Assembly (NCBI RefSeq): GCF_003952385.1
Contig: NZ_CP034444.1
Coordinates: 930,001-994,000, forward strand
DNA length: 64,000 nt
DNA from: Mesorhizobium sp. M1D.F.Ca.ET.043.01.1.1
GTDB taxonomy: Bacteria > Pseudomonadota > Alphaproteobacteria > Rhizobiales > Rhizobiaceae
Reading direction: 5' to 3'
A model generated the notes under the pieces. The model was not told the origin of the DNA and did not search any database. It was given only the letters and a program-made list of their open reading frames with translations. Every line of letters begins with the position of its first letter. The stretch's first letter is position 1. Of this stretch, positions 1 to 64,000 are shown piece after piece. The position numbers were made by a program, and so were the translations under genes.

Positions 1-371
1 AGCGCCGGGTCGTCGACATATCAGGCGATGGCCCGAACAATGCCGGCCTGCCGGTCGAACCGATACGCGACATGCTGACAAGCTCGGGAATCACCATCAA
101 CGGCCTGCCGGTATCGCTTCCGCATAGTGGCTCCAACGGCTTTCAATCCTTTGGCCGACGATATCTTTCCTTGTACTATGAGCGTTGCGTCATCGGCGGG
201 CTGGACGCATTTGTGATCGGAATCGACGATCTCGCCATGTTCGAGGTGGCGATCCGGCGAAAGCTGCTTCTAGAAATCGCCGGCCTGCCCTCACGACCCA
301 GTCTCGCTTCCTACACAACACCGGGCTCCCCCGCATTCGACTGTTCGATGCCTGGAACTGCCCCGCGCTAG
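1..371 (+). CDS. DUF1194 domain protein, C-terminal part
   Basis: The reading frame is open from base 3 and ends at TAG 369-371; the start lies before the window. The visible part begins RRVVDISGDGPNNAG and continues with GITINGLP and YYERCVIGG, which I recognise as the conserved end of the DUF1194 family. These are von Willebrand factor A-like, usually exported proteins of rhizobia. The DxSGDG stretch fits a Rossmann-type VWA core. A conserved-looking segment runs to about codon 90; the last 20 residues are low-quality and may be a variable tail. The biochemical role of the family is unknown. Confidence 0.75.
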   Translation, partial: RRVVDISGDGPNNAGLPVEPIRDMLTSSGITINGLPVSLPHSGSNGFQSFGRRYLSLYYERCVIGGLDAFVIGIDDLAMFEVAIRRKLLLEIAGLPSRPSLASYTTPGSPAFDCSMPGTAPR

Positions 372-430
372 CTGATGATGGCGACACGCTCTGCGGTGAG
401 AAAACCCGCCGCCCTCACGGCGGGCTGACT

Positions 431-697
431 TTATTTCGGTTGACGCTCTTTCACATTCGCGTTGAGGTTGGCTGCATCCGTGTCGGTGGCCGGCGTCTTC
501 GTCTCTTCGCCGGTGAACGGACTGCCCTGCCCAGGCGCAAGATCGCCGCTGTGGCCGGCCTTGTTGGTCTGGTAGGGCTGACTGTCGAGGCTGAGGCCAT
601 GCTGTGTGGCATTGAACAGGTGATCGTCCGCCTTCGCAATGCCGGCGAAGGCGAGGAGCGACGCACCAGTGGCAAGGATGAGCGCGTGCTTTTTCAT
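431..697 (-). CDS. small exported protein of unknown function
   Basis: This 88-residue protein starts MKKHALILATGASLLAFAG and has a signal peptide likely cut after the AKA near residue 22. The rest is short, polar and rich in Asp, Thr, Asn and Gln (HLFNATQHGLSLDSQPYQ and a tail of alternating Thr, Asp and Ala), with no cysteine or membrane segment. I chose ATG 697 because an AAGGAGACC ribosome site lies just upstream. An in-frame extension to 865 has no signal peptide at its N-terminus. The product is probably periplasmic; I do not recognise the family. Confidence 0.65.
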   Translation of the reverse strand: MKKHALILATGASLLAFAGIAKADDHLFNATQHGLSLDSQPYQTNKAGHSGDLAPGQGSPFTGEETKTPATDTDAANLNANVKERQPK

Positions 698-926
698 GTC
701 TGGTCTCCTTTTGAGTGGCCAGATCGAGCCGCGCATTCGGTCTGGCGGCTTCAGTGAAGGGATGTTTTTGGAAACAGCCCTTTTGCCTGCCCGCCTTACT
801 GAAAAGGTAACGCCTCGGGCGCCCGGATTATTCCGGCAGTCGTGGGATATTGTCGTGGCGTGCAAGGAAAGACCCAGCTTGCGATCCTTCGCGCCGCCCC
901 GGCGTGTAGCACCCTTTGTCGAGACC

Positions 927-1694
927 TCAGCTCGCGGCGTTGAAGCGCAGGATCACGCGGTCGTCCTTGTCGGCGATGACGAGCTTGCCGGCGTCGACAT
1001 GGTATGACGCAGCCTTGCCGAGCGCGTCGAACAGCGCCTTCTCCTGCGCCATCACATCCGGCGCGCAGGCCATCTTGGTCGAGCCGATGTTGCTGATTTC
1101 GATCTTCTCGCCGTCGACCTTGGCGTTGGCGAAGTAGCTGTTGCACGGGCCCTTGCCGCCGGCCTTTCCGGCTTCGCTGACGCGGAACGTCGCCTGCGGG
1201 TCGGCAATCACACCGACGCCGTCGATATATTCTATGAGCCAGCTCTGGCCATAGAGCGCCGCGGCATCCGGCTCGGTGGCGGGCGCCACCATCTTCATCA
1301 CGACGGTCTGCGGCTTACCGTCCAGCGGATCGACCCGGTGGCGGGTGTCGGTGACGAACAGCAGCCGGCCTTCGACGGTGATGCGGGCCTGCAGCGCATA
1401 GGTCCTGCCGGGCTTGACCGCCGTGGGATCGAAGCCGAACTCGAACTTGGTCGGCAGCTGGCCGGCCGGCACGATCTTGCGGTGAACGATGATCGTCGCC
1501 GGCGCATCGGCAAGCGACACGTCGGCGAGCTCGACCGAAAGCTCGGCATCGGGCGGCAGCGCGATGCGCTCGCGATAGGTCACCTCGCCCGTCAATGTCT
1601 TCTCCGCGGCGCCGGAGATTTCCGGCACGGCGAGCACGCCGACGACCAGCGGCACCAGGCCGAAGATGAAGAACTCCGCGATCCTGTCCAGCAT
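927..1694 (-). CDS. exported YbaY-META two-domain protein
   Basis: The 255-residue product has an N-terminal hydrophobic segment (about residues 8-25), so it is exported or membrane-anchored. Residues about 33-125 match the YbaY/YscW-type lipoprotein fold (LTGEVTYRERIALPPDAEL, then a conserved PxxFEFGFD segment). Residues about 145-255 match the META/HslJ domain (GPCNSYFA, STKMACAP, and the ending DRVILRF). In the family these domains occur in envelope and heat-shock-linked proteins, but no enzyme activity is known. ATG 1694 has a GCGGAG site; TTG 1709 in the same frame is a weaker alternative. Confidence 0.8.
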   Translation of the reverse strand: MLDRIAEFFIFGLVPLVVGVLAVPEISGAAEKTLTGEVTYRERIALPPDAELSVELADVSLADAPATIIVHRKIVPAGQLPTKFEFGFDPTAVKPGRTYALQARITVEGRLLFVTDTRHRVDPLDGKPQTVVMKMVAPATEPDAAALYGQSWLIEYIDGVGVIADPQATFRVSEAGKAGGKGPCNSYFANAKVDGEKIEISNIGSTKMACAPDVMAQEKALFDALGKAASYHVDAGKLVIADKDDRVILRFNAAS

Positions 1695-1776
1695 GACCCT
1701 GCTCCGCAAAGCAAATCAAACCGATTGCAGGTTCAGGAAGGATTGCGGTCAATCAATGGCCGCAGCCAGCAGTGGA

Positions 1777-1986
1777 TCAATTTGAATTTTGTGGGCCATA
1801 TAAGATCTGCGTGCCGTCCTCGCATAGAGGACAATGAACCCAGCGCTCGAACCTGCCTTCGTCGCCAAAAGGTACATCATGTACGACGAGAGTCGCTGTC
1901 TGGCAGGACGGGCAGAGCACGAGTTTGCGTGGCGCCTTATCGAGCGCAGATGCTACGGACAGCCATTTGCTGGATTTCGAAGACAT
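1777..1986 (-). CDS. small zinc-ribbon-like protein
   Basis: This 69-residue protein has two paired-cysteine knuckles, CPSC near residue 25 and HCPLC near residue 51. The spacing suggests a four-cysteine zinc ribbon. An AGAGGC ribosome site precedes ATG 1986. The N-terminus is basic (SSKSSKW, DKAPRK). There is no signal peptide, so it is probably cytoplasmic. It lies downstream of moaE on the same strand, about 60 bases away, and may be read through from that operon. The zinc ribbon is inferred from cysteine spacing only. Confidence 0.6.
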   Translation of the reverse strand: MSSKSSKWLSVASALDKAPRKLVLCPSCQTATLVVHDVPFGDEGRFERWVHCPLCEDGTQILYGPQNSN

Positions 1987-2046
1987 TCGGCTGCCTCTGA
2001 GGCCGTGCGCGGTCGACTTTGGGCTTCCCGGTACCTCGCCCGAAGT

Positions 2047-2526
2047 TTATCCATCCGATTTTTTCCAGCGGCCGGCGGCCTCGTCGTCGGCCTCCTTGGC
2101 CTCGACCCAGCCGCCCTCGGAGCCATCGGCGCGGTGCTCCTTCTTCCAGAATGGTGCGCGCGACTTCAGGTAGTCCATCAGGAAATTCGCCGCCTCGAAG
2201 GCCGCCCGGCGGTGGGCGGAGGCTGCAACGACCAACACGATGTTCTCGCCTGGCGCGATCTTGCCGTGGCGGTGGATGACGGTGAGCCCCTGCAGCGGCC
2301 AGCACTCGATGGCTTCTGCGGCGATGCGGCCGATCTCGGCCTCGGCCATGCCGGGATAGTGCTCAAGCTCAAGCGCCGCAAGCGCGCCCCGCTCGTCGCG
2401 GCACAGCCCCGAGAAGGTGACCACGGCGCCGATGTCGGCGCGGCCCCTCGTCAAGGCGGCGATCTCGGCGGCAATGTCGAAATCCTCGCGCTGGACGCGG
2501 ATGGCCGGCACGACGGCGCTCGCCAT
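2047..2526 (-). CDS. moaE: molybdopterin synthase catalytic subunit MoaE
   Basis: MoaE is the large subunit of molybdopterin synthase. It transfers sulfur from the MoaD thiocarboxylate to cyclic pyranopterin monophosphate in molybdenum-cofactor synthesis in the cytoplasm. The 159-residue length is normal. Family motifs visible are VTFSGLCRD, LELEHYPGMAE, IHRHGKI and VVAASAHRRAAF, followed by KSRAPFWKKE with the conserved catalytic lysines. It begins one base after the moaD stop, so the two are cotranscribed and probably translated in equal amounts. The C-terminal tail (ADDEAAGRWKKSDG) is charged and likely disordered. Confidence 0.95.
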   Translation of the reverse strand: MASAVVPAIRVQREDFDIAAEIAALTRGRADIGAVVTFSGLCRDERGALAALELEHYPGMAEAEIGRIAAEAIECWPLQGLTVIHRHGKIAPGENIVLVVAASAHRRAAFEAANFLMDYLKSRAPFWKKEHRADGSEGGWVEAKEADDEAAGRWKKSDG

Positions 2527-2527
2527 C

Positions 2528-2785
2528 TCAGCCCCCGGTCATCGGCGGAAACAGCGCGATCTCGCGCGCGCCCGCGATTTTCTCGCGGTGGCCGACATGT
2601 TCCTGGTTGATGGCGACGCGGATGACGTCCGGATATTGCAGCGCGTTTTCGTATTCCTCGCCGCGCGACTTCAGCCAGCGCAAAAGGTCGGCTACCGTCT
2701 CGATGCCGGCCGGCAGCTCGACATGCTCTTCCGGCTTGCCGATCCGCTCGCGCACCCAGGCGAAATAGATAAGTTTCGTTGACAT
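2528..2785 (-). CDS. moaD: molybdopterin synthase sulfur carrier MoaD
   Basis: MoaD is the 85-residue ubiquitin-like sulfur carrier of molybdopterin synthase. It ends in the diagnostic PPMTGG, whose last glycine becomes the thiocarboxylate. The start MSTKLIYFAWVRERIG is typical of the family. It sits between pgsA, whose stop is one base upstream, and moaE, giving the tight order pgsA-moaD-moaE. An adenylating partner (MoeB type) is not in the window. Confidence 0.95.
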   Translation of the reverse strand: MSTKLIYFAWVRERIGKPEEHVELPAGIETVADLLRWLKSRGEEYENALQYPDVIRVAINQEHVGHREKIAGAREIALFPPMTGG

Positions 2786-2786
2786 C

Positions 2787-3383
2787 TCACTCGTCCATGA
2801 TGTGCTTCAGACCGGCGCGGAAATAGTCGTAGCCGGTGTAGAGGGTCACGAGCGCCGCGATCCACAACAGCACCAGGCCGATCTGGGTGGTCAGCGGGAA
2901 GATCTTGTCGCCGGCCGGGCCGACGAGCAGGAAGGCGATGGCGACCATCTGGATGGTGGTCTTCCACTTGGCGAGCTGCGTCACCGGCACCGACACTTTC
3001 AGCGCCGCCAGATATTCGCGCAGGCCCGAAACCAGGATCTCGCGGCACAGGATGATGATCGCCGCCCAGAGCGACCAGCCGGCAATGCCGGCATGCCGGT
3101 CGGTGTCGGCGGCGAGCAGGAGCAGACAGGTGGCGACCAGAAGCTTGTCGGCGATCGGGTCGAGCATCTTGCCGATGTTGGACGTCTGCTGCCAGGCGCG
3201 CGCGAAGTAACCGTCGAAATAGTCGGTGATGGAGGCGAGCAGGAAGATCGCCAGTGCCGACCAGCGGGCGAAGTCGGACGACTTCAGATGGCCTTCGAGG
3301 AAAAAGCACAGCACCACCAGCGGCACCGCTACGATGCGGGCGTAGGTGAGGATATTCGGCAGGTTGAAAGCGCGCTGGGCCAT
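2787..3383 (-). CDS. pgsA: CDP-diacylglycerol-glycerol-3-phosphate phosphatidyltransferase
   Basis: PgsA makes phosphatidylglycerol phosphate from CDP-diacylglycerol and glycerol-3-phosphate in the inner membrane, the committed step to phosphatidylglycerol and cardiolipin. The CDP-alcohol phosphotransferase signature is complete: DYFDGYFAR, then a glycine and two aspartates in NIGKMLDPIADK. Several hydrophobic helices follow. I prefer ATG 3383 (MAQRAFNLPN, 198 residues), which matches the usual family start; TTG 3431 would add 16 polar residues and has no clear ribosome site. The gene is followed directly by moaD. Confidence 0.93.
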   Translation of the reverse strand: MAQRAFNLPNILTYARIVAVPLVVLCFFLEGHLKSSDFARWSALAIFLLASITDYFDGYFARAWQQTSNIGKMLDPIADKLLVATCLLLLAADTDRHAGIAGWSLWAAIIILCREILVSGLREYLAALKVSVPVTQLAKWKTTIQMVAIAFLLVGPAGDKIFPLTTQIGLVLLWIAALVTLYTGYDYFRAGLKHIMDE

Positions 3384-3488
3384 GTCTGATCGGGAACTCT
3401 TCTCCGCCTGCGTACTCAAATCAGAAGCCAATGTGGCGGGTCAACAGGCGAGATTCGATTGGTCGCCTGAAAATTGGCGCAAGAATGG

Positions 3489-5585
3489 TCAGCTGTCATG
3501 GAAATGGTTGTAGACCAGCTTCGCCACATGCTCGGAAATGCCGTCGACCTTGACCAGGTCCTCGACCGCGGCGCGGCTGACCGCCTTGGCTGTGCCGAAA
3601 GCAAGCAGCAGCGCCCGCTTGCGGCCGGGACCGATGCCGGCGATCTCGTCGAGCGGGCTTTTCACCATCTCCTTCTTGCGCCGCGCCCGGTGCGAGCCGA
3701 TGGCGAAGCGGTGCACCTCGTCGCGCAGGCGCTGGACGAAATAGAGCACCGGATCGCGCACCGGCAGCATGAAAGAATCCCGGCCCTTGACGAAGAAGCG
3801 CTCGCGCCCGGCGTCGCGGTCCGGTCCCTTGGCGATGCCGATGGCCACGACGCGATCCTCGATGCCGAGATCGGACAGGATCTTGCGCACCGCCGTCATC
3901 TGGCCCTGGCCGCCGTCGATCAGGATGACGTCGGGCCAGGCCGGGAAGCTGCCGTTTCCCTCGACGAGATCCTCGGCCGCATCGTCCTCGGCTTCCGGGC
4001 CCGCCCCGCCTGAAGACTTGGCATCGCCGTGCTCCCTGAGCAGCCGCGAGAAGCGCCGCTCCATCACCTCGCGCATCATGCCGAAATCGTCGCCCGGCGT
4101 GATCTCGGTCGAGCGGATGTTGAATTTCCGGTACTGGTTCTTCACGAAACCTTCCGGCCCGGCGACGACCATCGCGCCGACCGCATTTGTGCCCATGATG
4201 TGCGAGTTGTCGTAGACCTCGATGCGCACGGGCTGCTTTGCGAGGCCGAAGGTCTCGGCAAAACCTTGCAGCAGCCGCGCCTGGGTGGAGGTTTCCGCCA
4301 GCCTGCGGCCGAGCGCCTCGCGCGCGTTCTGCAGCGCGTGGTCGGTCAGATCCTTCTTCTCGCCGCGCTGCGGCACCGAGATCGCTATCCTGCGGCCGGC
4401 GCGGGTGGAGAGCGCCTCGGCGAGCAGCTCCTGCTCCTGTACCGCGTGGGAAAGGAGGAGCGTCCGCGCGGGCAATTTGTCGTCGTAGAACTGCGCCAGG
4501 AACGAGCCCAGCACCTCGGCCGGCTCGAGCGCCGGATCGGCCTTGGGGAAATAGGCGCGGTTGCCCCAGTTCTGGCCGGTGCGGAAGAAAAACACCTGGA
4601 TGCAGGTCTGGCCGCCTTCCTGGTGGATGGCGAAGACGTCCGCCTCCTCGACCGTTTGCGGGTTGATGCCCTGATGCGCCTGCACATGCGAGAGCGCCGC
4701 GAGGCGGTCGCGATAGATGGCGGCGCGCTCGAAATCGAGCTCTTGCGAGGCCTGCTGCATGGCGGCCGAGATCTCGGTCTTCACCTTCTGGCTGCGGCCG
4801 GAGAGAAAGTCCTTCGCCTCGGCAACCAGCTCGCCATAGCCCTGATGCGAAATCTCGCCGGTGCAAGGTCCGGCGCAGCGCTTGATCTGGTAAAGCAGGC
4901 AGGGCCGCGTGCGGTTCTCGTAGAAGGAATCCGTGCAGCTTCGAAGCAGGAAGGCGCGCTGCAGCGAATTGATTGTGCGCCCGACCGCGCCGGCCGACGC
5001 GAAGGGGCCGAAATAGTCGCCCTTGCGCGAGCGCGCGCCGCGATGCTTGTAGATGCCGGGCGAGACGTGGTCGCCGGTGAGCAGGATGTAGGGGAACGAC
5101 TTGTCGTCCCGCATCAGCACGTTGAAGCGGGGCCGCAGACGCTTGATGAGGTTGGCCTCGAGCAGCAGCGCCTCGATCTCGGTGCGGGTGACGACGAACT
5201 CCATCGTCGCCGTCTCGCGCACCATGCGGCCGATGCGGGCGGTGTGGAAACGCCCCTGCGCGTAGTTGGTGACGCGCTTCTTCAGGCTGCGCGCCTTGCC
5301 GACATAGAGCACGTCGCCGGCGGCATTCATCATGCGGTAGACGCCCGGCTGATTGGGCAGCCGCTTGACGAAGGTCTGGATCACCTCGGCGCCGACCATG
5401 CCGTCGGCGTCGCCGGCATGCGGCGTCCAGTCTATCGCCGTGAAGGCGACATCGGGACCGGCGGGAACCGCCTCCGGCTCGACGATCTCCTCCGCCGCCT
5501 CGTCCTCGATATCGATCTCGGGGTCGACATCGGGGGGCAGATCGTCGGCGGCGCCGTTTCGCTTATGTTTTTGGGCAGGACTCAT
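3489..5585 (-). CDS. uvrC: UvrABC excinuclease subunit C
   Basis: UvrC makes both incisions around bulky DNA lesions in nucleotide-excision repair. The 698-residue product has the GIY-YIG nuclease (GVY and YVGKARS, residues about 81-100), a UVR motif around [13 protein letters not shown], the RNase-H-like second nuclease with [10 protein letters not shown] and ILIDGGQGQ, and a C-terminal helix-hairpin-helix region ([13 protein letters not shown]). Its ATG overlaps the stop of the upstream SDR gene (ATGA), which points to translational coupling. An acidic N-terminal extension of about 65 residues precedes the nuclease and is longer than in enterobacterial UvrC. The larger open frame upstream of 5585 is a shadow of the SDR gene. 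Confidence 0.96.
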
Positions 5586-6346
5586 TCCACCATGCCTGTC
5601 ACATCGGGCGTCTGCCATGCAAGATGCTGACCGCCGTCGAGCGCGATCATCTGGCCGGTGACGGAGCGCGCCTCCCAGAGGTAGCGGATGGTGGCGCCGA
5701 ATTCCGGCAATTGCGGACCGCGCTTCAGGATCAGGCCCTCGACCTGCTTGCCGAAATCGTCGTCGTCCTGGCGCTTGTTCTTGAGCGTCGGGCCAGGGCC
5801 GATGGCGTTGACGCGAATGCGCGGCCCCAGCGCCTGCGCCAGCATTTGCGTCTGCGTCCACAAGGCCGATTTCGACAGCGCATAGGAGAAATAGCGCGGC
5901 GTCGGCCGCCAGACACGCTGGTCGATGATGTTGACGATCAGGCCGTCGGCGCCTTCCGGCAAGGCGCGGGCAAAGTTCTGCGCCAAGAGCGCCGGCGCCT
6001 TCACATGGACGGCGAAGTGACGGTCCCAGGCCTGCCAGTCGAAATCCTCGACCCGGTCGTCGACGAACTGCGAGGCGTTGTTGACGAGCAGCGTGACCGG
6101 GCCGAGGGCAGCCTCGGAGCGGCCGACGAGATCGCCGACGGCGTCCATGTCGGTGAGGTCGGCCGCAACCACGGCGGCGCGGCCGCCCTCGCCCCTGATG
6201 CGGCCGGCCAAGGCCTCGGCTTCGTCGCCCGAACGGTTTGCGTGGATGGCGACGGCAAAACCGTGCGCGGCCAGATCCTCGACGATCGCCTTGCCGATCC
6301 TTTTCGCTCCGCCCGTCACCAGCGCCACGCCAGCGGCTTGTCTCAT
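5582..6346 (-). CDS. short-chain dehydrogenase, pteridine-reductase-like
   Basis: This 254-residue SDR has the cofactor loop TGGAKRIG. The arginine in the GxxxRxG form is typical of the FolM/PTR1 pteridine-reductase branch and implies NADPH preference. NNAS follows at about residue 90, and the catalytic Tyr and Lys lie in [11 protein letters not shown]. The C-terminus carries [14 protein letters not shown], usual for SDRs. ATG 6346 is preferred over TTG 6361 because of a TTGAGGA ribosome site. Its last four bases overlap uvrC, so the repair gene is coupled to it. A dihydromonapterin or dihydrofolate reductase role is plausible but not proven. Confidence 0.8.
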
Positions 6347-6759
6347 GTTGTCAATCCTCAATCGGCTTCACGATTCCGGGAAGCCGGCACAATATGACGG
6401 AGCAAGGTGTTAAACACCATTTCCACCTGGGGCGGGAATGTGGCGAAGCGGCCGATACACGCTCTCGCCCGGCCCGGATTCGGGTCCGTCATAAATCTAT
6501 ATATGCTGCTGGACCCCTTGAACCAAGCGGTGTGCAGCGCAACATAATTAGCCTGCTGACATTCGCTGTTGCGAAGATGCAACGTCACCTTTCAGCCTCA
6601 TTGGTGCCGGGGAATGACCCAAGTTCAGGTTAGCTTCAGCCGCATTTCAGCACGACATTTGGAACCGTTGAACGCCAGACCCGTTTATCCCCCCGGACGG
6701 GCCGGGGCATTCATGAACATAAAAAGCCTCGTGTCTTGTGGCTTAAGGAGTAAACAACA
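6347..6759. other. intergenic region upstream of the omp25-like gene
   Basis: This 413-base stretch separates two divergent genes. It is less GC-rich than its flanks around 6490-6560 (TAAATCTATATATG) and probably holds both promoters, but I cannot assign clear -35/-10 pairs. A TAAGGAGTAAAC ribosome site precedes the ATG at 6760. A 76-codon frame on the minus strand (6358-6588) lacks a ribosome site and I do not call it a gene. Confidence 0.5.
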
Positions 6760-7416
6760 ATGCAAGCCAATCTCAAGTTTGCGCGGCCGCTGGCGGTTGC
6801 GCTCGGGCTCTTCGCCCTCGGCGGTACCGCCTATGCCGCAGACGTGGTCTCGGAAGAGCCGCCGGCCCCCGCGCCGGTCGCCGAACTCCCCGTCGCCTCG
6901 TGGGCCGGCCCCTATGCCGGTATCAGCCTCGGCTACGGCTTCAGCGGCCATGCCGATGCCCGCGACGCCGGCGTCAACGTGAAGACCAAGGGCTTCATCG
7001 GCGGCGTCTTCGGCGGCTACCAGTGGCAGCAGGAGAACTTCGTCTACGGTGCTGAAGCCGATCTCGGCTACAATGGCGTCAAGGGCGACAGCGCCGGCAT
7101 CAATGCCAAGGGCGGCCTCGAGGGCTCGCTGCGTGCCCGTCTCGGCTATTCGGTGACCCCGGAAATCCTGCTCTATGGCACCGGCGGTCTCGCCGCCAAG
7201 AACCAGAAGATCACGGACAGCGTCACCTCGACCGACGAGAGCAAGGCGATGCTGGGCTGGACCGCCGGCGTCGGCACCGACATCAAGATCACGGACAACG
7301 TGTTCGGCCGCGTCGAGTACCGCTACACCGACTACGGCGACAAGGATTTCGGCGCCCTCGGCAACGTCAAGTCGAAGGACAACCGCGTCACTTTCGGCGT
7401 CGGTATGAAGTTCTAA
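6760..7416 (+). CDS. Omp25/Omp31-like outer-membrane beta-barrel protein
   Basis: The 218-residue protein has a signal peptide (MQANLKFARPLAVALGLFAL, cleavage likely after AYA at residue 26) and a short proline-rich spacer. It then has an eight-stranded-barrel pattern of alternating aromatic and small residues: WAGPYAGISLGYGF, GGYQWQQENFVYGAEADLGY, VEYRYTDYGD. It ends in VGMKF with a terminal Phe, the usual sorting signal for barrel assembly. This is the hallmark of the rhizobial/Brucella Omp25-Omp31 surface-antigen family. It has its own upstream region and strong terminator, so it is monocistronic and probably highly expressed. Its exact role (envelope integrity, adhesion) cannot be told from sequence. 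Confidence 0.9.
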   Translation: MQANLKFARPLAVALGLFALGGTAYAADVVSEEPPAPAPVAELPVASWAGPYAGISLGYGFSGHADARDAGVNVKTKGFIGGVFGGYQWQQENFVYGAEADLGYNGVKGDSAGINAKGGLEGSLRARLGYSVTPEILLYGTGGLAAKNQKITDSVTSTDESKAMLGWTAGVGTDIKITDNVFGRVEYRYTDYGDKDFGALGNVKSKDNRVTFGVGMKF

Positions 7417-7440
7417 GTCGTCCAAGCCACGACACGAAAA

Positions 7441-7469
7441 AAGCCGGGCCTCGCGCCCGGCTTTTTTTG
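7441..7469 (+). terminator. rho-independent terminator of the omp gene
   Basis: A 9-bp stem pairs AAGCCGGGC (7441-7449) with GCCCGGCTT (7455-7463) over a five-base loop. It is followed by an uninterrupted T tract to 7469. It lies 24 bases after the omp stop. Confidence 0.9.
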
Positions 7470-7495
7470 TTGGCTGTGGACGGTGCTTCTGGAGC

Positions 7496-7924
7496 TCAAC
7501 ATGTCTCGACAGGCGGGTGAACCGACGGCTGTTGCTGGAAACCGTCATGGGCGGGAATCGACGGCAGCCGGTCCAGCCATTCCATCCGCGAGCGGATGAG
7601 GACCTGCGCATCGGGCCGGTAGTCCTCGGGGTTGGTCATGGTGGCGGCGTGAACGTGAATCTCGTGAGGCCATCTGTCGGAGCGGAAATAGAGCCTCGTG
7701 CCGCAGGACGGGCAGAAACCGCGAAAGGTGTTCGGACTGCTTTCATAGTGCCGGATGCCGCCGGCCCAGTTCAGTTGCTGTGGCTTCATGCCCAGGAATG
7801 CGGTGAAGGGAGAAGAGGTGGCGCGCTGGCAATCGGCACAGTAGCAGACCAGATTGCGTGTGATCTCCCCGGAATATGTCCAGGTGACCGCACCGCACAT
7901 GCAATGCCCCGCTAGAACTGCCAT
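7496..7924 (-). CDS. GFA family (CENP-V/GFA domain) zinc protein
   Basis: The 142-residue protein carries the glutathione-dependent-formaldehyde-activating fold. Zinc ligands are visible as C8 and C10 (HCMCGAV), C27, C29 and C32 (CYCADC) and C71 and C74 (CPSCGTRLYF). The family is named after Gfa, but most members have no proven formaldehyde activity. It is a single gene convergent with the omp gene. The C-terminal 25 residues (HDGFQQQPSVHPPVETC) are divergent and end in a lone cysteine. Confidence 0.88.
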   Translation of the reverse strand: MAVLAGHCMCGAVTWTYSGEITRNLVCYCADCQRATSSPFTAFLGMKPQQLNWAGGIRHYESSPNTFRGFCPSCGTRLYFRSDRWPHEIHVHAATMTNPEDYRPDAQVLIRSRMEWLDRLPSIPAHDGFQQQPSVHPPVETC

Positions 7925-8001
7925 GGCTCCCTCCCGTTGCCGAGCCGGTCCGACATCGGCCGATGCGGCACAAGATAGACTGCATAGAATGCGCGATCCC
8001 C

Positions 8002-8382
8002 TTACACGCGCTTCTTTGCGACCTCGGCGGACTTGTCTTTCGGCGGCAGTGTTTCGACGAAGGCCAGCGCGCGGTCGAGCCAGCCGGCGAGGTCGGCATT
8101 GGTGGCCGTGCCTTCCGGCGCGACATGGACATAGCCTTCCATCGAGCGCCCGCCCATTTCCATCGGCCGCGCATGGGGCTGCGCGGCGGCGGCCGCGTGC
8201 GCCTCCTTGCCGACACGCACCAAGAGCCCGCGCTTCGAGGTGCCGATCAGCATGTTGCCGTTGAGCATGAAGCAGGTGCCGCCGAACATCTTTTGTTCGG
8301 TGAAGGCGCGTTGACCGAGAAGCGCGCGCAGGCGCTCGACCATGGGGTCGACGGCGCTGATTTTGGTGACCGACTTCGCCAT
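8002..8382 (-). CDS. TfoX/Sxy N-terminal-domain protein
   Basis: A 126-residue protein with only the TfoX N-terminal domain (QKMFGGTCFMLNGNMLIG, then RPMEMGGRSMEGYVHV). In gammaproteobacteria the longer TfoX controls competence, but stand-alone N-domain proteins are common in rhizobia and have no known function. There is no helix-turn-helix or C-terminal domain here. The basic tail (DKSAEVAKKRV) is typical. It is separated from the GST gene by the repeat pair at 8402-8600. Confidence 0.85.
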   Translation of the reverse strand: MAKSVTKISAVDPMVERLRALLGQRAFTEQKMFGGTCFMLNGNMLIGTSKRGLLVRVGKEAHAAAAAQPHARPMEMGGRSMEGYVHVAPEGTATNADLAGWLDRALAFVETLPPKDKSAEVAKKRV

Positions 8383-8401
8383 GCTCAGCCCTCCGCGTTT
8401 T

Positions 8402-8600
8402 GCCCCTCCCTTCTCCCCTTGTGGGAGAAGGTGGCCGAGCGAAGCTCGGTCGGATGAGGGGTGTTGGACGGATCTCTACCTTGACGAGGTAGCGATCAAA
8501 ACCTTTCCACTTTTAACACGCCTCATTCTCTCCAGCACCCCTCATCCGTCTCGGCGCTATCGCGCCGATCCACCTTCTCCCACAAGGGGAGAAGGAGAGG
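8402..8600. repeat. pair of inverted copies of a rhizobial intergenic hairpin element
   Basis: The copies lie at 8402-8464 and 8536-8600 in opposite orientation. Each has a CCTTCTCCC...GGGAGAAGG stem and a GGATGAGGGGTG edge. Each also holds an inner hairpin: CCGAGC-GAA-GCTCGG in the first, CGGCGC...GCGCCG in the second. The inner stems differ in sequence but both pair. It occupies the gap between the TfoX-like and GST genes. It resembles RIME-type mosaic elements of rhizobia. Confidence 0.75.
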
Positions 8601-8605
8601 CGCCT

Positions 8606-9202
8606 TCACCCCGGCACGCATCCCTTCAACTCGGGGAACTTCTCGTCGAAGCGCGCGGCCCAGCGGGTAAGCCGGCCGCGGCCCCTCTCCCACTGGCCGC
8701 CAAAGCGCAAGGCGAGATAGCCAAGGGTAGCGCGCAACGCCATCTGGCCGGCGGTGATCTTCTTGGGCAGCTTCGGCGGGTTGGCGTTGAGGAGATCGAG
8801 CGCGGCGGTGATCTTCGTCCACTGCCGGTCGAGCCAGGGCTGATAGACCATCGTGTCCGGGCGCGTGCGCCGCTCATAGACCATCGACAGCGCGCAGTCG
8901 CAGATGCCGTCGGCCAGCGCCTCCAGCACTTCGGCCTCGAGCCGCTTGTCGGAATTGCGCGGGAACAGCGCGTTCTTCGACAGCCGGTTAAGATGCTGGG
9001 TGATCGCCCGGCTGTCATGGATGGTGCGGCCGTCCTCAAGCACCAGGACCGGGATCTTGCCGAGCGGATTGGCCGATATCAATTCCGCCGGCTTGTCCTC
9101 CGTCTTGACCGGCACGAGGTCGATGGCGATGCCGGCATAGGCGGCGGCCATGCGGACCTTCGAACTGTAGGGAGAGGAGGAGGCGTAGAGCAGCTTCGGC
9201 AT
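8606..9202 (-). CDS. glutathione S-transferase family protein
   Basis: The 198-residue product starts MPKLLYASSSPYSSKVRMA, the thioredoxin-fold N-terminal domain with a serine-rich active-site region. The conserved cis-proline segment GKIPVLVLEDG and a DSRAI glutathione gamma-glutamyl contact follow (usually ESxAI). The alpha-helical C-terminal domain has CALSMVYERRTRP and LDRQWTKI. The start at ATG 9202 is set by a GGGAAACC site and by the family start; an in-frame extension to 9301 is hydrophobic but unlikely. Substrate unknown; a detoxification role is inferred from the family. Confidence 0.88.
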   Translation of the reverse strand: MPKLLYASSSPYSSKVRMAAAYAGIAIDLVPVKTEDKPAELISANPLGKIPVLVLEDGRTIHDSRAITQHLNRLSKNALFPRNSDKRLEAEVLEALADGICDCALSMVYERRTRPDTMVYQPWLDRQWTKITAALDLLNANPPKLPKKITAGQMALRATLGYLALRFGGQWERGRGRLTRWAARFDEKFPELKGCVPG

Positions 9203-9314
9203 GATCGGTTTCCCAGTTTTCTGCGCGCACTGTTGACCGAATGCTCCCGTCAGAGCAACGGCCAGCACCGTGAAACCGGGTAGCCAATGCTCCGACAACA
9301 AAGGAAGCCGGGCA

Positions 9315-9362
9315 ACAAAAAAGCTCCCGGAAGTTTGCCGGGCGGCAAATTTCCGGGAGCTT
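9315..9362 (-). terminator. terminator of the histone-H1-like gene
   Basis: Read on the minus strand, a perfect 12-bp stem pairs AAGCTCCCGGAA (9321-9332) with TTCCGGGAGCTT (9351-9362). It encloses a second 6-bp stem (TTTGCC/GGCAAA) and runs into TTTTTT. It lies about 110 bases after the stop at 9473. Confidence 0.85.
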
Positions 9363-9472
9363 CAGGAAAGGCGTTCGCCGATCCGCTTCGCCCGCTGTGA
9401 CGCCGAACTGGCGAGAGGGACGCCGACGGCGTCCGCCCCCACCCTTTCCGTGTCGCGAGCGGAGCTACGCGA

Positions 9473-9883
9473 TTACTTCTTGGCCGGCGCCTTCTTGGCA
9501 GGCGCGGCCTTCTTCACGGCTGCCGTCGACTTGGCGGCTGCCGCTTTCATCGGCGCCTTGGCGGCGGGCTTGGCCGCAGCCTTCGCTGCCGGCTTCTTGG
9601 CGGCAGGCTTCGCTGCTGCCTTGGCGGCAGGCTTCGCTGCTGCCTTGGCGGCAGGCTTCGCCGCTGCCTTGGCGGCAGGCTTCGCCGCTGCCTTTGCGGC
9701 GGGCTTGGCTGCTGCCTTGACGGCCGGCTTCTTGGCGGCGGGCTTCGCCGCGGCCTTCGCCGGAGCCTTGGCGGCTGCCTTCGGCGCTGCCTTCTTCACT
9801 GCTGCGGGTTTCGCGGCAGCCTTCGGTGCCGCTTTCTTTGCCGGCGCTTTCGCCGCCGGCGCCTTGGTTGTCGTCTTTGCCAT
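9473..9883 (-). CDS. histone H1-like Lys/Ala-rich protein
   Basis: After the start MAKTTTKAPAAKAPAKK, the 136-residue protein is built almost only of Ala, Lys and Pro. AAAKPAAK-type octads repeat more than ten times, with KK clusters every 8-14 residues. This resembles the C-terminal tail of eukaryotic histone H1 and bacterial HctB/AlgP/PhaF tails. It probably binds DNA or polyanions non-specifically. The start at ATG 9883 has an AAGGGG site; the in-frame extension to 9934 does not. Repeat number is likely to vary between strains by slippage. Confidence 0.82.
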   Translation of the reverse strand: MAKTTTKAPAAKAPAKKAAPKAAAKPAAVKKAAPKAAAKAPAKAAAKPAAKKPAVKAAAKPAAKAAAKPAAKAAAKPAAKAAAKPAAKAAAKPAAKKPAAKAAAKPAAKAPMKAAAAKSTAAVKKAAPAKKAPAKK

Positions 9884-10310
9884 GCGATGCCCCTTGCGTT
9901 TTGCCGAAGGTCGTGAGTGACCCGGCGTGCTCATGCATATCTGACTCGCGGCTATCTAGCCAGCGAAGCAACACAATGAGTTTCAGTTATTGAATTTTGG
10001 TTACACAAGACGTGCTGACAAGGGTAATGACGCAAAAAACGACAGCGAATCTTTGCCGATCGAAGTGAAATTGGGTCTCCGAGAATTCCTGACGCTTTCT
10101 ATCGCCCGATCATCCAGACATCCTTGGTGCTGCGCGAACAGCAGAATGTGAGCATGCTGCTCACAATGGAGAAGCAGCGGCGCAGCGACAGTTTCATCTT
10201 GTCCATTTTAAAGATCTACAGGTCAGGAGGAAACAGAAGCGAGCCAGCTCCCTGGCAAAGCTTGCCGACTCAAAGATGAGCTTATTGCTCGCATTCTGGC
10301 AATTGCCGCG
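9884..10310. other. intergenic region with a perfect palindrome
   Basis: No convincing gene. The stretch is less GC-rich than the genome and contains TGTGAGCA-TGC-TGCTCACA at 10147-10165, a perfect 8-bp inverted repeat resembling LacI-family or CRP-type half-sites. A reading frame on the plus strand (TTG 10124 to TGA 10279) has a protein-like ending but no ribosome site. It may be a decayed gene fragment. Confidence 0.4.
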
Positions 10311-10841
10311 TCAGGCGTCGAGCGGCTCCGGCTCACTGCGCAGGCGACGCGACGGCTCGGCCCGATGCAGGTGCACTGCATAGGTGTCCCAAGGCGGCGA
10401 GACTGCGATACCGGCAAGCATGCGGCCGACCTCACCGCGATGATAACTGCCGTGCAGGACGACATGGGACAGCATCTCCTGCCTCGTCATGCAGCCTCTG
10501 TCGCCGTCGGTGAAGGTGAAGGCGACCGGCTCCGCAAGCCGTTGCTCCGAAACGGTTTCGACATAGTCGAGATACCAGCGGTCGCATTCCGCCATGGCGG
10601 TGCAAAGCTCGGCCGGCGCCGGCGTCTCGTCTGTGTTGTCGCTCCGGTAGCCATGCGCGACGCCTGTGAGATGCGCCGCAAATATCCGCGACACGACATG
10701 GCTATGGTTCATCAGCCTCAGCGCGGCATGGCGTTCCCTCGCGTTGCGGCGCGGGTCAAGACCGGCGAGCTTCTCCAAGAGTTCGTCATTGGCCCAGGCC
10801 TGGTAGGCAAGCAGACCCTTCAGCAACATCCTGGCACTCAT
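10311..10841 (-). CDS. DinB-like four-helix metal-binding protein
   Basis: A 176-residue DinB-fold protein. The N-terminal helix starts MLLKGLLAYQAWANDELLE. The putative metal ligands are His46/His48 in NHSHVVSRIF and His130 and His134 in HGSYHRGEVGRML, the usual HxxxH pair of the family. Many members are thiol-dependent metalloenzymes, but the substrate here is unknown. ATG 10841 has a CGGAG site. It is divergent from a TetR gene only 69 bases away, which suggests it is the regulator's target. Confidence 0.88.
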   Translation of the reverse strand: MSARMLLKGLLAYQAWANDELLEKLAGLDPRRNARERHAALRLMNHSHVVSRIFAAHLTGVAHGYRSDNTDETPAPAELCTAMAECDRWYLDYVETVSEQRLAEPVAFTFTDGDRGCMTRQEMLSHVVLHGSYHRGEVGRMLAGIAVSPPWDTYAVHLHRAEPSRRLRSEPEPLDA

Positions 10842-10910
10842 CCGTCCGGCTCCGTTTGCGCTGGAAATAAATGTGAGTATCTTGTTTATATTCTCGGGAG
10901 ACACGGCAGG

Positions 10911-11537
10911 ATGTCTACTCGCATTGCAAAGCCAGCCCCGCGCATGCGCAAGGAGCCGCGCCAGGCGCGCTCGGTCGCCACCGTCGAGGCGATAATTGAA
11001 GCAGGTGCTCGCGTTCTGAGCGAGATCGGCTGGGCGGGCTTCAGCACCAACAAGGTGGCCGAGGTCGCGGGTGTGAGCATCGGCTCGCTTTATCAGTATT
11101 TCCCGGACAAGCTCGCACTGGTCGACGCGATCCGGCGCCGCCACTTCGACCATGTGCTGTCGGTCATCCGCGAAGCGGCGGCCGAGGAGAAGCCGGTCCG
11201 GCAATTCGCGCGCGAGCTTGTGCGCGGCATGATCGCCGCGCACAGCATTCACCCGACGCTGCATCAGGTGCTGCTCGACGAGGCGCCGGGCGACCGCGGC
11301 TCGCGCGCCGCGCATGCCTCGTTCCAGGCCCGCTACCTCGAGCACTATGCATCGGCGGTCGCGCAATACCGCCGGCGCAAGAAGGATACCGAGACTATGG
11401 CGCGCGTGCTCTCCTCGGCCGTCGAGGGCGTCATCCACAATGCGGCCCGCCGCAACATGCTCGATGCGCCGGAGATACAGAAGCAGCTCGCCGAACTGAT
11501 CTGCGCCTATCTGTCCGGTCAGGGCGCGCGGGCGTGA
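10911..11537 (+). CDS. TetR/AcrR-family regulator
   Basis: The 208-residue regulator has a basic N-terminus (MSTRIAKPAPRMRKEPRQAR) and a TetR DNA-binding domain. The recognition helix lies in VAEVAGVSIGSLYQYFPDK (residues about 50-67). The ligand domain ends EIQKQLAELICAYLSG. The start at ATG 10911 is fixed by a GGGAG site. The 69-base gap to the divergent DinB gene contains ATAAA-N13-TTTAT, a possible operator covering both promoters. The gene stands alone on its strand. Confidence 0.9.
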   Translation: MSTRIAKPAPRMRKEPRQARSVATVEAIIEAGARVLSEIGWAGFSTNKVAEVAGVSIGSLYQYFPDKLALVDAIRRRHFDHVLSVIREAAAEEKPVRQFARELVRGMIAAHSIHPTLHQVLLDEAPGDRGSRAAHASFQARYLEHYASAVAQYRRRKKDTETMARVLSSAVEGVIHNAARRNMLDAPEIQKQLAELICAYLSGQGARA

Positions 11538-11689
11538 CGCCGGCGAGATCCCGCGATCGGCGCAGGCAACTCTGATAGCCGAGGCAGATCGCGCCCAAGC
11601 GGACCGAACTTAATTTTTCGCGCGCCGTCGATTCCGACGGGCCTCGTTCGTCATAGGATCGAAGCAACCCAACCGAAAGGAAAATATCC

Positions 11690-12094
11690 ATGCGCTTCAT
11701 GATGCTGATGATCCCCGGCGGCTACGCGACCGCGGCTCCCGACGTATTGCCCAGCGCCAAGGCGGTGGAGGAGATGATGAAATACAATGAGGAGCTGAAG
11801 CGGGCCGGCGTGCTGCTCGCGCTCGACGGGTTGCATCCACCGTCCACGGGTGCGCGGGTCAGCTTCAAGGGCGGCAAGCCGGCCGTCACCGACGGCCCCT
11901 TCGCGGAGGTTAAGGAAGTGCTCGGCGGCTACTGGATGATCGACGTTCGCTCACGCGAGGAGGCCATCGAATGGGCGCGCCGCTGCCCCGCCGGGGAGAA
12001 CGACGTGATCGAGGTCCGCCGCGTCCAGGAGATGAGCGATTTCCCCGAGGACGTACAGAAGGCGGCCGAAGGCTTCAGCGGGCTGAAGGCTTGA
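11690..12094 (+). CDS. YCII-related DGPF-domain protein
   Basis: The 134-residue protein starts MRFMMLMIPGGYA and carries the diagnostic DGPFAEVKEVLGGYWMI at about residue 65, typical of the DGPF/PhnB-like YCII family. A GAAAGGAAAATATCC site precedes ATG 11690. Its stop overlaps the start of the sigma factor gene, a pairing widespread in bacteria (ECF42-type loci). It probably acts as effector or target of that sigma factor. No enzyme activity is known. Confidence 0.9.
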   Translation: MRFMMLMIPGGYATAAPDVLPSAKAVEEMMKYNEELKRAGVLLALDGLHPPSTGARVSFKGGKPAVTDGPFAEVKEVLGGYWMIDVRSREEAIEWARRCPAGENDVIEVRRVQEMSDFPEDVQKAAEGFSGLKA

Positions 12095-13350
12095 CCACAG
12101 CCGCAACCATCGAAGCGGTCTGGCGGATCGAGCAACCGAAACTCGCCGCCAGGCTCACCCGCTACCTGCGCGATGTCGGGCTGGCCGAGGAGGTCGTGCA
12201 GGATGCCTTTGTGCTGGCGCTGGAGCGCTGGCCCCGGAACGGCATCCCGCGCCACCCGGCCGCCTGGCTGTCGCGGGTCGCCACTAACCAGGCGCTCGAC
12301 CGGCTGCGCCGCACCGTAATGCTCGACGGCAAGCACCGCGAGCTTGCGATCGACCTCGCCGAACTGGAGCGCAAGATGCCGGACATCGAGGCGGCGCTCG
12401 ACGAGGATATCGGCGACGACCTGTTGCGGCTGATCTTCACCACCTGCCATCCGGTGCTGCCGGCCGAGCAGCGCGCGGCGCTTGCCCTGCGGATGCTGGG
12501 CGGACTGACGACGTCCGAGATCGCTCGCGCCTTCCTGGTATCGGAGGCCACCGTCGCCCAGCGTATCGTGCGCGCCAAGCGGGCGCTGCGCGATGCCGGC
12601 ATCGCGTTCGAGACACCGCGCGCGGAAGAGCGGCGCGAACGTCTCGCCACCGTGCTGGAGGTAATCTATCTGATCTTCAACGAAGGCTATGTGGCTTCGG
12701 CGGGATCCGACTGGCTGCGTGCCGATCTCTGCGGCGAAGCGTTGCGCCTCGGCCGCCTGCTGGCGGCGCTGATGCCGGAAGAGCCGGAGGCGCTCGGGCT
12801 GGTCGCCTTGATGGAATTCAACGCCTCGCGCTTTGCCGCCCGCACCGACAAAGCAGGCAATCCAATCCTTTTGCTCGACCAGGACCGTAGCCGGTGGAAC
12901 TGGTCGCTGATCCGGCGCGGTCTCGACGGCCTCAATGGGGCGATGGCGCTCACGCCGACGCCGGGCCCTTATCTGCTGCAAGCGATGATCACCGCCTGCC
13001 ATGCCCGCGCGGTAAGCGTCGCCGACACCGACTGGATCGCGATCGCCTCCTACTACCAGGCGCTAGCGCTCGCAGCGCCCTCGCCCATCGTCGAAGTCAA
13101 CCGCGCGGTGGCCGTCGGCATGGCGTTTGGACCAGCGCAGGGCCTCGCCATCGCCGATGCGCTGCAAGACGAGGCGCGTCTCAAGGACTCGCATCTGTTG
13201 CCCACTGTGCGCGGCGACCTGCTGGAAAAGCTTGGACGGATTGCCGAAGCCCACGCCGAATTCCGACGCGCAGCGGAACTTACCGGCAATGAGAGGGAGC
13301 GCGCGCTGCTGCTAGCGCGGGCTGGTGGCGGAGAGGCCAATTCAAGATAG
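12091..13350 (+). CDS. ECF42-type RNA polymerase sigma factor with long C-terminal extension
   Basis: The 419-residue protein has sigma region 2 (residues about 10-80, EEVVQDAFVLALERWP and ATNQALDRLRR). Region 4 (about 115-165) contains LGGLTTSEIARAFLVSEATVAQRIVRAKRAL. A helical extension of about 240 residues follows, with the conserved LEVIYLIFNEGY and a TPR-like end. This layout matches ECF42 sigma factors, which have no classical anti-sigma and are linked to DGPF proteins. TTG 12091 overlaps the preceding TGA (TTGA), so translation is coupled. The frame continues upstream to 11971, but that part is out of register with any domain. Confidence 0.9.
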   Translation: MTTAATIEAVWRIEQPKLAARLTRYLRDVGLAEEVVQDAFVLALERWPRNGIPRHPAAWLSRVATNQALDRLRRTVMLDGKHRELAIDLAELERKMPDIEAALDEDIGDDLLRLIFTTCHPVLPAEQRAALALRMLGGLTTSEIARAFLVSEATVAQRIVRAKRALRDAGIAFETPRAEERRERLATVLEVIYLIFNEGYVASAGSDWLRADLCGEALRLGRLLAALMPEEPEALGLVALMEFNASRFAARTDKAGNPILLLDQDRSRWNWSLIRRGLDGLNGAMALTPTPGPYLLQAMITACHARAVSVADTDWIAIASYYQALALAAPSPIVEVNRAVAVGMAFGPAQGLAIADALQDEARLKDSHLLPTVRGDLLEKLGRIAEAHAEFRRAAELTGNERERALLLARAGGGEANSR

Positions 13351-13365
13351 GTCGGCGGGACAGCG

Positions 13366-13520
13366 CCCCCCTCTGCCCTGCCGGGCATCTCCCCCTCAAG
13401 GGGGGAGATCGAATGTCGCGCCGGCTTTCGCCAATCGTCAACATTGCAGAAATGAGCCGAATGAGCCGGGCGCCGAAGCGGCCAATCTCCCCCCTTGAGG
13501 TCCGGCAGGACAGAGGGGGT
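13366..13520. repeat. intergenic inverted-repeat element
   Basis: The outer arms CCCCCTCTGCCCTGCCGG (from 13367) and CCGGCAGGACAGAGGGGG (to 13519) are inverted copies. Each is joined to a second stem, ATCTCCCCCTCAAGGGGGGAGAT on the left and AATCTCCCCCCTTGAGG on the right. About 70 unpaired bases lie in the middle. It fills the space between the sigma factor gene and a convergent gene and may act as a bidirectional terminator. It is of the kind dispersed in Mesorhizobium genomes. Confidence 0.7.
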
Positions 13521-13561
13521 GCCGTAGAGCGTCTACCTTGACGGTCTATCAGCCAACGAAC

Positions 13562-14014
13562 TTACCGAAGCACGCGGCAGCGGCCGTTGTAGACCATCCA
13601 GCGGTCGAAGCCCGAGACGCAGAACTCGACATTGTCGCCGATGGAGGCAAAGCCCTGACCTTCCTCGATCAGGTACCAGATGGTGCGGTCGCGGCCATCC
13701 GACAGGCTGACCGTGGCGCCGCAATAGCGGCGGCCGATCGGCCATTCGTCGCTGGCCGGCAGGTAGCGGTGCTGGTGGATGCGATGGAAGTCGGTGATCG
13801 CGACATCGGGCAGATGCGGCACGTGCCTGACCTGATAGGCGAAGCGGTCGGTGATCTTGTCCAGCACCCAGGCCTCGCCGCAGACGCTGCCGTCATCTTC
13901 GGTGTAGACGCCCAGATCGGCAGCGTGCGCGGCCTGGGTGAAGCCAAGCGACGTGCCGAGCGGCGTCAAAAGCGAAATCAGCGCGGCAAGGGCGGAGTGG
14001 GCGAAGCGAGTCAT
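13562..14014 (-). CDS. exported protein of unknown function
   Basis: A 150-residue protein with a clear signal peptide (MTRFAHSALAALISLLTPLG, cleavage near AHAAD at residue 32). The mature part has four cysteines (VCGEAW, RRYCGA, EFCVSG, GRCRVL) that could form two disulfides, and aromatic-rich segments such as RTIWYLIEEGQGFASIGDNV. A GAGAGGC site precedes ATG 14014. No domain is recognised; periplasmic location is inferred. Confidence 0.75.
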   Translation of the reverse strand: MTRFAHSALAALISLLTPLGTSLGFTQAAHAADLGVYTEDDGSVCGEAWVLDKITDRFAYQVRHVPHLPDVAITDFHRIHQHRYLPASDEWPIGRRYCGATVSLSDGRDRTIWYLIEEGQGFASIGDNVEFCVSGFDRWMVYNGRCRVLR

Positions 14015-14124
14015 GACAGCCTCTCAAGGTCGATTGCGCGCACTGTGCGGATTCGCTTGGCAACGGTCAAGCGGTTGCGAAGACAATGGTTTCCCAAATG
14101 ATCGTTGCGGATGCAGTCCGCTTG

Positions 14125-14487
14125 TCAGACGGTTCCCGCTACCAGCAGACCGCCGATGACCGCGACGTTGATCAGGAAGGCATTGCGCAGCACCTGCCGC
14201 TCTGGCTCCTCGCAGGCCCAGAAGCGCAGCAACATGACGTTCGTCGCCAGCGTGAACAGAACCAACGCGCCGGCGGCGAAAGGCACGGCCAGGCCGAGCG
14301 CCAGCATCAGGCCGGCGCCGATCTCGAGCGCCGAGCCGGCGGCCAGCATAAGAGCGGGAGCCGGGAATTCCCGGCTCGCCAGATAGTCGCGCATCGCCTT
14401 GAATTTCAGGAAGTGCTCGATGCCGGCGAAAACGAACACGCCGCCGATAAGAAGCTCGCCTATCGCCTGAACGGTATCAATGGGCAT
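14125..14487 (-). CDS. DoxX-family membrane protein
   Basis: The 120-residue protein has four hydrophobic helices: IGELLIGGVFVFAGIEHFLK, LMLAAGSALEIGAGLMLALG, FAAGALVLFTLATNVMLL and NAFLINVAVIGGLLVAG. This is the DoxX/DoxD-like family. It starts 23 bases after the VOC gene on the same strand with a GGGGAAACC site, so the two form a pair. Family members act in quinone or thiol redox at the membrane; the role here is unknown. Confidence 0.85.
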   Translation of the reverse strand: MPIDTVQAIGELLIGGVFVFAGIEHFLKFKAMRDYLASREFPAPALMLAAGSALEIGAGLMLALGLAVPFAAGALVLFTLATNVMLLRFWACEEPERQVLRNAFLINVAVIGGLLVAGTV

Positions 14488-14510
14488 GTCGGTTTCCCCG
14501 GATTCGTCGT

Positions 14511-14933
14511 TCAGTCCTTCGGGATGAAAGCGGGGTTGTAGACGACCTCCCAGAGATGATCGTCGGGATCCTGGAAGTAGCCGGCATAGCCGCCCCAGAA
14601 GGTCTTTTGCGCCGGCTTGACCACGCGTGCACCCGCTTTGACGGCCTCGGCCATCACCGCGTCGACCTCGGCCTCGCACGCCACATTGTGGCCGATGGTG
14701 AACTCGGTCGGGCTGCGGCCGCTCTCTGGCACCGTGGCGTCGTGGGCGATGCTCGAGCGTTCGAAGATCGCGAATTTCAGGCCGCCCGTAAGCTCGAAGA
14801 AGGCGACGGCGCCGTGCTCGAATTCGCGCCCGATGATGCCTTCGGTCGGCAGGTCCAGACCGTCGCGATAGAATTTGAGCGAGGCTTCGAGATCGTCGAC
14901 GCCAAGCGTGATGACGGTGATGCGAGCTTTCAT
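14511..14933 (-). CDS. VOC-family (glyoxalase-like) protein
   Basis: A 140-residue vicinal-oxygen-chelate protein with two beta-alpha-beta-beta-beta repeats. The N-terminal half reads ITVITLGVDDLEASLKFYRD and the C-terminal half ends FWGGYAGYFQDPDDHLWEVVYN, with Glu in the last strand as a metal ligand. ATG 14933 is preferred over GTG 14942 because of AAGGAG eight bases away. It forms a unit with DoxX and is divergent from an AraC gene, which may control it. Substrate unknown; such proteins are often called glyoxalase or bleomycin-resistance without evidence. Confidence 0.87.
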   Translation of the reverse strand: MKARITVITLGVDDLEASLKFYRDGLDLPTEGIIGREFEHGAVAFFELTGGLKFAIFERSSIAHDATVPESGRSPTEFTIGHNVACEAEVDAVMAEAVKAGARVVKPAQKTFWGGYAGYFQDPDDHLWEVVYNPAFIPKD

Positions 14934-15104
14934 TTCTCTCACTCCTTTCTATATTCGTGACCACATTCAGAAACGGACGCGGTCTGATAGAAGCGCATGA
15001 AGCGCCGTAAGGCTGCATTCGTTTTGCCACGGACAACGCGGCCGGCATTGAAGATTTCGGCCAAAATGACCGTCGCATCGATTCCGGCGGAGCAGATCGG
15101 AGAA

Positions 15105-15875
15105 ATGATGGAACCGGTCCTGGCGCAGACCACCGGCTTCTTTCGGGAGCGTCCCGTGACGCGAGGCCTGGCCGGCGCCTTCTCCGTGGTCTGGGTGCAT
15201 CGTCTCGATGATCACGCCGCCCCGCCGATCATCATCACGCCGGACGCGACCATCGACCTGCAGTGGATCGACGGCCGGCTCCGCATCGCCGGGCCGGACA
15301 GGGAGCCACAGGTCGAAAGGCCGCCCGCCGGGGCGGTGATCGTCGGCTTCCGCTTCCGGCCGGGAGCCGCCGCCGGCTGGCTCGGTGTGCCGGCCAGCGA
15401 GATCGTCGGCGGGCGGCTCGATCTCGGCGAGCTTTGGGGCACACGCGCCCGCGAGTTGTCGGACCGCATCAAATCCGCGCCGGACCTCATCGCCATGGTG
15501 CGGCAATTGGAAGAGGCGATCGGCATGCACACGGAAGGACGCGAGACGCTCGATCCGCTGATGGGCAGAGCCTTCGACGTCGTCGATGAAGGGCTGCCGC
15601 CGGAAACGCCGCTGGTTCCCTTCCTGCAGCGCCACTTGCATATGAGCGAGCGGACGCTGCGCCGGCGCTTCGAGAACGCCTTCGGCTATGGTCCCAAGAC
15701 GCTCGACCGCATCCTGCGCTTCCACCGCTTCCGGCGCCTGCGCGAGAAGGCAGGTGACGCCTCGACCGCCGTGCTGGCCGTCGAGGCCGGCTATGCCGAC
15801 CAGTCGCATCTGATCCGCGAGAGCCGGCGGCTGACCGGCGTCACGCCCTCGGCGCTGGCGGGCGGCGCGCCATAG
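15105..15875 (+). CDS. AraC-family regulator with DUF6597-like sensor
   Basis: The C-terminal 90 residues form the double helix-turn-helix of AraC proteins (MSERTLRRRFENAFGYGPKT, then LAVEAGYADQSHLIRES). The N-terminal half is the DUF6597-type sensor (FFRERPVTRGLAGAFSVVWV and FRFRPGAAAGWLGVP). The frame is open from ATG 14997, but GGAG sites cluster before the double ATG at 15105-15110 and the domain starts there, so I prefer 15105; ATG 15066 is another option. Divergent from VOC-DoxX, which it may regulate. Confidence 0.82.
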   Translation: MMEPVLAQTTGFFRERPVTRGLAGAFSVVWVHRLDDHAAPPIIITPDATIDLQWIDGRLRIAGPDREPQVERPPAGAVIVGFRFRPGAAAGWLGVPASEIVGGRLDLGELWGTRARELSDRIKSAPDLIAMVRQLEEAIGMHTEGRETLDPLMGRAFDVVDEGLPPETPLVPFLQRHLHMSERTLRRRFENAFGYGPKTLDRILRFHRFRRLREKAGDASTAVLAVEAGYADQSHLIRESRRLTGVTPSALAGGAP

Positions 15876-15884
15876 AAGCGCCGC

Positions 15885-16292
15885 TCAGCCTTGCGACATC
15901 GCCGACATGTCCATCCACATCGTCTCGAAAATGTGGCCATCCGGGTCGGCGAGATTGCGGTTGTACATGAAGCCGAGGTCCTGCGCCGGATTGACATCGG
16001 CCGTGCCGCCATTCTTCGCGGCCGCATCATTCATGGCGTCGACCTCGGCCCGGCCGTCACAGGAGAGCGCAATCATCACCTCGTTGGCGCCGGGAGGTGC
16101 GATCGGCCGAGTGGTGAACTGGCGCCACTTGTCGTGGGTGAGCAGCATGACGTTGATAGCCTCGCTCCACGCCATGCAGGCGGCGGTGTCGTCGGTGAAC
16201 TGCGGATTGTTCTCAAAACCGATCGATTTGTAGAAGGCCATCGATTTGGCCAGGTCGGTGACGGGTAGATTGACAAAGATCATCTTGGGCAT
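15885..16292 (-). CDS. VOC-family protein
   Basis: A 135-residue VOC protein beginning MPKMIFVNLPVTDLAKSMAF and ending DPDGHIFETMWMDMSAM, with the conserved Glu in the last strand. It has the extra YNRNLADPDG segment of the lactoylglutathione-lyase-like branch. It is convergent with the AraC gene, with nine bases between stops. ATG 16292 has an AAGGAC site; TTG 16298 is weaker. A consensus promoter with a palindromic operator lies about 220 bases upstream at 16514-16551. The C-terminal 'DMSAMSQG' is typical of the subgroup. Confidence 0.87.
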   Translation of the reverse strand: MPKMIFVNLPVTDLAKSMAFYKSIGFENNPQFTDDTAACMAWSEAINVMLLTHDKWRQFTTRPIAPPGANEVMIALSCDGRAEVDAMNDAAAKNGGTADVNPAQDLGFMYNRNLADPDGHIFETMWMDMSAMSQG

Positions 16293-16513
16293 CGGCAAGT
16301 CCTTGCGGCTGGGGTTTTGGGTTGGGAAGTTTCTAAGGCGCCGCCGGCGACCCGGCCGGGCGGGCGGCTTATGCGTTGACCGGTGATGCTATCCGCCTCG
16401 TTACGGCGGGGGCGAGAAATGTCAGGGCGCCCTTCTCCTCCCTTGACGCAATCGACAACCACCCGTTGCCGCGGATGCATCGACGGCAGGAAGTTTATTT
16501 CGATAATCGTATA

Positions 16514-16551
16514 ATTAGATATCTAATATCGGTTTGCCAATGCAGTGTCAA
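16514..16551 (-). promoter_or_regulatory. sigma-70-type promoter overlapped by a 14-bp palindrome
   Basis: On the minus strand, TTGACA (16551-16546), 17 bases, then TATTAG (16528-16523) forms an almost ideal promoter. The perfect palindrome ATTAGATATCTAAT (16514-16527) covers the -10 and start region, as expected for a repressor operator of MarR type. The promoter points at the VOC gene 220 bases downstream. No MarR-like gene lies beside it. Confidence 0.6.
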
Positions 16552-16594
16552 CGGATACCTGGACGGCACTGCCATCTCCTGACAAAGGGAGAAT

Positions 16595-17443
16595 TTACTC
16601 CCCCGCCAGCCAGTCCAGCGTCCAGCGTGACGGCTGGCCGACGGCCAACACCTTGTGCAGGGCCGGGAGCATCAGCCGCAACTCGCCCTCCAGCGTGAAG
16701 GGCGGATTGACCACCACCAGGCCGCTGCCATCGAGGCTGGGCTCGCTCGAGGCCGGCCGGATCTCGAACCCGATGTCGAGCAGTTTTGGAATGCCCGTCT
16801 CCTTCAGCGCCGCGCGGAAAGCGGCGACCGCCTTGCGGTCCTTGATCGGGTACCAGAGCGCGTAGATGCCGCCCGGCCAGCGCCGGTGCGCGCGTCGAAG
16901 GTTTTCGACGAGACGGGCGAACTCGCCCTCCTCCTCGAAAGGCGGGTCGACGAGGACCAGGCCGCGCTTCTCCTTCGGCGGCAGATGCGCGCCGAGCGCC
17001 ATCCAGCCGTCGAGCTCGATCACCCTGGTCTGGAAATCGCCGGCAAAAACGGCTTTGAGCCGCGCCGCGTCCTGCGAATGCAATTCGATCGCCGTCAGGC
17101 GGTCCTGCTTGCGCAGCAGATGGCGCACCACCAGCGGCGAGCCCGGATAGCAACGCAGGCCGCCATCGGGGTTTTCGGCGCGCACCGCTTCGAGATAGGG
17201 CTGAAGGAGCGCTGCCGCCTGTGGCTCGAGCGTGACCTCGAGCAGCCGGCCGATGCCGCCCTGCCACTCACCCGTTTTGCCGGCCTCGACTGAGGCGAGA
17301 TCGTAACGGCCGATGCCGGCGTGGGTGTCGACGACGCGGAAGGCCTTGTCCTTCTGCTTGAGATATTCGACCAGCCGGCTGAGCACGGCATGCTTGACGA
17401 CGTCGGCGAAATTGCCGGCGTGATAGGCGTGGCGATAGTTCAT
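16595..17443 (-). CDS. rlmJ: 23S rRNA (adenine-2030-N6)-methyltransferase RlmJ
   Basis: The 282-residue product is a full-length RlmJ, which methylates A2030 of 23S rRNA. The family start MNYRHAYHAGNFADVVKHAV is exact. The SAM-binding segment is VVDTHAGIGRYDL (residues about 38-50), and the catalytic DPPFE motif is at 166-170. It lies downstream of a membrane-protein gene (7 bases apart) on the same strand. No ribosomal function other than rRNA modification is expected. Confidence 0.95.
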   Translation of the reverse strand: MNYRHAYHAGNFADVVKHAVLSRLVEYLKQKDKAFRVVDTHAGIGRYDLASVEAGKTGEWQGGIGRLLEVTLEPQAAALLQPYLEAVRAENPDGGLRCYPGSPLVVRHLLRKQDRLTAIELHSQDAARLKAVFAGDFQTRVIELDGWMALGAHLPPKEKRGLVLVDPPFEEEGEFARLVENLRRAHRRWPGGIYALWYPIKDRKAVAAFRAALKETGIPKLLDIGFEIRPASSEPSLDGSGLVVVNPPFTLEGELRLMLPALHKVLAVGQPSRWTLDWLAGE

Positions 17444-17450
17444 GCCGCCC

Positions 17451-18074
17451 TCACCTTTGCGAACCGCCGCGGCCCCAGCGCGGCGGTGGCGGCTGCGAGT
17501 TGGGGTTTTGCGAATCGCCTGAGCCGCGACCGAAGACCAGCGAGAGCACCAGCCCGACGAGACCGATGCCCATCAGCGCATAGCCTGCCGGCCGCGCCCT
17601 TTCGTCGATCGAAGTGGTACCGGCGCGCAAGATCAGGTCGACGGCGCGCATGTCGATGCCGTCGGCATCGCCCTGACCGAGGGTGAAGACGTAAGGACCG
17701 GGAGTGACCTTCCCGATAACGCCGGCCTCGTCGCGAAAGATCTTGTCGGGCAGTTGCGGGCTCACCTGGCGTGGATTGTCGGTGTGGTTGAAGGAGAGCG
17801 TCGAGGCGAGCGCCGTGCGGCCGCCGCTCGCCGCGGTCAGCGTCAGCACCGTGCGCTGCTGGGAGGCGACGCGCTCGGCCCGCGCGGTGAGGTCGACCAG
17901 CACGCGGACTGGCGCATCGCTTGCCGCGAGCTGAACCGTGACCGGCCGAAAGCGGCTACCATCGTAGACACGGTATGTGCCGATCGCGTGGCCGGAGAAA
18001 TTGCTCATCGCCCAAGGGTAGAAGACGCCGACGGCGGCGCCGGCGATGAGAACAAGAACCGATAGGAAGCGCAT
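17451..18074 (-). CDS. membrane-anchored protein of unknown function
   Basis: A 207-residue protein with an N-terminal membrane segment (FLSVLVLIAGAAVGVFYPWA), a periplasmic beta-rich middle and a second membrane helix near residue 170 (GYALMGIGLVGLVLSLVFG). The C-terminal tail QPPPPRWGRGG is low-complexity and looks like a repeat-derived extension read through into coding sequence. It lies between tetR and rlmJ on the same strand, and 12 bases separate it from tetR. Family not recognised. Confidence 0.72.
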   Translation of the reverse strand: MRFLSVLVLIAGAAVGVFYPWAMSNFSGHAIGTYRVYDGSRFRPVTVQLAASDAPVRVLVDLTARAERVASQQRTVLTLTAASGGRTALASTLSFNHTDNPRQVSPQLPDKIFRDEAGVIGKVTPGPYVFTLGQGDADGIDMRAVDLILRAGTTSIDERARPAGYALMGIGLVGLVLSLVFGRGSGDSQNPNSQPPPPRWGRGGSQR

Positions 18075-18086
18075 CGAAAGTCCTGG

Positions 18087-18785
18087 TTATTTCTTCGTCT
18101 GGCCGCGGTCGCCGCCGCTCCTTGCGGCTTCGCGTTGGGCAGCTTCGCGGATCCGCTCCATCTCGTCCAGAAACATCTCCAGGCCAAGCTCGAAAGTCTT
18201 GTCGAAGCCGGCGGCGCCAAAATAGGCGCCGGCGGCCACGACGCTGGGATAGTCACGCGCCAGTTCCTCGTCGCTGACCGTGGTGACGGCCGACGGACCC
18301 TTGGCGTAGCCGGCGGTCTCGTCGAGGATCGCGCCCATCAGATAGTAGCCGGCGGCGCGGAACAGACGGGCGCTGAGCTCGGGTCCGAAGCCGCCGTCCT
18401 CGAACAGGCCGATGATGGCGTTCAGCTTGGCGAGGCAGGGCGGCGAGTTCATGCGATAGACCACGAGGAACGGCGCGAAGGCCGGATGCTCGGTCGCGAC
18501 ACGCCGGAATTCCTGCATGCCGATGCGTGCCCGCTCGCGCCAGGGCAGGCTGTCGTCGGGAACGACAAGCCCGCTCAGCTGGCGATCGACCAGCGCCTCG
18601 TAGAGATGCGCCTGCGAGGGGAAGTGGTGGTAGATGCTCATCGCCTCGCAGCCGAGCGCAGCGGCGAGCTTGCGCATCGAAAAGCCGGAGAGCCCTTCCC
18701 GCTCGACCACCTCGAAGGCGGCGTCCTCGATCATCTCCCGGGACAGCCGGCCGCGTGTTCGCTTTTTTTTGATCGACGAGTCCAT
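18087..18785 (-). CDS. TetR-family regulator
   Basis: The 232-residue regulator starts MDSSIKKKRTRGRLSREMIE. The helix-turn-helix lies in FSMRKLAAALGCEAMSIYHHFPSQ (about residues 34-60), and a TetR_C-like ligand domain follows. ATG 18785 is used; TTG 18800 would place the start inside the operator. Two palindromic sites (18801-18845) lie in the 85 bases to the divergent AhpD-like gene. Autoregulation and control of that gene are therefore likely. The last residues GDRGQTKK are polar. Confidence 0.9.
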   Translation of the reverse strand: MDSSIKKKRTRGRLSREMIEDAAFEVVEREGLSGFSMRKLAAALGCEAMSIYHHFPSQAHLYEALVDRQLSGLVVPDDSLPWRERARIGMQEFRRVATEHPAFAPFLVVYRMNSPPCLAKLNAIIGLFEDGGFGPELSARLFRAAGYYLMGAILDETAGYAKGPSAVTTVSDEELARDYPSVVAAGAYFGAAGFDKTFELGLEMFLDEMERIREAAQREAARSGGDRGQTKK

Positions 18786-18800
18786 GGCGTCGCTTGACAA

Positions 18801-18845
18801 CTTACACTGTAAGGTTCATCTTCCGCACCACCTTACACCGTAAGG
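18801..18845. promoter_or_regulatory. two operator palindromes for the TetR protein
   Basis: Site 1 is CTTACA-C-TGTAAG (18801-18813). Site 2 is CCTTAC-ACC-GTAAGG (18831-18845). Their centres are 31 bp apart, close to three helical turns. Site 1 abuts a TTGACA box at 18794-18799 facing the AhpD-like gene. Position and symmetry fit repression of both divergent genes. Confidence 0.75.
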
Positions 18846-18870
18846 CTAACAAAAACCAGAGGAGAAAAGC

Positions 18871-19338
18871 ATGTCGGTCTCTCGCATCGTCTCAGCCGCG
18901 CATTCCAGCCTTCGTTCCACCTCGCTGCTCGCCGCGGTCGCGCTCACCGCGACCTTGGCCGCGCCGGCCAGCGCCGACGACTATGACGCCGCCATCAAGG
19001 ACATCCAGTCGACCATGGGCGGCGTGCCCGGCTTCGTCAAACAGTTCCCGAAAGCCGGTCTGCCCGGCGCGTGGGCCGAGATCAAGGCCATCGAACTCAG
19101 CGACAAGACGGCGTTGCCGCCGAAGGTGAAGTCGCTGATCTCGCTGGCGGTCGCGGCGCAGATCCCCTGCAATTATTGCATCTGGTCGGACACCGAGAAC
19201 GCCAAGCGCGCCGGCGCCACCGACGAGGAGATCCATGAGGCCGTCGCCATGGCCGCCTTGACCCGCCACTGGAGCACCATCTTCAACGGCATGCAGGTCG
19301 ACTTCGCGCAGTTCAAGAAGGATATGGGCGGAGAATAG
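18871..19338 (+). CDS. exported carboxymuconolactone decarboxylase/AhpD-like protein
   Basis: A 155-residue CMD/AhpD-fold protein with an N-terminal signal peptide (cleavage near PASADD at residue 35). The redox CxxC is in PCNYCIWSDTENAKRAGAT. In AhpD a histidine follows the second Cys by four positions; here it is Asp. The helices DEEIHEAVAMAALTRHW are typical. A GGAG site precedes ATG 18871. Divergent TetR and double operator suggest induction by a toxic or redox signal. A periplasmic peroxidase or thiol-redox role is inferred. Confidence 0.85.
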   Translation: MSVSRIVSAAHSSLRSTSLLAAVALTATLAAPASADDYDAAIKDIQSTMGGVPGFVKQFPKAGLPGAWAEIKAIELSDKTALPPKVKSLISLAVAAQIPCNYCIWSDTENAKRAGATDEEIHEAVAMAALTRHWSTIFNGMQVDFAQFKKDMGGE

Positions 19339-19371
19339 GATCGAGGCGGCAAGAGTCCCCGAAGGAGACGC

Positions 19372-19397
19372 CATGGCCCGCAAGGTTGCGGGCCATG
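19372..19397 (+). terminator. strong hairpin after the AhpD-like gene
   Basis: A perfect 12-bp inverted repeat, CATGGCCCGCAA/TTGCGGGCCATG, spans 19372-19397 with a two-base loop, 33 bases after the stop. There is no T tract. A 64-codon frame starting at the hairpin's ATG has a good GAAGGAGACGCC site, but the product is not gene-like. Confidence 0.5.
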
Positions 19398-19609
19398 CGC
19401 GGCTCGCGGGTCCGCGAGCGCCGGCGCCCGGACCGGCAACCAACGGGTGCCGCCCCGCCTCCTCGGGCGCACCCTTGCCGGGCAGCAAAAATTTCCAGCC
19501 GATCAATCAGCTATCGCTAAAATTAACCAAGTTTGCCATAGTGTTTGCCGAGTGGGGTTCCGGCTAGTGATTCGAAACAGAGCGTCTCGCACGCTCCAGA
19601 GGATTTTTG

Positions 19610-19966
19610 ATGCTCATGGCTCACGAGAAGAAAACCAAACCTTCCTCCAACAACAAATTTCTCAGATCCAGTAAATTTCTCAATACTTTTTTTATTCTTG
19701 GCACAGCTTTAGCAATTTCCGGTTGCCAATACTTCAACTTTGGGCAGCCGTCGGCATTCAGCGCCTCCCAGAGCGGCAGCGCCGCCTTGATCAACTTGAA
19801 GCCAAATCGGGTTGCTCAGACCAGAACCGCGCCCGCCGCAGTCGCCAGCGTGAGCGCCAACCCCTATTTTGGGAACGCCGCGCATATCTGCAGCCCGAGC
19901 GGCTTCGGACAGCAATCGCATTGCTTCACGAGAGGTCCCGTACCGCTTTCAGCCCAGAACATCTAG
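19610..19966 (+). CDS. small lipoprotein with C-terminal CxPSGFGQxSxC motif
   Basis: A 118-residue protein with a basic start, a hydrophobic segment and a lipobox (LAISGC), so it should be lipidated and envelope-anchored. The rest is Ser/Ala-rich until the end, where ICSPSGFGQQSHCF appears. The same motif (ICGPSGFGQRSAC) closes the lipoprotein at 27651-28058. The start is ATG 19610 with AGAGGA six bases upstream; TTG 19607 and ATG 19616 are alternatives. The N-terminal codons are AT-rich compared with neighbours. Function unknown; its position ahead of the polysaccharide genes suggests an envelope role. Confidence 0.75.
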   Translation: MLMAHEKKTKPSSNNKFLRSSKFLNTFFILGTALAISGCQYFNFGQPSAFSASQSGSAALINLKPNRVAQTRTAPAAVASVSANPYFGNAAHICSPSGFGQQSHCFTRGPVPLSAQNI

Positions 19967-20508
19967 CGTTCGGCGGCCCATCGAAACAAAACGGGGAAGC
20001 TTGGCGTCCCCGGCGAGATCTCTTGTAAGCGCGTTTCTCTCTTATACCATGAGATCGGCAGCGCTTTTCATCTTCCAGCCCTGGTTGTCCTCGCCCTTAC
20101 GAGTGCCGGCCCATAGCGCATGGGCGGTCGACGCCGCAGCGTTACTTTGGACCGCCGAGACCCGCATTCGAGGCGTTCCTGGTTAACCACTCACAAACAA
20201 GTGGGGTTAACAAAACGCTAATTTAGTTGACTACGCGGTCCACAGGTATATTTTTATATGCGTTGGGTGTGCAATTTGGGCGAGCAGTCCGCGGTGGTGG
20301 CAGCCATATTCGTGGATCGCGACTTAGGGGCGAAGGGACGCTAAGCGGCGAAAACAAGCCGTATAGCAAGAGCTCCGCGAACTCAGAAAAAAACACATCG
20401 GTGAGGGCGATTCCGTGCGAGCGGAAATCGTCGTGGTGTTTTCCTGACGTGGCCAGGCGACGTGCCTTGCCGCGATGGGATGGTGTTCGCGGCGCGTATG
20501 AGGAAACC
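19967..20508. other. long leader region upstream of the polysaccharide genes
   Basis: No gene supported. It contains an imperfect hairpin of GTTAACC arms near 20180-20212. A possible promoter lies at 20227-20254 (TTGACT, 16 bases, TATTTT), pointing to the UDP-glucuronate decarboxylase gene 255 bases on. The long leader could carry regulatory structure. An open frame from 20227 continues into the frameshifted gene but its N-terminal half is not protein-like. Confidence 0.4.
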
Positions 20509-21575
20509 ATGAGTAGGGTCGTCAAGGTTCTGAAGCTCGACAGGGGGGACGTCGCAGGGGGGGCAATTTCGATCGGGGCCGCGCCCTGGTCGCGGGGGGA
20601 GCTGGATTTCTAGGCTCGCATCTTTGCGAAAGGCTCTTGTCCGACGGATATGAGGTCATCGCGCTCGACAATTTCCACACCGGCAAGGGCTACAACCTGG
20701 CCGGAATCGCGCGAGACGGGTCCTTCACCTGCATCAGGCACGACATCATCGATGCGCTGCCCACGGATCTTGCGGTCGACGAGATCTACAATCTCGCCTG
20801 CCCTGCTTCTCCGCCGCACTATCAGGCGGATCCGATCCACACCTTCAAGACCAGCGTGCTCGGCTCGATCAACCTTCTGGAGCTCGCCAGGCGCCATAAC
20901 GCCAAGATCTTCCAGGCCTCGACTTCGGAGGTCTACGGCGATCCGCTGGTGCATCCGCAGCCGGAAGGTTACTTCGGCAACGTCAACACGCACGGCCCGC
21001 GCTCCTGCTACGATGAGGGCAAGCGGTCGGCCGAGACGCTGTTCTTCGACTATTCGCGGACATACGGCATCGATGTCCGCGTCGCGCGAATCTTCAACAC
21101 CTATGGTCCGCGCATGCGGCCCGACGACGGCCGCGTGGTGTCGAACTTCATCGTCCAGGCGCTGCGCGGCGATGACATCACCGTCTATGGCAGCGGCTCG
21201 CAGACGCGCTCCTTCTGCTTCGTCGACGACCTGATTGAGGGCTTCGTGCGCCTGATGAACGCCGGAGTGGCCCCCCAGCACCCGGTCAATCTCGGCAACC
21301 CTGTCGAGTTCACCATCATGGAATTGGCCGAGTCGGTCATCGACTATACGAATTCACGCTCGCGCATCGTGCACCGACCGCTGCCGGTGGACGACCCCAG
21401 GCAGCGTAAGCCCGATATCTCCTTTGCCAGGCAGCATCTCGGCTGGGAGCCGAAGGTTGCGCTGAGCGAGGGGCTCGCCCATACCACGTCCTATTTCGAC
21501 GCCCTTCTGGGCGGCCGCCGGCCTGTCGTCCCGCGCGACGTCAAGGCATCTTCCGCCAGGGAGGCAACGGCATGA
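20509..21575 (+). CDS. UDP-glucuronate decarboxylase-like epimerase, apparent frameshift near the N-terminus
   Basis: This extended SDR would convert UDP-glucuronate to UDP-xylose. The protein has [31 protein letters not shown] (catalytic Tyr/Lys) and [10 protein letters not shown], all typical of UXS. The cofactor motif [11 protein letters not shown] (20589-20621) is in the same frame, but no ATG or GTG precedes it there. The good start, GAGGAAACC-ATG at 20509, is in the -1-related frame, and the two join only through a shift, most simply at the seven-G run 20557-20563. It is a sequencing error, a mutation or slippage. Starting at TTG 20637 would lose the NAD motif. It overlaps galE by ATGA. 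Confidence 0.75.
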
Positions 21576-22708
21576 CGACCCGCCACCCGGTTCTGGTGAC
21601 GGGTGGCGCCGGCTTCATCGGCAGCCACACCTCAAAGCTGCTCTCGGCGGCGGGCTACCTGCCGGTGGTCTACGACAATTTGAGCCGCGGCAACGAGAAG
21701 GCCGTCGGCTGGGGTCCGCTGGTCGTCGGCGACATCCGCGACCGCGAGGCGCTGCAGCGGGCGATCGACGCCCACCAGCCACGGGCGATCGTCCACTTCG
21801 CCGCCCTTGCCTATGTCGGCGAGTCGGTCAGCGAGCCGGCGGACTATTACTCGACCAATGTCGCCGGCACCGTCGCGGTGCTGGACGCGGCGCGGGCAAA
21901 CGGCATCGACAAGGTGATCTTCTCCTCGAGCTGCGCCACCTACGGGGTGCCCGAGGCGCTGCCGGTCAGCGAAGCCTCCTCGCAGAAACCGATCAGCCCC
22001 TATGGCCGCAGCAAGCTGATGGGCGAAGAGATCATCAAGGACTGCGCCGCGGCCTACGGCATGAAATACGCGATCCTTCGCTACTTCAACGCCTGCGGCG
22101 CCGATCCCGAAGGCGAGCTTGGCGAGTGGCATACGCCCGAAACCCACCTCATTCCGAGGGTGCTGATGGCGGCGTCCGGCCTGATCGAGGCGATCGAGGT
22201 GTTCGGGACCGACTACGGGACAGCGGACGGCACCTGCGTGCGCGACTACATCCATGTCAGCGACCTCGCCCGCGCGCATCTCATGGCATTGATGCATCTC
22301 GAGGCCGGCGGCGCCAGCCTGTCGGTCAATCTCGGCACCGGCCGGGGCATCTCGATCAAGGAGATCCTCGAGGCCGTCGGCCGCATCACGGCCCGGCCGG
22401 TCCCGGTCTCCTACAAACCGCGCCGGCCGGGCGACCCGGCCGGACTGTTCGCCGATCCCAGCCTCGCGCGCGAGCAGCTGGGCTTCGTGGCGGAACTTTC
22501 CGATATCGACACCATCGTCAGGACAGCCGCGCCCTTCTTCGGGCTGCAGCCGGCCCAGACACCCAAGGCTTTCAACGCCTCCGCCGCCGTCTCGCGCGCA
22601 AAGCGCGCGCCGCGCGGCACGAACGCCGCTGAAAAACGCCAGCCCGCAAGGCTGGCAGTCGTCCCTGTGAGTACTGTGTCGGGGCGCGGGCTCGCTGAGC
22701 TGGGTTGA
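21572..22708 (+). CDS. galE: UDP-glucose 4-epimerase GalE-like
   Basis: GalE interconverts UDP-glucose and UDP-galactose in the cytoplasm, supplying galactose for surface glycans. The NAD motif [11 protein letters not shown] is at residues 9-19, the catalytic SSSCATYG and [11 protein letters not shown] (Tyr/Lys) follow, and [16 protein letters not shown] fits the substrate loop. At 378 residues it is about 45 longer than usual; the extra basic tail from about residue 330 ([17 protein letters not shown]) is likely disordered. The start overlaps the upstream stop by four bases. UDP-arabinose epimerase is a possible alternative, given the UXS neighbour. Confidence 0.88.
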
Positions 22709-22733
22709 GGGCTTGTCTCAGCGAGCCTCTTCT
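22689..22733 (+). terminator. probable terminator overlapping the end of galE
   Basis: A perfect 11-bp stem, GGCTCGCTGAG (22689-22699) with CTCAGCGAGCC (22717-22727), encloses the galE stop and is followed by TCTTCT. It lies between convergent genes. Confidence 0.6.
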
Positions 22734-22799
22734 ATTCGGGCGCGGACCGAAGCGGTTCGGCTTTCCACGGCAATGCCGACCCGCTCCAGGTGCCGGCCC

Positions 22800-23399
22800 C
22801 TATCCCTTGCTGTCGACCAGCTTGCGGGTTTCGTCGAACTGCGCGCCCTTGGTGTTGCCGGTCTGGAATTTTTGATGCTCGTCGGCGGGATCGTCCTTGG
22901 CGTGCTTGAAATCGTACCACTCGCCGTCCGGATCCTTGCGCTGCTCGATCTTGCCGCTCTCTATGCGGTGGCTGTAGCAGGTGCGCTGCGGCTTGGTGGT
23001 GTAGGTCTTGGATCTCCAGGCAAGCTCCATGCACATCTTGCCGGTGTCGGTCAGCAGCCAGCGGCCTTCGGCGACGGCCGGCTTGTCCTCGCCGGCCGTC
23101 CAGGCCTGCAGGCGCCGGTCGAGACCGAAATAGGCCGCACCGTTCGTCCAGTTCCAGGTGCGGTCGGCATAGAGAAGCTGCAGTTCGAAGGCTGTCGGCG
23201 CGATTTCGGGCTTGGCGGCGGCTTCGACCGGTGGCGCGCTGCTCTTGGCGGCCGCCGTGCCGGCCGCGCCGGAAAAAGCAAGCTGACCGCAAACGGCGAT
23301 GAAGGGCACGAGCCAGCCGCAGCCGGCGAACCGGCGGGACCCCCTGCCCGGCTCCGATCGGGATATGGTTTTCACTGTCGTTCCGATGCGCGATCGCAT
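22800..23399 (-). CDS. exported DUF995-like protein
   Basis: A 199-residue protein with a basic N-terminus and a hydrophobic export segment (residues about 28-45). The core has LLYADRTWNWTNGAAYFG, QAWT, GRWLLTDTGKMCMELAW, TCYSHRIESGKI and DPDGEWYDFK. The same pattern recurs in the protein at 31890-32390, so the two are paralogues of what I take to be the DUF995 family. Two cysteines flank the core. ATG 23399 has a GAGGGGG site; TTG 23429 is less likely. Function unknown. It is convergent with galE inside the polysaccharide region. Confidence 0.8.
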   Translation of the reverse strand: MRSRIGTTVKTISRSEPGRGSRRFAGCGWLVPFIAVCGQLAFSGAAGTAAAKSSAPPVEAAAKPEIAPTAFELQLLYADRTWNWTNGAAYFGLDRRLQAWTAGEDKPAVAEGRWLLTDTGKMCMELAWRSKTYTTKPQRTCYSHRIESGKIEQRKDPDGEWYDFKHAKDDPADEHQKFQTGNTKGAQFDETRKLVDSKG

Positions 23400-23694
23400 G
23401 TCAATAGCCCCCTCTCGAACCCAAGCCAACGGGATCGAGCAACCATGATGTGGAAGATGTTTCTTCGGGCTTTCCGCGGTCCGTCACGATGCCCGGGCGC
23501 TGTCTGCCCGATGGCGGCGCGGTGAGCGCCCTTGAAGCCATTAACAGCCCAGCGAGGCGCGATGTCAACAGAGTCCAGACCCAAGTCATCGCGGCAAGAC
23601 GTTATTTAACCATGGGTATTACAATCTTGTGATATTTTCACAGTTATTGGCGATTACGTGCCACAGTAGCTGCGGTGGGAGGGAGCGGCTCAGG

Positions 23695-25305
23695 ATGACC
23701 GGCAACACGGAAACGGCTGATGTCCCGGGCGTGGCGCTGCCTCGTCGGCGAGGCGTGGGCGTGCGCATCGAGGTCCATACGCTGATTTTGCTGGCCATCC
23801 TGCTGGTGGCTGCAATCGCCCGTTTCCACAATATCACCCAGCCGCTCGTCGACGCTTTCAGCTGGCGCGAGACGAGCACCGCGATGATGGCCGACAATTT
23901 CCAGCAGCGCAGCTGGAACATCTTCTTTCCCGAAGTGAGCTGGACCGGCCCCGGGCCGAGCTATCAGGGGCGGGAATTCCAGATCGTCAGCTATCTCACC
24001 GCCCTGCTCTATCAGCTTTTCGGCTGGCACGACTGGTTCGGCCGGATGATCGCGGCGGCGTTCGGCATGGTGACGGTGTTCTCGCTGCACCGGTTGACCG
24101 CGCTCTGCTGGGACGAGGCGCATGCCCATGCTGTGGCGCTCGCCTATGCGCTGATGCCCGGCCCGGCGATGATCGACAGCTCGTTCCTGCCCGACCCCTC
24201 GATGCTGGCGCTGGTGACGCTTGGCGTGTGGCTGTTCGCGAAATACTGGGTCGGCGGCAAGGCATGGCTATTGCCGCTGGCCACCCTCTCTTTCACGCTG
24301 GGGGCGCTCGCAAAGCCACCCGGACTCGCCGCCGGCGCGGTCATCTTCTACCTGATGGTCTGCTGGATCGTTGCCGGGAAAAGAAAGCACGCGACCGGGG
24401 TGTTCGCGGCTGGGCTGGTAAGCCTCGCCATCATCGCCGCCTATTTCAGCTGGGCGATCTATCTCGGCCGCTCCTACCCGCCATATCATGTGGCAGGCAG
24501 CGGCTATATCTGGGATTCCGGCTTCGCAACGTTCTTCAAGAACAGCTTCTATCTGAAGTCCGTCTGGAACACGTCGGTCTGGTGGTTCTACGGCTATCCG
24601 TTCATGGCGCTGATCGCCGTCGGATTATGGATGCCGCCAAAACCTGCCGAGACCAGCGAGCGGGCCCTTTCGGCCATTCCCTATGTATGGCTTGCGGCGG
24701 CAGCGGTCGTCTATATCGCCGCCGCGCGCGAGATCACCAGCAATCCATGGAATTATCACATCTTCAATGTACCGCTGGCGATGTTCTGCGGCCGCGGGGC
24801 GCTGGTGCTGGCGACGCTCGGCACCGGAACAGCACTGACTCCCGCGGTCATTCTGCGCTCGGCCTTCATCGCGGTGCTGACCCTGGCGCTGTCGACCGTT
24901 CCCCTGCTCAAGACGATGAAGGCGCCGATCGCCATGAACGGCAAGCTGCTTGGCGAGGAGCTGGCGCGCCTGGTCCAGCCCGGCGAGCTTGTCGTGGCCA
25001 TCGCGCCGGAAGCCGGCGACCCCGTCGCGATCTATTACAGCCGGGTCCGCGGCTGGGTATTTCCGCCCGGCGGCGGCGATGTCGAATGGTCGAAATTCGC
25101 CGAAGACGACACCACCGCGATCGCCCAGCTCGAGGATCTGCGCACCCAGGGGGCGGATTATTTCGGCACCGCCAAGAACGCCGCCGACAAACGGGACCGT
25201 CTGTTCGTCGAACATCATGACGGGGTGGTCGACTATCTCGACAAGACCGCAACCAAGCTTGTGGATTCGGACAAGCTGCTGGTCTATAGGATCACCCGCC
25301 CGTGA
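23695..25305 (+). CDS. ArnT/GT39-like membrane glycosyltransferase
   Basis: A 536-residue integral membrane protein with about ten helices. The N-terminus resembles dolichyl-phosphate-type C family transferases (GT39/GT83): a first helix, then a periplasmic loop with DAFSWRETSTAMMADNF. In ArnT and PMT enzymes acidic residues in this loop contact the lipid-linked sugar. A soluble C-terminal domain follows. ATG 23695 has a GGGAGGGAG site; GTG 23629 is an alternative. It overlaps the next gene by GTGA. It likely moves a sugar from polyprenyl phosphate onto a surface glycolipid or polymer; the acceptor is unknown. Confidence 0.78.
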   Translation: MTGNTETADVPGVALPRRRGVGVRIEVHTLILLAILLVAAIARFHNITQPLVDAFSWRETSTAMMADNFQQRSWNIFFPEVSWTGPGPSYQGREFQIVSYLTALLYQLFGWHDWFGRMIAAAFGMVTVFSLHRLTALCWDEAHAHAVALAYALMPGPAMIDSSFLPDPSMLALVTLGVWLFAKYWVGGKAWLLPLATLSFTLGALAKPPGLAAGAVIFYLMVCWIVAGKRKHATGVFAAGLVSLAIIAAYFSWAIYLGRSYPPYHVAGSGYIWDSGFATFFKNSFYLKSVWNTSVWWFYGYPFMALIAVGLWMPPKPAETSERALSAIPYVWLAAAAVVYIAAAREITSNPWNYHIFNVPLAMFCGRGALVLATLGTGTALTPAVILRSAFIAVLTLALSTVPLLKTMKAPIAMNGKLLGEELARLVQPGELVVAIAPEAGDPVAIYYSRVRGWVFPPGGGDVEWSKFAEDDTTAIAQLEDLRTQGADYFGTAKNAADKRDRLFVEHHDGVVDYLDKTATKLVDSDKLLVYRITRP

Positions 25306-26360
25306 GGAAGCCGCGGCTTTTGAGGCCGGGCCATGGTCTTTCGGCGGCAAACGGCAGACCAGGCTGTCGGCAGACGGCCGCGTTACCGATGAACGTTGCG
25401 CCGCAGCCGCCGACGCGGCAACGGAAGCCGGCGGAGAACTGGTTGAAAAAAGCATTCTCGATAATCGTCACCCTGGCGCTGCTGGCATGGCTTGCCGGCG
25501 ACGCGCGCTGGAAGATGGTGGGCGACGCCTTCGCCAGCATCACGCCGGGCGCCTTCGCGGCGGTGACCCTGGCGCTGTTCGTCACCTATGTGCTGCGCGC
25601 GCTGCGGGTCTGCGACGAGTTCCGCGACGAGGTGAACGGCCGCTTCGGTGCCTGCCTGCGCGTCATCCTGGTCCACAACGCCATGATCAACGTGGTGCCG
25701 TTCCGCGGCGGCGAAACCGCTTTTCCGATCCTGTTGCGCCAGGTGTTCGGCATCTCGATCGTGCGCGCCAGCGCCTCGCTCCTCTGGTTCAGGCTGCAGG
25801 ATGCCTTCGTCGTCGGCGTGCTTGCCTGCCTGGTCTGGCCCGGCCTCCATCCAGCGCTCAGGGCCGCGGGCATCGCGGCGCTGATTGTCGTCGCCTGGTA
25901 CCTGCCGCGCTGGGCGCGCGCGCCGCATGACTGGGCCGGGCGCGGCAGGATCGTTTCGAAGCTCGGCAAGCTGCGCGACATCTTCACAGAGGCGACGGGA
26001 CGCTCTCGCTACGGCTGGTGGTGGACGGTGGCCAACTGGACGCTCAAGCTTGCCGTGCAGGGGTGGCTGCTCGCCATGCTGCTCGGCACCTCCTTCCAGA
26101 CCGCCTTTCCCGGCGCCGTCGGCGCCGAGGCCGCCGCCATCCTGCCCGTCCAGGGTGTCGCCGGTTTCGGCACCTACGAGGCGGGCGCCGCGGCGGCGCT
26201 GCTCTATTCCGGCATCGCCATGAAGGACGGCCTGCAAGCAGCGCTTGCCCTGCATCTCTTCATCCTCTGCTCGGCCGTCGCCACCGGTGCGATCGCCTGG
26301 CTGTTTCCCTCGAAATCGACGCTGCCGGACAACCCGGCCACGGGGCCCGCAAGGAAATGA
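25302..26360 (+). CDS. lysylphosphatidylglycerol synthase TM-like (flippase-like) membrane protein
   Basis: A 352-residue protein with about eight membrane helices. Conserved patches are YVLRALRVCDEF, the VVPFRGGETAFPILLR loop and VQGVAGFGTYEAGAAAAL, all typical of the UPF0104/AglD-like family. Members next to GT2 and ArnT-like genes are thought to help translocate lipid-linked sugars, though this is unproven. GTG 25302 overlaps the previous stop. ATG 25389 (MNVAPQPPTRQRK) would shorten the polar start and is also possible. Its stop overlaps the GT2 start by ATGA. Confidence 0.8.
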   Translation: MRKPRLLRPGHGLSAANGRPGCRQTAALPMNVAPQPPTRQRKPAENWLKKAFSIIVTLALLAWLAGDARWKMVGDAFASITPGAFAAVTLALFVTYVLRALRVCDEFRDEVNGRFGACLRVILVHNAMINVVPFRGGETAFPILLRQVFGISIVRASASLLWFRLQDAFVVGVLACLVWPGLHPALRAAGIAALIVVAWYLPRWARAPHDWAGRGRIVSKLGKLRDIFTEATGRSRYGWWWTVANWTLKLAVQGWLLAMLLGTSFQTAFPGAVGAEAAAILPVQGVAGFGTYEAGAAAALLYSGIAMKDGLQAALALHLFILCSAVATGAIAWLFPSKSTLPDNPATGPARK

Positions 26361-27442
26361 CCGCCATGAACGTGCTTCCCATTCCGCTCTCGGGACTGCC
26401 CGAGGGCGCCGTCATGCCCGAGCACAAGCTTTCCATCGTCATTCCGATGTACAACGAAGCCGACAATGTCGAGCCGCTGGTCGTGCGCATCCACCAGGCG
26501 ATGGAGAACTACAGCCAGCCCTGGGAGGTCGTGCTGGTGGACGACGGCAGCACCGACGCCACGCCGAGCGAAATCCGCCGGCTCGCGGCCGAGTACGGAG
26601 CGCATGTGCATGGTGTGGAACTGGTGCGCAACTACAAGCAGACCGCCGCCATGCAGGCCGGCCTCGACGCCGCCCGCGGCGATGTCATCGCGACGCTCGA
26701 CGGCGACCTGCAGAACGACCCTTTCGACATACCGCGGATGGTCTATCGCCTGCTGACGGAGGATCTCGACCTCGTCGCCGGCTGGCGCAAGGACCGCCAG
26801 GAGGGGTTCTGGATGCGCCGGCTGCCGTCGCGCATCGCCAACTCGCTGATCGCGCGCGTCACCGGCGTCAAGCTGAAGGACTATGGCTGCAGCCTGAAGA
26901 TCTTCCGCGGCAGCGTCATCCGCAGCGTGCGCCTCTACGGCGAAATGCACCGCTTCATCCCGGCCTGGCTGGCGACGGTGACGACGCCGCGGCGCATCGC
27001 CCAGGAGGTGGTGACGCATCACGCCCGCATCCACGGCCAGTCCAAATACGGCATATCGCGCACCTTCCGCGTGGTGCTCGACCTCGTCTTCATGTTCTTC
27101 TTCATGCGCTACCGCACCAGGCCCGGCCATTTCTTCGGCGGCATCGGCATCGTGCTCGGCGTGCTGGGCTCCCTCGTCCTGACCTACCTGTTCGGCCTGA
27201 AGGTGTTTTTCGGGCAGGACATCGGAACGCGCCCGATGCTGTTCACCGGCTTCTTCCTGGTCATCGCCGGGCTGCAGATGGTGACGTCGGGCGTGCTCGC
27301 CGAAATGCTGTCGCGCGTCTATCTCGAGGCGAATGTCTCGCTCGCCTATGTGGCGCGCCCGCAGCCCGCGCATGGCGAAGGCGATGGCTGGCGCTGGCCG
27401 AGCCCGCCGGCGGAAGCCAAGAAAGCCCCGCGCCGGAAATGA
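26357..27442 (+). CDS. GT2 glycosyltransferase, polyprenyl-phosphate sugar synthase type
   Basis: The 361-residue protein has a DPM1/ArnC-type catalytic domain: IVIPMYNEADNVEPLV, VDDGSTDAT, then DGDLQNDP, which holds the DxD-like metal site. YGISRTFRVVLD follows. Two C-terminal membrane helices (residues about 255-330) anchor it. Such enzymes load a sugar onto undecaprenyl phosphate, the donor for an ArnT-like transferase. The three overlapping genes (transferase, flippase-like, GT2) make a complete lipid-linked-sugar module. The last 30 residues are proline- and charge-rich. Confidence 0.88.
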   Translation: MTAMNVLPIPLSGLPEGAVMPEHKLSIVIPMYNEADNVEPLVVRIHQAMENYSQPWEVVLVDDGSTDATPSEIRRLAAEYGAHVHGVELVRNYKQTAAMQAGLDAARGDVIATLDGDLQNDPFDIPRMVYRLLTEDLDLVAGWRKDRQEGFWMRRLPSRIANSLIARVTGVKLKDYGCSLKIFRGSVIRSVRLYGEMHRFIPAWLATVTTPRRIAQEVVTHHARIHGQSKYGISRTFRVVLDLVFMFFFMRYRTRPGHFFGGIGIVLGVLGSLVLTYLFGLKVFFGQDIGTRPMLFTGFFLVIAGLQMVTSGVLAEMLSRVYLEANVSLAYVARPQPAHGEGDGWRWPSPPAEAKKAPRRK

Positions 27443-27472
27443 TTCCGCCGCTGCCCTCGTCCGGGGCCGCGC

Positions 27473-27571
27473 ATGTCCGCCCTCGTGACGGGAAACGCCG
27501 GCCTCATCGGCAGCCATGTCTGTCAACGTCTGCTGGATCGCGGCGACACGGGAGCGGCGTCGATGGCGTGA
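27473..27571 (+). pseudogene. truncated N-terminal fragment of an NAD-dependent epimerase
   Basis: The 32-codon frame reads MSALVTGNAGLIGSHVCQR, then LLDRGD, and stops after TGAASMA. This is the Rossmann cofactor motif (TGxxGxxG) of an extended SDR sugar epimerase, with nothing after the first helix. The hairpin repeat begins almost at once downstream. It lies 30 bases after the GT2 stop, so it is probably a decayed last gene of the module. Confidence 0.7.
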
Positions 27572-27572
27572 A

Positions 27573-27636
27573 CGCCTAAAGCAGGTCACGTGAAAGAGAT
27601 TCACGCGACCTGCTTTAGGTCTTTGATTTCAAGTGA
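27573..27636. repeat. rhizobial hairpin repeat, copy A
   Basis: A 20-bp stem with one mismatch, CCTAAAGCAGGTCACGTGAA against TTCACGCGACCTGCTTTAGG over AGAGA (27576-27620), followed by TCTTTGATTT. The hairpin with trailing T-rich sequence may terminate the GT2 module. Related copies are at 28325-28430 and 50413-50514. Confidence 0.75.
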
Positions 27637-27650
27637 ACGCCTGTGCCGGT

Positions 27651-28058
27651 TCAGCGCGCGCGGCAGGCGGAGCGCTGGCCAAAGCCGCTCGGCCCGCAAA
27701 TCCAGGGCGAGTGGCCGAGCAGCGGCCCGGCGCTGCCTGGGCTGAAGGAGACCTTGACCGGCGCCGGCGTGCGGATGCGCTGCGGCCGCACGAAGGCCGC
27801 ATAAGCCTCTTCTCTGACCCGCGTCACGCTGGTCGTCTGCGTCGACGGCTTGCGATGGACGCGGTAGAGCCGCTTCCCCTTGACGTAATAGACCTTCTTG
27901 GCGAGCGCGTTCGCCACCGGCTTGTTGCCGGCGATCGAGCTGGTCTTGCCCGCGTCCATGCTCTGGCATCCAGACACCATCGAGACCAGCGCAATAGCGA
28001 CAAAGACGCCGGCATGTTTCTTGGCGAGCGCCGCCGCGCCATTCACGAATTTCTTCAT
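27651..28058 (-). CDS. small lipoprotein with C-terminal CxPSGFGQxSxC motif
   Basis: A 135-residue protein with an N-terminal hydrophobic segment and lipobox (LVSMVSGC at about residue 30). A basic middle follows (KKVYYVKGKRLYRVHRK). It ends ICGPSGFGQRSACRAR, matching the lipoprotein at 19610-19966. An AGGGGAC site sets ATG 28058. The positively charged middle could bind acidic polysaccharide or peptidoglycan. It flanks the glycan module on the opposite side from its paralogue. Confidence 0.75.
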   Translation of the reverse strand: MKKFVNGAAALAKKHAGVFVAIALVSMVSGCQSMDAGKTSSIAGNKPVANALAKKVYYVKGKRLYRVHRKPSTQTTSVTRVREEAYAAFVRPQRIRTPAPVKVSFSPGSAGPLLGHSPWICGPSGFGQRSACRAR

Positions 28059-28424
28059 TGTCGTCCCCTGTCGTGAAATAATTCTCTGGAGCGCGGAGAT
28101 ATAGTTTCTCTCTGCTTCTTTCCGCACCCTGCAAGCGGTCTATTGCCACTTGCTTCATGTGAGCAATATTAGAGGAGACTTATTAAAATTCATGCAAACG
28201 ACACAATGAGCGCCGTCTTTCCGGGTTCGATCGATTATTATTAAAATTTGAATCTTTCCGGCTGCCGCCTGCAGCAGGTCGCTGTCAGGACGTCAGGTCA
28301 AGCGAGCACGATGACGTGGAAGGCCTAGAGCGCGTCGGCCTGACACGGATTCAGGCGACACGCTTCTAGTCCTGTCTTGATGATGTCGTTTTCCAGAACT
28401 GCCGCGCACTTTGGGCGACATGCA
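28059..28424. repeat. intergenic region with degenerate repeat copy B
   Basis: The first 200 bases are AT-richer (around 28170-28260, runs of TTATTAAAATT) and hold no gene. From 28325 a degenerate copy of the rhizobial repeat appears (TAGAGCGCGTCGGCCTGACACGG..., CGCACTTTGGGCGACATGC), ending against the GT2 stop. Stems are imperfect. Confidence 0.5.
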
Positions 28425-30305
28425 TCAGCGCGGGGTTTCCCAGCCGGGGTCGAAGTAGAATTTGCGCGCACCGATGTCGCCCATGCCGGCGCCTGAAATC
28501 ACGTAGGCGATCCTGACGATGCGGAAGCCGCCGGCACCCTGCTGCAGTCCGTAGACGCCCTCCAGTCCGCGATCGTAGAAGCCCGCGACCGGCACACCGA
28601 GCGCGAGCAGCGCGAGCGAAGCGTGCAACGCGAATTTCGCGGCATTGGCGCGCAGCGATATCCTGTTCTCGGAAATGTGCTTGGCGATGATGACCACGAC
28701 GAGCAGGCCGTAGAGGAAGGCATTGAATGCGGCGAACCAGTAGAAACCGGTGGCGTCGAAGGGGTGCTTGACGAGCAGCACCGGCAGAGCCGCCCCGATC
28801 GCCAGGACAACATAGGGCGCGAATGCCCGCGCGGGCAAAAGCTGCTTCGGACCGCTGCCTTTAGGGGTGACGCGGAAATCGACGAAGGATTTCGTCACAT
28901 AGTCGCGGATCGCCGACAGCGTCCCCCACAACACCCAGGGCCAGCGGGCGAAAAACAGGAACAGCGTGCCCTCCCAGCTCAGCGTCTTGGCGGTCAGGGG
29001 CCGGGACAGGCCGAAGGCCTTGAGCATCATCACCAACCCGACCAGCGCCACGGAATTGGGCAGGTAATAGAAGATGAAGTCGGCGTACATGACGTTGGCG
29101 AAGTTGCGCCCCGTGAACAGCGCGTAGATCGGCATGACGTACATCATCAGCGCAAACAGCGCGAACAGCGGGTACCAGAGCTGGCAAAACAGGAACTGGA
29201 ACTTCAGCCGCAGCGGCAGCTTGTGAAAATATTGCGGCGTGTATTCGAGCAGGATCGTCACCAGGCTCCGCGACCACTGGAATTCCTGCGTGACGAGATC
29301 GGCGAAGGTCTGCGGGCCGTCACCGTGGGCGATGGCGTCGATGGCGTGCACGCCGCGCCAGCCCGCGGCGTTGATCAGCATGGATGTGGAATGGTCCTCG
29401 GCGAGTTCAGGGCCAAGTCCGCCGGCCTCGCGCAGCGCTTTGGTCCTGACGGCATAATGCGAACCGATGCAGAGCGGCGCGCCGCCCCCGGTATGGCCGG
29501 ATTGCAGGGGGCCGTGGAACATGCCTTCCGGGAACAGGCGGCCCCGCGCCGCCCAGCTTTCATCGGCGTTGTTGTCGCAGATGCTGGGCGCCGAAACATA
29601 GCCGACCGAAGGGTCGGCGAAAGGATAGAGGATTTCCCGCAGATAGCTCGGCGACGGCACGTGATCGGCATCCATCTGCGCGACGAAATCGTAGCGTTCG
29701 TAACCGTAGTGATCGTAGAAGAAGGCGAGGTTGCCTTCCTTGCAGCGGGTCCTGCGCGGCCAGGCCTTGCGGTGATAGTCCTCGCGGCCGCGCCGCGTCG
29801 AAATCAACACGCCATGCGCATCGCACCAGCGAATTGTCTCCTCGGCCGGATCCTCGTCGGCCAGCCAGGTGTCGTGCGGATAGTCCTGCGCCAGCATCGC
29901 CTCCAGCGTGCGCTGGACGACTGCGAACGGCTCGGATGGCGCCTTGGTGACCACCATGGCGACGCGCGAGCGCTTGGGGACGGTGCGCAGCTTCGAGGAT
30001 TTGCGCGAGGCATGAACGTTGAGCAGGAAATACATCGGCATCAGCGTCAGCCAGGCCAGCACGAGGGTGGCAAAGGCATAGGGCCCGATATACTCGACAT
30101 GTTGCGGCCGCAGCCACCAGGACCAGAAGAAGATCAATGTGACGAACCAGGAGGCGAGGCCAAGCCGGAGGATCAATTGCTGCCGGGAGGTCAGCACCGG
30201 CACCAGATAAGCGCGTTTCGGGCCAACACCGGCGCCAGCCCCGCCCGACTTACCCGCACGCCCCCTATTGCCGCCGACAACGCCGGCACCCACCGAAACG
30301 CTCAT
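28425..30305 (-). CDS. GT2 membrane glycosyltransferase, cellulose-synthase-like
   Basis: A 626-residue processive-type transferase. Two N-terminal helices precede the catalytic domain, which has WLADEDPAEETI, MDADHV (DxD), AEDHST (the TED-like catalytic Asp) and QEFQWSRS (QxxxW acceptor motif). Four to six C-terminal helices form the export channel region, e.g. FQFLFCQLWYPLFALFALMM. This is the architecture of BcsA/Csl-type synthases, but there is no PilZ domain, so it is not a c-di-GMP-controlled BcsA. ATG 30305 lies 95 bases from a candidate CtrA box. It is divergent from a secreted glycoside hydrolase, a common pairing of polymer synthase and trimming enzyme. Confidence 0.88.
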   Translation of the reverse strand: MSVSVGAGVVGGNRGRAGKSGGAGAGVGPKRAYLVPVLTSRQQLILRLGLASWFVTLIFFWSWWLRPQHVEYIGPYAFATLVLAWLTLMPMYFLLNVHASRKSSKLRTVPKRSRVAMVVTKAPSEPFAVVQRTLEAMLAQDYPHDTWLADEDPAEETIRWCDAHGVLISTRRGREDYHRKAWPRRTRCKEGNLAFFYDHYGYERYDFVAQMDADHVPSPSYLREILYPFADPSVGYVSAPSICDNNADESWAARGRLFPEGMFHGPLQSGHTGGGAPLCIGSHYAVRTKALREAGGLGPELAEDHSTSMLINAAGWRGVHAIDAIAHGDGPQTFADLVTQEFQWSRSLVTILLEYTPQYFHKLPLRLKFQFLFCQLWYPLFALFALMMYVMPIYALFTGRNFANVMYADFIFYYLPNSVALVGLVMMLKAFGLSRPLTAKTLSWEGTLFLFFARWPWVLWGTLSAIRDYVTKSFVDFRVTPKGSGPKQLLPARAFAPYVVLAIGAALPVLLVKHPFDATGFYWFAAFNAFLYGLLVVVIIAKHISENRISLRANAAKFALHASLALLALGVPVAGFYDRGLEGVYGLQQGAGGFRIVRIAYVISGAGMGDIGARKFYFDPGWETPR

Positions 30306-30399
30306 ACTACCCGCCGCCGCTTCCGCTCCCGTCCCTGCGGCCGAGAGCTTTCACATCCCCACGGTAGAATCAGCGTCTCCTAATGGATAGTCAACAGAA

Positions 30400-30414
30400 T
30401 TAAGCCTCCCTTAA
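30400..30414. promoter_or_regulatory. candidate CtrA binding site 1
   Basis: A perfect TTAA-N7-TTAA (TTAA 30400-30403, TTAA 30411-30414), continuing as TTAACC. This matches the alphaproteobacterial CtrA consensus. It lies 95 bases upstream of the GT2 start. Confidence 0.6.
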
Positions 30415-30554
30415 CCAAGCTTCTTGAGAACTGGTTAACCTCGTGCCGAGGCGGGACAGCCGTTGCGGCCTGGCGCGCCGCGCCAAGGATTCCCGACGAA
30501 AGCCAAGCGGCCCTTTTTGCAACCGTCGCGTTAACCATGTCCGGCCCGATAGGG

Positions 30555-30605
30555 TTAAGTAACGGTTAATTGCTCTTGACTCTGGCCAAGCATAGGCTCT
30601 TATAT
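30555..30605 (+). promoter_or_regulatory. candidate CtrA site 2 next to a sigma-70-like promoter
   Basis: TTAA-N7-TTAA at 30555-30569 ends seven bases before TTGACT (30576-30581). An 18-base spacer and TTATAT (30600-30605) follow, pointing to the hydrolase gene. The arrangement fits direct CtrA control. Seven TTAA tetramers occur between 30400 and 30620, far more than expected in this GC-rich DNA. Confidence 0.6.
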
Positions 30606-30852
30606 CAGGAAGGGTTAATATCGTAATGTTGACGCGAATTTGTGAGTATCGCGGCGACAGTCTCCGGGGACACCAAGGTTCAGGCACCCGAGGGATTATT
30701 CTGATGGACGGCCTCGCGCCAAAGCTGTGCCCGTCCCAGTCGCTCAAAAACCCACAGTTCACGTCGGCAGACCGATTGGGTTTGCGTGCCGATCCCTGTC
30801 GGCACGCTGTGGCGAGCTTCAACATCCTTCGTTGAGGCTATGGAGGTTGGGC

Positions 30853-31770
30853 ATGAAATACTCCACAGCAACCGCACTTGTGTCGGCATTTATCGTCGGC
30901 GGCTGCCTTGTGCTGCCGGCATCGGCGGGATCGCCGCCGGGAACGGATCCAGTGCAGACGAGTTCGGCCGCGTCGGCATTCGGCTCCTATGATCCTTATG
31001 GCGACTTCAGCAATGACAAATCGGCCACCATCGAAGAGCTCTTCCTGCCTTGGGAAGACGTCGATCTCTCGACGCTGCCGCTGGCTGACGCCTACGCCTT
31101 GCAGCGCGGCCGCTCGCTGCTGATCACCATCGAGCCGTGGACGTGGTCGAAGGACTGGCGCATCACCCCACCGGAGCTGCGCAACGGCATCCTGGGCGGC
31201 AAATACGATGCCAACATGCAGGCAATCTGCAACCTGGTCGGACAGATGAAGAGCCCGGTGACGATCCGCTGGGCGCAGGAAATGGAAGACACCAACGGTC
31301 GCTTCACCTGGGCCAACTGGGCGCCCAAGGACTGGATCGCCGCCTACAAGCGCGAGGTCGATGTCTGCCGCAAGGCTGCGCCGGCGGCCAAATACATGTG
31401 GTCGCCCAAGGGAATGGACGGCCTCGAGAAATACTATCCGGGCGACGACTATGTCGATGTCATCGGCCTGTCGGTGTTCGGCCTGCAGAAGAAGGATAAT
31501 GACGAAGCCGGTCGCGACCGGACATTCGCCGAAACGCTGAAGCCCGGCTACGACCGTGTCGCGAAATTCAACAAGCCGGTGATCGTGGCCGAGCTCGGCT
31601 ATGTCGGAAACCAGGACTATGTGACGAAGTGGGCGGACGAAACCCGCAAGTCCTATGCGGAGTTTCCGGCCCTGACCTCGGTGGTCTACTTCAACCAGAA
31701 GGAAACCTGGCCGTGGCTGAACGGCTACGGGCTGCCCGACTGGCGGGTGACGCAGCACGTGCTGCCGTAA
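30853..31770 (+). CDS. secreted GH26-like glycoside hydrolase
   Basis: A 305-residue protein with a signal peptide (cleavage near PASA, residue 25). The barrel has ITIEPWTW, then IRWAQEMEDTNGRFTWANW (Glu143 as likely acid/base) and VIVAELGYVG (Glu247 as likely nucleophile). This Glu pair and the surrounding aromatics are typical of clan GH-A, closest to GH26 mannanases by my reading. ATG 30853 has a TGGAGG site. It probably trims or releases the polymer made by the divergent GT2. The true substrate is unknown. Confidence 0.8.
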   Translation: MKYSTATALVSAFIVGGCLVLPASAGSPPGTDPVQTSSAASAFGSYDPYGDFSNDKSATIEELFLPWEDVDLSTLPLADAYALQRGRSLLITIEPWTWSKDWRITPPELRNGILGGKYDANMQAICNLVGQMKSPVTIRWAQEMEDTNGRFTWANWAPKDWIAAYKREVDVCRKAAPAAKYMWSPKGMDGLEKYYPGDDYVDVIGLSVFGLQKKDNDEAGRDRTFAETLKPGYDRVAKFNKPVIVAELGYVGNQDYVTKWADETRKSYAEFPALTSVVYFNQKETWPWLNGYGLPDWRVTQHVLP

Positions 31771-31783
31771 GACCTAGAGATCA

Positions 31784-31856
31784 GCCCGTCCCGGCACCCG
31801 GGACGGGCCTCAGCTTCAAGTTCGAAAGTGACAAGCTCCAAAGCCCGGCTTTGGAG
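31784..31856 (+). terminator. two tandem hairpins after the hydrolase
   Basis: Hairpin 1 is GCCCGTCCCGG/CCGGGACGGGC (31784-31808, three-base loop). Hairpin 2 is CTCCAAAGC/GCTTTGGAG (31836-31856). Neither has a T tract. They lie between the hydrolase stop and the DUF995-like gene and may be attenuators or 3' stabilisers. Confidence 0.5.
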
Positions 31857-31889
31857 ACGGGCGTAGGCGTTGCGTAACGGAGTAGTGGC

Positions 31890-32390
31890 GTGAAACGGGT
31901 TTCGGGGAAATTTGTCGGAGCAGCGCTTGCCTGCTCCGTTCTTATTGTCGGCTTGCAGGCCCCTGCGATGGCCAAGGCCGCGACAGTCGACGACCAGGCG
32001 TCCAGGGCCGCCGTCGTCTCCGACGAAGGCATCTACCAGCTTTATCAGAACCATTCCTGGCTGTGGGGCAAGAACGGCGCCGCGTTCTTCGCAGTGAAGC
32101 AGCGGCAGCTTGACGCCTGGACCTCCGACAAAGGCAAGCCCGGCTATGGCGACGGCATGTGGTTCATTCCGGGCGGCGGCAAGCTCTGCTATCGCGCGGC
32201 GTGGTACGGCTCGTGGGGATCTAAGAAGTCCACGACCTGCTTCGAGCACCGCCAAGCGGGCAAGGTCGTCTACCAACGCAAGCTGCCTGACGGCGAGTGG
32301 TACGCATTTAAGGATCGGCACGGCAAGTCGAAGCTGCGCTATGGCGACTATGCCAGCGGCAAGATGAAACGCATCAAGGCCAGGCTGTAG
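31890..32390 (+). CDS. exported DUF995-like protein
   Basis: A 166-residue protein with a signal peptide (VGLQAPAMAKA end near residue 30). The core LYQNHSWLWGKNGAAFFAV, DAWT, GMWFIPGGGKLCYRAAW, TTCFEHRQAGKVVY and LPDGEWYAFKD parallels the protein at 22800-23399 in every block. The start is GTG 31890 with a CGGAG site. The basic tail (KSKLRYGDYASGKMKRIKARL) is longer than in the paralogue. It follows the GH26-like gene by 120 bases and may be cotranscribed. A role in polysaccharide handling is inferred from position only. Confidence 0.82.
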   Translation: MKRVSGKFVGAALACSVLIVGLQAPAMAKAATVDDQASRAAVVSDEGIYQLYQNHSWLWGKNGAAFFAVKQRQLDAWTSDKGKPGYGDGMWFIPGGGKLCYRAAWYGSWGSKKSTTCFEHRQAGKVVYQRKLPDGEWYAFKDRHGKSKLRYGDYASGKMKRIKARL

Positions 32391-32419
32391 CGCACCGCAG
32401 CGACACCGAAACGCCGGGT

Positions 32420-33250
32420 TTACGCCGCGGCGCGCCAGGCGCCCGGCGACAGGCCCTTGATCGTCTTGAACACCCTGGTGAGATGGCTCTGGTCGGCGAA
32501 GCCGGTCGCCGCCGCGATCTCGGCCAGCGGCATGTCGGTCTTGATCAGTGCCGAGGCCACTCGGATGCGTCGGTCGCGCAGATATTGGCCCGGTGTCATG
32601 CCGGCGGCGCGGTGGAAGTCGCGGATGACCCGGAAGCGGGTGACGCCGGCGGCTGCGGCCAGATGCGCAAGGTCGAAGCCGGCCGCAAGATCGGCGGCCA
32701 TCAGCTCGCCATAGAGGCGGAAGCGCCGCGCCGTTTCGCCGCCGTCCGGCGCGCTGTCGCGGTGCCTGCCGTTGCCGAAGCGGCTCACCAGTTCGCGCAG
32801 CACCGCCAGCATCGCCGCTTCCTGCTCAAGCGCCTGTCCTGCCAGGCGATGCGCCCGCACGAAGGCACGTGCCAGCTCAGGCGCCTCCACGGTCCCCTTG
32901 CCGAACATCGGCAGGGTCGGCAGGTCCAGATCCTCGGCGATTTCGGCCATCAGCGCGGCGTCGGGATAGCAGGTGCGGTAGGCCCATCCGGCGGGCGCCC
33001 CCCTTTCGCCGTCATGCGGCTCTTCCGGATTGACGATGATGATCGTGCCCGCCGGCGCCAGATGCTGGCGTTGGCCGATCCTGAGCTTCTCGACGCCGGC
33101 CACCACGACGCCGAACACCCAGGTCGGATGGGTGTGCAAGGAATAGGCATGGTCGCGATAGCGGGCGGCCAGCATTTCGAGACCGCCGAGGCCTTCATGC
33201 CGCGTCAGCCTTGCAGCTTCGCGCTCCCTTTGCTCGCTGGCATTGCTCAT
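32420..33250 (-). CDS. AraC-family regulator with cupin sensor
   Basis: The 276-residue regulator has an N-terminal cupin-like domain (YSLHTHPTWVFGVVVAG, then IIIVNPEEPHDGERG). The C-terminal AraC DNA-binding domain contains LAHLAAAAGVTRFRVIRDFHR and EIAAATGFADQSHLTRVFK. ATG 33250 has an AAAGG site; TTG 33286 is less likely. It is divergent from the M20 gene 101 bases away and could regulate it. Confidence 0.9.
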   Translation of the reverse strand: MSNASEQREREAARLTRHEGLGGLEMLAARYRDHAYSLHTHPTWVFGVVVAGVEKLRIGQRQHLAPAGTIIIVNPEEPHDGERGAPAGWAYRTCYPDAALMAEIAEDLDLPTLPMFGKGTVEAPELARAFVRAHRLAGQALEQEAAMLAVLRELVSRFGNGRHRDSAPDGGETARRFRLYGELMAADLAAGFDLAHLAAAAGVTRFRVIRDFHRAAGMTPGQYLRDRRIRVASALIKTDMPLAEIAAATGFADQSHLTRVFKTIKGLSPGAWRAAA

Positions 33251-33351
33251 GGACGCAGCCTTTCGCGAAAGCGCCCTGCCCGTCAATCCCGTTCAAGACG
33301 CTCGCCGAAGATGCCGGCTAGATGGGCGCATTCGAATGCGGAGACAGAGCG

Positions 33352-34530
33352 ATGCGGAAGAACGACAAGGTGGCGGCGATCGTGCCGGAGGTGATCGGCT
33401 GGCGACAGGCGATCCACGCCAATCCGGAACTCGGCTTCGCCGAGGATGAAACGGCGGCTTTTGTCGCGGCAAAGCTCAAAGAATTCGGCCTTGCCGTCCA
33501 TACCGATGTCAGCGCCACGGCGGTGGTGGCGACGCTGACCAAAGGCGCGAGCGGCAAGGCCATCGCGCTGCGCGCCGAGCTCGACGCGCTGCCGATCAAG
33601 GAAGGTGCCGATATCGCCTACGCCTCGCGCAAGGACGGCGTCATGCATGCCTGCGGCCACGACGGCCACACCGCGATGCTGCTCGGCGCGGCCAGGCTGC
33701 TCGCCGAAAACGAGGATTTCGACGGCACCGTGGTGTTCGTTTTCCAGCCGGCCGAGGAGGTGCTTGGCGGCGGCAGGAAGATGATCGAGGACGGGCTGCT
33801 GAAACGCTTCCCGGTAGAGCAGGTGTTTGCCGTGCACAACTGGCCGGGCTTTCCGGAAGGCCATATCGGCGTGCGCGCCGGGCCGCAGATGGCCGCGGTC
33901 GACGATTTCGAGATCGTCTTTCGCGGCAGCGGCTGCCACGCGGCGATGCCGCATCTGGGCGACGATCCGCTGCTGGCCGCGGCGAGCTTCGTCACCGCGA
34001 TCCAGCGGCTGGTCTCCCGCAGCGTCGATCCGCTGTCGCCGGCGGTGCTGTCGGTGACGCAGATCCATGGCGGTCGCTTCAACAATTTCGTGCCGGGCGA
34101 GGTGAAGGTCGAAGGCACCTGCCGCTTCTACGACCTAGCGCTTTCCGACCATAGCGCGGTCGAGATCGAGCGCGTGGCGCAGGCTGCGGCCGCCATGCAC
34201 GGCGCCAGGGCTGAGCCCACCTACAGGCGCGGCTATCCGCCCGTGGTGAACCCGGCAAGCGGCGCAAAGCTTGCGGCGCAAGCCGGCGCGGATACGGTGG
34301 GCGCCGAACGCGTGGTCGACGAATTCCAGCCCAGCATGGGCTGCGAGGATTTCGCCTTCCTGCTGCAGGGCGTCGGCGACGGCGCCTATGTGTGGATCGG
34401 CGCCGGCGATGTCGGCCCAGGCGCGGGACTGCATGGCGACCGCTTCGTCTTCAACGATGCCATCGTCCCGATCGGCATCCGCTTCTTCCTCAATGTCGTC
34501 CAGCGCGCGCTGCCAGTCGGCGGAAGGTAG
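33352..34530 (+). CDS. M20 family amidohydrolase (hippurate-hydrolase-like)
   Basis: A 392-residue cytoplasmic metallo-amidohydrolase. Motifs are WRQAIHANPELGFAE, LRAELDALPI, HACGHDGHTAML (metal ligands), FQPAEEVLGGG and GEVKVEGTCR. The final PSMGCEDFAFL carries a further ligand. Members cleave N-acyl amino acids or indole conjugates. ATG 33352 has a GCGGAG site; ATG 33322 adds ten residues. It lies just before the ATP-grasp gene on the same strand, about 65 bases apart, suggesting linked amide-bond breaking and making. Confidence 0.9.
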   Translation: MRKNDKVAAIVPEVIGWRQAIHANPELGFAEDETAAFVAAKLKEFGLAVHTDVSATAVVATLTKGASGKAIALRAELDALPIKEGADIAYASRKDGVMHACGHDGHTAMLLGAARLLAENEDFDGTVVFVFQPAEEVLGGGRKMIEDGLLKRFPVEQVFAVHNWPGFPEGHIGVRAGPQMAAVDDFEIVFRGSGCHAAMPHLGDDPLLAAASFVTAIQRLVSRSVDPLSPAVLSVTQIHGGRFNNFVPGEVKVEGTCRFYDLALSDHSAVEIERVAQAAAAMHGARAEPTYRRGYPPVVNPASGAKLAAQAGADTVGAERVVDEFQPSMGCEDFAFLLQGVGDGAYVWIGAGDVGPGAGLHGDRFVFNDAIVPIGIRFFLNVVQRALPVGGR

Positions 34531-34594
34531 CGCAATTGCCAAGTCCGCCGATTTCACGCAACGGTCTTCACGACGGAAACGATCGCGAGACCTG

Positions 34595-35761
34595 ATGCCG
34601 GGGGCTGACAAAACCGTGCTCATCACCGGGGCGCGCGCGCCGGTGGCGCTGCATCTGGCGCGCCTGCTCCATGGCGCCGGCCGCCGGGTGATCTTGGCCG
34701 ACGCGCCGGCGCGCCCAATCGCCGCCACGAGCAAAGCCTGCGCGCGCTACCATCGGCTGCCGCCGCCGCGCTTCGAGCCGCGGGCCTATGCCGAGGCGGT
34801 CGAAGCGCTGGTTCGGGCGGAAGGCATAGATCTCGTCATTCCAACCTGCGAGGAAGTCTTTCATCTCGCCATGGCTTGGCGTGGCCGGGCGATGCCGGCA
34901 CGATTGTTCGCCCCCGGCATCGAGCTTCTGGCGGAAGTCCACAACAAGCATGCCTTCATCCGGCTGGCCGAACGGCTTGGGCTCGCCGTGCCGGAAACAG
35001 TGCTGCTGCAATCGACCGCCGATCTTGAGGCGGTGCGCGGCCGGTCACGCGAGCTGGTGTTCAAGCCGGTCTGGTCGCGCTTCGCCAGCCATGTGCTGCT
35101 GCGTCCGACGCCGGATTTTCTCGACGCCATCGCCCCCTCGCCCGCCATGCCGTGGGTGGCGCAGCGTTTTGTCGATGGCGACGAGATCAGCGCCTATGCG
35201 GTTGCGCGCGAGGGCAGGCTCAAGGCGCTGGCGCTCTACCGCTCGCTCTACCGCGCCGGCAAGGGCGCCGGGATCTTCTTCGAACGGGTCGAAGATCAGG
35301 CAGCGCGCGAACTGGTCGAGCGCATCGTCACCGCAACTGGATGGACTGGCCAAATCTCCTTTGACCTGATGCGCGAGGAGGACGGCCGCGTGCTGCCGCT
35401 GGAGTGCAATCCGCGCGCGGTGAGCGGCCTGCATTTTTTTCGCGACACGGCGCGGTTTGCCGATGCGGTGCTCGGTGACGGGCCGGAAGTGATCCCCGAC
35501 GTCATCGCGCCGCAAACGGTGCGGCTTGCGATGTGGATCTACGGACTGCCGGCAGCGTTGCGTTCTGGTGGCCTCGGCGGCTTTCGGAAGGCCATGCGCG
35601 ATGGCCAGGAATTGCTCGACTGGCCGGGCGACCCTGCACCTGTGAAGGCGCAGTGGCCGGCCTTGGCCGAGATCGCCGGAGTGGCCTGGCGCCAAGGGAT
35701 CAGCCTGCAGGCGGCGGCCACCCGGGATATCGAGTGGAACGGGCCGAGCGACCGTTCTTGA
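34595..35761 (+). CDS. ATP-grasp ligase of unknown substrate
   Basis: The 388-residue protein has a Rossmann-like preATP domain (VLITGARAPVALHLARLLHG). The ATP-grasp fold follows: HNKHAFIRLAERLGLAVPE, ELVFKPVWSR (ATP lysine) and the metal-binding end VLPLECNPRAVSGLHFF. It resembles carbamoyl-phosphate-synthase-like or dipeptide-ligase ATP-grasp proteins of biosynthetic clusters. ATG 34595 has only a weak ribosome site. It is convergent with the Rieske gene, 29 bases between stops. It could activate a carboxylate for the adjacent six-gene operon; this is inference. Confidence 0.8.
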   Translation: MPGADKTVLITGARAPVALHLARLLHGAGRRVILADAPARPIAATSKACARYHRLPPPRFEPRAYAEAVEALVRAEGIDLVIPTCEEVFHLAMAWRGRAMPARLFAPGIELLAEVHNKHAFIRLAERLGLAVPETVLLQSTADLEAVRGRSRELVFKPVWSRFASHVLLRPTPDFLDAIAPSPAMPWVAQRFVDGDEISAYAVAREGRLKALALYRSLYRAGKGAGIFFERVEDQAARELVERIVTATGWTGQISFDLMREEDGRVLPLECNPRAVSGLHFFRDTARFADAVLGDGPEVIPDVIAPQTVRLAMWIYGLPAALRSGGLGGFRKAMRDGQELLDWPGDPAPVKAQWPALAEIAGVAWRQGISLQAAATRDIEWNGPSDRS

Positions 35762-35790
35762 GGTGTGAACTTCCTGCTGTCCGCGGCCGA

Positions 35791-36792
35791 TCACAATTCG
35801 ATCTGATGCACCCTTGGCTCACTCGCCGCCACCGGCATCTTCCCTTCCATGATCGCCGTAATATCCCGGCGCAGGAAATCGAGCGGGCCGATCACCGGCA
35901 GTGCCCGGGGCGCGAAACGGGCGTTGTCGCTTGCGGACTTCAGCACGCGGCGATCCTGGTGCAGCGCGATGGTGAAGAGCGGCTTGAAGGCGAGCGCCTT
36001 CAACTCACCGAGCAGGCCCTGGCGGCGGCCGATCAGCCAGCCGACGCCCTCGACGGTGCGGTCGTCGGCCTGCCGCAGGTGGAAGGTGGTGGCGAGCACC
36101 AGCCCGTCCTTGCCCCAATATTCGAGCTCGGCGATGCCGGGATGGCGGAAGCGGCCGATGGTTTTCGCGCGCTCGCCTTCCAGCAGCCGGCTGATCAGGC
36201 CTTGCTGGCGATCCTCGCCGGTGTAGCGGGCTTCGACCCAGCCTTCGCCGCCGGTCACCTCGACCTGCACCAGATGCCGCTTCGAGGTCAGGCCGCGCAG
36301 CAGGCCCTTGTGCGTGAAATGGGTGTGGGTGGCGTCGAGAATGTTTTCTGCGACATCGATGACGGTCGACTGCGTCGATGAGCGCAGCCGCCGCGCGATG
36401 ATGTCCTTGCCTTGCATGCAGTGGAGATAGGGTTCGCCCTGCGGCGTGCCGGAAGAGACGAAGACGACGTCGTCGCGTTCGATCGCGGCGTAGCGGCGCA
36501 CGCGGTAATGCGGCATGGTGCCGACATGGCCGGGAATGGCGGTGCAGCGGCCTTCGCCGTCATAGCGCCAGCCGTGGTAGGGACATTCGATCTCGCCGCC
36601 GACGACCTTGCCGATCGAGAGCTCCACCAGCCGGTGCGGGCAGCGGTCGAACAGCGCGGCAATGCCCTGCGCGGAGCGGAAAAGCACCAACGGTGAGCCA
36701 TCGAGAAGGACGCGCTTCGGCCGCTTTGCTATATCGGCCGACAGCGCCACCGCCTGCCAGTGATCCTTCGCATGATCCCGGCGCTCGCTCAC
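35791..36792 (-). CDS. Rieske non-heme iron oxygenase, alpha-subunit-like
   Basis: A 333-residue oxygenase, last gene of the operon. The Rieske centre is C51-x-H53 (CPHR) and C70-x2-H73 (CPYHGW). The mononuclear iron site is N150, D153, H156, H161 in [15 protein letters not shown]. Both centres are intact. It uses reduced ferredoxin/reductase from elsewhere, as none is encoded here. It overlaps the GNAT-like gene by four bases. Family members hydroxylate or demethylate aromatic or isoprenoid substrates; the substrate here is probably the product of the upstream enzymes. Confidence 0.9.
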
Positions 36793-37934
36793 AATTCGAA
36801 CCTCCTGAGCAGAGGAATGCCTACCAGCGCCAGCACGCTCTCCATGATGCGGATCGCCAGGCGCCGGCGGCGCGGAAGGTGATCGGCATAGACGGCGATG
36901 TACTCGATCGCCGCAACCGCGCCGCGCAGGCGCTTGAAGCCCGCCGCGCCGGCGCTCATGTTGAAGAACAGGCCGCGCGCCGTCGCATGGTCCTGCCCCA
37001 TCGCCATCACCATGCGGTAGAGCCCCTCGCCGAGCGGCAGGCGGGTATCATAGCCGACGATCGGCTGGGTGAGCGTGGCGCCATTCTCGAACAGGCCGGT
37101 GACCGCGACGAGTTCGCCGCCCGGCCGGCGCAGACCGGCAAGGCTGATGACGCCGCGCCGGTGCATCTCGGCGATGTAGCGGGCTGTGTAGCGCGGATTG
37201 AGCGGCGTGTATTTTTCCAGATAGAGCATGTTGTAGAGCTGCTCGGCGCGCGCATAGTCGGCCCCACTGAAGTCGGCGTCACCAACCCGCACGAAATGCG
37301 TGGTGCCGAGCTGCTTGCGGTCGCGCTTCAGGTTCTTTGTCATGACAGGTGCTGCGCTGCGGTCGGCGAAGATGTAGACCTGCCGCGCCGCCAGCATGCG
37401 GAAGCCTTCGGCCTTCAGGGCCGCGATGCTCGCAGGATCGGCGATCTCGTTCAACGAGCGAATGACGATGGCACGGTCGGGGAAGCGCGCGACCAGCGCC
37501 GAGCGAAGCGCCGCGATTGTCCGCCGATCGAGCAGCGGCACCGGATTGGTGGAATAGAGCCAGTTGTTGACCTGCACCTGATGGTCGAGGCCGCTTGCCC
37601 TCACCAGCGGCGCGCAGGCGCCGATGAGGGCCCGGAGCGCGCGCCGCAGCAGCGGGTGGGCGGCGAAGTTGCGCGTCTCGTCTATCGCATAGTCGATATA
37701 GGCGCTGGAGGGGCAGCAGATGTAGCAGTTCGGCGCCTCGCCGGCGTCGTTGAGCGTCAGCGGAAAGCTCCGGCCCGCGACCTCGAGGGTTTCGACTTTG
37801 GTCGTCAGATTTGCGACGAGGTCGTTTACCGGCACCTCGTTGAACAACCGGACGAAAGCCTCGACGTTGGCCGGGATGTTTTCGACGCGGTCGGCCTGTT
37901 GGACCGGCATTTCCGTGGCGATCGCCCGGCTCAC
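36789..37934 (-). CDS. GNAT-fold acyltransferase-like protein
   Basis: A 381-residue protein. The N-terminal half is poorly recognised ([21 protein letters not shown]). The C-terminal half resembles GNAT/FemAB-like N-acyltransferases ([21 protein letters not shown], then [25 protein letters not shown]). It overlaps its neighbours by four bases on each side. The acyl donor could be ACP- or CoA-bound material from the KAS III. No catalytic residue can be assigned with certainty. Confidence 0.72.
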
Positions 37935-39187
37935 GGAGCCCGCTCCGGCCGGCGTTCGACGCGGCGCAGCTTGCGGCTCGTCTCCAGCGGCAGCGGCGCG
38001 CGAATGAGAGTGACGGCCGCGGTTGCCTTTCGTGCTTCAAAAAGCGCGCGCACCGCCTGATGTGCGGAGGCGGCAGCTTCGTCGGCGAGCGCCGGAAGCA
38101 GTCTCAGCTCGATCGCATCGGGCGCGGTCTGCACGAGCCGAAAATCGTCGATGCGGCGGTCGGCCTTGAGCACGGCGTTGCGCAGCACATCCGGCGTGAC
38201 GAGGATCGGACCGCATGGCGAATCCAGCCGGAAGACATCGTCCATGCGGCCGATGATCTCGTCGACGCAGCGCAGCGGCGAGCCGCAGCGGCAGGGCCGC
38301 TCCGAAAGCCGCAGCAGGTCATTCATCCGGTAGCGCGCCATGATCTGCGTGCGGCGGCGGAAAGCAGTGACCAAAGGCGTCACCAAACTATCGCCGGCCG
38401 GCTCGAATTCGAAGAAGACCGAGTCTTCGGCAAGATGCAGGCTGCCGTGCCGGCAGGTCACGGCAAACAGCCCTTCGGTCGCCATGTAGATCTGGTCGAG
38501 CGGCAGCCGGAAGAAATCTTCGATAACCGGACGGTCGACCGGATCGAGCGTCTCGGCGGCCGAGAAGATGCGTTTCGGCTGGAGGCGGAAGCCTTGGGCG
38601 GCGAAATGCCTCAGCACTTTCGGCGGCGCGATGATCACAGTCGCATCGAAGGTTTCCAGCGCCCTGCGCCAGCGTTCCGGTCCGAGCGTCAGGTCGAAGA
38701 AGGCAAGCTTGATCAGCCGCGACCTGCGGGCGCTGTCGTAGAGGCCGGTGTTCTGCGGCAGGATGACGGCGACACGCATGCCGCGCCACAGAAGATCGGC
38801 CGCCGCCTTAGCGAGGATCGTGCCCAGCCAGCGGTATTTCTCCGCCTCCGAAATCACGAACAGGCCGCGATTGCCCGATGTGCCGGTGCTTGCGCCGACA
38901 GTGAGCGAACCGACGCGCCCATCGCGGGTCAAAGTCGCCCAGGCTTCGGCCGTGGTGATGCCGTGGATGTTGAAATCCTCGAAGCGTGCCATCAGCAGCG
39001 CCTTGTCGGTCACCGGCAGGTCGGTGAGACGCGCCGGCGCGTGGCGATAAAAAGGCGCGAGCGGCAGGTCGCGGTCGAGGAAACGGCGCAAGGCGGCCGC
39101 CTGCCAGCGCTCGAAGTCGGCGCGGCTCTTGCGCGAGACCCAGCTCGTCAGGGCGAAAGAGCCGATCGCTTCCGCCAAAGCGTTCAT
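37931..39187 (-). CDS. adenylate-forming enzyme, F390-synthetase/PaaK-like
   Basis: A 418-residue ANL-superfamily ligase of the PaaK/F390 branch. The phosphate-binding loop is [13 protein letters not shown] (residues about 98-110). MATEG is the A5-like motif, [10 protein letters not shown] supplies the ribose-binding Asp, and GRMDDVFRL is the hinge. A possible catalytic lysine is in [10 protein letters not shown] near the end. A CRCGSPL cysteine pair is present, as in F390-type enzymes. It would activate a carboxylate as an adenylate, and perhaps transfer it to the GNAT-like partner or form a lactone. Starts ATGA-overlapping the MBL stop. Confidence 0.85.
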
Positions 39188-40017
39188 GCGGCCTCCGGAT
39201 CACTCAGTGCCAGATCGTAGGCCGTCGGCACCGGATCATGGCAGAGAACCACCTCGCCGCCAGCGGCCATGAAACGCCGCAACATAGCGCTGGTCGGCTC
39301 GATTGCCACGGCATCCTCGGCGATCAGCGTGGCCGGGAAGCCGGGCGTGCGGCTTTCGGTCAAGGCTTGAAGCAGCCATTGCACGTCGACGGCATAGAAA
39401 AGCGGCCGATCGAGGCCGGCAAACAGCAGGCCGAACTGCCCATCGGCATGTCCAGGAAGATCGACCGCGATCACGCTGCCGTCGCCGAAGAGATCGCCGC
39501 CGCCGGGCACGCCATCGTTCGCTTTGACACGCGGCTTGGAGGACAGACCGTCCAAACGCGTCTCGAAATCCGCCGGAAAGAGCTCGGTGAAGATGCCGTG
39601 GCGCAAATTCCGGCGCGGTGTTCGCGCCTTGACCCGCGTCCAGGCGGCATCGCTGGCGATGAAGCGCGCCTTTGGAAACAGCGACAGGCCGGAAATGTGG
39701 TCGGCATGGAAATGGGTGACGATGACGGTGCCTATGTCATCCGGCGAAAGGCCGAAATACTTCAGCACCGGCAAGACCTGTCCCGCGGCGTTGAGCTCGG
39801 GTTTCAGCAACGCGCCATAGAGGCGCAGCATCCGGCCCCGTCGCTCTCCCGAAAGCGCTTCTTGCGTATAGCCGGTATCGACCAGCACCGCTCCGGCGAG
39901 GGGATGCAAGATCAGCCCGTAACGCACGCGCAGCCGCACGCTTTGCCAGCTGCCGCCGCGCAGGATGAGCCGTTCGGCGGCGTTGACCCAGGCGCTGTTG
40001 GCGAAGACGATCTTCAT
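39184..40017 (-). CDS. metallo-beta-lactamase-fold hydrolase
   Basis: The 277-residue MBL-fold enzyme has the metal motif THFHADHISG (H102, H104, D106, H107), a DLPGHADGQ segment with the next His, and DVQW for the bridging Asp. The layout resembles AHL-lactonase or thioesterase-like members. In the operon it may release or edit a thioester or lactone intermediate, the place taken by the alpha/beta-hydrolase OleB in olefin pathways. The start overlaps the upstream SDR stop by four bases. Confidence 0.85.
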   Translation of the reverse strand: MKIVFANSAWVNAAERLILRGGSWQSVRLRVRYGLILHPLAGAVLVDTGYTQEALSGERRGRMLRLYGALLKPELNAAGQVLPVLKYFGLSPDDIGTVIVTHFHADHISGLSLFPKARFIASDAAWTRVKARTPRRNLRHGIFTELFPADFETRLDGLSSKPRVKANDGVPGGGDLFGDGSVIAVDLPGHADGQFGLLFAGLDRPLFYAVDVQWLLQALTESRTPGFPATLIAEDAVAIEPTSAMLRRFMAAGGEVVLCHDPVPTAYDLALSDPEAA

Positions 40018-40997
40018 AGCCTGGCCCTGCTGAAGAAGGTGCGGTCGAGCCCCTCTTCGAGAGCGATCTTCGGCGTCCAGCCGAGCATGCGTCTTGCCTT
40101 GGAGAGATCCAGGCTCTGGGCGTAGGCGAAGAGGCCGAGTCCATAGCGGGTGACCGGCGGCTCCGGGCTGCCGGGCAGCCTGAGCGCCACCGCTTCCATC
40201 AGACCCGCCGCAAGCATTGCCGGCTGCAGCGGCATCGGCCGCCAGCGCGCCTCAAGGCCGGCGCGGGCGCAGGCCTCATCGGCGATGCGGCGCACCGGCA
40301 GCACCTCGCCGCCGGAGATGTTGAAGATCTGGCCTTCGGCCTCTTTGGGTGCCGCAAGCGCCGCCATGATGGCATCGACGACATCGTCGACATGGGTGAG
40401 ATCGATCGCGGCCCGACCGCCGCGGAAGAGTGGCAGCGACCGGCTCTTCGCCGCCTTGATCAGGCGCGGCAGCAGCGCGCGATCGCCGGTGCCGTAAATG
40501 CCGCGCGGCCTAAGCACCACCGGATGGATTTCGGCGGCGCTGAGCACGATCCGCTCCGCCTCGCGCTTGGTGCGGGCATAGTGGTTGACCGGGTCAGGCA
40601 AGGCCACGTCCTCAGTCAGGCCGAGCTGGTCGCGAAAGGCAAAGCAGACGGATGGGCTGGAGATGTGGACGAAGCGGCTGACGCCCTGCTGGATCGCGAA
40701 ATCGCGGAGGTTCCGCGTCGTCGAGACGTTTGCCATCTCGAAATCCTGCGGACGGCCGAACGGCGCGGAAAGCGCGGCGCAATGGATGACCCGCTCGACC
40801 CTGCCCAGTCTCGGATCGAGCGCTCCGTCGAGCGGCTGAGAAAGATCATGGCGGATGATGCGATGACCGGCGGCTTCCAGCGCGGCGCAACGGGCCGCGT
40901 CGCGGCCAAGGCCGAGCGCCAGCGTGCCCGTCGCCGCCAGCCGCTCGAGCACATGGGAACCGAGGAAGCCGCTGGCGCCGGTGACGAGGACAGCCAT
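40014..40997 (-). CDS. extended-SDR NAD(P)-dependent reductase/epimerase
   Basis: A 327-residue extended SDR with VTGASGFLGSHVLERL (cofactor motif), ISSPSVCF and the catalytic Tyr/Lys in HYARTKREAERIVL. The 3-beta-HSD-like signature LRPRGIYGTGDRALLPRLI and a C-terminal MLGWTPKIALEEGL follow. It resembles OleD-type ketoreductases of head-to-head condensation pathways as much as sugar epimerases. It begins two bases after the KAS III stop. Likely acts on the beta-keto product of the condensing enzyme. Confidence 0.87.
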   Translation of the reverse strand: MAVLVTGASGFLGSHVLERLAATGTLALGLGRDAARCAALEAAGHRIIRHDLSQPLDGALDPRLGRVERVIHCAALSAPFGRPQDFEMANVSTTRNLRDFAIQQGVSRFVHISSPSVCFAFRDQLGLTEDVALPDPVNHYARTKREAERIVLSAAEIHPVVLRPRGIYGTGDRALLPRLIKAAKSRSLPLFRGGRAAIDLTHVDDVVDAIMAALAAPKEAEGQIFNISGGEVLPVRRIADEACARAGLEARWRPMPLQPAMLAAGLMEAVALRLPGSPEPPVTRYGLGLFAYAQSLDLSKARRMLGWTPKIALEEGLDRTFFSRARL

Positions 40998-40999
40998 CG

Positions 41000-41992
41000 T
41001 CAGGCTTCCAACGCCATGCCGCCGAACGAGACGCCGGCCGAGGTGCCGAGGACGAGCAGCTTCATGCCCGGTGCCACACGGCCCTCGCGGCGCGCGATAT
41101 CGAGGGCGAAGGGAATGGAGGCGGCGATCTGGTTGCCGAAGCGGGCGGCAATGTCGACCAGCTTTTCCGGCGCGAAGCCGGTCTGGCGCGCCATGTGCGC
41201 AAGTGCCAACGGGCTTGCCTGATGCGGCACGACGAGGTCGATATCCTCATGCCGCCAGCCGGCACGCTCCAGCAGGTCTCCGACAAAGCTGCTGAAATGG
41301 CGCGACGTCAGGCGGAACAGTTCCTTGCCGTCCATGTGGAAAAGGCTGTGCTCGGCGAACTCTTCCGGCTGACGATGGAAATCGAAGCGCGTGCCGCCGG
41401 CGCCGATGCCGCAGGCTTCCCAGCCGGATGGATAAGTGCGCATCAGGCTCGCCGCCACCCTGCTGCCCTCGCCGGCCCCCGCCCTGCGCAGCACGGCCGC
41501 CGCCGCGCCGTCGCCGAAGAGTGCCGCGACCTCCGGCGCTTCCCGCCACGGCAGTGCGCGCGAAGCCACTTCGGCGGAGAAGACCAATGCCGTCTCGCAT
41601 TGCCCGGCGTCGATCGTGCGGCCTGCCGTCTCGAAGGCGGTGAGGAAGCCAAGGCAGGTGCTATTGACGTCGAAGGCGGCGGCCGAACCGTCGGCGAGGC
41701 CGAGACGCCGCATGACCAAAGGCGCGGTGGCCGGCAGCGGCTGGTAAGGCACGCCGCAGCCGCCGATGATCAGATCGACGGCCTCGGCTTCGAGCCCGGC
41801 ATCTTCAAGCGCGACCCGCGCGGCAGCGCAGGCGAGATCGATCTGCGATTCGGCCTCGCAGACGTAACGCTCGACCACACCGGTGGCGGCTTCGAGCGCA
41901 CCCCGGCCGAGGCCCAGCCTCTCCTCCAGGGCGCGCGTGGTGATGCACTCTGCCGGCACCGCCCGGCCGGTTCCGACGATCCTGATCCGCAT
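41000..41992 (-). CDS. beta-ketoacyl-ACP synthase III-like condensing enzyme
   Basis: A 330-residue thiolase-fold condensing enzyme, first gene of the operon. The triad is Cys113 (DVNSTCLGFL), His257 (VPHQASPLALA) and Asn287 (RFGNQIAASIP). GDGAAAAVL and the GTSAGVSFGGM end are also present. Chain-initiating or head-to-head condensation is expected. The housekeeping FabH normally lies with plsX, not here, so this is an accessory copy. ATG 41992 has GGGGGAGG adjacent. It heads the transcript; a region with two palindromes lies upstream. Confidence 0.9.
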   Translation of the reverse strand: MRIRIVGTGRAVPAECITTRALEERLGLGRGALEAATGVVERYVCEAESQIDLACAAARVALEDAGLEAEAVDLIIGGCGVPYQPLPATAPLVMRRLGLADGSAAAFDVNSTCLGFLTAFETAGRTIDAGQCETALVFSAEVASRALPWREAPEVAALFGDGAAAAVLRRAGAGEGSRVAASLMRTYPSGWEACGIGAGGTRFDFHRQPEEFAEHSLFHMDGKELFRLTSRHFSSFVGDLLERAGWRHEDIDLVVPHQASPLALAHMARQTGFAPEKLVDIAARFGNQIAASIPFALDIARREGRVAPGMKLLVLGTSAGVSFGGMALEA

Positions 41993-42223
41993 CCTCCCCC
42001 GCCGCGTGAGCTTGGCGTCTATCTAACTCAAAATGCGGTTTGGAGCGACGCCCATCATCAAGCCGAACGAATGCCTGGTGCGGGGATACCCCGTTGATTG
42101 CAGACAAATCTGCTGTAAGTATACTTTGCGGGGGTGATATCGCAGGCCAGATTCACCGGCAGGTAAAAGACCTCCCGCCTGGCACGAAAATCAACAAAGT
42201 GACGATCGGCGACCGCTAAGACC
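41993..42223. promoter_or_regulatory. upstream region of the KAS III operon with two palindromes
   Basis: CGGGG-ATA-CCCCG (42081-42093) and GCAGA-CAAA-TCTGC (42100-42113) lie side by side 90-120 bases upstream of the operon. They could be operators or RNA hairpins. A plus-strand frame (TTG 42040 to TAA 42217-42219, about 59 codons, ending GTKINKVTIGDR) looks protein-like but lacks a ribosome site. It is below the size I would call a gene. Confidence 0.45.
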
Positions 42224-42673
42224 TCAGGCCTTGCGTTCCCACCGCCGGTCGGGCGTCTGCTGCCAGTAAGTGACGGCGTGGCCGGCTTCCTTCATCGTCT
42301 TCCAGTGGCCGCGCGCGCCTTCGAGCTGTGCCGCGTCATGGCCGTCGAACAGAAAGACGGCGCGCTCGTAGCCGGAAAGCTCGGGCGGCACGGCGCCGTC
42401 GACGAGGAAGCGGATCTGCGCGGCATTGGGATTGCCCTCGCCCGTGGTGAGCAGGACCGGCTGCTCGGCCGGATAGGCCTCGCGGTCGGTGGCATGCGCC
42501 AGGAAGGAATCGTCGCGGAAAATCCACAGATGCTGGTCGAGCGCGTCGCGCCGCTCCTCGGTTCCGGTCTGCACCACCGCGCGCCAGCCGCGCTCCACGC
42601 TGCGCTCGAGCAGGCCCGGCAGCGCCTCCTCGAGCGTCGATTCCGTCAAATGGTAGAAGAGGATGTCGGCCAT
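42224..42673 (-). CDS. holC: DNA polymerase III chi subunit
   Basis: The 149-residue HolC links single-strand binding protein to the clamp loader at the replication fork. It starts MADILFYHLTESTLEEALPG and has VQTGTEERRDALDQHLW and the conserved FLFDGHDAAQLEGARGHW. It begins 10 bases after the pepA stop, the usual pepA-holC pairing in proteobacteria. ATG 42673 is within GAAGG-ATG. Confidence 0.92.
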   Translation of the reverse strand: MADILFYHLTESTLEEALPGLLERSVERGWRAVVQTGTEERRDALDQHLWIFRDDSFLAHATDREAYPAEQPVLLTTGEGNPNAAQIRFLVDGAVPPELSGYERAVFLFDGHDAAQLEGARGHWKTMKEAGHAVTYWQQTPDRRWERKA

Positions 42674-42683
42674 CCTTCGAAGC

Positions 42684-44225
42684 CTACCCCTCGTAGTGGT
42701 CGCGCACCAGCCGGTCGAGCAGGCGCACGCCGAAGCCGGAGCCCCAGGACTGGTTGATCTCGCTCGCCGGCCCGCCCATCGCGGTGCCGGCGATGTCGAG
42801 ATGCGCCCAGGGCGTGTCCTTGACAAAACGCTGCAGGAATTGCGCGGCGATGATGGCGCCGCCATAGCGGCCGCCGATGTTCTTCATGTCGGCGTTCTTG
42901 GAATCGATCAGCTTGTCGTATTCGGCGCCGAGCGGCATGCGCCACAGCCGCTCCTGCGTCGCCTGGCCGGCGCCGGTCAGCCTGACTGCCAGCTCGTCAT
43001 TGTTGGAGAACAGGCCGGCATAGTGCTGACCGAGCGCGACCATGATGGCGCCGGTGAGCGTCGCCAGGTTGACCATGAATTTCGGCTTGAAGCGATCATT
43101 GGCGTACCAGAGCGCATCGGCCAGCACCAGGCGCCCTTCCGCGTCGGTGTTGAGCACCTCGATGGTCTGGCCCGACATCGAGGTGACGATGTCGCCGGGC
43201 CGTTGCGCGTGGCCGTCGACGGCGTTCTCGACAAGGCCGATGACGCCTACGACATTGGCCTTGGCCTTGCGCGCGGCCAGCGCGTGGATCAGCCCGGTGA
43301 CGGCGGCGGCACCGCCCATGTCACCCTTCATGTCCTCCATGCCCGAGGCCGGCTTCATCGAATTGCCGCCGGTGTCGAAGGTGACGCCCTTGCCGATGAA
43401 GGCGATCGGCGCGTCCTTGGCCTTGCCGCCCTTCCATTGCATGACGGCCATGCGGGCACCGCGCGGCGAGCCCTGCGCGACGCCGAGCAGCGAACCCATG
43501 CCGAGCTTCTTCATCTCCTTCTCGGTGAGAACGTCGACCTCGACGCCGAGGGCTTCCAGCTCCTTCGCGCGCGCGGCAAACTCCACCGGTCCAAGCGCAT
43601 TGGCCGGCTCGTTGACGAGATCGCGCGCAAGCAGCACGCCGTCGATAACGGCCTCTTCACCGGCGAAGGCCTTCCTGGCGGCGGTCGGGTCGGCGCAGTG
43701 GATGGTTATCTTGGCCGGCTTCGCCGCTTCCGCCTTTTTGGTCTCCGACGCCTTGGCGTCGGCCCCGTTGGCGTTTGATTGGCCTTCGTCCTTGTCCTTC
43801 CTGGTCTTGTATTTGTCGAAGCCGTAGCTGCGCAGGAGGATGCCTGCGGCAAGGTTCGCCGCCTGCCGGCCGTCCGGCTGGAACTCGGGCATGTCGAGGA
43901 TCACAGCGACTTCCGCAGTCTTGCGCAGCGCGGCAGCAACCGCGCCGCCGAGCTTCAGCCAGGCGTAGTCGTCGAGGCTTGCGACCTTGCCGGCGCCGAT
44001 CGCCACCAGCCGGTCGACAGACGTTCCTTCCGGCGCCAGCACCTCCACCGTGCCGGCGAACTTGCCGGAGAAATCGGCGACCGGAAACGCGCGCGCCAAC
44101 GCGCCGGCCGGGTCGCAGACCTTCGCTGCATCGCCAAGGCCACCGCCCTCGGCCGCAAGCACGAAGACGCTGCCTTTTTTGGGCGCGGCGAATTTAGCGA
44201 AGGCAATCGAAGGTCTCGAAGTCAT
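42684..44225 (-). CDS. pepA: leucyl aminopeptidase (M17)
   Basis: A 513-residue cytosolic aminopeptidase with the M17 signature [14 protein letters not shown]. Metal ligands lie around [18 protein letters not shown] charged low-complexity insertion (residues about 141-171, [19 protein letters not shown]) separates the N-terminal and catalytic domains. It is longer than the linker in E. coli PepA. It forms a unit with holC. A perfect 9-bp inverted repeat lies 66-96 bases upstream. Confidence 0.95.
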
Positions 44226-44576
44226 CAGATCCTGCTTTCGGGGTGAGGCGCCGCGAACCGGCTTTCAAAGCGTGCGCGACATTTGGTCGTTTTCGGCCAT
44301 TTGGCAAGACTTTGGCCGAAATCGCCGTCTATATCAGCGCTGCAACCACCGAAGGATTCGTCGCGGCAAGACATAAGCTTCGTGCCGCAACCTATTGTTA
44401 ACCATCAATGTTCTGCATTTCTTATCCATTGACGCGGACACTCCGCCGCGCCGGGGGCGCATGGCGTGGAGCGACAAACCAGATGAGCCGCCCATGGACC
44501 CGGTTGTACGAGCGTCGGCGGATGACTACCTTGTCGGCGGGCATGATGCCGTTCGGCACAATCGAGAAAAGCCTTC
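44226..44576. promoter_or_regulatory. divergent pepA-lptF promoter region
   Basis: The 351-base region contains the inverted repeat TTTCGGCCA/TGGCCGAAA (44291-44299 and 44313-44321, 13-base spacer). Promoters for both divergent operons must lie here. I cannot place boxes with confidence. A 60-codon frame at 44395-44580 is not gene-like. Confidence 0.5.
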
Positions 44577-45776
44577 ATGAAGGTCGTTGAACGCTACATC
44601 ATGCGTCGCACCACCGCTATGTTCGTGGCGGCGCTGGTTTGGACACTGGCGATCGTGTGGACAACGCAGGTGCTCGCCAAGATCGACCTCGTCACCGACA
44701 GCGGCCAGTCGGCGCTGACCTTCTTCGAAGTCGCAGCCCTAATCATCCCCTCGATCATTCCGATCGTAGTACCGTTCGCGCTGGTGGTCGCGGTGGCGCA
44801 GACGCTGAGCGCCATGAACACGGATTCGGAGCTCGCGGTGATCAACGCCGCCGGCGCCTCGCGCTGGACGATCGCGCGGCCGATCCTCTTGCTGGCGCTG
44901 GCGGCCAGCGTCTTTTCCTTCGCCGTCGACAACGGCGTCGATCCCTACGCCAGGCAGAAGAACCGGCAGCTGGTGGCGGCCTCGCGCGCCGACCTTCTGT
45001 CGCTCATCATCCAGGAAGGCACGTTCCGCAAAATCGACGACGGCCTGTTCCTGCAAATCGGCGAGCGGCTCCCCGACAACAGGCTCGGCGGCATCTTCGT
45101 CGCTGATTCGCGCGAGGAAGGCGCCAACCTCACCTATTATGCCAAGACCGGCAGCATCGTCGAAAAAGGCGACGAGAAGGTGCTGATGATGAATGACGGC
45201 GTCATCAACCGCAAATCGGTGACCGGCGACCTCTCCGTCATCCGCTTCACCTCCTACGCCTTCGACCTGTCGGCCTTCATGTCGGCGGCGAACGAGATCA
45301 CGCTGCTGCCCAAGGACCGGACGACGTCATACCTGCTCAACCCGGATCCCAACGACAAGATGTACCAGCGCCAGCCCGGCAGCTACACGGCCGAGCTCAA
45401 TCAGCGCTTCTCCGAATGGTCCTATTCGCTGGTCTTCGCGCTGATCGCGCTTGCCGTCGCAGGCGACGCGCGCTCGCACCGCGAGGCGCGCATCCATCCG
45501 CTGATCACCGCGATCGCAATCGCCCTTTTCGTGCGCTGGCTTGGCTTCTTCGCCGCCGGCAAGGCCGACAAGGTCTGGTATTACGCCTATATGGTCTACG
45601 CGGTGCCGATCATGGCGTCGGCGGTCTCCGTCTGGTTCATCGTCTCCTCGCGGAGCATGGAACTGCCCACCGCCTGGGCCGACTGGATGACGAATCTCGC
45701 CGGCCGCGTCAGCGAGGGCTGGACCGCGCTCAAGCTGTGGTTCGCTCGGCGCGGCACCTCCGGCCAGGGAGCCTGA
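44577..45776 (+). CDS. lptF: LPS export ABC transporter permease LptF
   Basis: LptF, with LptG and LptB, extracts lipopolysaccharide from the inner membrane and drives it along the Lpt bridge. The 399-residue product has the family start VVERYIMRRTTAMFVAALVW, three N-terminal helices and a periplasmic beta-jellyroll. Three C-terminal helices lie around PLITAIAIALFVRWLGFF. The C-terminal tail is longer than usual. lptG follows after two bases. Confidence 0.94.
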   Translation: MKVVERYIMRRTTAMFVAALVWTLAIVWTTQVLAKIDLVTDSGQSALTFFEVAALIIPSIIPIVVPFALVVAVAQTLSAMNTDSELAVINAAGASRWTIARPILLLALAASVFSFAVDNGVDPYARQKNRQLVAASRADLLSLIIQEGTFRKIDDGLFLQIGERLPDNRLGGIFVADSREEGANLTYYAKTGSIVEKGDEKVLMMNDGVINRKSVTGDLSVIRFTSYAFDLSAFMSAANEITLLPKDRTTSYLLNPDPNDKMYQRQPGSYTAELNQRFSEWSYSLVFALIALAVAGDARSHREARIHPLITAIAIALFVRWLGFFAAGKADKVWYYAYMVYAVPIMASAVSVWFIVSSRSMELPTAWADWMTNLAGRVSEGWTALKLWFARRGTSGQGA

Positions 45777-45778
45777 TC

Positions 45779-46861
45779 ATGGGCTGGACGCTGGGCCGCT
45801 ATTTCTTCTTTCGCTATGTGACGATCACGGTCTGGTTCTTTCTGGGCCTGCTGGCGCTGGTGTTCCTGATCGATTTCACCGAGCTTTCGGGCCGCACGAC
45901 CGGACTACCGGGCTTCACCTACGGCACCGCCTTCGCCATATCGGCGCTGAGGATGCCGATGATCATGCTGCAGACGGTGCCGTTCGTCGGGCTGTTCTCG
46001 GCGATGGCGACGCTGGTGTCGCTCAACCGCCGCTACGAGCTGGTCATCGCGCGCTCGGCCGGCGTTTCGGCCTGGCAGTTTCTCTTCCCTTGCTGCGTCG
46101 GCGCGCTGATGTTCGGCCTGCTGTCGGTCGGGGTGCTCAACCCGATCGCCGCGCACGGCTTTTCCTGGTCCGAGCAGATGGAAAACCAACTCAGGGCCGG
46201 CAAGTCGAACGCCGTCCCGGCGGACACGACGCCGTGGCTTAGGCAAAAGACCAGCTCCGGCGACACCATCATCGGCGCCCGCGCCATCCTCAACCAGGGG
46301 CTGGAGATGGCGGACGCGGTGTTCTTCGTCCTCGACCAGCAGGGCAATATCGTCGAGCGCAAGGACGCCGCGCGCGCCTTCCTGCGCGACGGCTACTGGG
46401 AATTGCAGGACGTCAAGGTGTTGAAGGACGGCGTCATCCGTCCCGAGGCTTCCGACCGCGTGCCAACCAACCTCAAGCCGGAATTCGTGCAGGAACGCCT
46501 GGCGCGCCCGGAAACCATCCCGTTTTACGAGCTGCCGGCCAAGATCGAGGTTGCCCGCTCCTTCGGGCTGAAGGCAAATGCCTTCGCCATGCAGTTTGAT
46601 TCGCTGGTGGCGCTGCCGTTCCTCCTCGTCGCCATGACGCTGATTGCGGCAACAGTTTCAATGCGATTTGCGCGGATGGGGCAGTCGGCGACGATGATTC
46701 TGGGTGGCGTCCTGGCCGGCTTTCTGCTTTATGTCGTTTCGGTACTGGTCAAGGCATTCGGGGTCGCCGGATTCGTGCCTACAATGGTGGCTGCATGGGT
46801 TCCGGTTGTCGTGGCTATGTTCTTCGGGGTGACTTTTCTGCTATACAAGGAAGACGGCTAG
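45779..46861 (+). CDS. lptG: LPS export ABC transporter permease LptG
   Basis: The 360-residue LptG partners LptF. It starts MGWTLGRYFFFRYVTITVWF and has the coupling region around ALRMPMIMLQTVPFVGLFSAMATLVSLNRRYELV. The periplasmic domain lies at residues about 110-265, and three helices follow. Its stop (46859-46861) overlaps the GTG of lptD by one base, so export and insertion genes are coupled. The start is fixed by the family alignment. Confidence 0.95.
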   Translation: MGWTLGRYFFFRYVTITVWFFLGLLALVFLIDFTELSGRTTGLPGFTYGTAFAISALRMPMIMLQTVPFVGLFSAMATLVSLNRRYELVIARSAGVSAWQFLFPCCVGALMFGLLSVGVLNPIAAHGFSWSEQMENQLRAGKSNAVPADTTPWLRQKTSSGDTIIGARAILNQGLEMADAVFFVLDQQGNIVERKDAARAFLRDGYWELQDVKVLKDGVIRPEASDRVPTNLKPEFVQERLARPETIPFYELPAKIEVARSFGLKANAFAMQFDSLVALPFLLVAMTLIAATVSMRFARMGQSATMILGGVLAGFLLYVVSVLVKAFGVAGFVPTMVAAWVPVVVAMFFGVTFLLYKEDG

Positions 46862-49275
46862 TGAGGGAGGCTGGTTTGCGCAGCCATAGGCAGGCCGGTT
46901 TGGCACGCCTTTATGGGGCGACAGCTTTGGCATGTCTGTTTGCTTGCGTGGTGCCATCGGTACCGGCGCTGGCGCAGACCATCACGGCGAAGCCGGTTCC
47001 CTCCGGCACGCAGATGCTGCTAGCCGCCGATACGCTCGTCTATGACAACGACAAGCACACGGTGACCGCCGTCGGCGGCGTCCAGATCGACTATGGCGGC
47101 AACAAGCTTGTCGCCCAGCGCGTGGTGTACAATCGCGACACCAAGCGCCTGGTCGCCAGCGGCGCGGTCGAGCTCATCAACAGCGACGGCACCAAGATCA
47201 ATTCCGACCATATCGACATCACCGACGACTTCGCGGACGGTTTCGTCAACGCGCTGCGGGTCGAGACGGTCGAGAAGGCTTATTTCGCCGCCGAGAGCGG
47301 CGAGCGCATGGGCGGTGTGCTGACGACGTTCCACAACGGCATCTACACCGCTTGCGAGCCCTGCGAGGACAAGCCCGATTCGGCGCCGACATGGCGCGTC
47401 AAGGCGAGAAAGATCATCTGGAACGGCGAAAAGAAGACGGTTCGCTTCGAGAATGCGAATTTCGAGTTCTTCGGCTTCCCCCTCGCCTACCTGCCAGCCT
47501 TCGAGATTGCCGACCCGACGGTCAAGCGCAAGAGCGGCTTCCTGATCCCCGGCATCGTCTACAACAACCACCTCGGCGTCGGTCTCAAGGTTCCCTATTA
47601 TTTCGCGCTCTCGCCGACCTATGACCTGACCGTCACCGGCAGCGGCTACACCAAGCAGGGCTTCCTCGGCGAGGCCGAATGGCGCCAACGCTTCAACAAT
47701 GGCGAATACAGCCTGAAGATCGCCGGCATCAATCAGCAGGATCCCGACGCCTTCATCGGCACGGGCAATCGCTTCACCGTCGATTCGGGAGAGCCCAACG
47801 ACCCCAACAAGTTCCGCGGCATGATGGGCACCAAGGGTCAGTTCGCCATCAACGAGCGCTGGAACTTCGGCTGGGACGTGCTGCTGCAGACCGACAAGAA
47901 TTTCTCGCGCACCTACAACATCGACGGCTACAACGACCTCGTCCACCAGTCGTCGATCTATCTGACGGGCCTGAGCGACCGCAATTATTTCGACATCAGG
48001 GCAATGCGCTTCGAAGTGCAGGAAGACACGCTGTCCAGCGACCCGACGGCGCGTTCCGCCAAGCAGCCCTGGGTGCTGCCGTCCTTCGACTACGCCTATA
48101 TCCCCGACATGTCGGTGGCAGGCGGCCAGTTGTCGCTCAACGTCAACGCGCGCGTCATCAGCCGCGACCGGCTGGACGCTGTGCTGGCCGACAGCGGCGA
48201 TACGAATTCCATCAACAACGTGCGCGGCCTCGAGGGCCAGTCCAGCCGACTGACGGCGGAAGCCGAATGGAAGCGCACCTTCACCACCGATGGCGGCCTG
48301 CAACTGACGCCGCTGCTCGCGCTGCGCGGCGACACCGGATACAGCTCCGAGACCGCCGCCTCGCTGGTCGCCGTCAACCAGATGGCGTCGAATCTGGGCG
48401 AAGCCGTCGACATGCGCTCCTCGCTCGCCCGCTACATGGCCACGCTCGGCCTGGAGGCGCGCTGGCCGCTCTTGTTCTCGATGCCGAACTCCAGCCACGT
48501 ACTGGAGCCGACGGCGCAGATCTTCGTGCGCCCGAACGAGCAATATGTCGGTGGCCTCGCCATTCCGAATGAAGACGCGCAGAGCTTCGTCTTCGACGCA
48601 ACCACGCTGTTCGAGCGCGACAAGTTCTCCGGCTACGACCGCATCGAAGGCGGCACGCGCGCCAATGTCGGCTTCCGCTATTCGGGCGCCTATGAAAGCG
48701 GCTGGGGCACCGACGCCATCTTCGGCCAGTCCTATCAGTTGGGCGGCGAGAACTCCTTCGACGCTCCGGACCTTGTCAATGTCGGCGCCTATTCGGGCCT
48801 GCAGACGGCGACATCCGACTATGTCGGCCTTGTCGGCTTCAACAGCCCAAGCGGTTTCTCGGGCTCGCTCAGCGGCCGTTTCGACGAGCAGACCTTCGAG
48901 GTCAGGCGCGCGGAGATCAAGGCCGCCTATTCCGGCCTGCCGGTTTCGCTCAGCGCCAAATATGCCTTCATCCAGGCGCAGCCGCTCTATGGCTTTGCCA
49001 CGGATCGCCACGAGGTCACGCTCGGCGCCTCGACGCATCTGGCCGAGAACTGGCGGGTCTTCGGCACCGGCACCTACGATCTCCAGACAAGCGTTCTGGT
49101 CAAGGATGGCGTCGGCTTCGCCTACAACGATTCCTGCTTCACCTATGTGATGACGTTCTCGCAGACGCGCGATACGGTCACCAAGGAGGTGTCGCAGAAT
49201 ATCGGTTTCAACCTGTCGTTCCGCACGCTCGGCGATTTCGGCTCGTCGACCGCCGCTGTCGATACGATCCAGTAA
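46861..49275 (+). CDS. lptD: LPS-assembly outer-membrane protein LptD
   Basis: LptD inserts lipopolysaccharide into the outer leaflet. The 804-residue product has a signal peptide (FACVVPSVPALAQT), an OstA-like jellyroll (residues about 40-190, LLAADTLVYDNDKHTVTAVG) and the LptD barrel (AYLPAFEIADPTVKRKSGFL onward). CEPCED near residue 165 may form the disulfide used in assembly. I chose GTG 46861 (AAGGAAGACGGCTA upstream); the frame is open earlier inside lptG. Confidence 0.94.
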   Translation: MREAGLRSHRQAGLARLYGATALACLFACVVPSVPALAQTITAKPVPSGTQMLLAADTLVYDNDKHTVTAVGGVQIDYGGNKLVAQRVVYNRDTKRLVASGAVELINSDGTKINSDHIDITDDFADGFVNALRVETVEKAYFAAESGERMGGVLTTFHNGIYTACEPCEDKPDSAPTWRVKARKIIWNGEKKTVRFENANFEFFGFPLAYLPAFEIADPTVKRKSGFLIPGIVYNNHLGVGLKVPYYFALSPTYDLTVTGSGYTKQGFLGEAEWRQRFNNGEYSLKIAGINQQDPDAFIGTGNRFTVDSGEPNDPNKFRGMMGTKGQFAINERWNFGWDVLLQTDKNFSRTYNIDGYNDLVHQSSIYLTGLSDRNYFDIRAMRFEVQEDTLSSDPTARSAKQPWVLPSFDYAYIPDMSVAGGQLSLNVNARVISRDRLDAVLADSGDTNSINNVRGLEGQSSRLTAEAEWKRTFTTDGGLQLTPLLALRGDTGYSSETAASLVAVNQMASNLGEAVDMRSSLARYMATLGLEARWPLLFSMPNSSHVLEPTAQIFVRPNEQYVGGLAIPNEDAQSFVFDATTLFERDKFSGYDRIEGGTRANVGFRYSGAYESGWGTDAIFGQSYQLGGENSFDAPDLVNVGAYSGLQTATSDYVGLVGFNSPSGFSGSLSGRFDEQTFEVRRAEIKAAYSGLPVSLSAKYAFIQAQPLYGFATDRHEVTLGASTHLAENWRVFGTGTYDLQTSVLVKDGVGFAYNDSCFTYVMTFSQTRDTVTKEVSQNIGFNLSFRTLGDFGSSTAAVDTIQ

Positions 49276-49336
49276 GCGGCAGCCGCGGACCACGGCGTTG
49301 CGCGTCGGGCGCGGGCGATGCCATGAACCTTGATTT

Positions 49337-49383
49337 GGTGCATGATCGTTCGAAAATGCGGCCGATTCCCGGGGTCATGCACC
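49337..49383. repeat. hairpin repeat between lptD and surA-like
   Basis: A perfect 9-bp inverted repeat, GGTGCATGA/TCATGCACC, encloses 29 bases with TTCGAAAATGCGGCC. It resembles the second rhizobial hairpin family (CATGATC...GATCATG). It sits inside an otherwise continuous operon and may tune lptD-surA expression. Confidence 0.6.
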
Positions 49384-49489
49384 GGCGACATTGTTTCGCC
49401 GCATAGGACGGGCATGGGGTCGACCACATAGCGCACGCGTTCGGAGGACGTGCGGCGCCGTCGTGGCGGATAGGAATTGGGAAGGTGAG

Positions 49490-50416
49490 ATGAGGAAATA
49501 CCTGTTTTCGGCAGGATTCGCGCTGCTGGTGGCGGCGACCTCGGTTTCGATCACGGCGATGACGCCGCCGGCATTCGCCAGCCAGATCAAATATGTCGTC
49601 AACAACATACCGATCACCACCGGCGACATCGCGCACCGCGCCGCATTTTTCAAACTGCAGCGCAAGAAGGGCGATGCGGCGCAGGAGATGATCGACCAGA
49701 CGCTGCGCCTTGCCGAGGCCCGGCGGCTCGGCATCCGCATCACCGACCAGCAGGTCGATGCCGCTTATCAGCGTTTTGCCTCCAACAACAAGATGCCGCT
49801 GGCGAAGCTCGACGCCGTCATGGCCCAGTCGGGGGTCACCAAGGAGCATTTCAAGGAGTTCATCCGGGCGCAGATGGCCTGGAACCAGGCCCTTGGCGCG
49901 CGCTACCGCTCCGGCGAGGGCGGCTCGGTGACCGAGCAGGACGCGGTGCGCCGCATGCTCGACAAAGGCGGTTCCAAGCCGTCCGCCATGGAGTATATGC
50001 TGCAGCAGGTCATCTTCGTGGTGCCTGCTTCCGAGCGCGCCGCGACGCTCGCCAAGCGCAAGCGCGAGGCCGACGCCATGCGCGCCCGCTTCAACGGCTG
50101 CAACACCACGCGCGAATTCGCCAAGGGACTGCTCGACGTCACGGTGCGGGATCTCGGCCGCGTGCTGGCGCCGCAATTGCCGTCGGATTGGGCCGAGCAG
50201 ATCAAGGCGACCAAGGTCGGCGGCGCGACGCCGACGCGCGAGACCGAACGCGGCGTCGAGTTCATCGGCATCTGCTCCTCGCGCGAGGTTTCCGACGACA
50301 AGGCCGCCCAGATGGTGTTCCAGGCCGAAGGCGGCAGCAACGACAAGGACGCCGACGAGCTCAGCAAGAAATATGTCGAGGAACTGCGCAAAAAGGCCAA
50401 CATCGTCGAGCGCTAA
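49490..50416 (+). CDS. SurA-like periplasmic chaperone
   Basis: A 308-residue periplasmic protein with a signal peptide (cleavage near AFAS, residue 31). The SurA N-terminal module follows ([43 protein letters not shown]). A weak parvulin-like C-terminal region lacks clear catalytic residues. The place in the operon between lptD and pdxA is the usual position of surA in alphaproteobacteria, and LptD is a SurA client. ATG 49490 has GGAAGG. Confidence 0.88.
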   Translation: MRKYLFSAGFALLVAATSVSITAMTPPAFASQIKYVVNNIPITTGDIAHRAAFFKLQRKKGDAAQEMIDQTLRLAEARRLGIRITDQQVDAAYQRFASNNKMPLAKLDAVMAQSGVTKEHFKEFIRAQMAWNQALGARYRSGEGGSVTEQDAVRRMLDKGGSKPSAMEYMLQQVIFVVPASERAATLAKRKREADAMRARFNGCNTTREFAKGLLDVTVRDLGRVLAPQLPSDWAEQIKATKVGGATPTRETERGVEFIGICSSREVSDDKAAQMVFQAEGGSNDKDADELSKKYVEELRKKANIVER

Positions 50417-50514
50417 AGCGCGTCGCGATCTTTCAGATTCGCTCCGTGTGCTTTAGTTTTTTGATTTACGCATGTCTTTGTCCCGAAACCGGTTCCCACT
50501 TTCGGGAGACATGC
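50413..50514. repeat. rhizobial hairpin repeat, copy C
   Basis: The first stem CTAAAGC/GCTTTAG (50413-50419, 50450-50456) is followed by TTTTTT and can end transcription after surA-like. The second stem is GCATGTC/GACATGC (50470-50514) with TCCCGAAA/TTTCGGGA inside. Both match the pattern of copies A (27573) and B (28325). Confidence 0.75.
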
Positions 50515-50597
50515 TTTAGGGCGTTTCGCCGCATGACAGGACACAGCTCGAGCCTTCCGCCCTGCCCCGAAGCAGGCGCGGCGCCCCGCTGGACGCC

Positions 50598-51632
50598 ATG
50601 AGCGCGCGCAGGACCGATGCGCCGCTGGCGCTCAGCGTCGGCGATCCGTCCGGCGTCGGACCGGAGATCGCCATCGCCGCCTGGCAGGCAGGCGACAGCG
50701 CCGGTGTGCCGCCTTTCTATCTGCTCGCCGACCCGGCCCTTGTTGCGGCGCGGGCGCGCGAAATCGGCGCAACGATAGCGATCGTGGAGACCTTGCCGGG
50801 GCAAGCGGCGCATCACTTTCCCGGCGCCCTGCCCATCGTTCCGCTCTACGCCCGCCATATCGACAGTCCCGGAAAGCCGAATCCGGCCAATGCCGCGGGC
50901 ACCATCGAGGCGATCGACCGCGCCGTCGCCGACTGCCTCGCGGGACACGCCGCCGCGGTGGTCACCTGCCCCATCGCCAAGAAGCCGCTCTATGACGCCG
51001 GCTTCCGCTTTCCCGGCCACACCGAATACCTGGCGCATCTGGCCTCGCGCCATACCGGCGCCGAGGTGACACCGGTGATGCTGCTTGCCGGACCCGAATT
51101 GCGCACCGTTCCGGTCACCATCCACATCGCGCTTGCCGAGGTGCCGAGGGTGCTGACGAGCGAGCTGATCGTCAGCACGGCCCGCATCACGGCCGCCGAC
51201 CTCCACAGCCGCTTCGGCGTCGCGCGGCCGAGGCTCGCCATTGCCGGTCTCAACCCGCATGCCGGCGAAGGCGGCGCAATGGGTTCGGAGGATCTTTCCA
51301 TCGTGCAGCCGGCCGTCGAGGCGCTCAAGGCCGAGGGCATCGACGCTTTCGGGCCGCTGCCGGCCGACACCATGTTTCACCCGCTGGCACGCGCCGGTTA
51401 TGACGCAGCGCTTTGCATGTATCACGACCAGGCGCTGATCCCGGCCAAGACGCTGGCCTTCGACGAGGCCGTCAACGTGACGCTCGGCCTGCCCTTCATC
51501 CGCACCTCGCCGGACCACGGCACGGCCTTCGACATCGCCGGCAAGGGCATCGCGCGCGCCGACAGCCTGATCGCTGCGCTGAGGCTCGCGCGCCGGCTGG
51601 CCGACAGCGGCCGCCAGGCCGCGGCCGCATGA
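50598..51632 (+). CDS. pdxA: 4-hydroxythreonine-4-phosphate dehydrogenase PdxA
   Basis: PdxA oxidises 4-phosphohydroxy-L-threonine in pyridoxal-phosphate synthesis. The 344-residue product has the family start [16 protein letters not shown], the metal-binding His in [12 protein letters not shown] and [15 protein letters not shown], and a further His in [11 protein letters not shown]. rsmA follows 22 bases on, the usual pdxA-rsmA order. The ATG at 50598 has no strong ribosome site. Confidence 0.95.
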
Positions 51633-51654
51633 GGCTTGATTGAGCGGGGGGCGC

Positions 51655-52488
51655 GTGACCATCGACGGATTGCCGCCGCTGCGCGAGGTGATCGAGCGGC
51701 ACGGCCTGCAGGCGAAGAAGGCGCTCGGCCAGAATTTCCTGCTCGACCTCAACCTGACGAGCAAGATCGCGCGCACGGCCGGCGAGCTCGGCGAGGCGAC
51801 GGTGATCGAGGTCGGCCCCGGCCCCGGCGGGCTGACCCGGGCGCTGCTCTTCAACGGTGCCAAGCGCGTGATCGCCATCGAGCGCGACGAGCGCTGCCTG
51901 GAAGCGCTGGCGGAGGTGTCCAGCCACTATCCCGGCCGCCTCGAGGTCATTCCCGGCGACGCGCTGAAGACGGATTTCGCCGCGCTTGCTAGCAAGGCCG
52001 ATGGCAGCCCTGTGAAGATCGCCGCCAACCTGCCCTACAATATCGGCACGGAGCTTCTGATCCGCTGGCTGACGATGGCCGAATGGCCGCCTTTCTACCA
52101 ATCGATGACGCTGATGTTCCAGCGCGAGGTGGCCGAGCGCATCACCGCCGGCCCGGGCAGCGACGCCTATGGCCGGCTCGGCGTGCTGGCCGGCTGGCGC
52201 ACGGAAGCAAAGATCGCGTTCGACGTGCCTCCGCAGGCTTTCACGCCGCCGCCCAAGGTCACCTCCTCGGTGGTGCATCTGGTGCCGCGCGCCTCCCCCC
52301 TGCTCGCCGACGGCAAGCGGCTCGGCCGAGTCACAGAAGCCGCCTTCGGCCAGCGCCGCAAGATGCTGAGGCAAAGCGTGAAGAGCCTGGGCGGGGAAGC
52401 GCTGCTCACCCGCGCGGGCATCGATCCGACGCGCCGCGCCGAGACGCTCAGCGTCGAGGAATTCGTAAGGTTGACGAACGCGATTTGA
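51655..52488 (+). CDS. rsmA: 16S rRNA dimethyladenosine transferase RsmA (KsgA)
   Basis: RsmA dimethylates A1518 and A1519 of 16S rRNA. Motifs are [32 protein letters not shown] (SAM-binding), and [15 protein letters not shown] (catalytic NLPY). Length is about 277 residues. GTG 51655 with GGGGGG upstream is chosen; TTG 51640 ([10 protein letters not shown]) is also possible. It ends convergent with gmk, with a 47-base gap holding another GAAGG hairpin copy. Confidence 0.95.
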
Positions 52489-52535
52489 GCTACGCCCTTC
52501 CCTTCTCGCCTTGCAAGGGGAGAAGGAGAGCTGCC

Positions 52536-53210
52536 TTACTCCGTCTTCTCGTCAAGCAACCCGGAGATGAAGTCGAACAGGCCCGGCCGGCGGTCGCGGC
52601 GCAGCCGTTCGGCGGTGACGATGGCACGGACCTCGGCGAAGGCGCGGTCGAGATCGTCGTTGACGATGACGAAGTCGTATTCCTTCCAATGCTCGATCTC
52701 GACGCGGGCATTCTTCAGCCTGGTCTCGATGACCTGCTCCTGATCCTCGGCGCGGCGCTTCAGGCGCGCTTTCAGCTCCTTCATCGAGGGCGGCAGGATG
52801 AAGATCGAGACGATGTCGGCGCGCATCTTCTCCTTGAGCTGCTGGGCGCCCTGCCAGTCGATGTCGAACAGCATGTCGCGGCCTTCGGCCAGCGCCGCCT
52901 CGGCCGGCTCGCGCGGCGTCGCATAGAAATTGCCGTGCACCTCGGCCCATTCCAGCAGCGCGTCGGAATCGCGCAGCCGTTCGAACTCGCGCATGGAGCG
53001 GAAATGGTAGTGGACGCCTTCGATCTCCGAGCCTCTGCGCGGCCTGGTGGTGACGGAAACTGACAGCTCCAGGCTGGAATCGCTTTCCAGAAGATTGCGC
53101 GCGATCGTGGACTTGCCGGCGCCCGACGGCGACGACAGCACCAGCATCAGCCCGCGGCGGCGGATGCGGGACCCCAAATCCCTGGCGGCCGTCGGCTCCT
53201 TGGCAACCAT
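52536..53210 (-). CDS. gmk: guanylate kinase
   Basis: Gmk phosphorylates GMP to GDP. The 224-residue product has the P-loop [16 protein letters not shown] (residues about 26-41), the GMP-binding [19 protein letters not shown] and the lid region [15 protein letters not shown] 53210 has TGGAGTGA. It follows yicC by five bases, as in many proteobacteria. It is longer than E. coli Gmk by a short N-terminal arm. Confidence 0.96.
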
Positions 53211-53215
53211 CCCCG

Positions 53216-54106
53216 TCACTCCAGATTCTGAACCTGTTCGCGAAACTGGTCGACCACCGCCTTGAGCTCCAGCCCGATCGCGGTGACCGCGGCAGCGTTC
53301 GACTTGGAGCACAAGGTATTCGATTCGCGATTAAATTCCTGCGCCAGAAAATCGAGCTTGCGGCCGACGGCGCCACCGCTGGAAAGCAGCGTGCGCGCGG
53401 AAGCGACATGCGTCTTCAGCCGGTCGATCTCCTCGCGGATGTCGGCCTTGGTGGCGAGGAAGGCCGCCTCCTGATGCAGCCGAACCGCGTCGAGATTGGC
53501 CGACGCGTCCATCAGCAGACCAACCTGTTCGGCGATGCGCTCGCGGATCGCCGCCGGCTCGCGCGAAGGGTCGGCCTCGGCCTTGAGTGTCAGCGCCTCG
53601 ATGGCGGCGATATGGCCGGACAAAAGCGTGCGCAGCGCGGCGCCCTCGCTCTGCCTTGCCTGCTCCAGCCCGGCAAGCGCCGTGTCCAGCGCCGACAGGA
53701 TCGCGGCGTCGAGGGCGGTTCTCTCCTCGTCGGCCTCGACGGCTTCCGGAATGTCGAGCACGCCGCGCAGCGCCAGCAGGCCGTCAGCCGTCGCGGGAGC
53801 GGTACCGAACTGCTCCTGGAGGCGCCTGGCCAGCCCCGCCAGATCCTTCAGAAACGCCTCGTTGACCACCGGCTGCGCCTGCTGGGCGGCGGCGCGGGCG
53901 ACGGTCAGCGTCGCCTGGAAATTGCCGCGCGCGAAGCGCTTCTGCACGGTCTGCCGCACGAGGAGTTCCAGCCGGTCGAAGCCCTGCGGCAATCTCAGCC
54001 TGACCTCGACGCTCTTGCCGTTGACCGATTTCACTTCCCACGCGATCGAGGTGCCGTCGCGTTCAGCAACGGCTCGCGCGAAACCGGTCATACTCTGCAC
54101 GTTCAT
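53216..54106 (-). CDS. yicC: YicC-family endoribonuclease
   Basis: The 296-residue product begins [18 protein letters not shown], the family N-terminus, and ends with the DUF1732 domain, which has [13 protein letters not shown] and the final VKEQ-like helix. YicC proteins cleave RNA and affect stress sRNAs in enterobacteria. ATG 54106 is used; GTG 54118 is an alternative. Order mltG-yicC-gmk is conserved in rhizobia. Confidence 0.93.
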
Positions 54107-54260
54107 GATGCGTGTCACCCCTGTCGCAGCCCGGGCGCGATTGCCTGAACATACGCCCCTTGCAAGACGCCGAACCTCTGGCCAGCGTCGGAAGTCCCCT
54201 CAAAACATGAATACGGCCCGGCGTCAAAGGAGGCGGGCCAGTTCCGGTAAAGGCCGCGGC

Positions 54261-55508
54261 CTACTGGGCGGCGTCGCCGCCCGCGTCGCCGTTCTCGCCG
54301 GCATCACCGGAATCGGGACCGGCATTGTCATCGGGAGCGGCCGGCGCCGTCGTCTGGCCCGAGGCCTTGGCGGCGGCGTCCGCCTGCTTCTTCTGCAGCG
54401 CCCGGTAGCGGGCGACATTCTGGTTGTGCTCGTCCAGCGTCGCGGCAAAGACATGGCCGCCATTGCCGTCGGCGACGAAATAGAGGTCGTCGGTCTTCGA
54501 CGGATTGGCCACCGCCTCCAGCGCGGCGCGGCCCGGATTGGCGATCGGCGTCGGCGGCAGGCCCTTGATCAGATAGGTGTTGTAGGGCGTCTGCTTGTCG
54601 ATGTCGGACTGGTAGATCGGACGGTCCGCCGGTTTACCCTTGCCGCCGAACAGGCCGTAGATGATGGTCGGGTCCGATTGCAGCCGCATGCCCTTGGCCA
54701 GCCGGTTGAGGAAGACGGCTGCGACCCGCGAGCGCTCGTCGCCCTTGCCCGTCTCCTTCTCGACGATCGAGGCCAGGATGACGAAGTCCTCCATGTTGGC
54801 GATCGGCAGGTCGGGCGCGCGATGCGCCCAGACGTCGTCGACCAGCTTCTTCTGATCGGCGACCAGCTTGTCGACCATCTGCTGCCGGGTGGCGCCACGG
54901 GTGAAGCGCAGCGTGTCGGTGGCGATGCTGCCCTCGGGCGGCATGGTCGCCGGCATGTCGCCGGTCAGCGCCTCCTGGTCGGCCACGCGCTGCAGCGCCT
55001 GCTCGACCGTCAGCCCCTCGGGGATGGTCAGCGAATACATCACCGACTTGCCGCTCTTGAACAGTTCCATGATGTCGCGCATCGAGGCGCGCGGCTTGAT
55101 GGCGTATTCGCCGGCCTTCAGCGCGGAATCATTGCCGGTGGCGCGAACGCCCAGCCTGAAGATGCGGGCATCGCTGACCAGGCCGCGACGCTCCAGCTGG
55201 TCGGCGATCTCCTGCACGCCGGTGTTCGGCTTGACCATGAAGGTATCGCCATTGGCGGACGGGCCCGGCTCGACGAAGGCCTGCATGCCGAAATAAAGCG
55301 CAGCACCCGAGGCGAGCACGACCAGGATGACCATTGACAGGAAGAAATTCAGGAACACGACGACCTGGCTGCGCGACGCGCGCGAGCGCTTCGACGGCGG
55401 CGGCGTGCCGGCCTCGGGGCGCAACGCTTCGGCGGCTGTCTTGGGCACGATCGGTCCTTGCGTCTGACGCTGTCCGAATTCCCCACCGCCGCCCGGATTT
55501 GTATTCAT
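54261..55508 (-). CDS. mltG: endolytic murein transglycosylase MltG
   Basis: MltG cleaves nascent peptidoglycan strands and sets their length. The 415-residue product has a cytoplasmic Pro-rich start, one membrane helix (FLNFFLSMVILVVLASG, residues about 52-70), a LysM-like part and the YceG domain. The catalytic Glu is in ASIVEKETG, with NRLAKGMRLQSDPTIIYG after it. The Asp/Gly-rich tail is low-complexity. It lies 103 bases after fabF. Confidence 0.94.
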   Translation of the reverse strand: MNTNPGGGGEFGQRQTQGPIVPKTAAEALRPEAGTPPPSKRSRASRSQVVVFLNFFLSMVILVVLASGAALYFGMQAFVEPGPSANGDTFMVKPNTGVQEIADQLERRGLVSDARIFRLGVRATGNDSALKAGEYAIKPRASMRDIMELFKSGKSVMYSLTIPEGLTVEQALQRVADQEALTGDMPATMPPEGSIATDTLRFTRGATRQQMVDKLVADQKKLVDDVWAHRAPDLPIANMEDFVILASIVEKETGKGDERSRVAAVFLNRLAKGMRLQSDPTIIYGLFGGKGKPADRPIYQSDIDKQTPYNTYLIKGLPPTPIANPGRAALEAVANPSKTDDLYFVADGNGGHVFAATLDEHNQNVARYRALQKKQADAAAKASGQTTAPAAPDDNAGPDSGDAGENGDAGGDAAQ

Positions 55509-55611
55509 GGCGCCCTGCCGTCTGATCTTGCAACGAATCCCCTAGCCGGAGCGTAGGGACAAATTTGGCAAAAATGACGGCAGGCGGCGGACCTGCCGGT
55601 GGGCTGAATGC

Positions 55612-56874
55612 TCAGCCATTGTAACGCTGGAAGACGAGCGAGGCGTTGGTGCCGCCGAAGCCGAAGGAGTTCGACAACGCCACATCGATCTGGCGCTGGC
55701 GCGGCTTGTTCGGCACGAGATCGATCGCCGTCTCGCGTTCCGGATTGTCGAGATTGATGGTGGCGGGGGCAATGTTGTCGCGGATGGCGAGGATGGAGAA
55801 GATCGCCTCCGCGGCGCCCGCGGCGCCCAGCAGATGACCGATCGACGACTTGGTCGACGACATCGAAATCTTGGAGGCGGCATTGCCGACCAGCCGCTCG
55901 ACGGCGCCGAGCTCGATCGTGTCGGCCATGGTCGAGGTGCCATGCGCGTTGATGTAGTCGATATCGGCCGGCGCGAGTTTCGCCCGGTTCAGCGCCGCCG
56001 TCATGCAGCGGAAAGCGCCGTCGCCGTCCTCGGCCGGAGCGGTGATGTGATAGGCGTCGCCCGTCAGGCCATAGCCGGTGACCTCGGCGTAGATCCTGGC
56101 GCCGCGCGCCTTGGCGTGCTCGAGCTCTTCCAGGACGACGACGCCGGCGCCTTCGCCCATGACGAAGCCGTCGCGGTCGCGGTCATAGGGGCGCGAAGCG
56201 ATCTCGGGCGTATCGTTGCGCTCTGTGGAGAGCGCGCGGCACGCCGCGAAACCTGCCATGGAAAGCCGCGTGATCGGCGCCTCGGCGCCGCCGGCCACCA
56301 TGACGTCGGCATCGCCCCAGATAATCAGCCGCGCGGCATCGCCGATGGCGTGCGCGCCGGTCGAGCAGGCAGTGACGACAGCATGGTTCGGGCCTTTCAG
56401 CCCGTGCCGGATGGAAACCTGGCCGGAGACCAGATTGATGATCTGTCCGGGAATGAAGAACGGGCTGATGCGGCGCGGGCCGCGCTCCTTCAGGATCATC
56501 GCGTTCTCGGCGATGCCGTCGATGCCGCCGATGCCGGAACCGATCAGCACGCCCGTCGCGCACTGATCCTCATGCGTCTCGGGCTTCCAGCCAGAATCGG
56601 CCAGCGCCTCGTCGGCGGCCGCGATGCCGTAGAGGATGAAGTCGCCGATCTTGCGCAGCTCCTTCGGCTCGAGCACGGCCTCGGGATTGAAGGTGCCATT
56701 CGAACCGTCGCCGCGCGGAATGACGTGGGCGATCTTACAGGCAAGATCGTCCACCTCGAATTCGGTGATGCGGCGGGCGGCGCTTCGGCCGGAAAGCAGT
56801 TCCTTCCAGCTGTGCTCGACGCCCGTGCCGAACGGCGAAAGCAGGCCAAGGCCCGTGACGACGACTCGCCTCAT
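55612..56874 (-). CDS. fabF: 3-oxoacyl-ACP synthase II FabF
   Basis: FabF elongates acyl-ACP with malonyl-ACP. The 420-residue enzyme has the catalytic Cys in VTACSTGAHAIGD and two histidines in NAHGTSTMADT and SSIGHLLGAAGA, the C-H-H triad of elongating KAS. It starts MRRVVVTGLGLLSPFGTG 34 bases after acpP. Order fabG-acpP-fabF is canonical. Confidence 0.96.
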   Translation of the reverse strand: MRRVVVTGLGLLSPFGTGVEHSWKELLSGRSAARRITEFEVDDLACKIAHVIPRGDGSNGTFNPEAVLEPKELRKIGDFILYGIAAADEALADSGWKPETHEDQCATGVLIGSGIGGIDGIAENAMILKERGPRRISPFFIPGQIINLVSGQVSIRHGLKGPNHAVVTACSTGAHAIGDAARLIIWGDADVMVAGGAEAPITRLSMAGFAACRALSTERNDTPEIASRPYDRDRDGFVMGEGAGVVVLEELEHAKARGARIYAEVTGYGLTGDAYHITAPAEDGDGAFRCMTAALNRAKLAPADIDYINAHGTSTMADTIELGAVERLVGNAASKISMSSTKSSIGHLLGAAGAAEAIFSILAIRDNIAPATINLDNPERETAIDLVPNKPRQRQIDVALSNSFGFGGTNASLVFQRYNG

Positions 56875-56908
56875 CGCAGGTCCTCCCCGGTGATGCCCGT
56901 GGAAAGCC

Positions 56909-57145
56909 TCAGGCCGAGGCCTTGTCGATGTACTTCACGGCATCGCCGACGGTCAGGATGGTCTCGGCGGCGTCGTCCGGAATCTCGACGCCGAACTCTT
57001 CTTCGAACGCCATGACGAGTTCGACCGTGTCGAGGCTGTCCGCGCCCAGATCGTCGATGAAGCTCGCCTGCTCCGTCACTTTGTCGGCATCGACGCCGAG
57101 ATGCTCGATGACGATCTTCTTGACGCGCTCTGCGGTGTCACTCAT
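56909..57145 (-). CDS. acpP: acyl carrier protein
   Basis: The 78-residue ACP is acidic and helical with the phosphopantetheine site at Ser37 ([11 protein letters not shown]). It has its own 197-base upstream region, usual for this highly expressed gene. It carries the growing acyl chain for FabF and FabG. A hairpin GGCTGT-TTTC-ACAGCC (57313-57328) lies just after fabG. Confidence 0.97.
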
Positions 57146-57342
57146 TTGGGGCCTCGTCTTACGTTGTGTTGTCTTCGTTAGCGGGCGGAATGCCGCTAAT
57201 CAAGCTGAAAGATGGTCTTGTGGGAAACGCAACGCCACAGGACCGGTTTTTGCCCGAACCGCCGGGTTGCCGGCCGCATTACACGAAAAAAGCCGGGCGT
57301 CCAAGCCGAAATGGCTGTTTTCACAGCCGCCGACTTGGTCGA

Positions 57343-58080
57343 TCAAATCATCGCCATGCCGCCGTTGACATGGATGGTCTGGCCGGTGACGTAGGCGGCT
57401 TCGTCCGAGGCGAGATAGGCGACCGCGGAAGCGACCTCGGCGCCGGTGCCCATGCGCCGGGTCGGAATCGCCGCCATGATCGCTTCCTTCTGCTTGTCGT
57501 TGAGCTTGTCGGTCATGGCCGATTCGATGAAGCCCGGAGCGACGCAGTTGACGGTGATGTTGCGGGTGGCGATTTCCTGTGCCAGCGACTTGGAAAAGCC
57601 GATCATGCCGGCCTTGGAGGCGCAGTAATTGGTCTGGCCGGGATTGCCGGTGACGCCGACCACCGAGGTGATGTTGATGATGCGGCCATGGCGGCGGCGC
57701 ATCATCGGGTGCGTCAGCTCGCGGGTGAGGCGGAACACCGCGGTGAGGTTCACCTCCAGCACGGAATCCCAGTCGGCGTCCGACATGCGCACGAACAGCC
57801 CGTCCTTGGTGATGCCGGCATTGTTGACCAGGATGTCGACGCCCTCGAGATCGGCCTCGGCCTTCTGGCCGAGCGCCTTGACCGCGTCGCGGTTGGTCAG
57901 ATCCGCCGGAAACAGCTTCACGCGTTCGCCCATCTCGCCGGCCAGCGCTTCAAGCTTCTCCACACGGGTGCCGTGCAGGCCGACGATGGCGCCCTGGCTG
58001 TGCAGCACCCTGGCGATCGCCTCGCCGATGCCTCCCGATGCGCCGGTGACGAGGGCCTTGCGGCCGGTCAGTTCGAACAT
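57343..58080 (-). CDS. fabG: 3-oxoacyl-ACP reductase FabG
   Basis: FabG reduces beta-ketoacyl-ACP with NADPH. The 245-residue SDR has VTGASGGIGEAIARVL, NNAGITKDGL, the active-site Ser in NITSVVGVTG and YCASKAG (Tyr, Lys), and the family end VTGQTIHVNGGMAMI. The start ATG 58080 overlaps the end of a degenerate antitoxin-like frame. Confidence 0.97.
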   Translation of the reverse strand: MFELTGRKALVTGASGGIGEAIARVLHSQGAIVGLHGTRVEKLEALAGEMGERVKLFPADLTNRDAVKALGQKAEADLEGVDILVNNAGITKDGLFVRMSDADWDSVLEVNLTAVFRLTRELTHPMMRRRHGRIINITSVVGVTGNPGQTNYCASKAGMIGFSKSLAQEIATRNITVNCVAPGFIESAMTDKLNDKQKEAIMAAIPTRRMGTGAEVASAVAYLASDEAAYVTGQTIHVNGGMAMI

Positions 58081-58361
58081 TTCTTTAAACCTCTCTCTTC
58101 CGGACGCCCCGCTAGCGACCCTCGTTCTGTATTCGTCATGCCGTCTAGGCCATACCAGAAGTTCTCGGCGCTCACGACCGATTCTTCGCCGAGCCTAATC
58201 GGCTCCAGCACTTCCGCGGCTAGATAGTAGTCCTCAAGATCTTCAAGTCTGCGCCCAACGAAATCTCGCAGGCGTTGAGCATTGCTTCGACCCGTCTTCC
58301 GCGCCAGATCCTTTAGGGCGTTGCTCGATTTCGGGAGAAAGTCGATGTGGGCACGCCGCAC
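58068..58361 (-). pseudogene. RHH/RelB-type antitoxin-like remnant between fabD and fabG
   Basis: The 97-codon frame from GTG 58361 contains LKDLARKTGRSNAQRLRDFV and RRLEDLEDYYLAAEVLEPI, then RLGEESVVSAENFWYGLDG. The LEDLEDYYLA block and TGRS are typical of DUF6290/RelB-like antitoxins. The N-terminus lacks a clear beta-strand start and the last 25 codons run into fabG (13-base overlap), so it is probably decayed. No toxin gene follows. Its codons are less GC-rich than fab genes. Expression unknown. Confidence 0.55.
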
Positions 58362-58388
58362 CTGCGGATGAAATTGAAAAGCCCCTGC

Positions 58389-59342
58389 TTACCCCAGCGC
58401 CGCCAGCGCCGCCTCGACTTCCGCCGCCGTGCCGACGGCGCCGGTGGCGATGTCGCGGTTGATGCGCCGCGCCAGACCCGACAGAACCTTGCCGGCGCCG
58501 ACTTCGTAAAGCGTCGAGACGCCGTTCTGGCCAAACCACTCCACTGTCTCGCGCCAGCGCACGCGGCCGGTGACTTGCTGGACAAGGCGGCGGGCGATCT
58601 CGTCCGGGTCGCTCGTCGGGGTCACGCTGATATTGGAGACGACCGGAATCACCGGCGCCTTCTTCGCCACCCCGGCCAGCGCCTCGCGCATGATCTCGGC
58701 CGCCGGCGCCATCAACGCCGAATGGAACGGGGCCGAGACCTGCAGCATCAGCGCCCGCTTGGCGCCCTTTTCCGTGCAGAGCTTCGCCGCCAGCTCGACG
58801 GCCGACTTGGCGCCGGAAATCACCAGCTGGCCGCCGCCATTGTCGTTGGCGACCTGGCAAACCGCCTCATTGGCGGAACCCTGTGCCGCTTCCGCGCAGG
58901 CGGCTTCGACATCGGCCTGCTCCAGCCCGATGATCGCCGCCATGGCGCCCTCGCCCGCAGGCACTGCCGCCTGCATGGCATTGCCACGGGTGCGCAGCAG
59001 CCGCGCGGCATCGGCGACCGAGACGAAGCCGCAGGCGGCAAGTGCTGAATATTCGCCGAGCGAATGGCCGGCGACGTAAGACACCTTGTCCCTCAACGAA
59101 AAGCCGCGCGCTTCCAGCGCCCGCAGCGCCGCAAGCGACACCGCCATCAGCGCCGGCTGCGCGTTGACCGTCAGCGTCAGCGTTTCCTCGGGTCCTTCCC
59201 AGATCAGCTTCGACAGCTTTTCGCCAAGCGCCTCGTCGATCTCCTCGAAGACGCGGCGCGCCTCAGGAAAGGCATCGGCGAGGTCCTTGCCCATGCCGAC
59301 GGCCTGGCTGCCCTGTCCCGGAAAGGTGAATGCGACGGCCAT
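58389..59342 (-). CDS. fabD: malonyl-CoA:ACP transacylase FabD
   Basis: FabD loads malonate onto ACP. The 317-residue enzyme starts MAVAFTFPGQGSQAVGMGKD and has the nucleophile in AGHSLGEYSALAA and the catalytic His in VSAPFHSALM. Substrate-binding Gln is in FPGQGSQ. It heads the fabD-fabG-acpP-fabF run, now separated from fabG by the antitoxin-like fragment. Confidence 0.96.
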   Translation of the reverse strand: MAVAFTFPGQGSQAVGMGKDLADAFPEARRVFEEIDEALGEKLSKLIWEGPEETLTLTVNAQPALMAVSLAALRALEARGFSLRDKVSYVAGHSLGEYSALAACGFVSVADAARLLRTRGNAMQAAVPAGEGAMAAIIGLEQADVEAACAEAAQGSANEAVCQVANDNGGGQLVISGAKSAVELAAKLCTEKGAKRALMLQVSAPFHSALMAPAAEIMREALAGVAKKAPVIPVVSNISVTPTSDPDEIARRLVQQVTGRVRWRETVEWFGQNGVSTLYEVGAGKVLSGLARRINRDIATGAVGTAAEVEAALAALG

Positions 59343-59600
59343 CTTAGCGTCTCCAGCGGCTTGTTTTTCCCTGCCTCTGGCGCAAGGCGGACGGCCAAGT
59401 CAAGCCCGCTGTCGCCCGCTCAGCACCTATTTCGGCCGGAAAACCCTGCCGAGTTGCCTGTTCCAAAAGGCTTTTTGGCGATCACACCTGATGAAAACCG
59501 CTCACGAATCGTTTGCTGGCTCTTCTTATTTCCGCCACAGGCGCTAGCTTTGCGTGACATTTCGATGACAGTGGCGTGACGCGAGTGGAAGACGCGTAAC

Positions 59601-61547
59601 ATGGGCCGGGGAAGCAAAGTGGCTAGGATCAGGAAAGGCGCGGCCAAGCCCGCGCCGCAATTTTTGGAAGACGATCCGTCCACCGGCTATCTGCCGGGGC
59701 GGAGATGGCCGATTGTTCGCTACGGCCTCGCAACGCTGCTCGCCTCCGCCCTTCTGGTGTTCGCCATCGAATGGATCGTGCGCGGCGACTTCTTCGGCAC
59801 GGTCGACTTCTTCCTGCAGCCCTTCAAGCCCGGCTGGACCACGATCATCGTCTTTGCGCTGGTGCTGATCGGGCTCGACGCCATACTCGGCCGCAGCCAT
59901 CAGAGCCTGATGATCGTCGCGCCGCTGACCCTGGCATTGGCCTTTGTCGGTCACCAGAAATCGCACTATCTCGGCGATCCGCTCTATCCGACCGATTTCC
60001 TCTATGCCCGCCAGATCATGGCCTTGATGCCGCTTCTGGTGCGCGAGCGGCCCTGGACCGCAGTGATGCTCGGCGCGGCCATCGTCGCCAGCCTGACACT
60101 GCTCGTCTATGGCTGGCGGCTCTGGCGCCGGCGCGTGCCGATCCTCAGCCGCAAGGGACGGCTGGCGCGGCTGTCGCTGGCCGTGCCGCTGCTCGCCTTC
60201 TTCGTCTCGATCATGGACTACGCCACCTTCTCGTGGACGCGCGACAGGCTGCAGATCATCCCGATCATGTGGGACCAGAAGGAGAACTACGCCTCCAACG
60301 GCTTCGCGCTCGCCTTCGCGATGAACGTGCCGATGGCGCATGTCTCGGCGCCGCCCGGCTATGACGACAAGACGCTGGACGCGATCACCCGCCCGGAGGT
60401 TGCCGCCTCGGTGCCGGACCAGAAGCCCGACATCATCGTGGTGATGAGCGAATCCTTCTGGGATCCGACGGGGCTTCCCGGCGTCAGCATCAAGCCGGAT
60501 CCGATCCCGACGGTGCGCGCGTTGCGCTCGGGCTCGATGTTCTCGCCGGAATTCGGCGGCATGACCGCCAATATCGAGTTCGAGGCGCTGACCGGCTTCT
60601 CCAACGCCTTCCTGCCGGCCGGCTCGATCCCCTACCAACAGTACGTGCGTACGCCGACGCCGTCGCTGGCGACCTTCCTGAAGAGCGAAGGTTATAGGGC
60701 GCGCGCCATCCACCCTGGCACCAACTGGTTCTGGAACCGAGGCGCCGTCTATGCCGATTTCGGCTTCAACGACTTCCGCTCGGAAGAAACGCTGCCGCCT
60801 CTGGAAAAACGCGGGCCGCTGGCTTCCGACGCGGCGATGACCGACGAGATCATCCGCGAGGCCGACGCCAGCGAGGACCCGGTGTTCCTGTTCGCGGTCA
60901 GCCTGCAGAACCACGGGCCCTACGAGCCCTACCGCTATTACAATCCAACCCATGCGGTCAACGCGCCGATCAGCACCTGGGCACGGGAATCGCTGCTCTC
61001 CTATGCAGAAGGCTCGGCCGATGCCGATCGCGGCCTGCAGCGCCTGATCGAGTGGGCGAAAAAGCGCGAGCGGCCGACCGTCGTCGCCTTCTTCGGCGAC
61101 CATCTTCCGCCGCTCGGCCCCGTCTATGTCGAGACCGGCTTCCTCAAGGACAATGTCGCGCCACGCAAGGAGCCGACGCCAGAAGCCGCGCTCGAGCATC
61201 ACGACACGCCGCTGATCATCTGGTCGAACCGCTCCGGCCCGGTAGAGAACCTGGGCTCGGTAAGCCCGGCCTTCCTGCCTTACCATATCCTCACCACGGC
61301 GGGGATTTCCCACCCCTACTACACCGGCTTCCTCGGCGCGCTGCGCGAACGCTACCGGGTGGTCGACCGCAACCTTTTGCTGTCGCGCTTTGGCGAGGCG
61401 ACGCCCGAGTGGGCGAGACAAAAGAAAATCGATCCGCGGATCAACGATTTCCGGCTGATCCAGTACGACATGATGTTCGGCAAGCGCCGCGTCGCGCCCG
61501 ACTTCTTCCCCGAAACGGTCGTCCCGCTCGTCGCGCATACGAGCTGA
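59601..61547 (+). CDS. LTA-synthase-family phosphoglycerol transferase-like protein
   Basis: A 648-residue membrane enzyme with about five N-terminal helices (residues about 38-205) and a large periplasmic sulfatase-like domain. Key parts are DIIVVMSESFWDP (metal Glu), GGMTANIEFEAL with Thr322 as likely nucleophile, AIHPGTNWFWNR and FFGDHLPPLG. In rhizobia this family adds phosphoglycerol to cyclic glucans or LPS. The substrate cannot be told here. ATG 59601 lacks a strong ribosome site. It is divergent from fabD, 258 bases apart. Confidence 0.88.
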   Translation: MGRGSKVARIRKGAAKPAPQFLEDDPSTGYLPGRRWPIVRYGLATLLASALLVFAIEWIVRGDFFGTVDFFLQPFKPGWTTIIVFALVLIGLDAILGRSHQSLMIVAPLTLALAFVGHQKSHYLGDPLYPTDFLYARQIMALMPLLVRERPWTAVMLGAAIVASLTLLVYGWRLWRRRVPILSRKGRLARLSLAVPLLAFFVSIMDYATFSWTRDRLQIIPIMWDQKENYASNGFALAFAMNVPMAHVSAPPGYDDKTLDAITRPEVAASVPDQKPDIIVVMSESFWDPTGLPGVSIKPDPIPTVRALRSGSMFSPEFGGMTANIEFEALTGFSNAFLPAGSIPYQQYVRTPTPSLATFLKSEGYRARAIHPGTNWFWNRGAVYADFGFNDFRSEETLPPLEKRGPLASDAAMTDEIIREADASEDPVFLFAVSLQNHGPYEPYRYYNPTHAVNAPISTWARESLLSYAEGSADADRGLQRLIEWAKKRERPTVVAFFGDHLPPLGPVYVETGFLKDNVAPRKEPTPEAALEHHDTPLIIWSNRSGPVENLGSVSPAFLPYHILTTAGISHPYYTGFLGALRERYRVVDRNLLLSRFGEATPEWARQKKIDPRINDFRLIQYDMMFGKRRVAPDFFPETVVPLVAHTS

Positions 61548-61873
61548 GCCTGTCACTATTTGCGCGAGCGCCGGAGATTTCCGGCCATGCGGCATCGTGG
61601 ATTCGTCGTTCCTGTCTCCCGCCCTTGCCTTCCTGGCGAATTGCTGTATAGACGCCGGCAATCTGCCGGTCCTTGCTGGGGGCTGAACGGAGGGCCGTGG
61701 CTTTTCGAAGGCCACGTCATGAAGCCAGAAGCGCTTTTGGCCTCCCGTGTCTCCGCTCTCGACCGTCTCGCGATGCTCCTTTCTTCCCCGCTCCTTCGCG
61801 TTCGGGTCAGACAAGTTGCAGAGGCTTAGCCGCGAGGGCCGGTAAGAGAAACGAAGAAAGGCAGAAAAACATA
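61548..61873. other. leader region of the rpsF operon
   Basis: No gene supported; a plus-strand 89-codon frame at 61560 is not protein-like. A hairpin at 61696-61716 pairs CGTGGCTT with AAGGCCACG over a TTCG tetraloop, with one bulged G. It could be a target of S6/S18 feedback. The promoter cannot be placed. A GAAAGGCAG site precedes rpsF. Confidence 0.4.
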
Positions 61874-62368
61874 ATGGCTCTTTACGAACATGTGTTTCTT
61901 GCCCGGCAGGACCTGTCGCAGCAGCAGGTCGATGCGCTTGTCGAACAGTACAAGGGTGTCATCGCCGCCAATGGCGGATCGGTCGGCCGGATCGAGAACT
62001 GGGGACTGAAGTCCCTCACCTACCGGGTCAAGAAGAACCGGAAGGCTTACTACACGCTGATGGACATCAACTGCCCGCCGGCGGCGCTCAACGAAATGGA
62101 GCGTCAGATGGGCCTGTCCGAGGACGTCCTTCGCTTCCTGACCATCAAGGTCGAGGCGCATGAGGAAGGTCCCTCGGCGATGATGCAGAAGCGCGAGGAA
62201 CGCTCCGAGCGAGGCGGCTTCGGCGACCGCGACCGCGGCGACCGTGGCCCGCGCTCGTTCGGCGACCGCGACCGCGGCGATCGTGGCCCGCGTTCGTTCG
62301 GCGACCGTGACGGCGGCGACCGTGGTCCGCGCCGTCCGCGCGAAAACGTTGAAGGGGGTGCAGAATAA
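61874..62368 (+). CDS. rpsF: 30S ribosomal protein S6
   Basis: The 164-residue S6 has the normal domain ([20 protein letters not shown] to about residue 115, with the final strand [13 protein letters not shown]). A tail then repeats [13 protein letters not shown] three times. The tail is about 50 residues longer than E. coli S6 and is strongly charged. Its repeats are almost identical at DNA level. The stop TAA overlaps rpsR ATG by one base. Confidence 0.96.
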
Positions 62369-62616
62369 TGGTCGACATCAACCAGATCCCGACCCGGCGC
62401 CCGTTCCATCGCCGCCGCAAGACCTGCCCCTTCTCCGGCGCCAACGCCCCGAAGATCGACTACAAGGACGTGCGTCTCCTGCAGCGCTACATTTCCGAGC
62501 GCGGCAAGATCGTGCCCTCGCGCATCACCGCTGTCAGCCAGAAGAAGCAGCGCGAGCTCGCCAAGGCGATCAAGCGCGCCCGCTTCCTCGGCCTGCTGCC
62601 CTACGTGGTTCGCTGA
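62368..62616 (+). CDS. rpsR: 30S ribosomal protein S18
   Basis: The 82-residue S18 binds S6 on the ribosome platform. Motifs are [36 protein letters not shown] and [18 protein letters not shown]. It overlaps rpsF by one base. A single cysteine remains of the zinc-type form. Confidence 0.97.
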
Positions 62617-62624
62617 TATTCTCG

Positions 62625-62646
62625 AGCGGGCGGCTTGCCGCCCGCT
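62625..62646 (+). terminator. hairpin after rpsR
   Basis: A 10-bp stem, AGCGGGCGGC/GCCGCCCGCT over TT, lies 8 bases after the rpsR stop with a weak T/C tail. Probably a partial terminator or attenuator before rplI, which has a 212-base leader. Confidence 0.5.
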
Positions 62647-62828
62647 TCTTCCCGGCCGTGACGGGCACGACCGGTTCGAGCATCAAATCCCGAGTTGGGG
62701 TCAAAAGCCCCTAACTGCCGCGACAGGCAGGACAGCGACACCGGCGGCAACGCCTCTTTGCTTCCTGACCTGTTCCGAACAATCGGCGCCGATCGCGCAT
62801 CGGCTGCCCAGACGAAAGGAACGAAACC

Positions 62829-63413
62829 ATGGAAGTCATTCTCCTCGAGCGCATTTCCCGCCTCGGCCAGATGGGCGACACCGTCAAGGTCAAGGACGGG
62901 TTCGCCCGCAACTTCCTGCTCCCGCAGGGCAAGGCGCTGCGCGCCAACGAAGCCAACAAGAAGAAGTTCGAGGGCCAGCGCGCCCAGCTCGAAGCCCGTA
63001 ACCTCGAGCGCAAGTCGGAGGCCTCGCAGATCGCGGAGAAGCTCGACGGCAAGAGCTTCATCGTCGTGCGCTCGGCCGGCGAGACCGGTCAGCTCTACGG
63101 CTCGGTATCGACCCGCGACATCGCCGAACTGTTGACCGCGGAAGGCTTCACCGTCAGCCGCAACCAGATCGAGCTCAACCAGCCGATCAAGACCATCGGC
63201 CTCTCCAATGTGGCGATCGCGCTGCATCCGGAGGTCGAGGTCACCGTGACGCTCAACGTCGCCCGTTCGGCCGACGAGGCGGAGCGCCAGGCCAAGGGCG
63301 AGATGCTGACGACGGCCGAAGCCATCTATGGCGAAGACATCAACGACAACGCCCGGCCGGAGAACTTCTTCGACCCGAGCGCCGAGTTCGAAGGCGGCGA
63401 AGACAACGCCTGA
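62829..63413 (+). CDS. rplI: 50S ribosomal protein L9
   Basis: The 194-residue L9 has the N-terminal rRNA-binding domain ([32 protein letters not shown]), the long connecting helix and the C-terminal domain ([16 protein letters not shown]). The acidic tail after residue 165 is longer than in E. coli. An AAAGGAACGAAACC site precedes the ATG. The rpsF-rpsR-rplI order is conserved. Confidence 0.97.
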
Positions 63414-63487
63414 TCGACAACATCCTTGATCAACCCGGCCGAGGCCCAGTTCCGGCCGCTTCGTTGTTCAATCAATACTGGACTAAC

Positions 63488-63514
63488 GCCCGGGTCTCCG
63501 ACCCGGGCTTTTTT
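63488..63514 (+). terminator. rho-independent terminator of the rpsF-rplI operon
   Basis: A perfect 9-bp stem, GCCCGGGTC (63488-63496) with GACCCGGGC (63500-63508), a three-base loop and six Ts. It lies about 75 bases after rplI. Confidence 0.92.
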
Positions 63515-63659
63515 ATGCCAATCGGAACTTTTCTAGTCCCTATATCTTGTTGCAGACTACAGCCTGGCGCGTCGATTGGACGCGGGCGATGCGCTGTGGC
63601 ACTTTCGATTTGGCGTTCGGTCCGGCCGCCGGATGGTCCGTTCGAGGGGACATTTGGTC

Positions 63660-64000
63660 ATGAATATCCTGTTGAAGCGCATTCTCGATCGCCTGGTGCG
63701 GGTCGGCAACCTCAAGGTTACAGGGCCCAAGGGCTCGGCCGTCACGTTCGGCGACGGCAGCGGCGAGCCGGTGCACATGCACATCAAGACCAGGCATGCC
63801 GAGCGCGCCATAAGCTTCGACCCGATGCTGGCAGTGCCGGAAGCCTATATGGACGGCGAGCTCGACATTCTCGAGGGCGGCGTGCTTGGCTTGATGCGCA
63901 TCGCCTTCCAGAACATGGGCAGCGGCGGCATCGACGCGACCTGGTCGAAAGCGATCGAGGGCCTGCGCCACGCCTTCCGCCGACTGCAGCAGATCAATAC
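63660..64000 (+). CDS. cfa: cyclopropane-fatty-acyl-phospholipid synthase, N-terminal part
   Basis: The gene runs off the end of the window. The visible 113 residues begin MNILLKRILDRLVRVGNLKV and contain HAERAISFDPMLAVPEAYMD, then GELDILEGGV. This is the N-terminal region of CFA synthase, which precedes the SAM-dependent methyltransferase domain. The enzyme methylenates unsaturated acyl chains in the membrane. A GAGGGG site lies 10 bases upstream. The end is beyond base 64000. Confidence 0.88.
   Translation, partial: MNILLKRILDRLVRVGNLKVTGPKGSAVTFGDGSGEPVHMHIKTRHAERAISFDPMLAVPEAYMDGELDILEGGVLGLMRIAFQNMGSGGIDATWSKAIEGLRHAFRRLQQIN

Follow-up and report, generated by a model that had tools for sequence, protein, structure and literature searches.

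Gene content and conservation of the locus in Mesorhizobium

The window analysed here, a stretch of 64,000 nucleotides from Mesorhizobium sp. M1D.F.Ca.ET.043.01.1.1, contains six open reading frames of the minus strand (Table 1) that are joined by four 4-base overlaps and one 2-base gap. This arrangement, proposed by the first-pass annotation, is confirmed by the coordinates and by the letters of the junctions. The six genes are real, but the extent given to the operon, which ended at position 35791, left out an ATP-grasp gene that is convergent with them and lies 29 bp from the stop of the Rieske gene. No ACP and no transporter were identified in the operon.

Table 1. Position in the window and assignment of the genes of the cassette
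Product	Position	Strand	Part	Basis of assignment
KAS III, FabH-like ketosynthase	41000..41992	-	core gene 1	closest NCBIfam model PRK07204; triad; own clade
Extended SDR	40014..40997	-	core gene 2	closest NCBIfam model OleD (2-alkyl-3-oxoalkanoate reductase)
Metallo-beta-lactamase-fold (MBL) hydrolase, N-acylhomoserine lactonase type	39184..40017	-	core gene 3	
F390-synthetase-related adenylate-forming ligase	37931..39187	-	core gene 4	TIGR02304
Tandem-GNAT transferase, FemX/MprF-like fold	36789..37934	-	tailoring	
Rieske non-haem iron oxygenase	35791..36792	-	tailoring	cluster and iron ligands
ATP-grasp ligase, convergent, part of the unit	34595..35761	+	tailoring	closest NCBIfam model PRK06849; co-occurrence

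The catalytic motifs that had been read in the KAS III, the SDR, the MBL, the ligase loop and the Rieske protein are all intact and invariant across the fetched relatives. These residues are Cys113, His257 and Asn287 in the KAS III (118 of 118 rows), Tyr140 and Lys144 in the SDR (120/120), H102, H104, D106 and H107 together with H190, D211 and H260 in the MBL (119/119), Ser100, Gly102, Glu238, Asp290 and Lys406 in the ligase, the loop of which is intact (121/121), and C51, H53, C70 and H73 as well as N150, D153, H156, H161 and D280 in the Rieske oxygenase (42/42). Among the rows are the window itself and a small number of duplicates (113 distinct KAS in the 117 fetched), and those below 75% of the reference length were excluded (the MBL of L166 and the Rieske protein of L087). 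The median dN/dS per gene is comprised between 0.15 and 0.21, and the cassette genes are under purifying selection.

Among 146 Mesorhizobium genomes, the ligase is found in 56, the GNAT protein in 57 and the ATP-grasp protein in 58. Since these sets of genomes are nearly identical, the ATP-grasp gene belongs to the unit. That the six genes stay together in relatives is borne out by the 32 Mesorhizobium loci fetched from the 56 carriers, where the block is complete and in order in every case. The cluster lies near pepA in 26 of the 32 loci and its GC content is 0.670, against 0.648 for the window; a recent mobile insertion was judged unlikely on these two grounds. In favour of mobility, no pepA was found in the 20 kb fetched for each of the six other loci (L078, L079, L087, L095, L097 and L098), where the site may therefore be a different one. 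Also in its favour, the ligase is matched at E up to 1e-30 in 25 of 72,556 plasmid records, and a plasmid of Rhizobium sp. BT03 carries all seven genes in unchanged arrangement. As regards loss of the cluster, eight genomes that do not have it complete retain lptF-pepA-holC; of these, seven were picked for having no ligase match and one (G668) for its ATP-grasp remnant. No convincing remnant of the cluster was detected in the fetched 16 kb of the seven; two weak SDR matches in L252 (27% and 22%) were read as paralogues. In the 13 kb of G668 (L250), the sole leftover of the cluster is a degraded ATP-grasp gene.

A four-gene core with variable tailoring modules

From 540 confirmed stretches, the 80 best named loci were retained, and the quartet KAS III-SDR-MBL-ligase occurs together in 77 of them, which span Pseudomonadota, Bacillota and one Campylobacteraceae MAG. 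The three exceptions are L131 and L140, on short contigs, and the Budvicia locus L183, without KAS. The distance matrices of the core genes agree with each other (Spearman 0.75-0.86 for 33 loci, with 0 of 1000 permutations as high). Those of the ATP-grasp and GNAT proteins track the core less well (rho 0.29-0.67, a value reached by as many as 35 of 1000 permutations). A chance association of neighbouring genes is ruled out by the order of the block (32/32), the core quartet (77/80) and the agreement of the matrices. The six genes and the ATP-grasp gene are the Mesorhizobium version of a four-enzyme cassette common to very different bacteria. The first-pass annotation had rightly seen an operon for which the literature searched describes no product, but this core common across phyla had escaped it.

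The tailoring modules vary, with ATP-grasp, GNAT and Rieske proteins on one hand and PAP2, fatty-acid hydroxylase and desaturases on the other. In the best 80 of the 540 stretches, PAP2 is found in 56, a fatty-acid hydroxylase in 50 and fatty-acid desaturases in 45; the hydroxylase of L067 is OlsE-like. One Enterobacteriaceae locus scanned (L169) contains a ceramide-type glycosyltransferase of family GT21 and a UGT-like one. Some loci display the core alone, without any partner searched for. In other lineages, the ATP-grasp gene has the orientation of the operon, as observed in L073-L076, L107, L125, L130, L134, L138, L171, L172, L174, L175 and L184. The role of the cassette is probably to make and modify a fatty molecule of lipid type. 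The lipid argument rests mainly on the PAP2/hydroxylase/desaturase module, which is other than the Mesorhizobium type. The Mesorhizobium ligase is 38% identical to that of an alphaproteobacterial MAG row and 33-38% identical to those of L067-L070, and because the Mesorhizobium core is distant from other lineages its substrate may differ.

Placement of the core enzymes and alternative routes

The KAS III had been read as OleA-type. In OleA, a glutamate followed by proline (Glu117-Pro) is described as indispensable when two acyl-CoAs are condensed (excerpts of PMC7064751). The corresponding column of the cassette proteins contains Leu in 103 rows, Ile in 13 and Met in two (118 rows), while Glu-Pro is present at this position in all five OleA controls. 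These controls are KAS III genes located beside genes matching the OleD model, three over its cut-off and two under. In the tree, where the long OleA branches were flagged by the program, the 36 cluster KAS rows and the five OleA rows separate, each with a support of 100/100, and the cluster KAS III form their own clade on the FabH side, far from the controls. The OleA-type reading was thus abandoned. The KAS III of the window scores 297 of the 402 bits needed for PRK07204, below the cut-off.

For the SDR, the OleD-like assignment holds: the OleD model NF042422 is the best NCBIfam model of the window protein (172.5 bits, against 128.7 bits for NF042423), and neither of the two reaches the cut-off of 580. 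OleD is also the best model for the SDR of Metabacillus; for that of L067 it is the related NF042423. The PaaK/F390-type ligase was likewise correctly named, since it passes TIGR02304 with 262.2 bits (cut-off 251.9). In the order, TIGR02304 is matched at E 0.001 in 48 of 199 genomes and over the cut-off in three of 199; matches below the cut-off were left out of the analysis. The ligase has no Pfam match at E 0.001, hence none to PF00501, the family of ordinary AMP-binding enzymes to which OleC belongs. Membership of OleABCD is ruled out for the KAS (no Glu117, and the tree) and for the ligase (no Pfam match); the analogy holds for the reductase only. A route where two acyl chains would be joined head-to-head and reduced by the OleD-type enzyme before the ligase closes a beta-lactone on which the MBL acts thus seems quite unlikely, in spite of the gene-by-gene likeness, the SDR closest to OleD models, and a ligase and a lactonase-type MBL that fit lactone chemistry. 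The KAS without Glu117 in 118/118 rows and far from OleA in the tree, and the ligase unlike OleC, argue against it, and an MBL merely re-opening the beta-lactone would be futile.

Among solved structures, the ligase comes closest to PaaK-like enzymes, with weak similarity (E 1e-7). PaaK-type ligases often act on aromatic acids, so the starter could be aromatic. PqsA, PqsD and PqsE have the roles of ligase, KAS III and MBL in alkylquinolone synthesis, and a comparable route may be imagined where the ligase charges an aromatic acid, the KAS III adds malonyl, the SDR reduces and the MBL serves as thioesterase. Entries named 'PQS biosynthetic enzyme' and PqsC are among the PDB relatives of the KAS III, though well below FabH-type ones. 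We consider this aromatic route unlikely, since the companion modules are lipid enzymes, the likeness to solved PaaK enzymes is weak and a reading of the first residues of the listed ORFs brought up no gene for the supply of an aromatic acid.

The MBL is closest to acylhomoserine lactonases in sequence and fold and has the HxHxDH-H-D-H ligands, but it lies below the cut-offs of the N-acylhomoserine lactonase models listed. It displays Trp214 in 119/119 rows at what we take to be the site of the catalytic Tyr194 of AiiA, a position set by the Asp+3 spacing. The MBL might be a genuine lactonase, and a lactone intermediate would then be implied. That the cassette degrades or quenches signals, the MBL opening an acylhomoserine or other lactone and the remaining enzymes salvaging the acyl chain, is very improbable. 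The kinship of the MBL and the place of the Pectobacterium cluster near luxI/luxR-type genes speak for it, but the luxR-like (11 loci) and luxI-like (6 loci) ORF groups are confined to the genus Pectobacterium, the KAS III is a biosynthetic enzyme, and what we take to be the Tyr194 position is occupied by Trp214 throughout.

The ATP-grasp protein of the window scores 327 of the 406 bits of PRK06849, below the cut-off. In Metabacillus (L171), the KAS passes PRK07204 and the ATP-grasp protein passes PRK06849; together with the window ligase, this indicates that PRK07204, PRK06849 and TIGR02304 name parts of one cassette.

Proposed pathway and comparison with known systems

The protein described as a GNAT acyltransferase has a tandem-GNAT fold, similar to FemX and MprF, which had been missed. 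The two domains span most of the chain, and the best whole-length fold matches are Sbb17, FemX and MprF. The pair Phe333-Lys334 is conserved in 41/41 rows, 8 of these non-Mesorhizobium, and would correspond by end offsets (model 364 to FemX 335, 1ne9) to Phe304/Lys305 of FemX (excerpts of PMC4964394); DhpH-C has the pair Phe328/Lys329 (excerpts of PMC12945691). Proteins of the larger PF13480 group may all have such a pair, which then need not point to an aminoacyl-tRNA donor. The Pfam FemAB family PF02388 has no match in any of 13 GNAT members at E up to 1, nor was a FemAB match found in the search of five genomes. In the Rieske oxygenase, the CxH..CxxH cluster and the 2-His-1-Asp iron site are present, Asp280 being assigned here as the third iron ligand.

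We tentatively read the cassette as a conserved four-enzyme core with lineage-specific tailoring, by which a fatty-acid scaffold would be reduced, hydrolysed, adenylated, amidated or aminoacylated, and hydroxylated. The substrates, the order of the steps, the class of the product and the GNAT donor are those that we infer. The FabH-like KAS III would lengthen an acyl starter through its decarboxylative condensation with a malonyl unit, the OleD-like SDR would turn the beta-ketone into a beta-hydroxy group, the lactonase-type MBL would release the free acid from the thioester (or lactone) and the TIGR02304 ligase would adenylate it. In the Mesorhizobium type, the ATP-grasp ligase would join the activated acid to an amine, the tandem-GNAT transferase would add an aminoacyl or acyl group and the Rieske oxygenase would hydroxylate, giving a hydroxylated aminolipid-like product. 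A more specific version, a cross-phylum lipid pathway that has so far been overlooked, is conceivable though doubtful: one core would make a beta-hydroxy acyl scaffold, and each lineage would finish it in its own way. Enterobacterales, Pseudomonas and Burkholderia would turn it into a glycolipid or a modified membrane lipid. Mesorhizobium would make of it a hydroxylated lipid with an amino-acid cap taken from aminoacyl-tRNA by the FemX-like enzyme.

In line with the 'no known product' of the first-pass annotation, no publication on the cluster or its product was found in the literature searched, with subscription papers and preprints mostly outside it. In Pseudomonas syringae pv. actinidiae, a transposon insertion in a 'Coenzyme F390 synthetase' gene, possibly of the same family as the cassette ligase, gave a virulence score of 2, this score being the number of infected seedlings of six and mutants under 4 being kept (excerpts of PMC9823363). 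A 'Coenzyme F390 synthetase' is listed in a P. aeruginosa strain (excerpts of PMC5467263). If our reading is true, the placeholder-named TIGR02304, PRK07204 and PRK06849 would belong to a single pathway, present in relatives of Bacillus as well as in Serratia, Pseudomonas, Burkholderia and rhizobia, and surveys would have overlooked the membrane lipid or signal that it makes.

TIGR02304, PRK07204 and PRK06849 are NCBIfam models with no pathway in their descriptions shown. The GNAT protein resembles FemABX, DhpH-C and MprF by its fold over most of the chain, and may do so by its Phe-Lys pair, but differs by having no Pfam FemAB match. The MBL shares its fold and seven metal-ligand positions with the lactonases AiiA, AttM and AhlX, and differs by the invariant Trp at the presumed place of AiiA Tyr194 and by scores below the lactonase-model cut-offs. 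The Pqs alkylquinolone system also brings together a ligase, a KAS III and an MBL hydrolase, whereas the cassette has other subfamilies, an extra SDR and lipid-type partner modules. With OleABCD, the cassette has in common a KAS III-type enzyme, an OleD-like extended SDR, an adenylating enzyme and a hydrolase, with no ACP or transporter in the operon. It differs from OleABCD by a KAS without Glu117 placed beside FabH, by a TIGR02304 ligase, by an MBL-fold hydrolase instead of OleB, and by the addition of the ATP-grasp, tandem-GNAT and Rieske proteins.

Gene content and conservation in Mesorhizobium

The window is part of a Mesorhizobium chromosome, and its ligase shares 98% identity with a protein assigned to unclassified Mesorhizobium. 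The six genes of the operon have the coordinates given in the first-pass annotation; four of their junctions are 4-base overlaps and the fifth is a 2-base gap. A seventh, convergent gene encodes an ATP-grasp protein. All seven are under purifying selection, and only two genes among the loci compared are short of full length (the ligase of locus L106 and the Rieske gene of locus L087).

Genes of the window, with median dN/dS computed against the window (31 or 32 loci per gene)
Gene	Position	Strand	Role	Family	Median dN/dS
Six-gene operon	35791-41992	-
KAS III			core	Pfam PF08541/PF08545	0.148
SDR			core	Epimerase-type	0.212
MBL			core	Lactamase_B	0.214
Ligase			core	TIGR02304, above its cut-off; no Pfam match	0.188
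GNAT			tailoring	Acetyltransf_6	0.202
Rieske			tailoring	Rieske domain, VanA-type C-terminus	0.149
Seventh gene	34595-35761	+		ATP-grasp	0.158

Among 146 Mesorhizobium genomes searched, the ligase was detected in 56, the GNAT in 57 and the ATP-grasp in 58. Beyond the ligase carriers, GNAT and ATP-grasp both occur in G686, an assembly that is 79% complete, and ATP-grasp alone in G668. One stop was flagged in each of the ATP-grasp matches of genomes G672 and G617. The order KAS, SDR, MBL, ligase, GNAT, Rieske is kept in all 32 Mesorhizobium loci fetched from the 56 carriers, with the ATP-grasp gene facing the Rieske end in every one. The Rieske gene of L087 is split into two overlapping pieces in different frames (L087:11886-12889), either a broken gene or an assembly error.

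The cluster is located near pepA in 26 of these 32 loci. In the other six (L078, L079, L087, L095, L097 and L098) pepA was not found in the 20 kb fetched, and another site for the cluster is therefore possible. Eight Mesorhizobium genomes devoid of the full cluster have kept lptF-pepA-holC, and in seven no cluster remnant was seen in the fetched 16 kb. The eighth, G668, retains near holC-pepA only a degraded ATP-grasp gene (L250:5252-6139; partial, 68% identical, one stop), probably a relic of a lost cluster. The seven-gene unit is dispensable; one or more losses from this site are probable.

The four-gene core and its partner modules

A scan based on the ligase alignment, with one genome per species, gave 547 pattern matches and 540 confirmed relatives; the tallies below cover the 80 best of these. 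KAS, SDR, MBL and ligase occur together in 77 of these 80; the exceptions are two short contigs (L131, L140) and a Budvicia locus without KAS (L183). The partners, searched by tblastn in the same 80 loci, are PAP2, hydroxylase and desaturase (45 loci), PAP2 and hydroxylase (4), PAP2 by itself (6), ATP-grasp with or without other partners (10, with GNAT in eight and Rieske in six) or none of those searched (15). As the 80 are the top matches to a single query, this tally is no unbiased census; a few records occur twice across the unnamed and named loci. One ATP-grasp locus, L174, also carries PAP2, and the hydroxylase match counted in L184 lies 2.5 kb past its Rieske gene. Pairwise distances of the core proteins are concordant (Spearman 0.75-0.86, 33 loci, 0/1000 permutations as high); those of ATP-grasp and GNAT, over 14 and 10 loci respectively, track the core less closely (0.29-0.67).

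Loci L169, L179 and L173, the last without the PAP2 module, each contain an additional SDR together with two ORFs that resemble glycosyltransferases. Of those of L169, the pair scanned, one matches the ceramide-glucosyltransferase family GT21 and has HpnI as its nearest NCBIfam model, at a score under the cut-off; the other is UGT-like. An Escherichia coli plasmid record (L259) holds a PAP2-type cluster at 6140-13021, between narGHJI and purU. In Pectobacterium locus L067, Pfam identifies an autoinducer synthase of the luxI type and a regulator of the luxR type (L067:3744-5112) a few kb from the cluster; among the Pectobacterium context loci, relatives of the luxI-type ORF occur in 6 and of the luxR-type in 11.

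Outside Mesorhizobium, the ATP-grasp gene shares the operon's strand, immediately 3' of the ligase, in four loci from other proteobacteria (L073 to L076); it lies between KAS and SDR in Metabacillus niabensis, Gracilibacillus, Pontibacillus and a Campylobacteraceae MAG. In L076, an alphaproteobacterial MAG, a SAM methyltransferase gene (7765-8442) separates ATP-grasp from Rieske. The SDR of L074 appears as two ORFs of 94 and 238 aa (L074:7981-8990), by frameshift or sequencing error. The Bacillaceae loci L148 and L159 have neither ATP-grasp nor GNAT and differ in this from their close relative L171, the core order being the same, as if tailoring genes had been lost or gained. In loci of Metabacillus and Bacillus (L148, L159, L171; read from ORF starts), and on Rhizobium and Paracoccus plasmids (L258, L260; as annotated), TetR-like regulators precede the cluster on its upstream side; none was seen next to the window's operon.

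Proposed pathway and comparison with the Ole system

The literature searched describes no product of the shared core, and the main interest lies in this core, common to several phyla, more than in the present operon alone. We infer mechanism, substrates and product alike. If gene order is taken as reaction order, the core would condense, reduce, hydrolyse and activate. The lipid-type enzymes of the PAP2 module point to a lipid product, which in Mesorhizobium the ATP-grasp may amidate, the GNAT cap and the Rieske protein hydroxylate. The first-pass annotation was right about the six genes; its interpretation, by analogy with the OleABCD olefin or beta-lactone pathway, is right in part only. A FabH-like KAS would leave a thioester, which a hydrolase would have to cleave ahead of the adenylating enzyme, giving the MBL a role that is absent from the Ole analogy.
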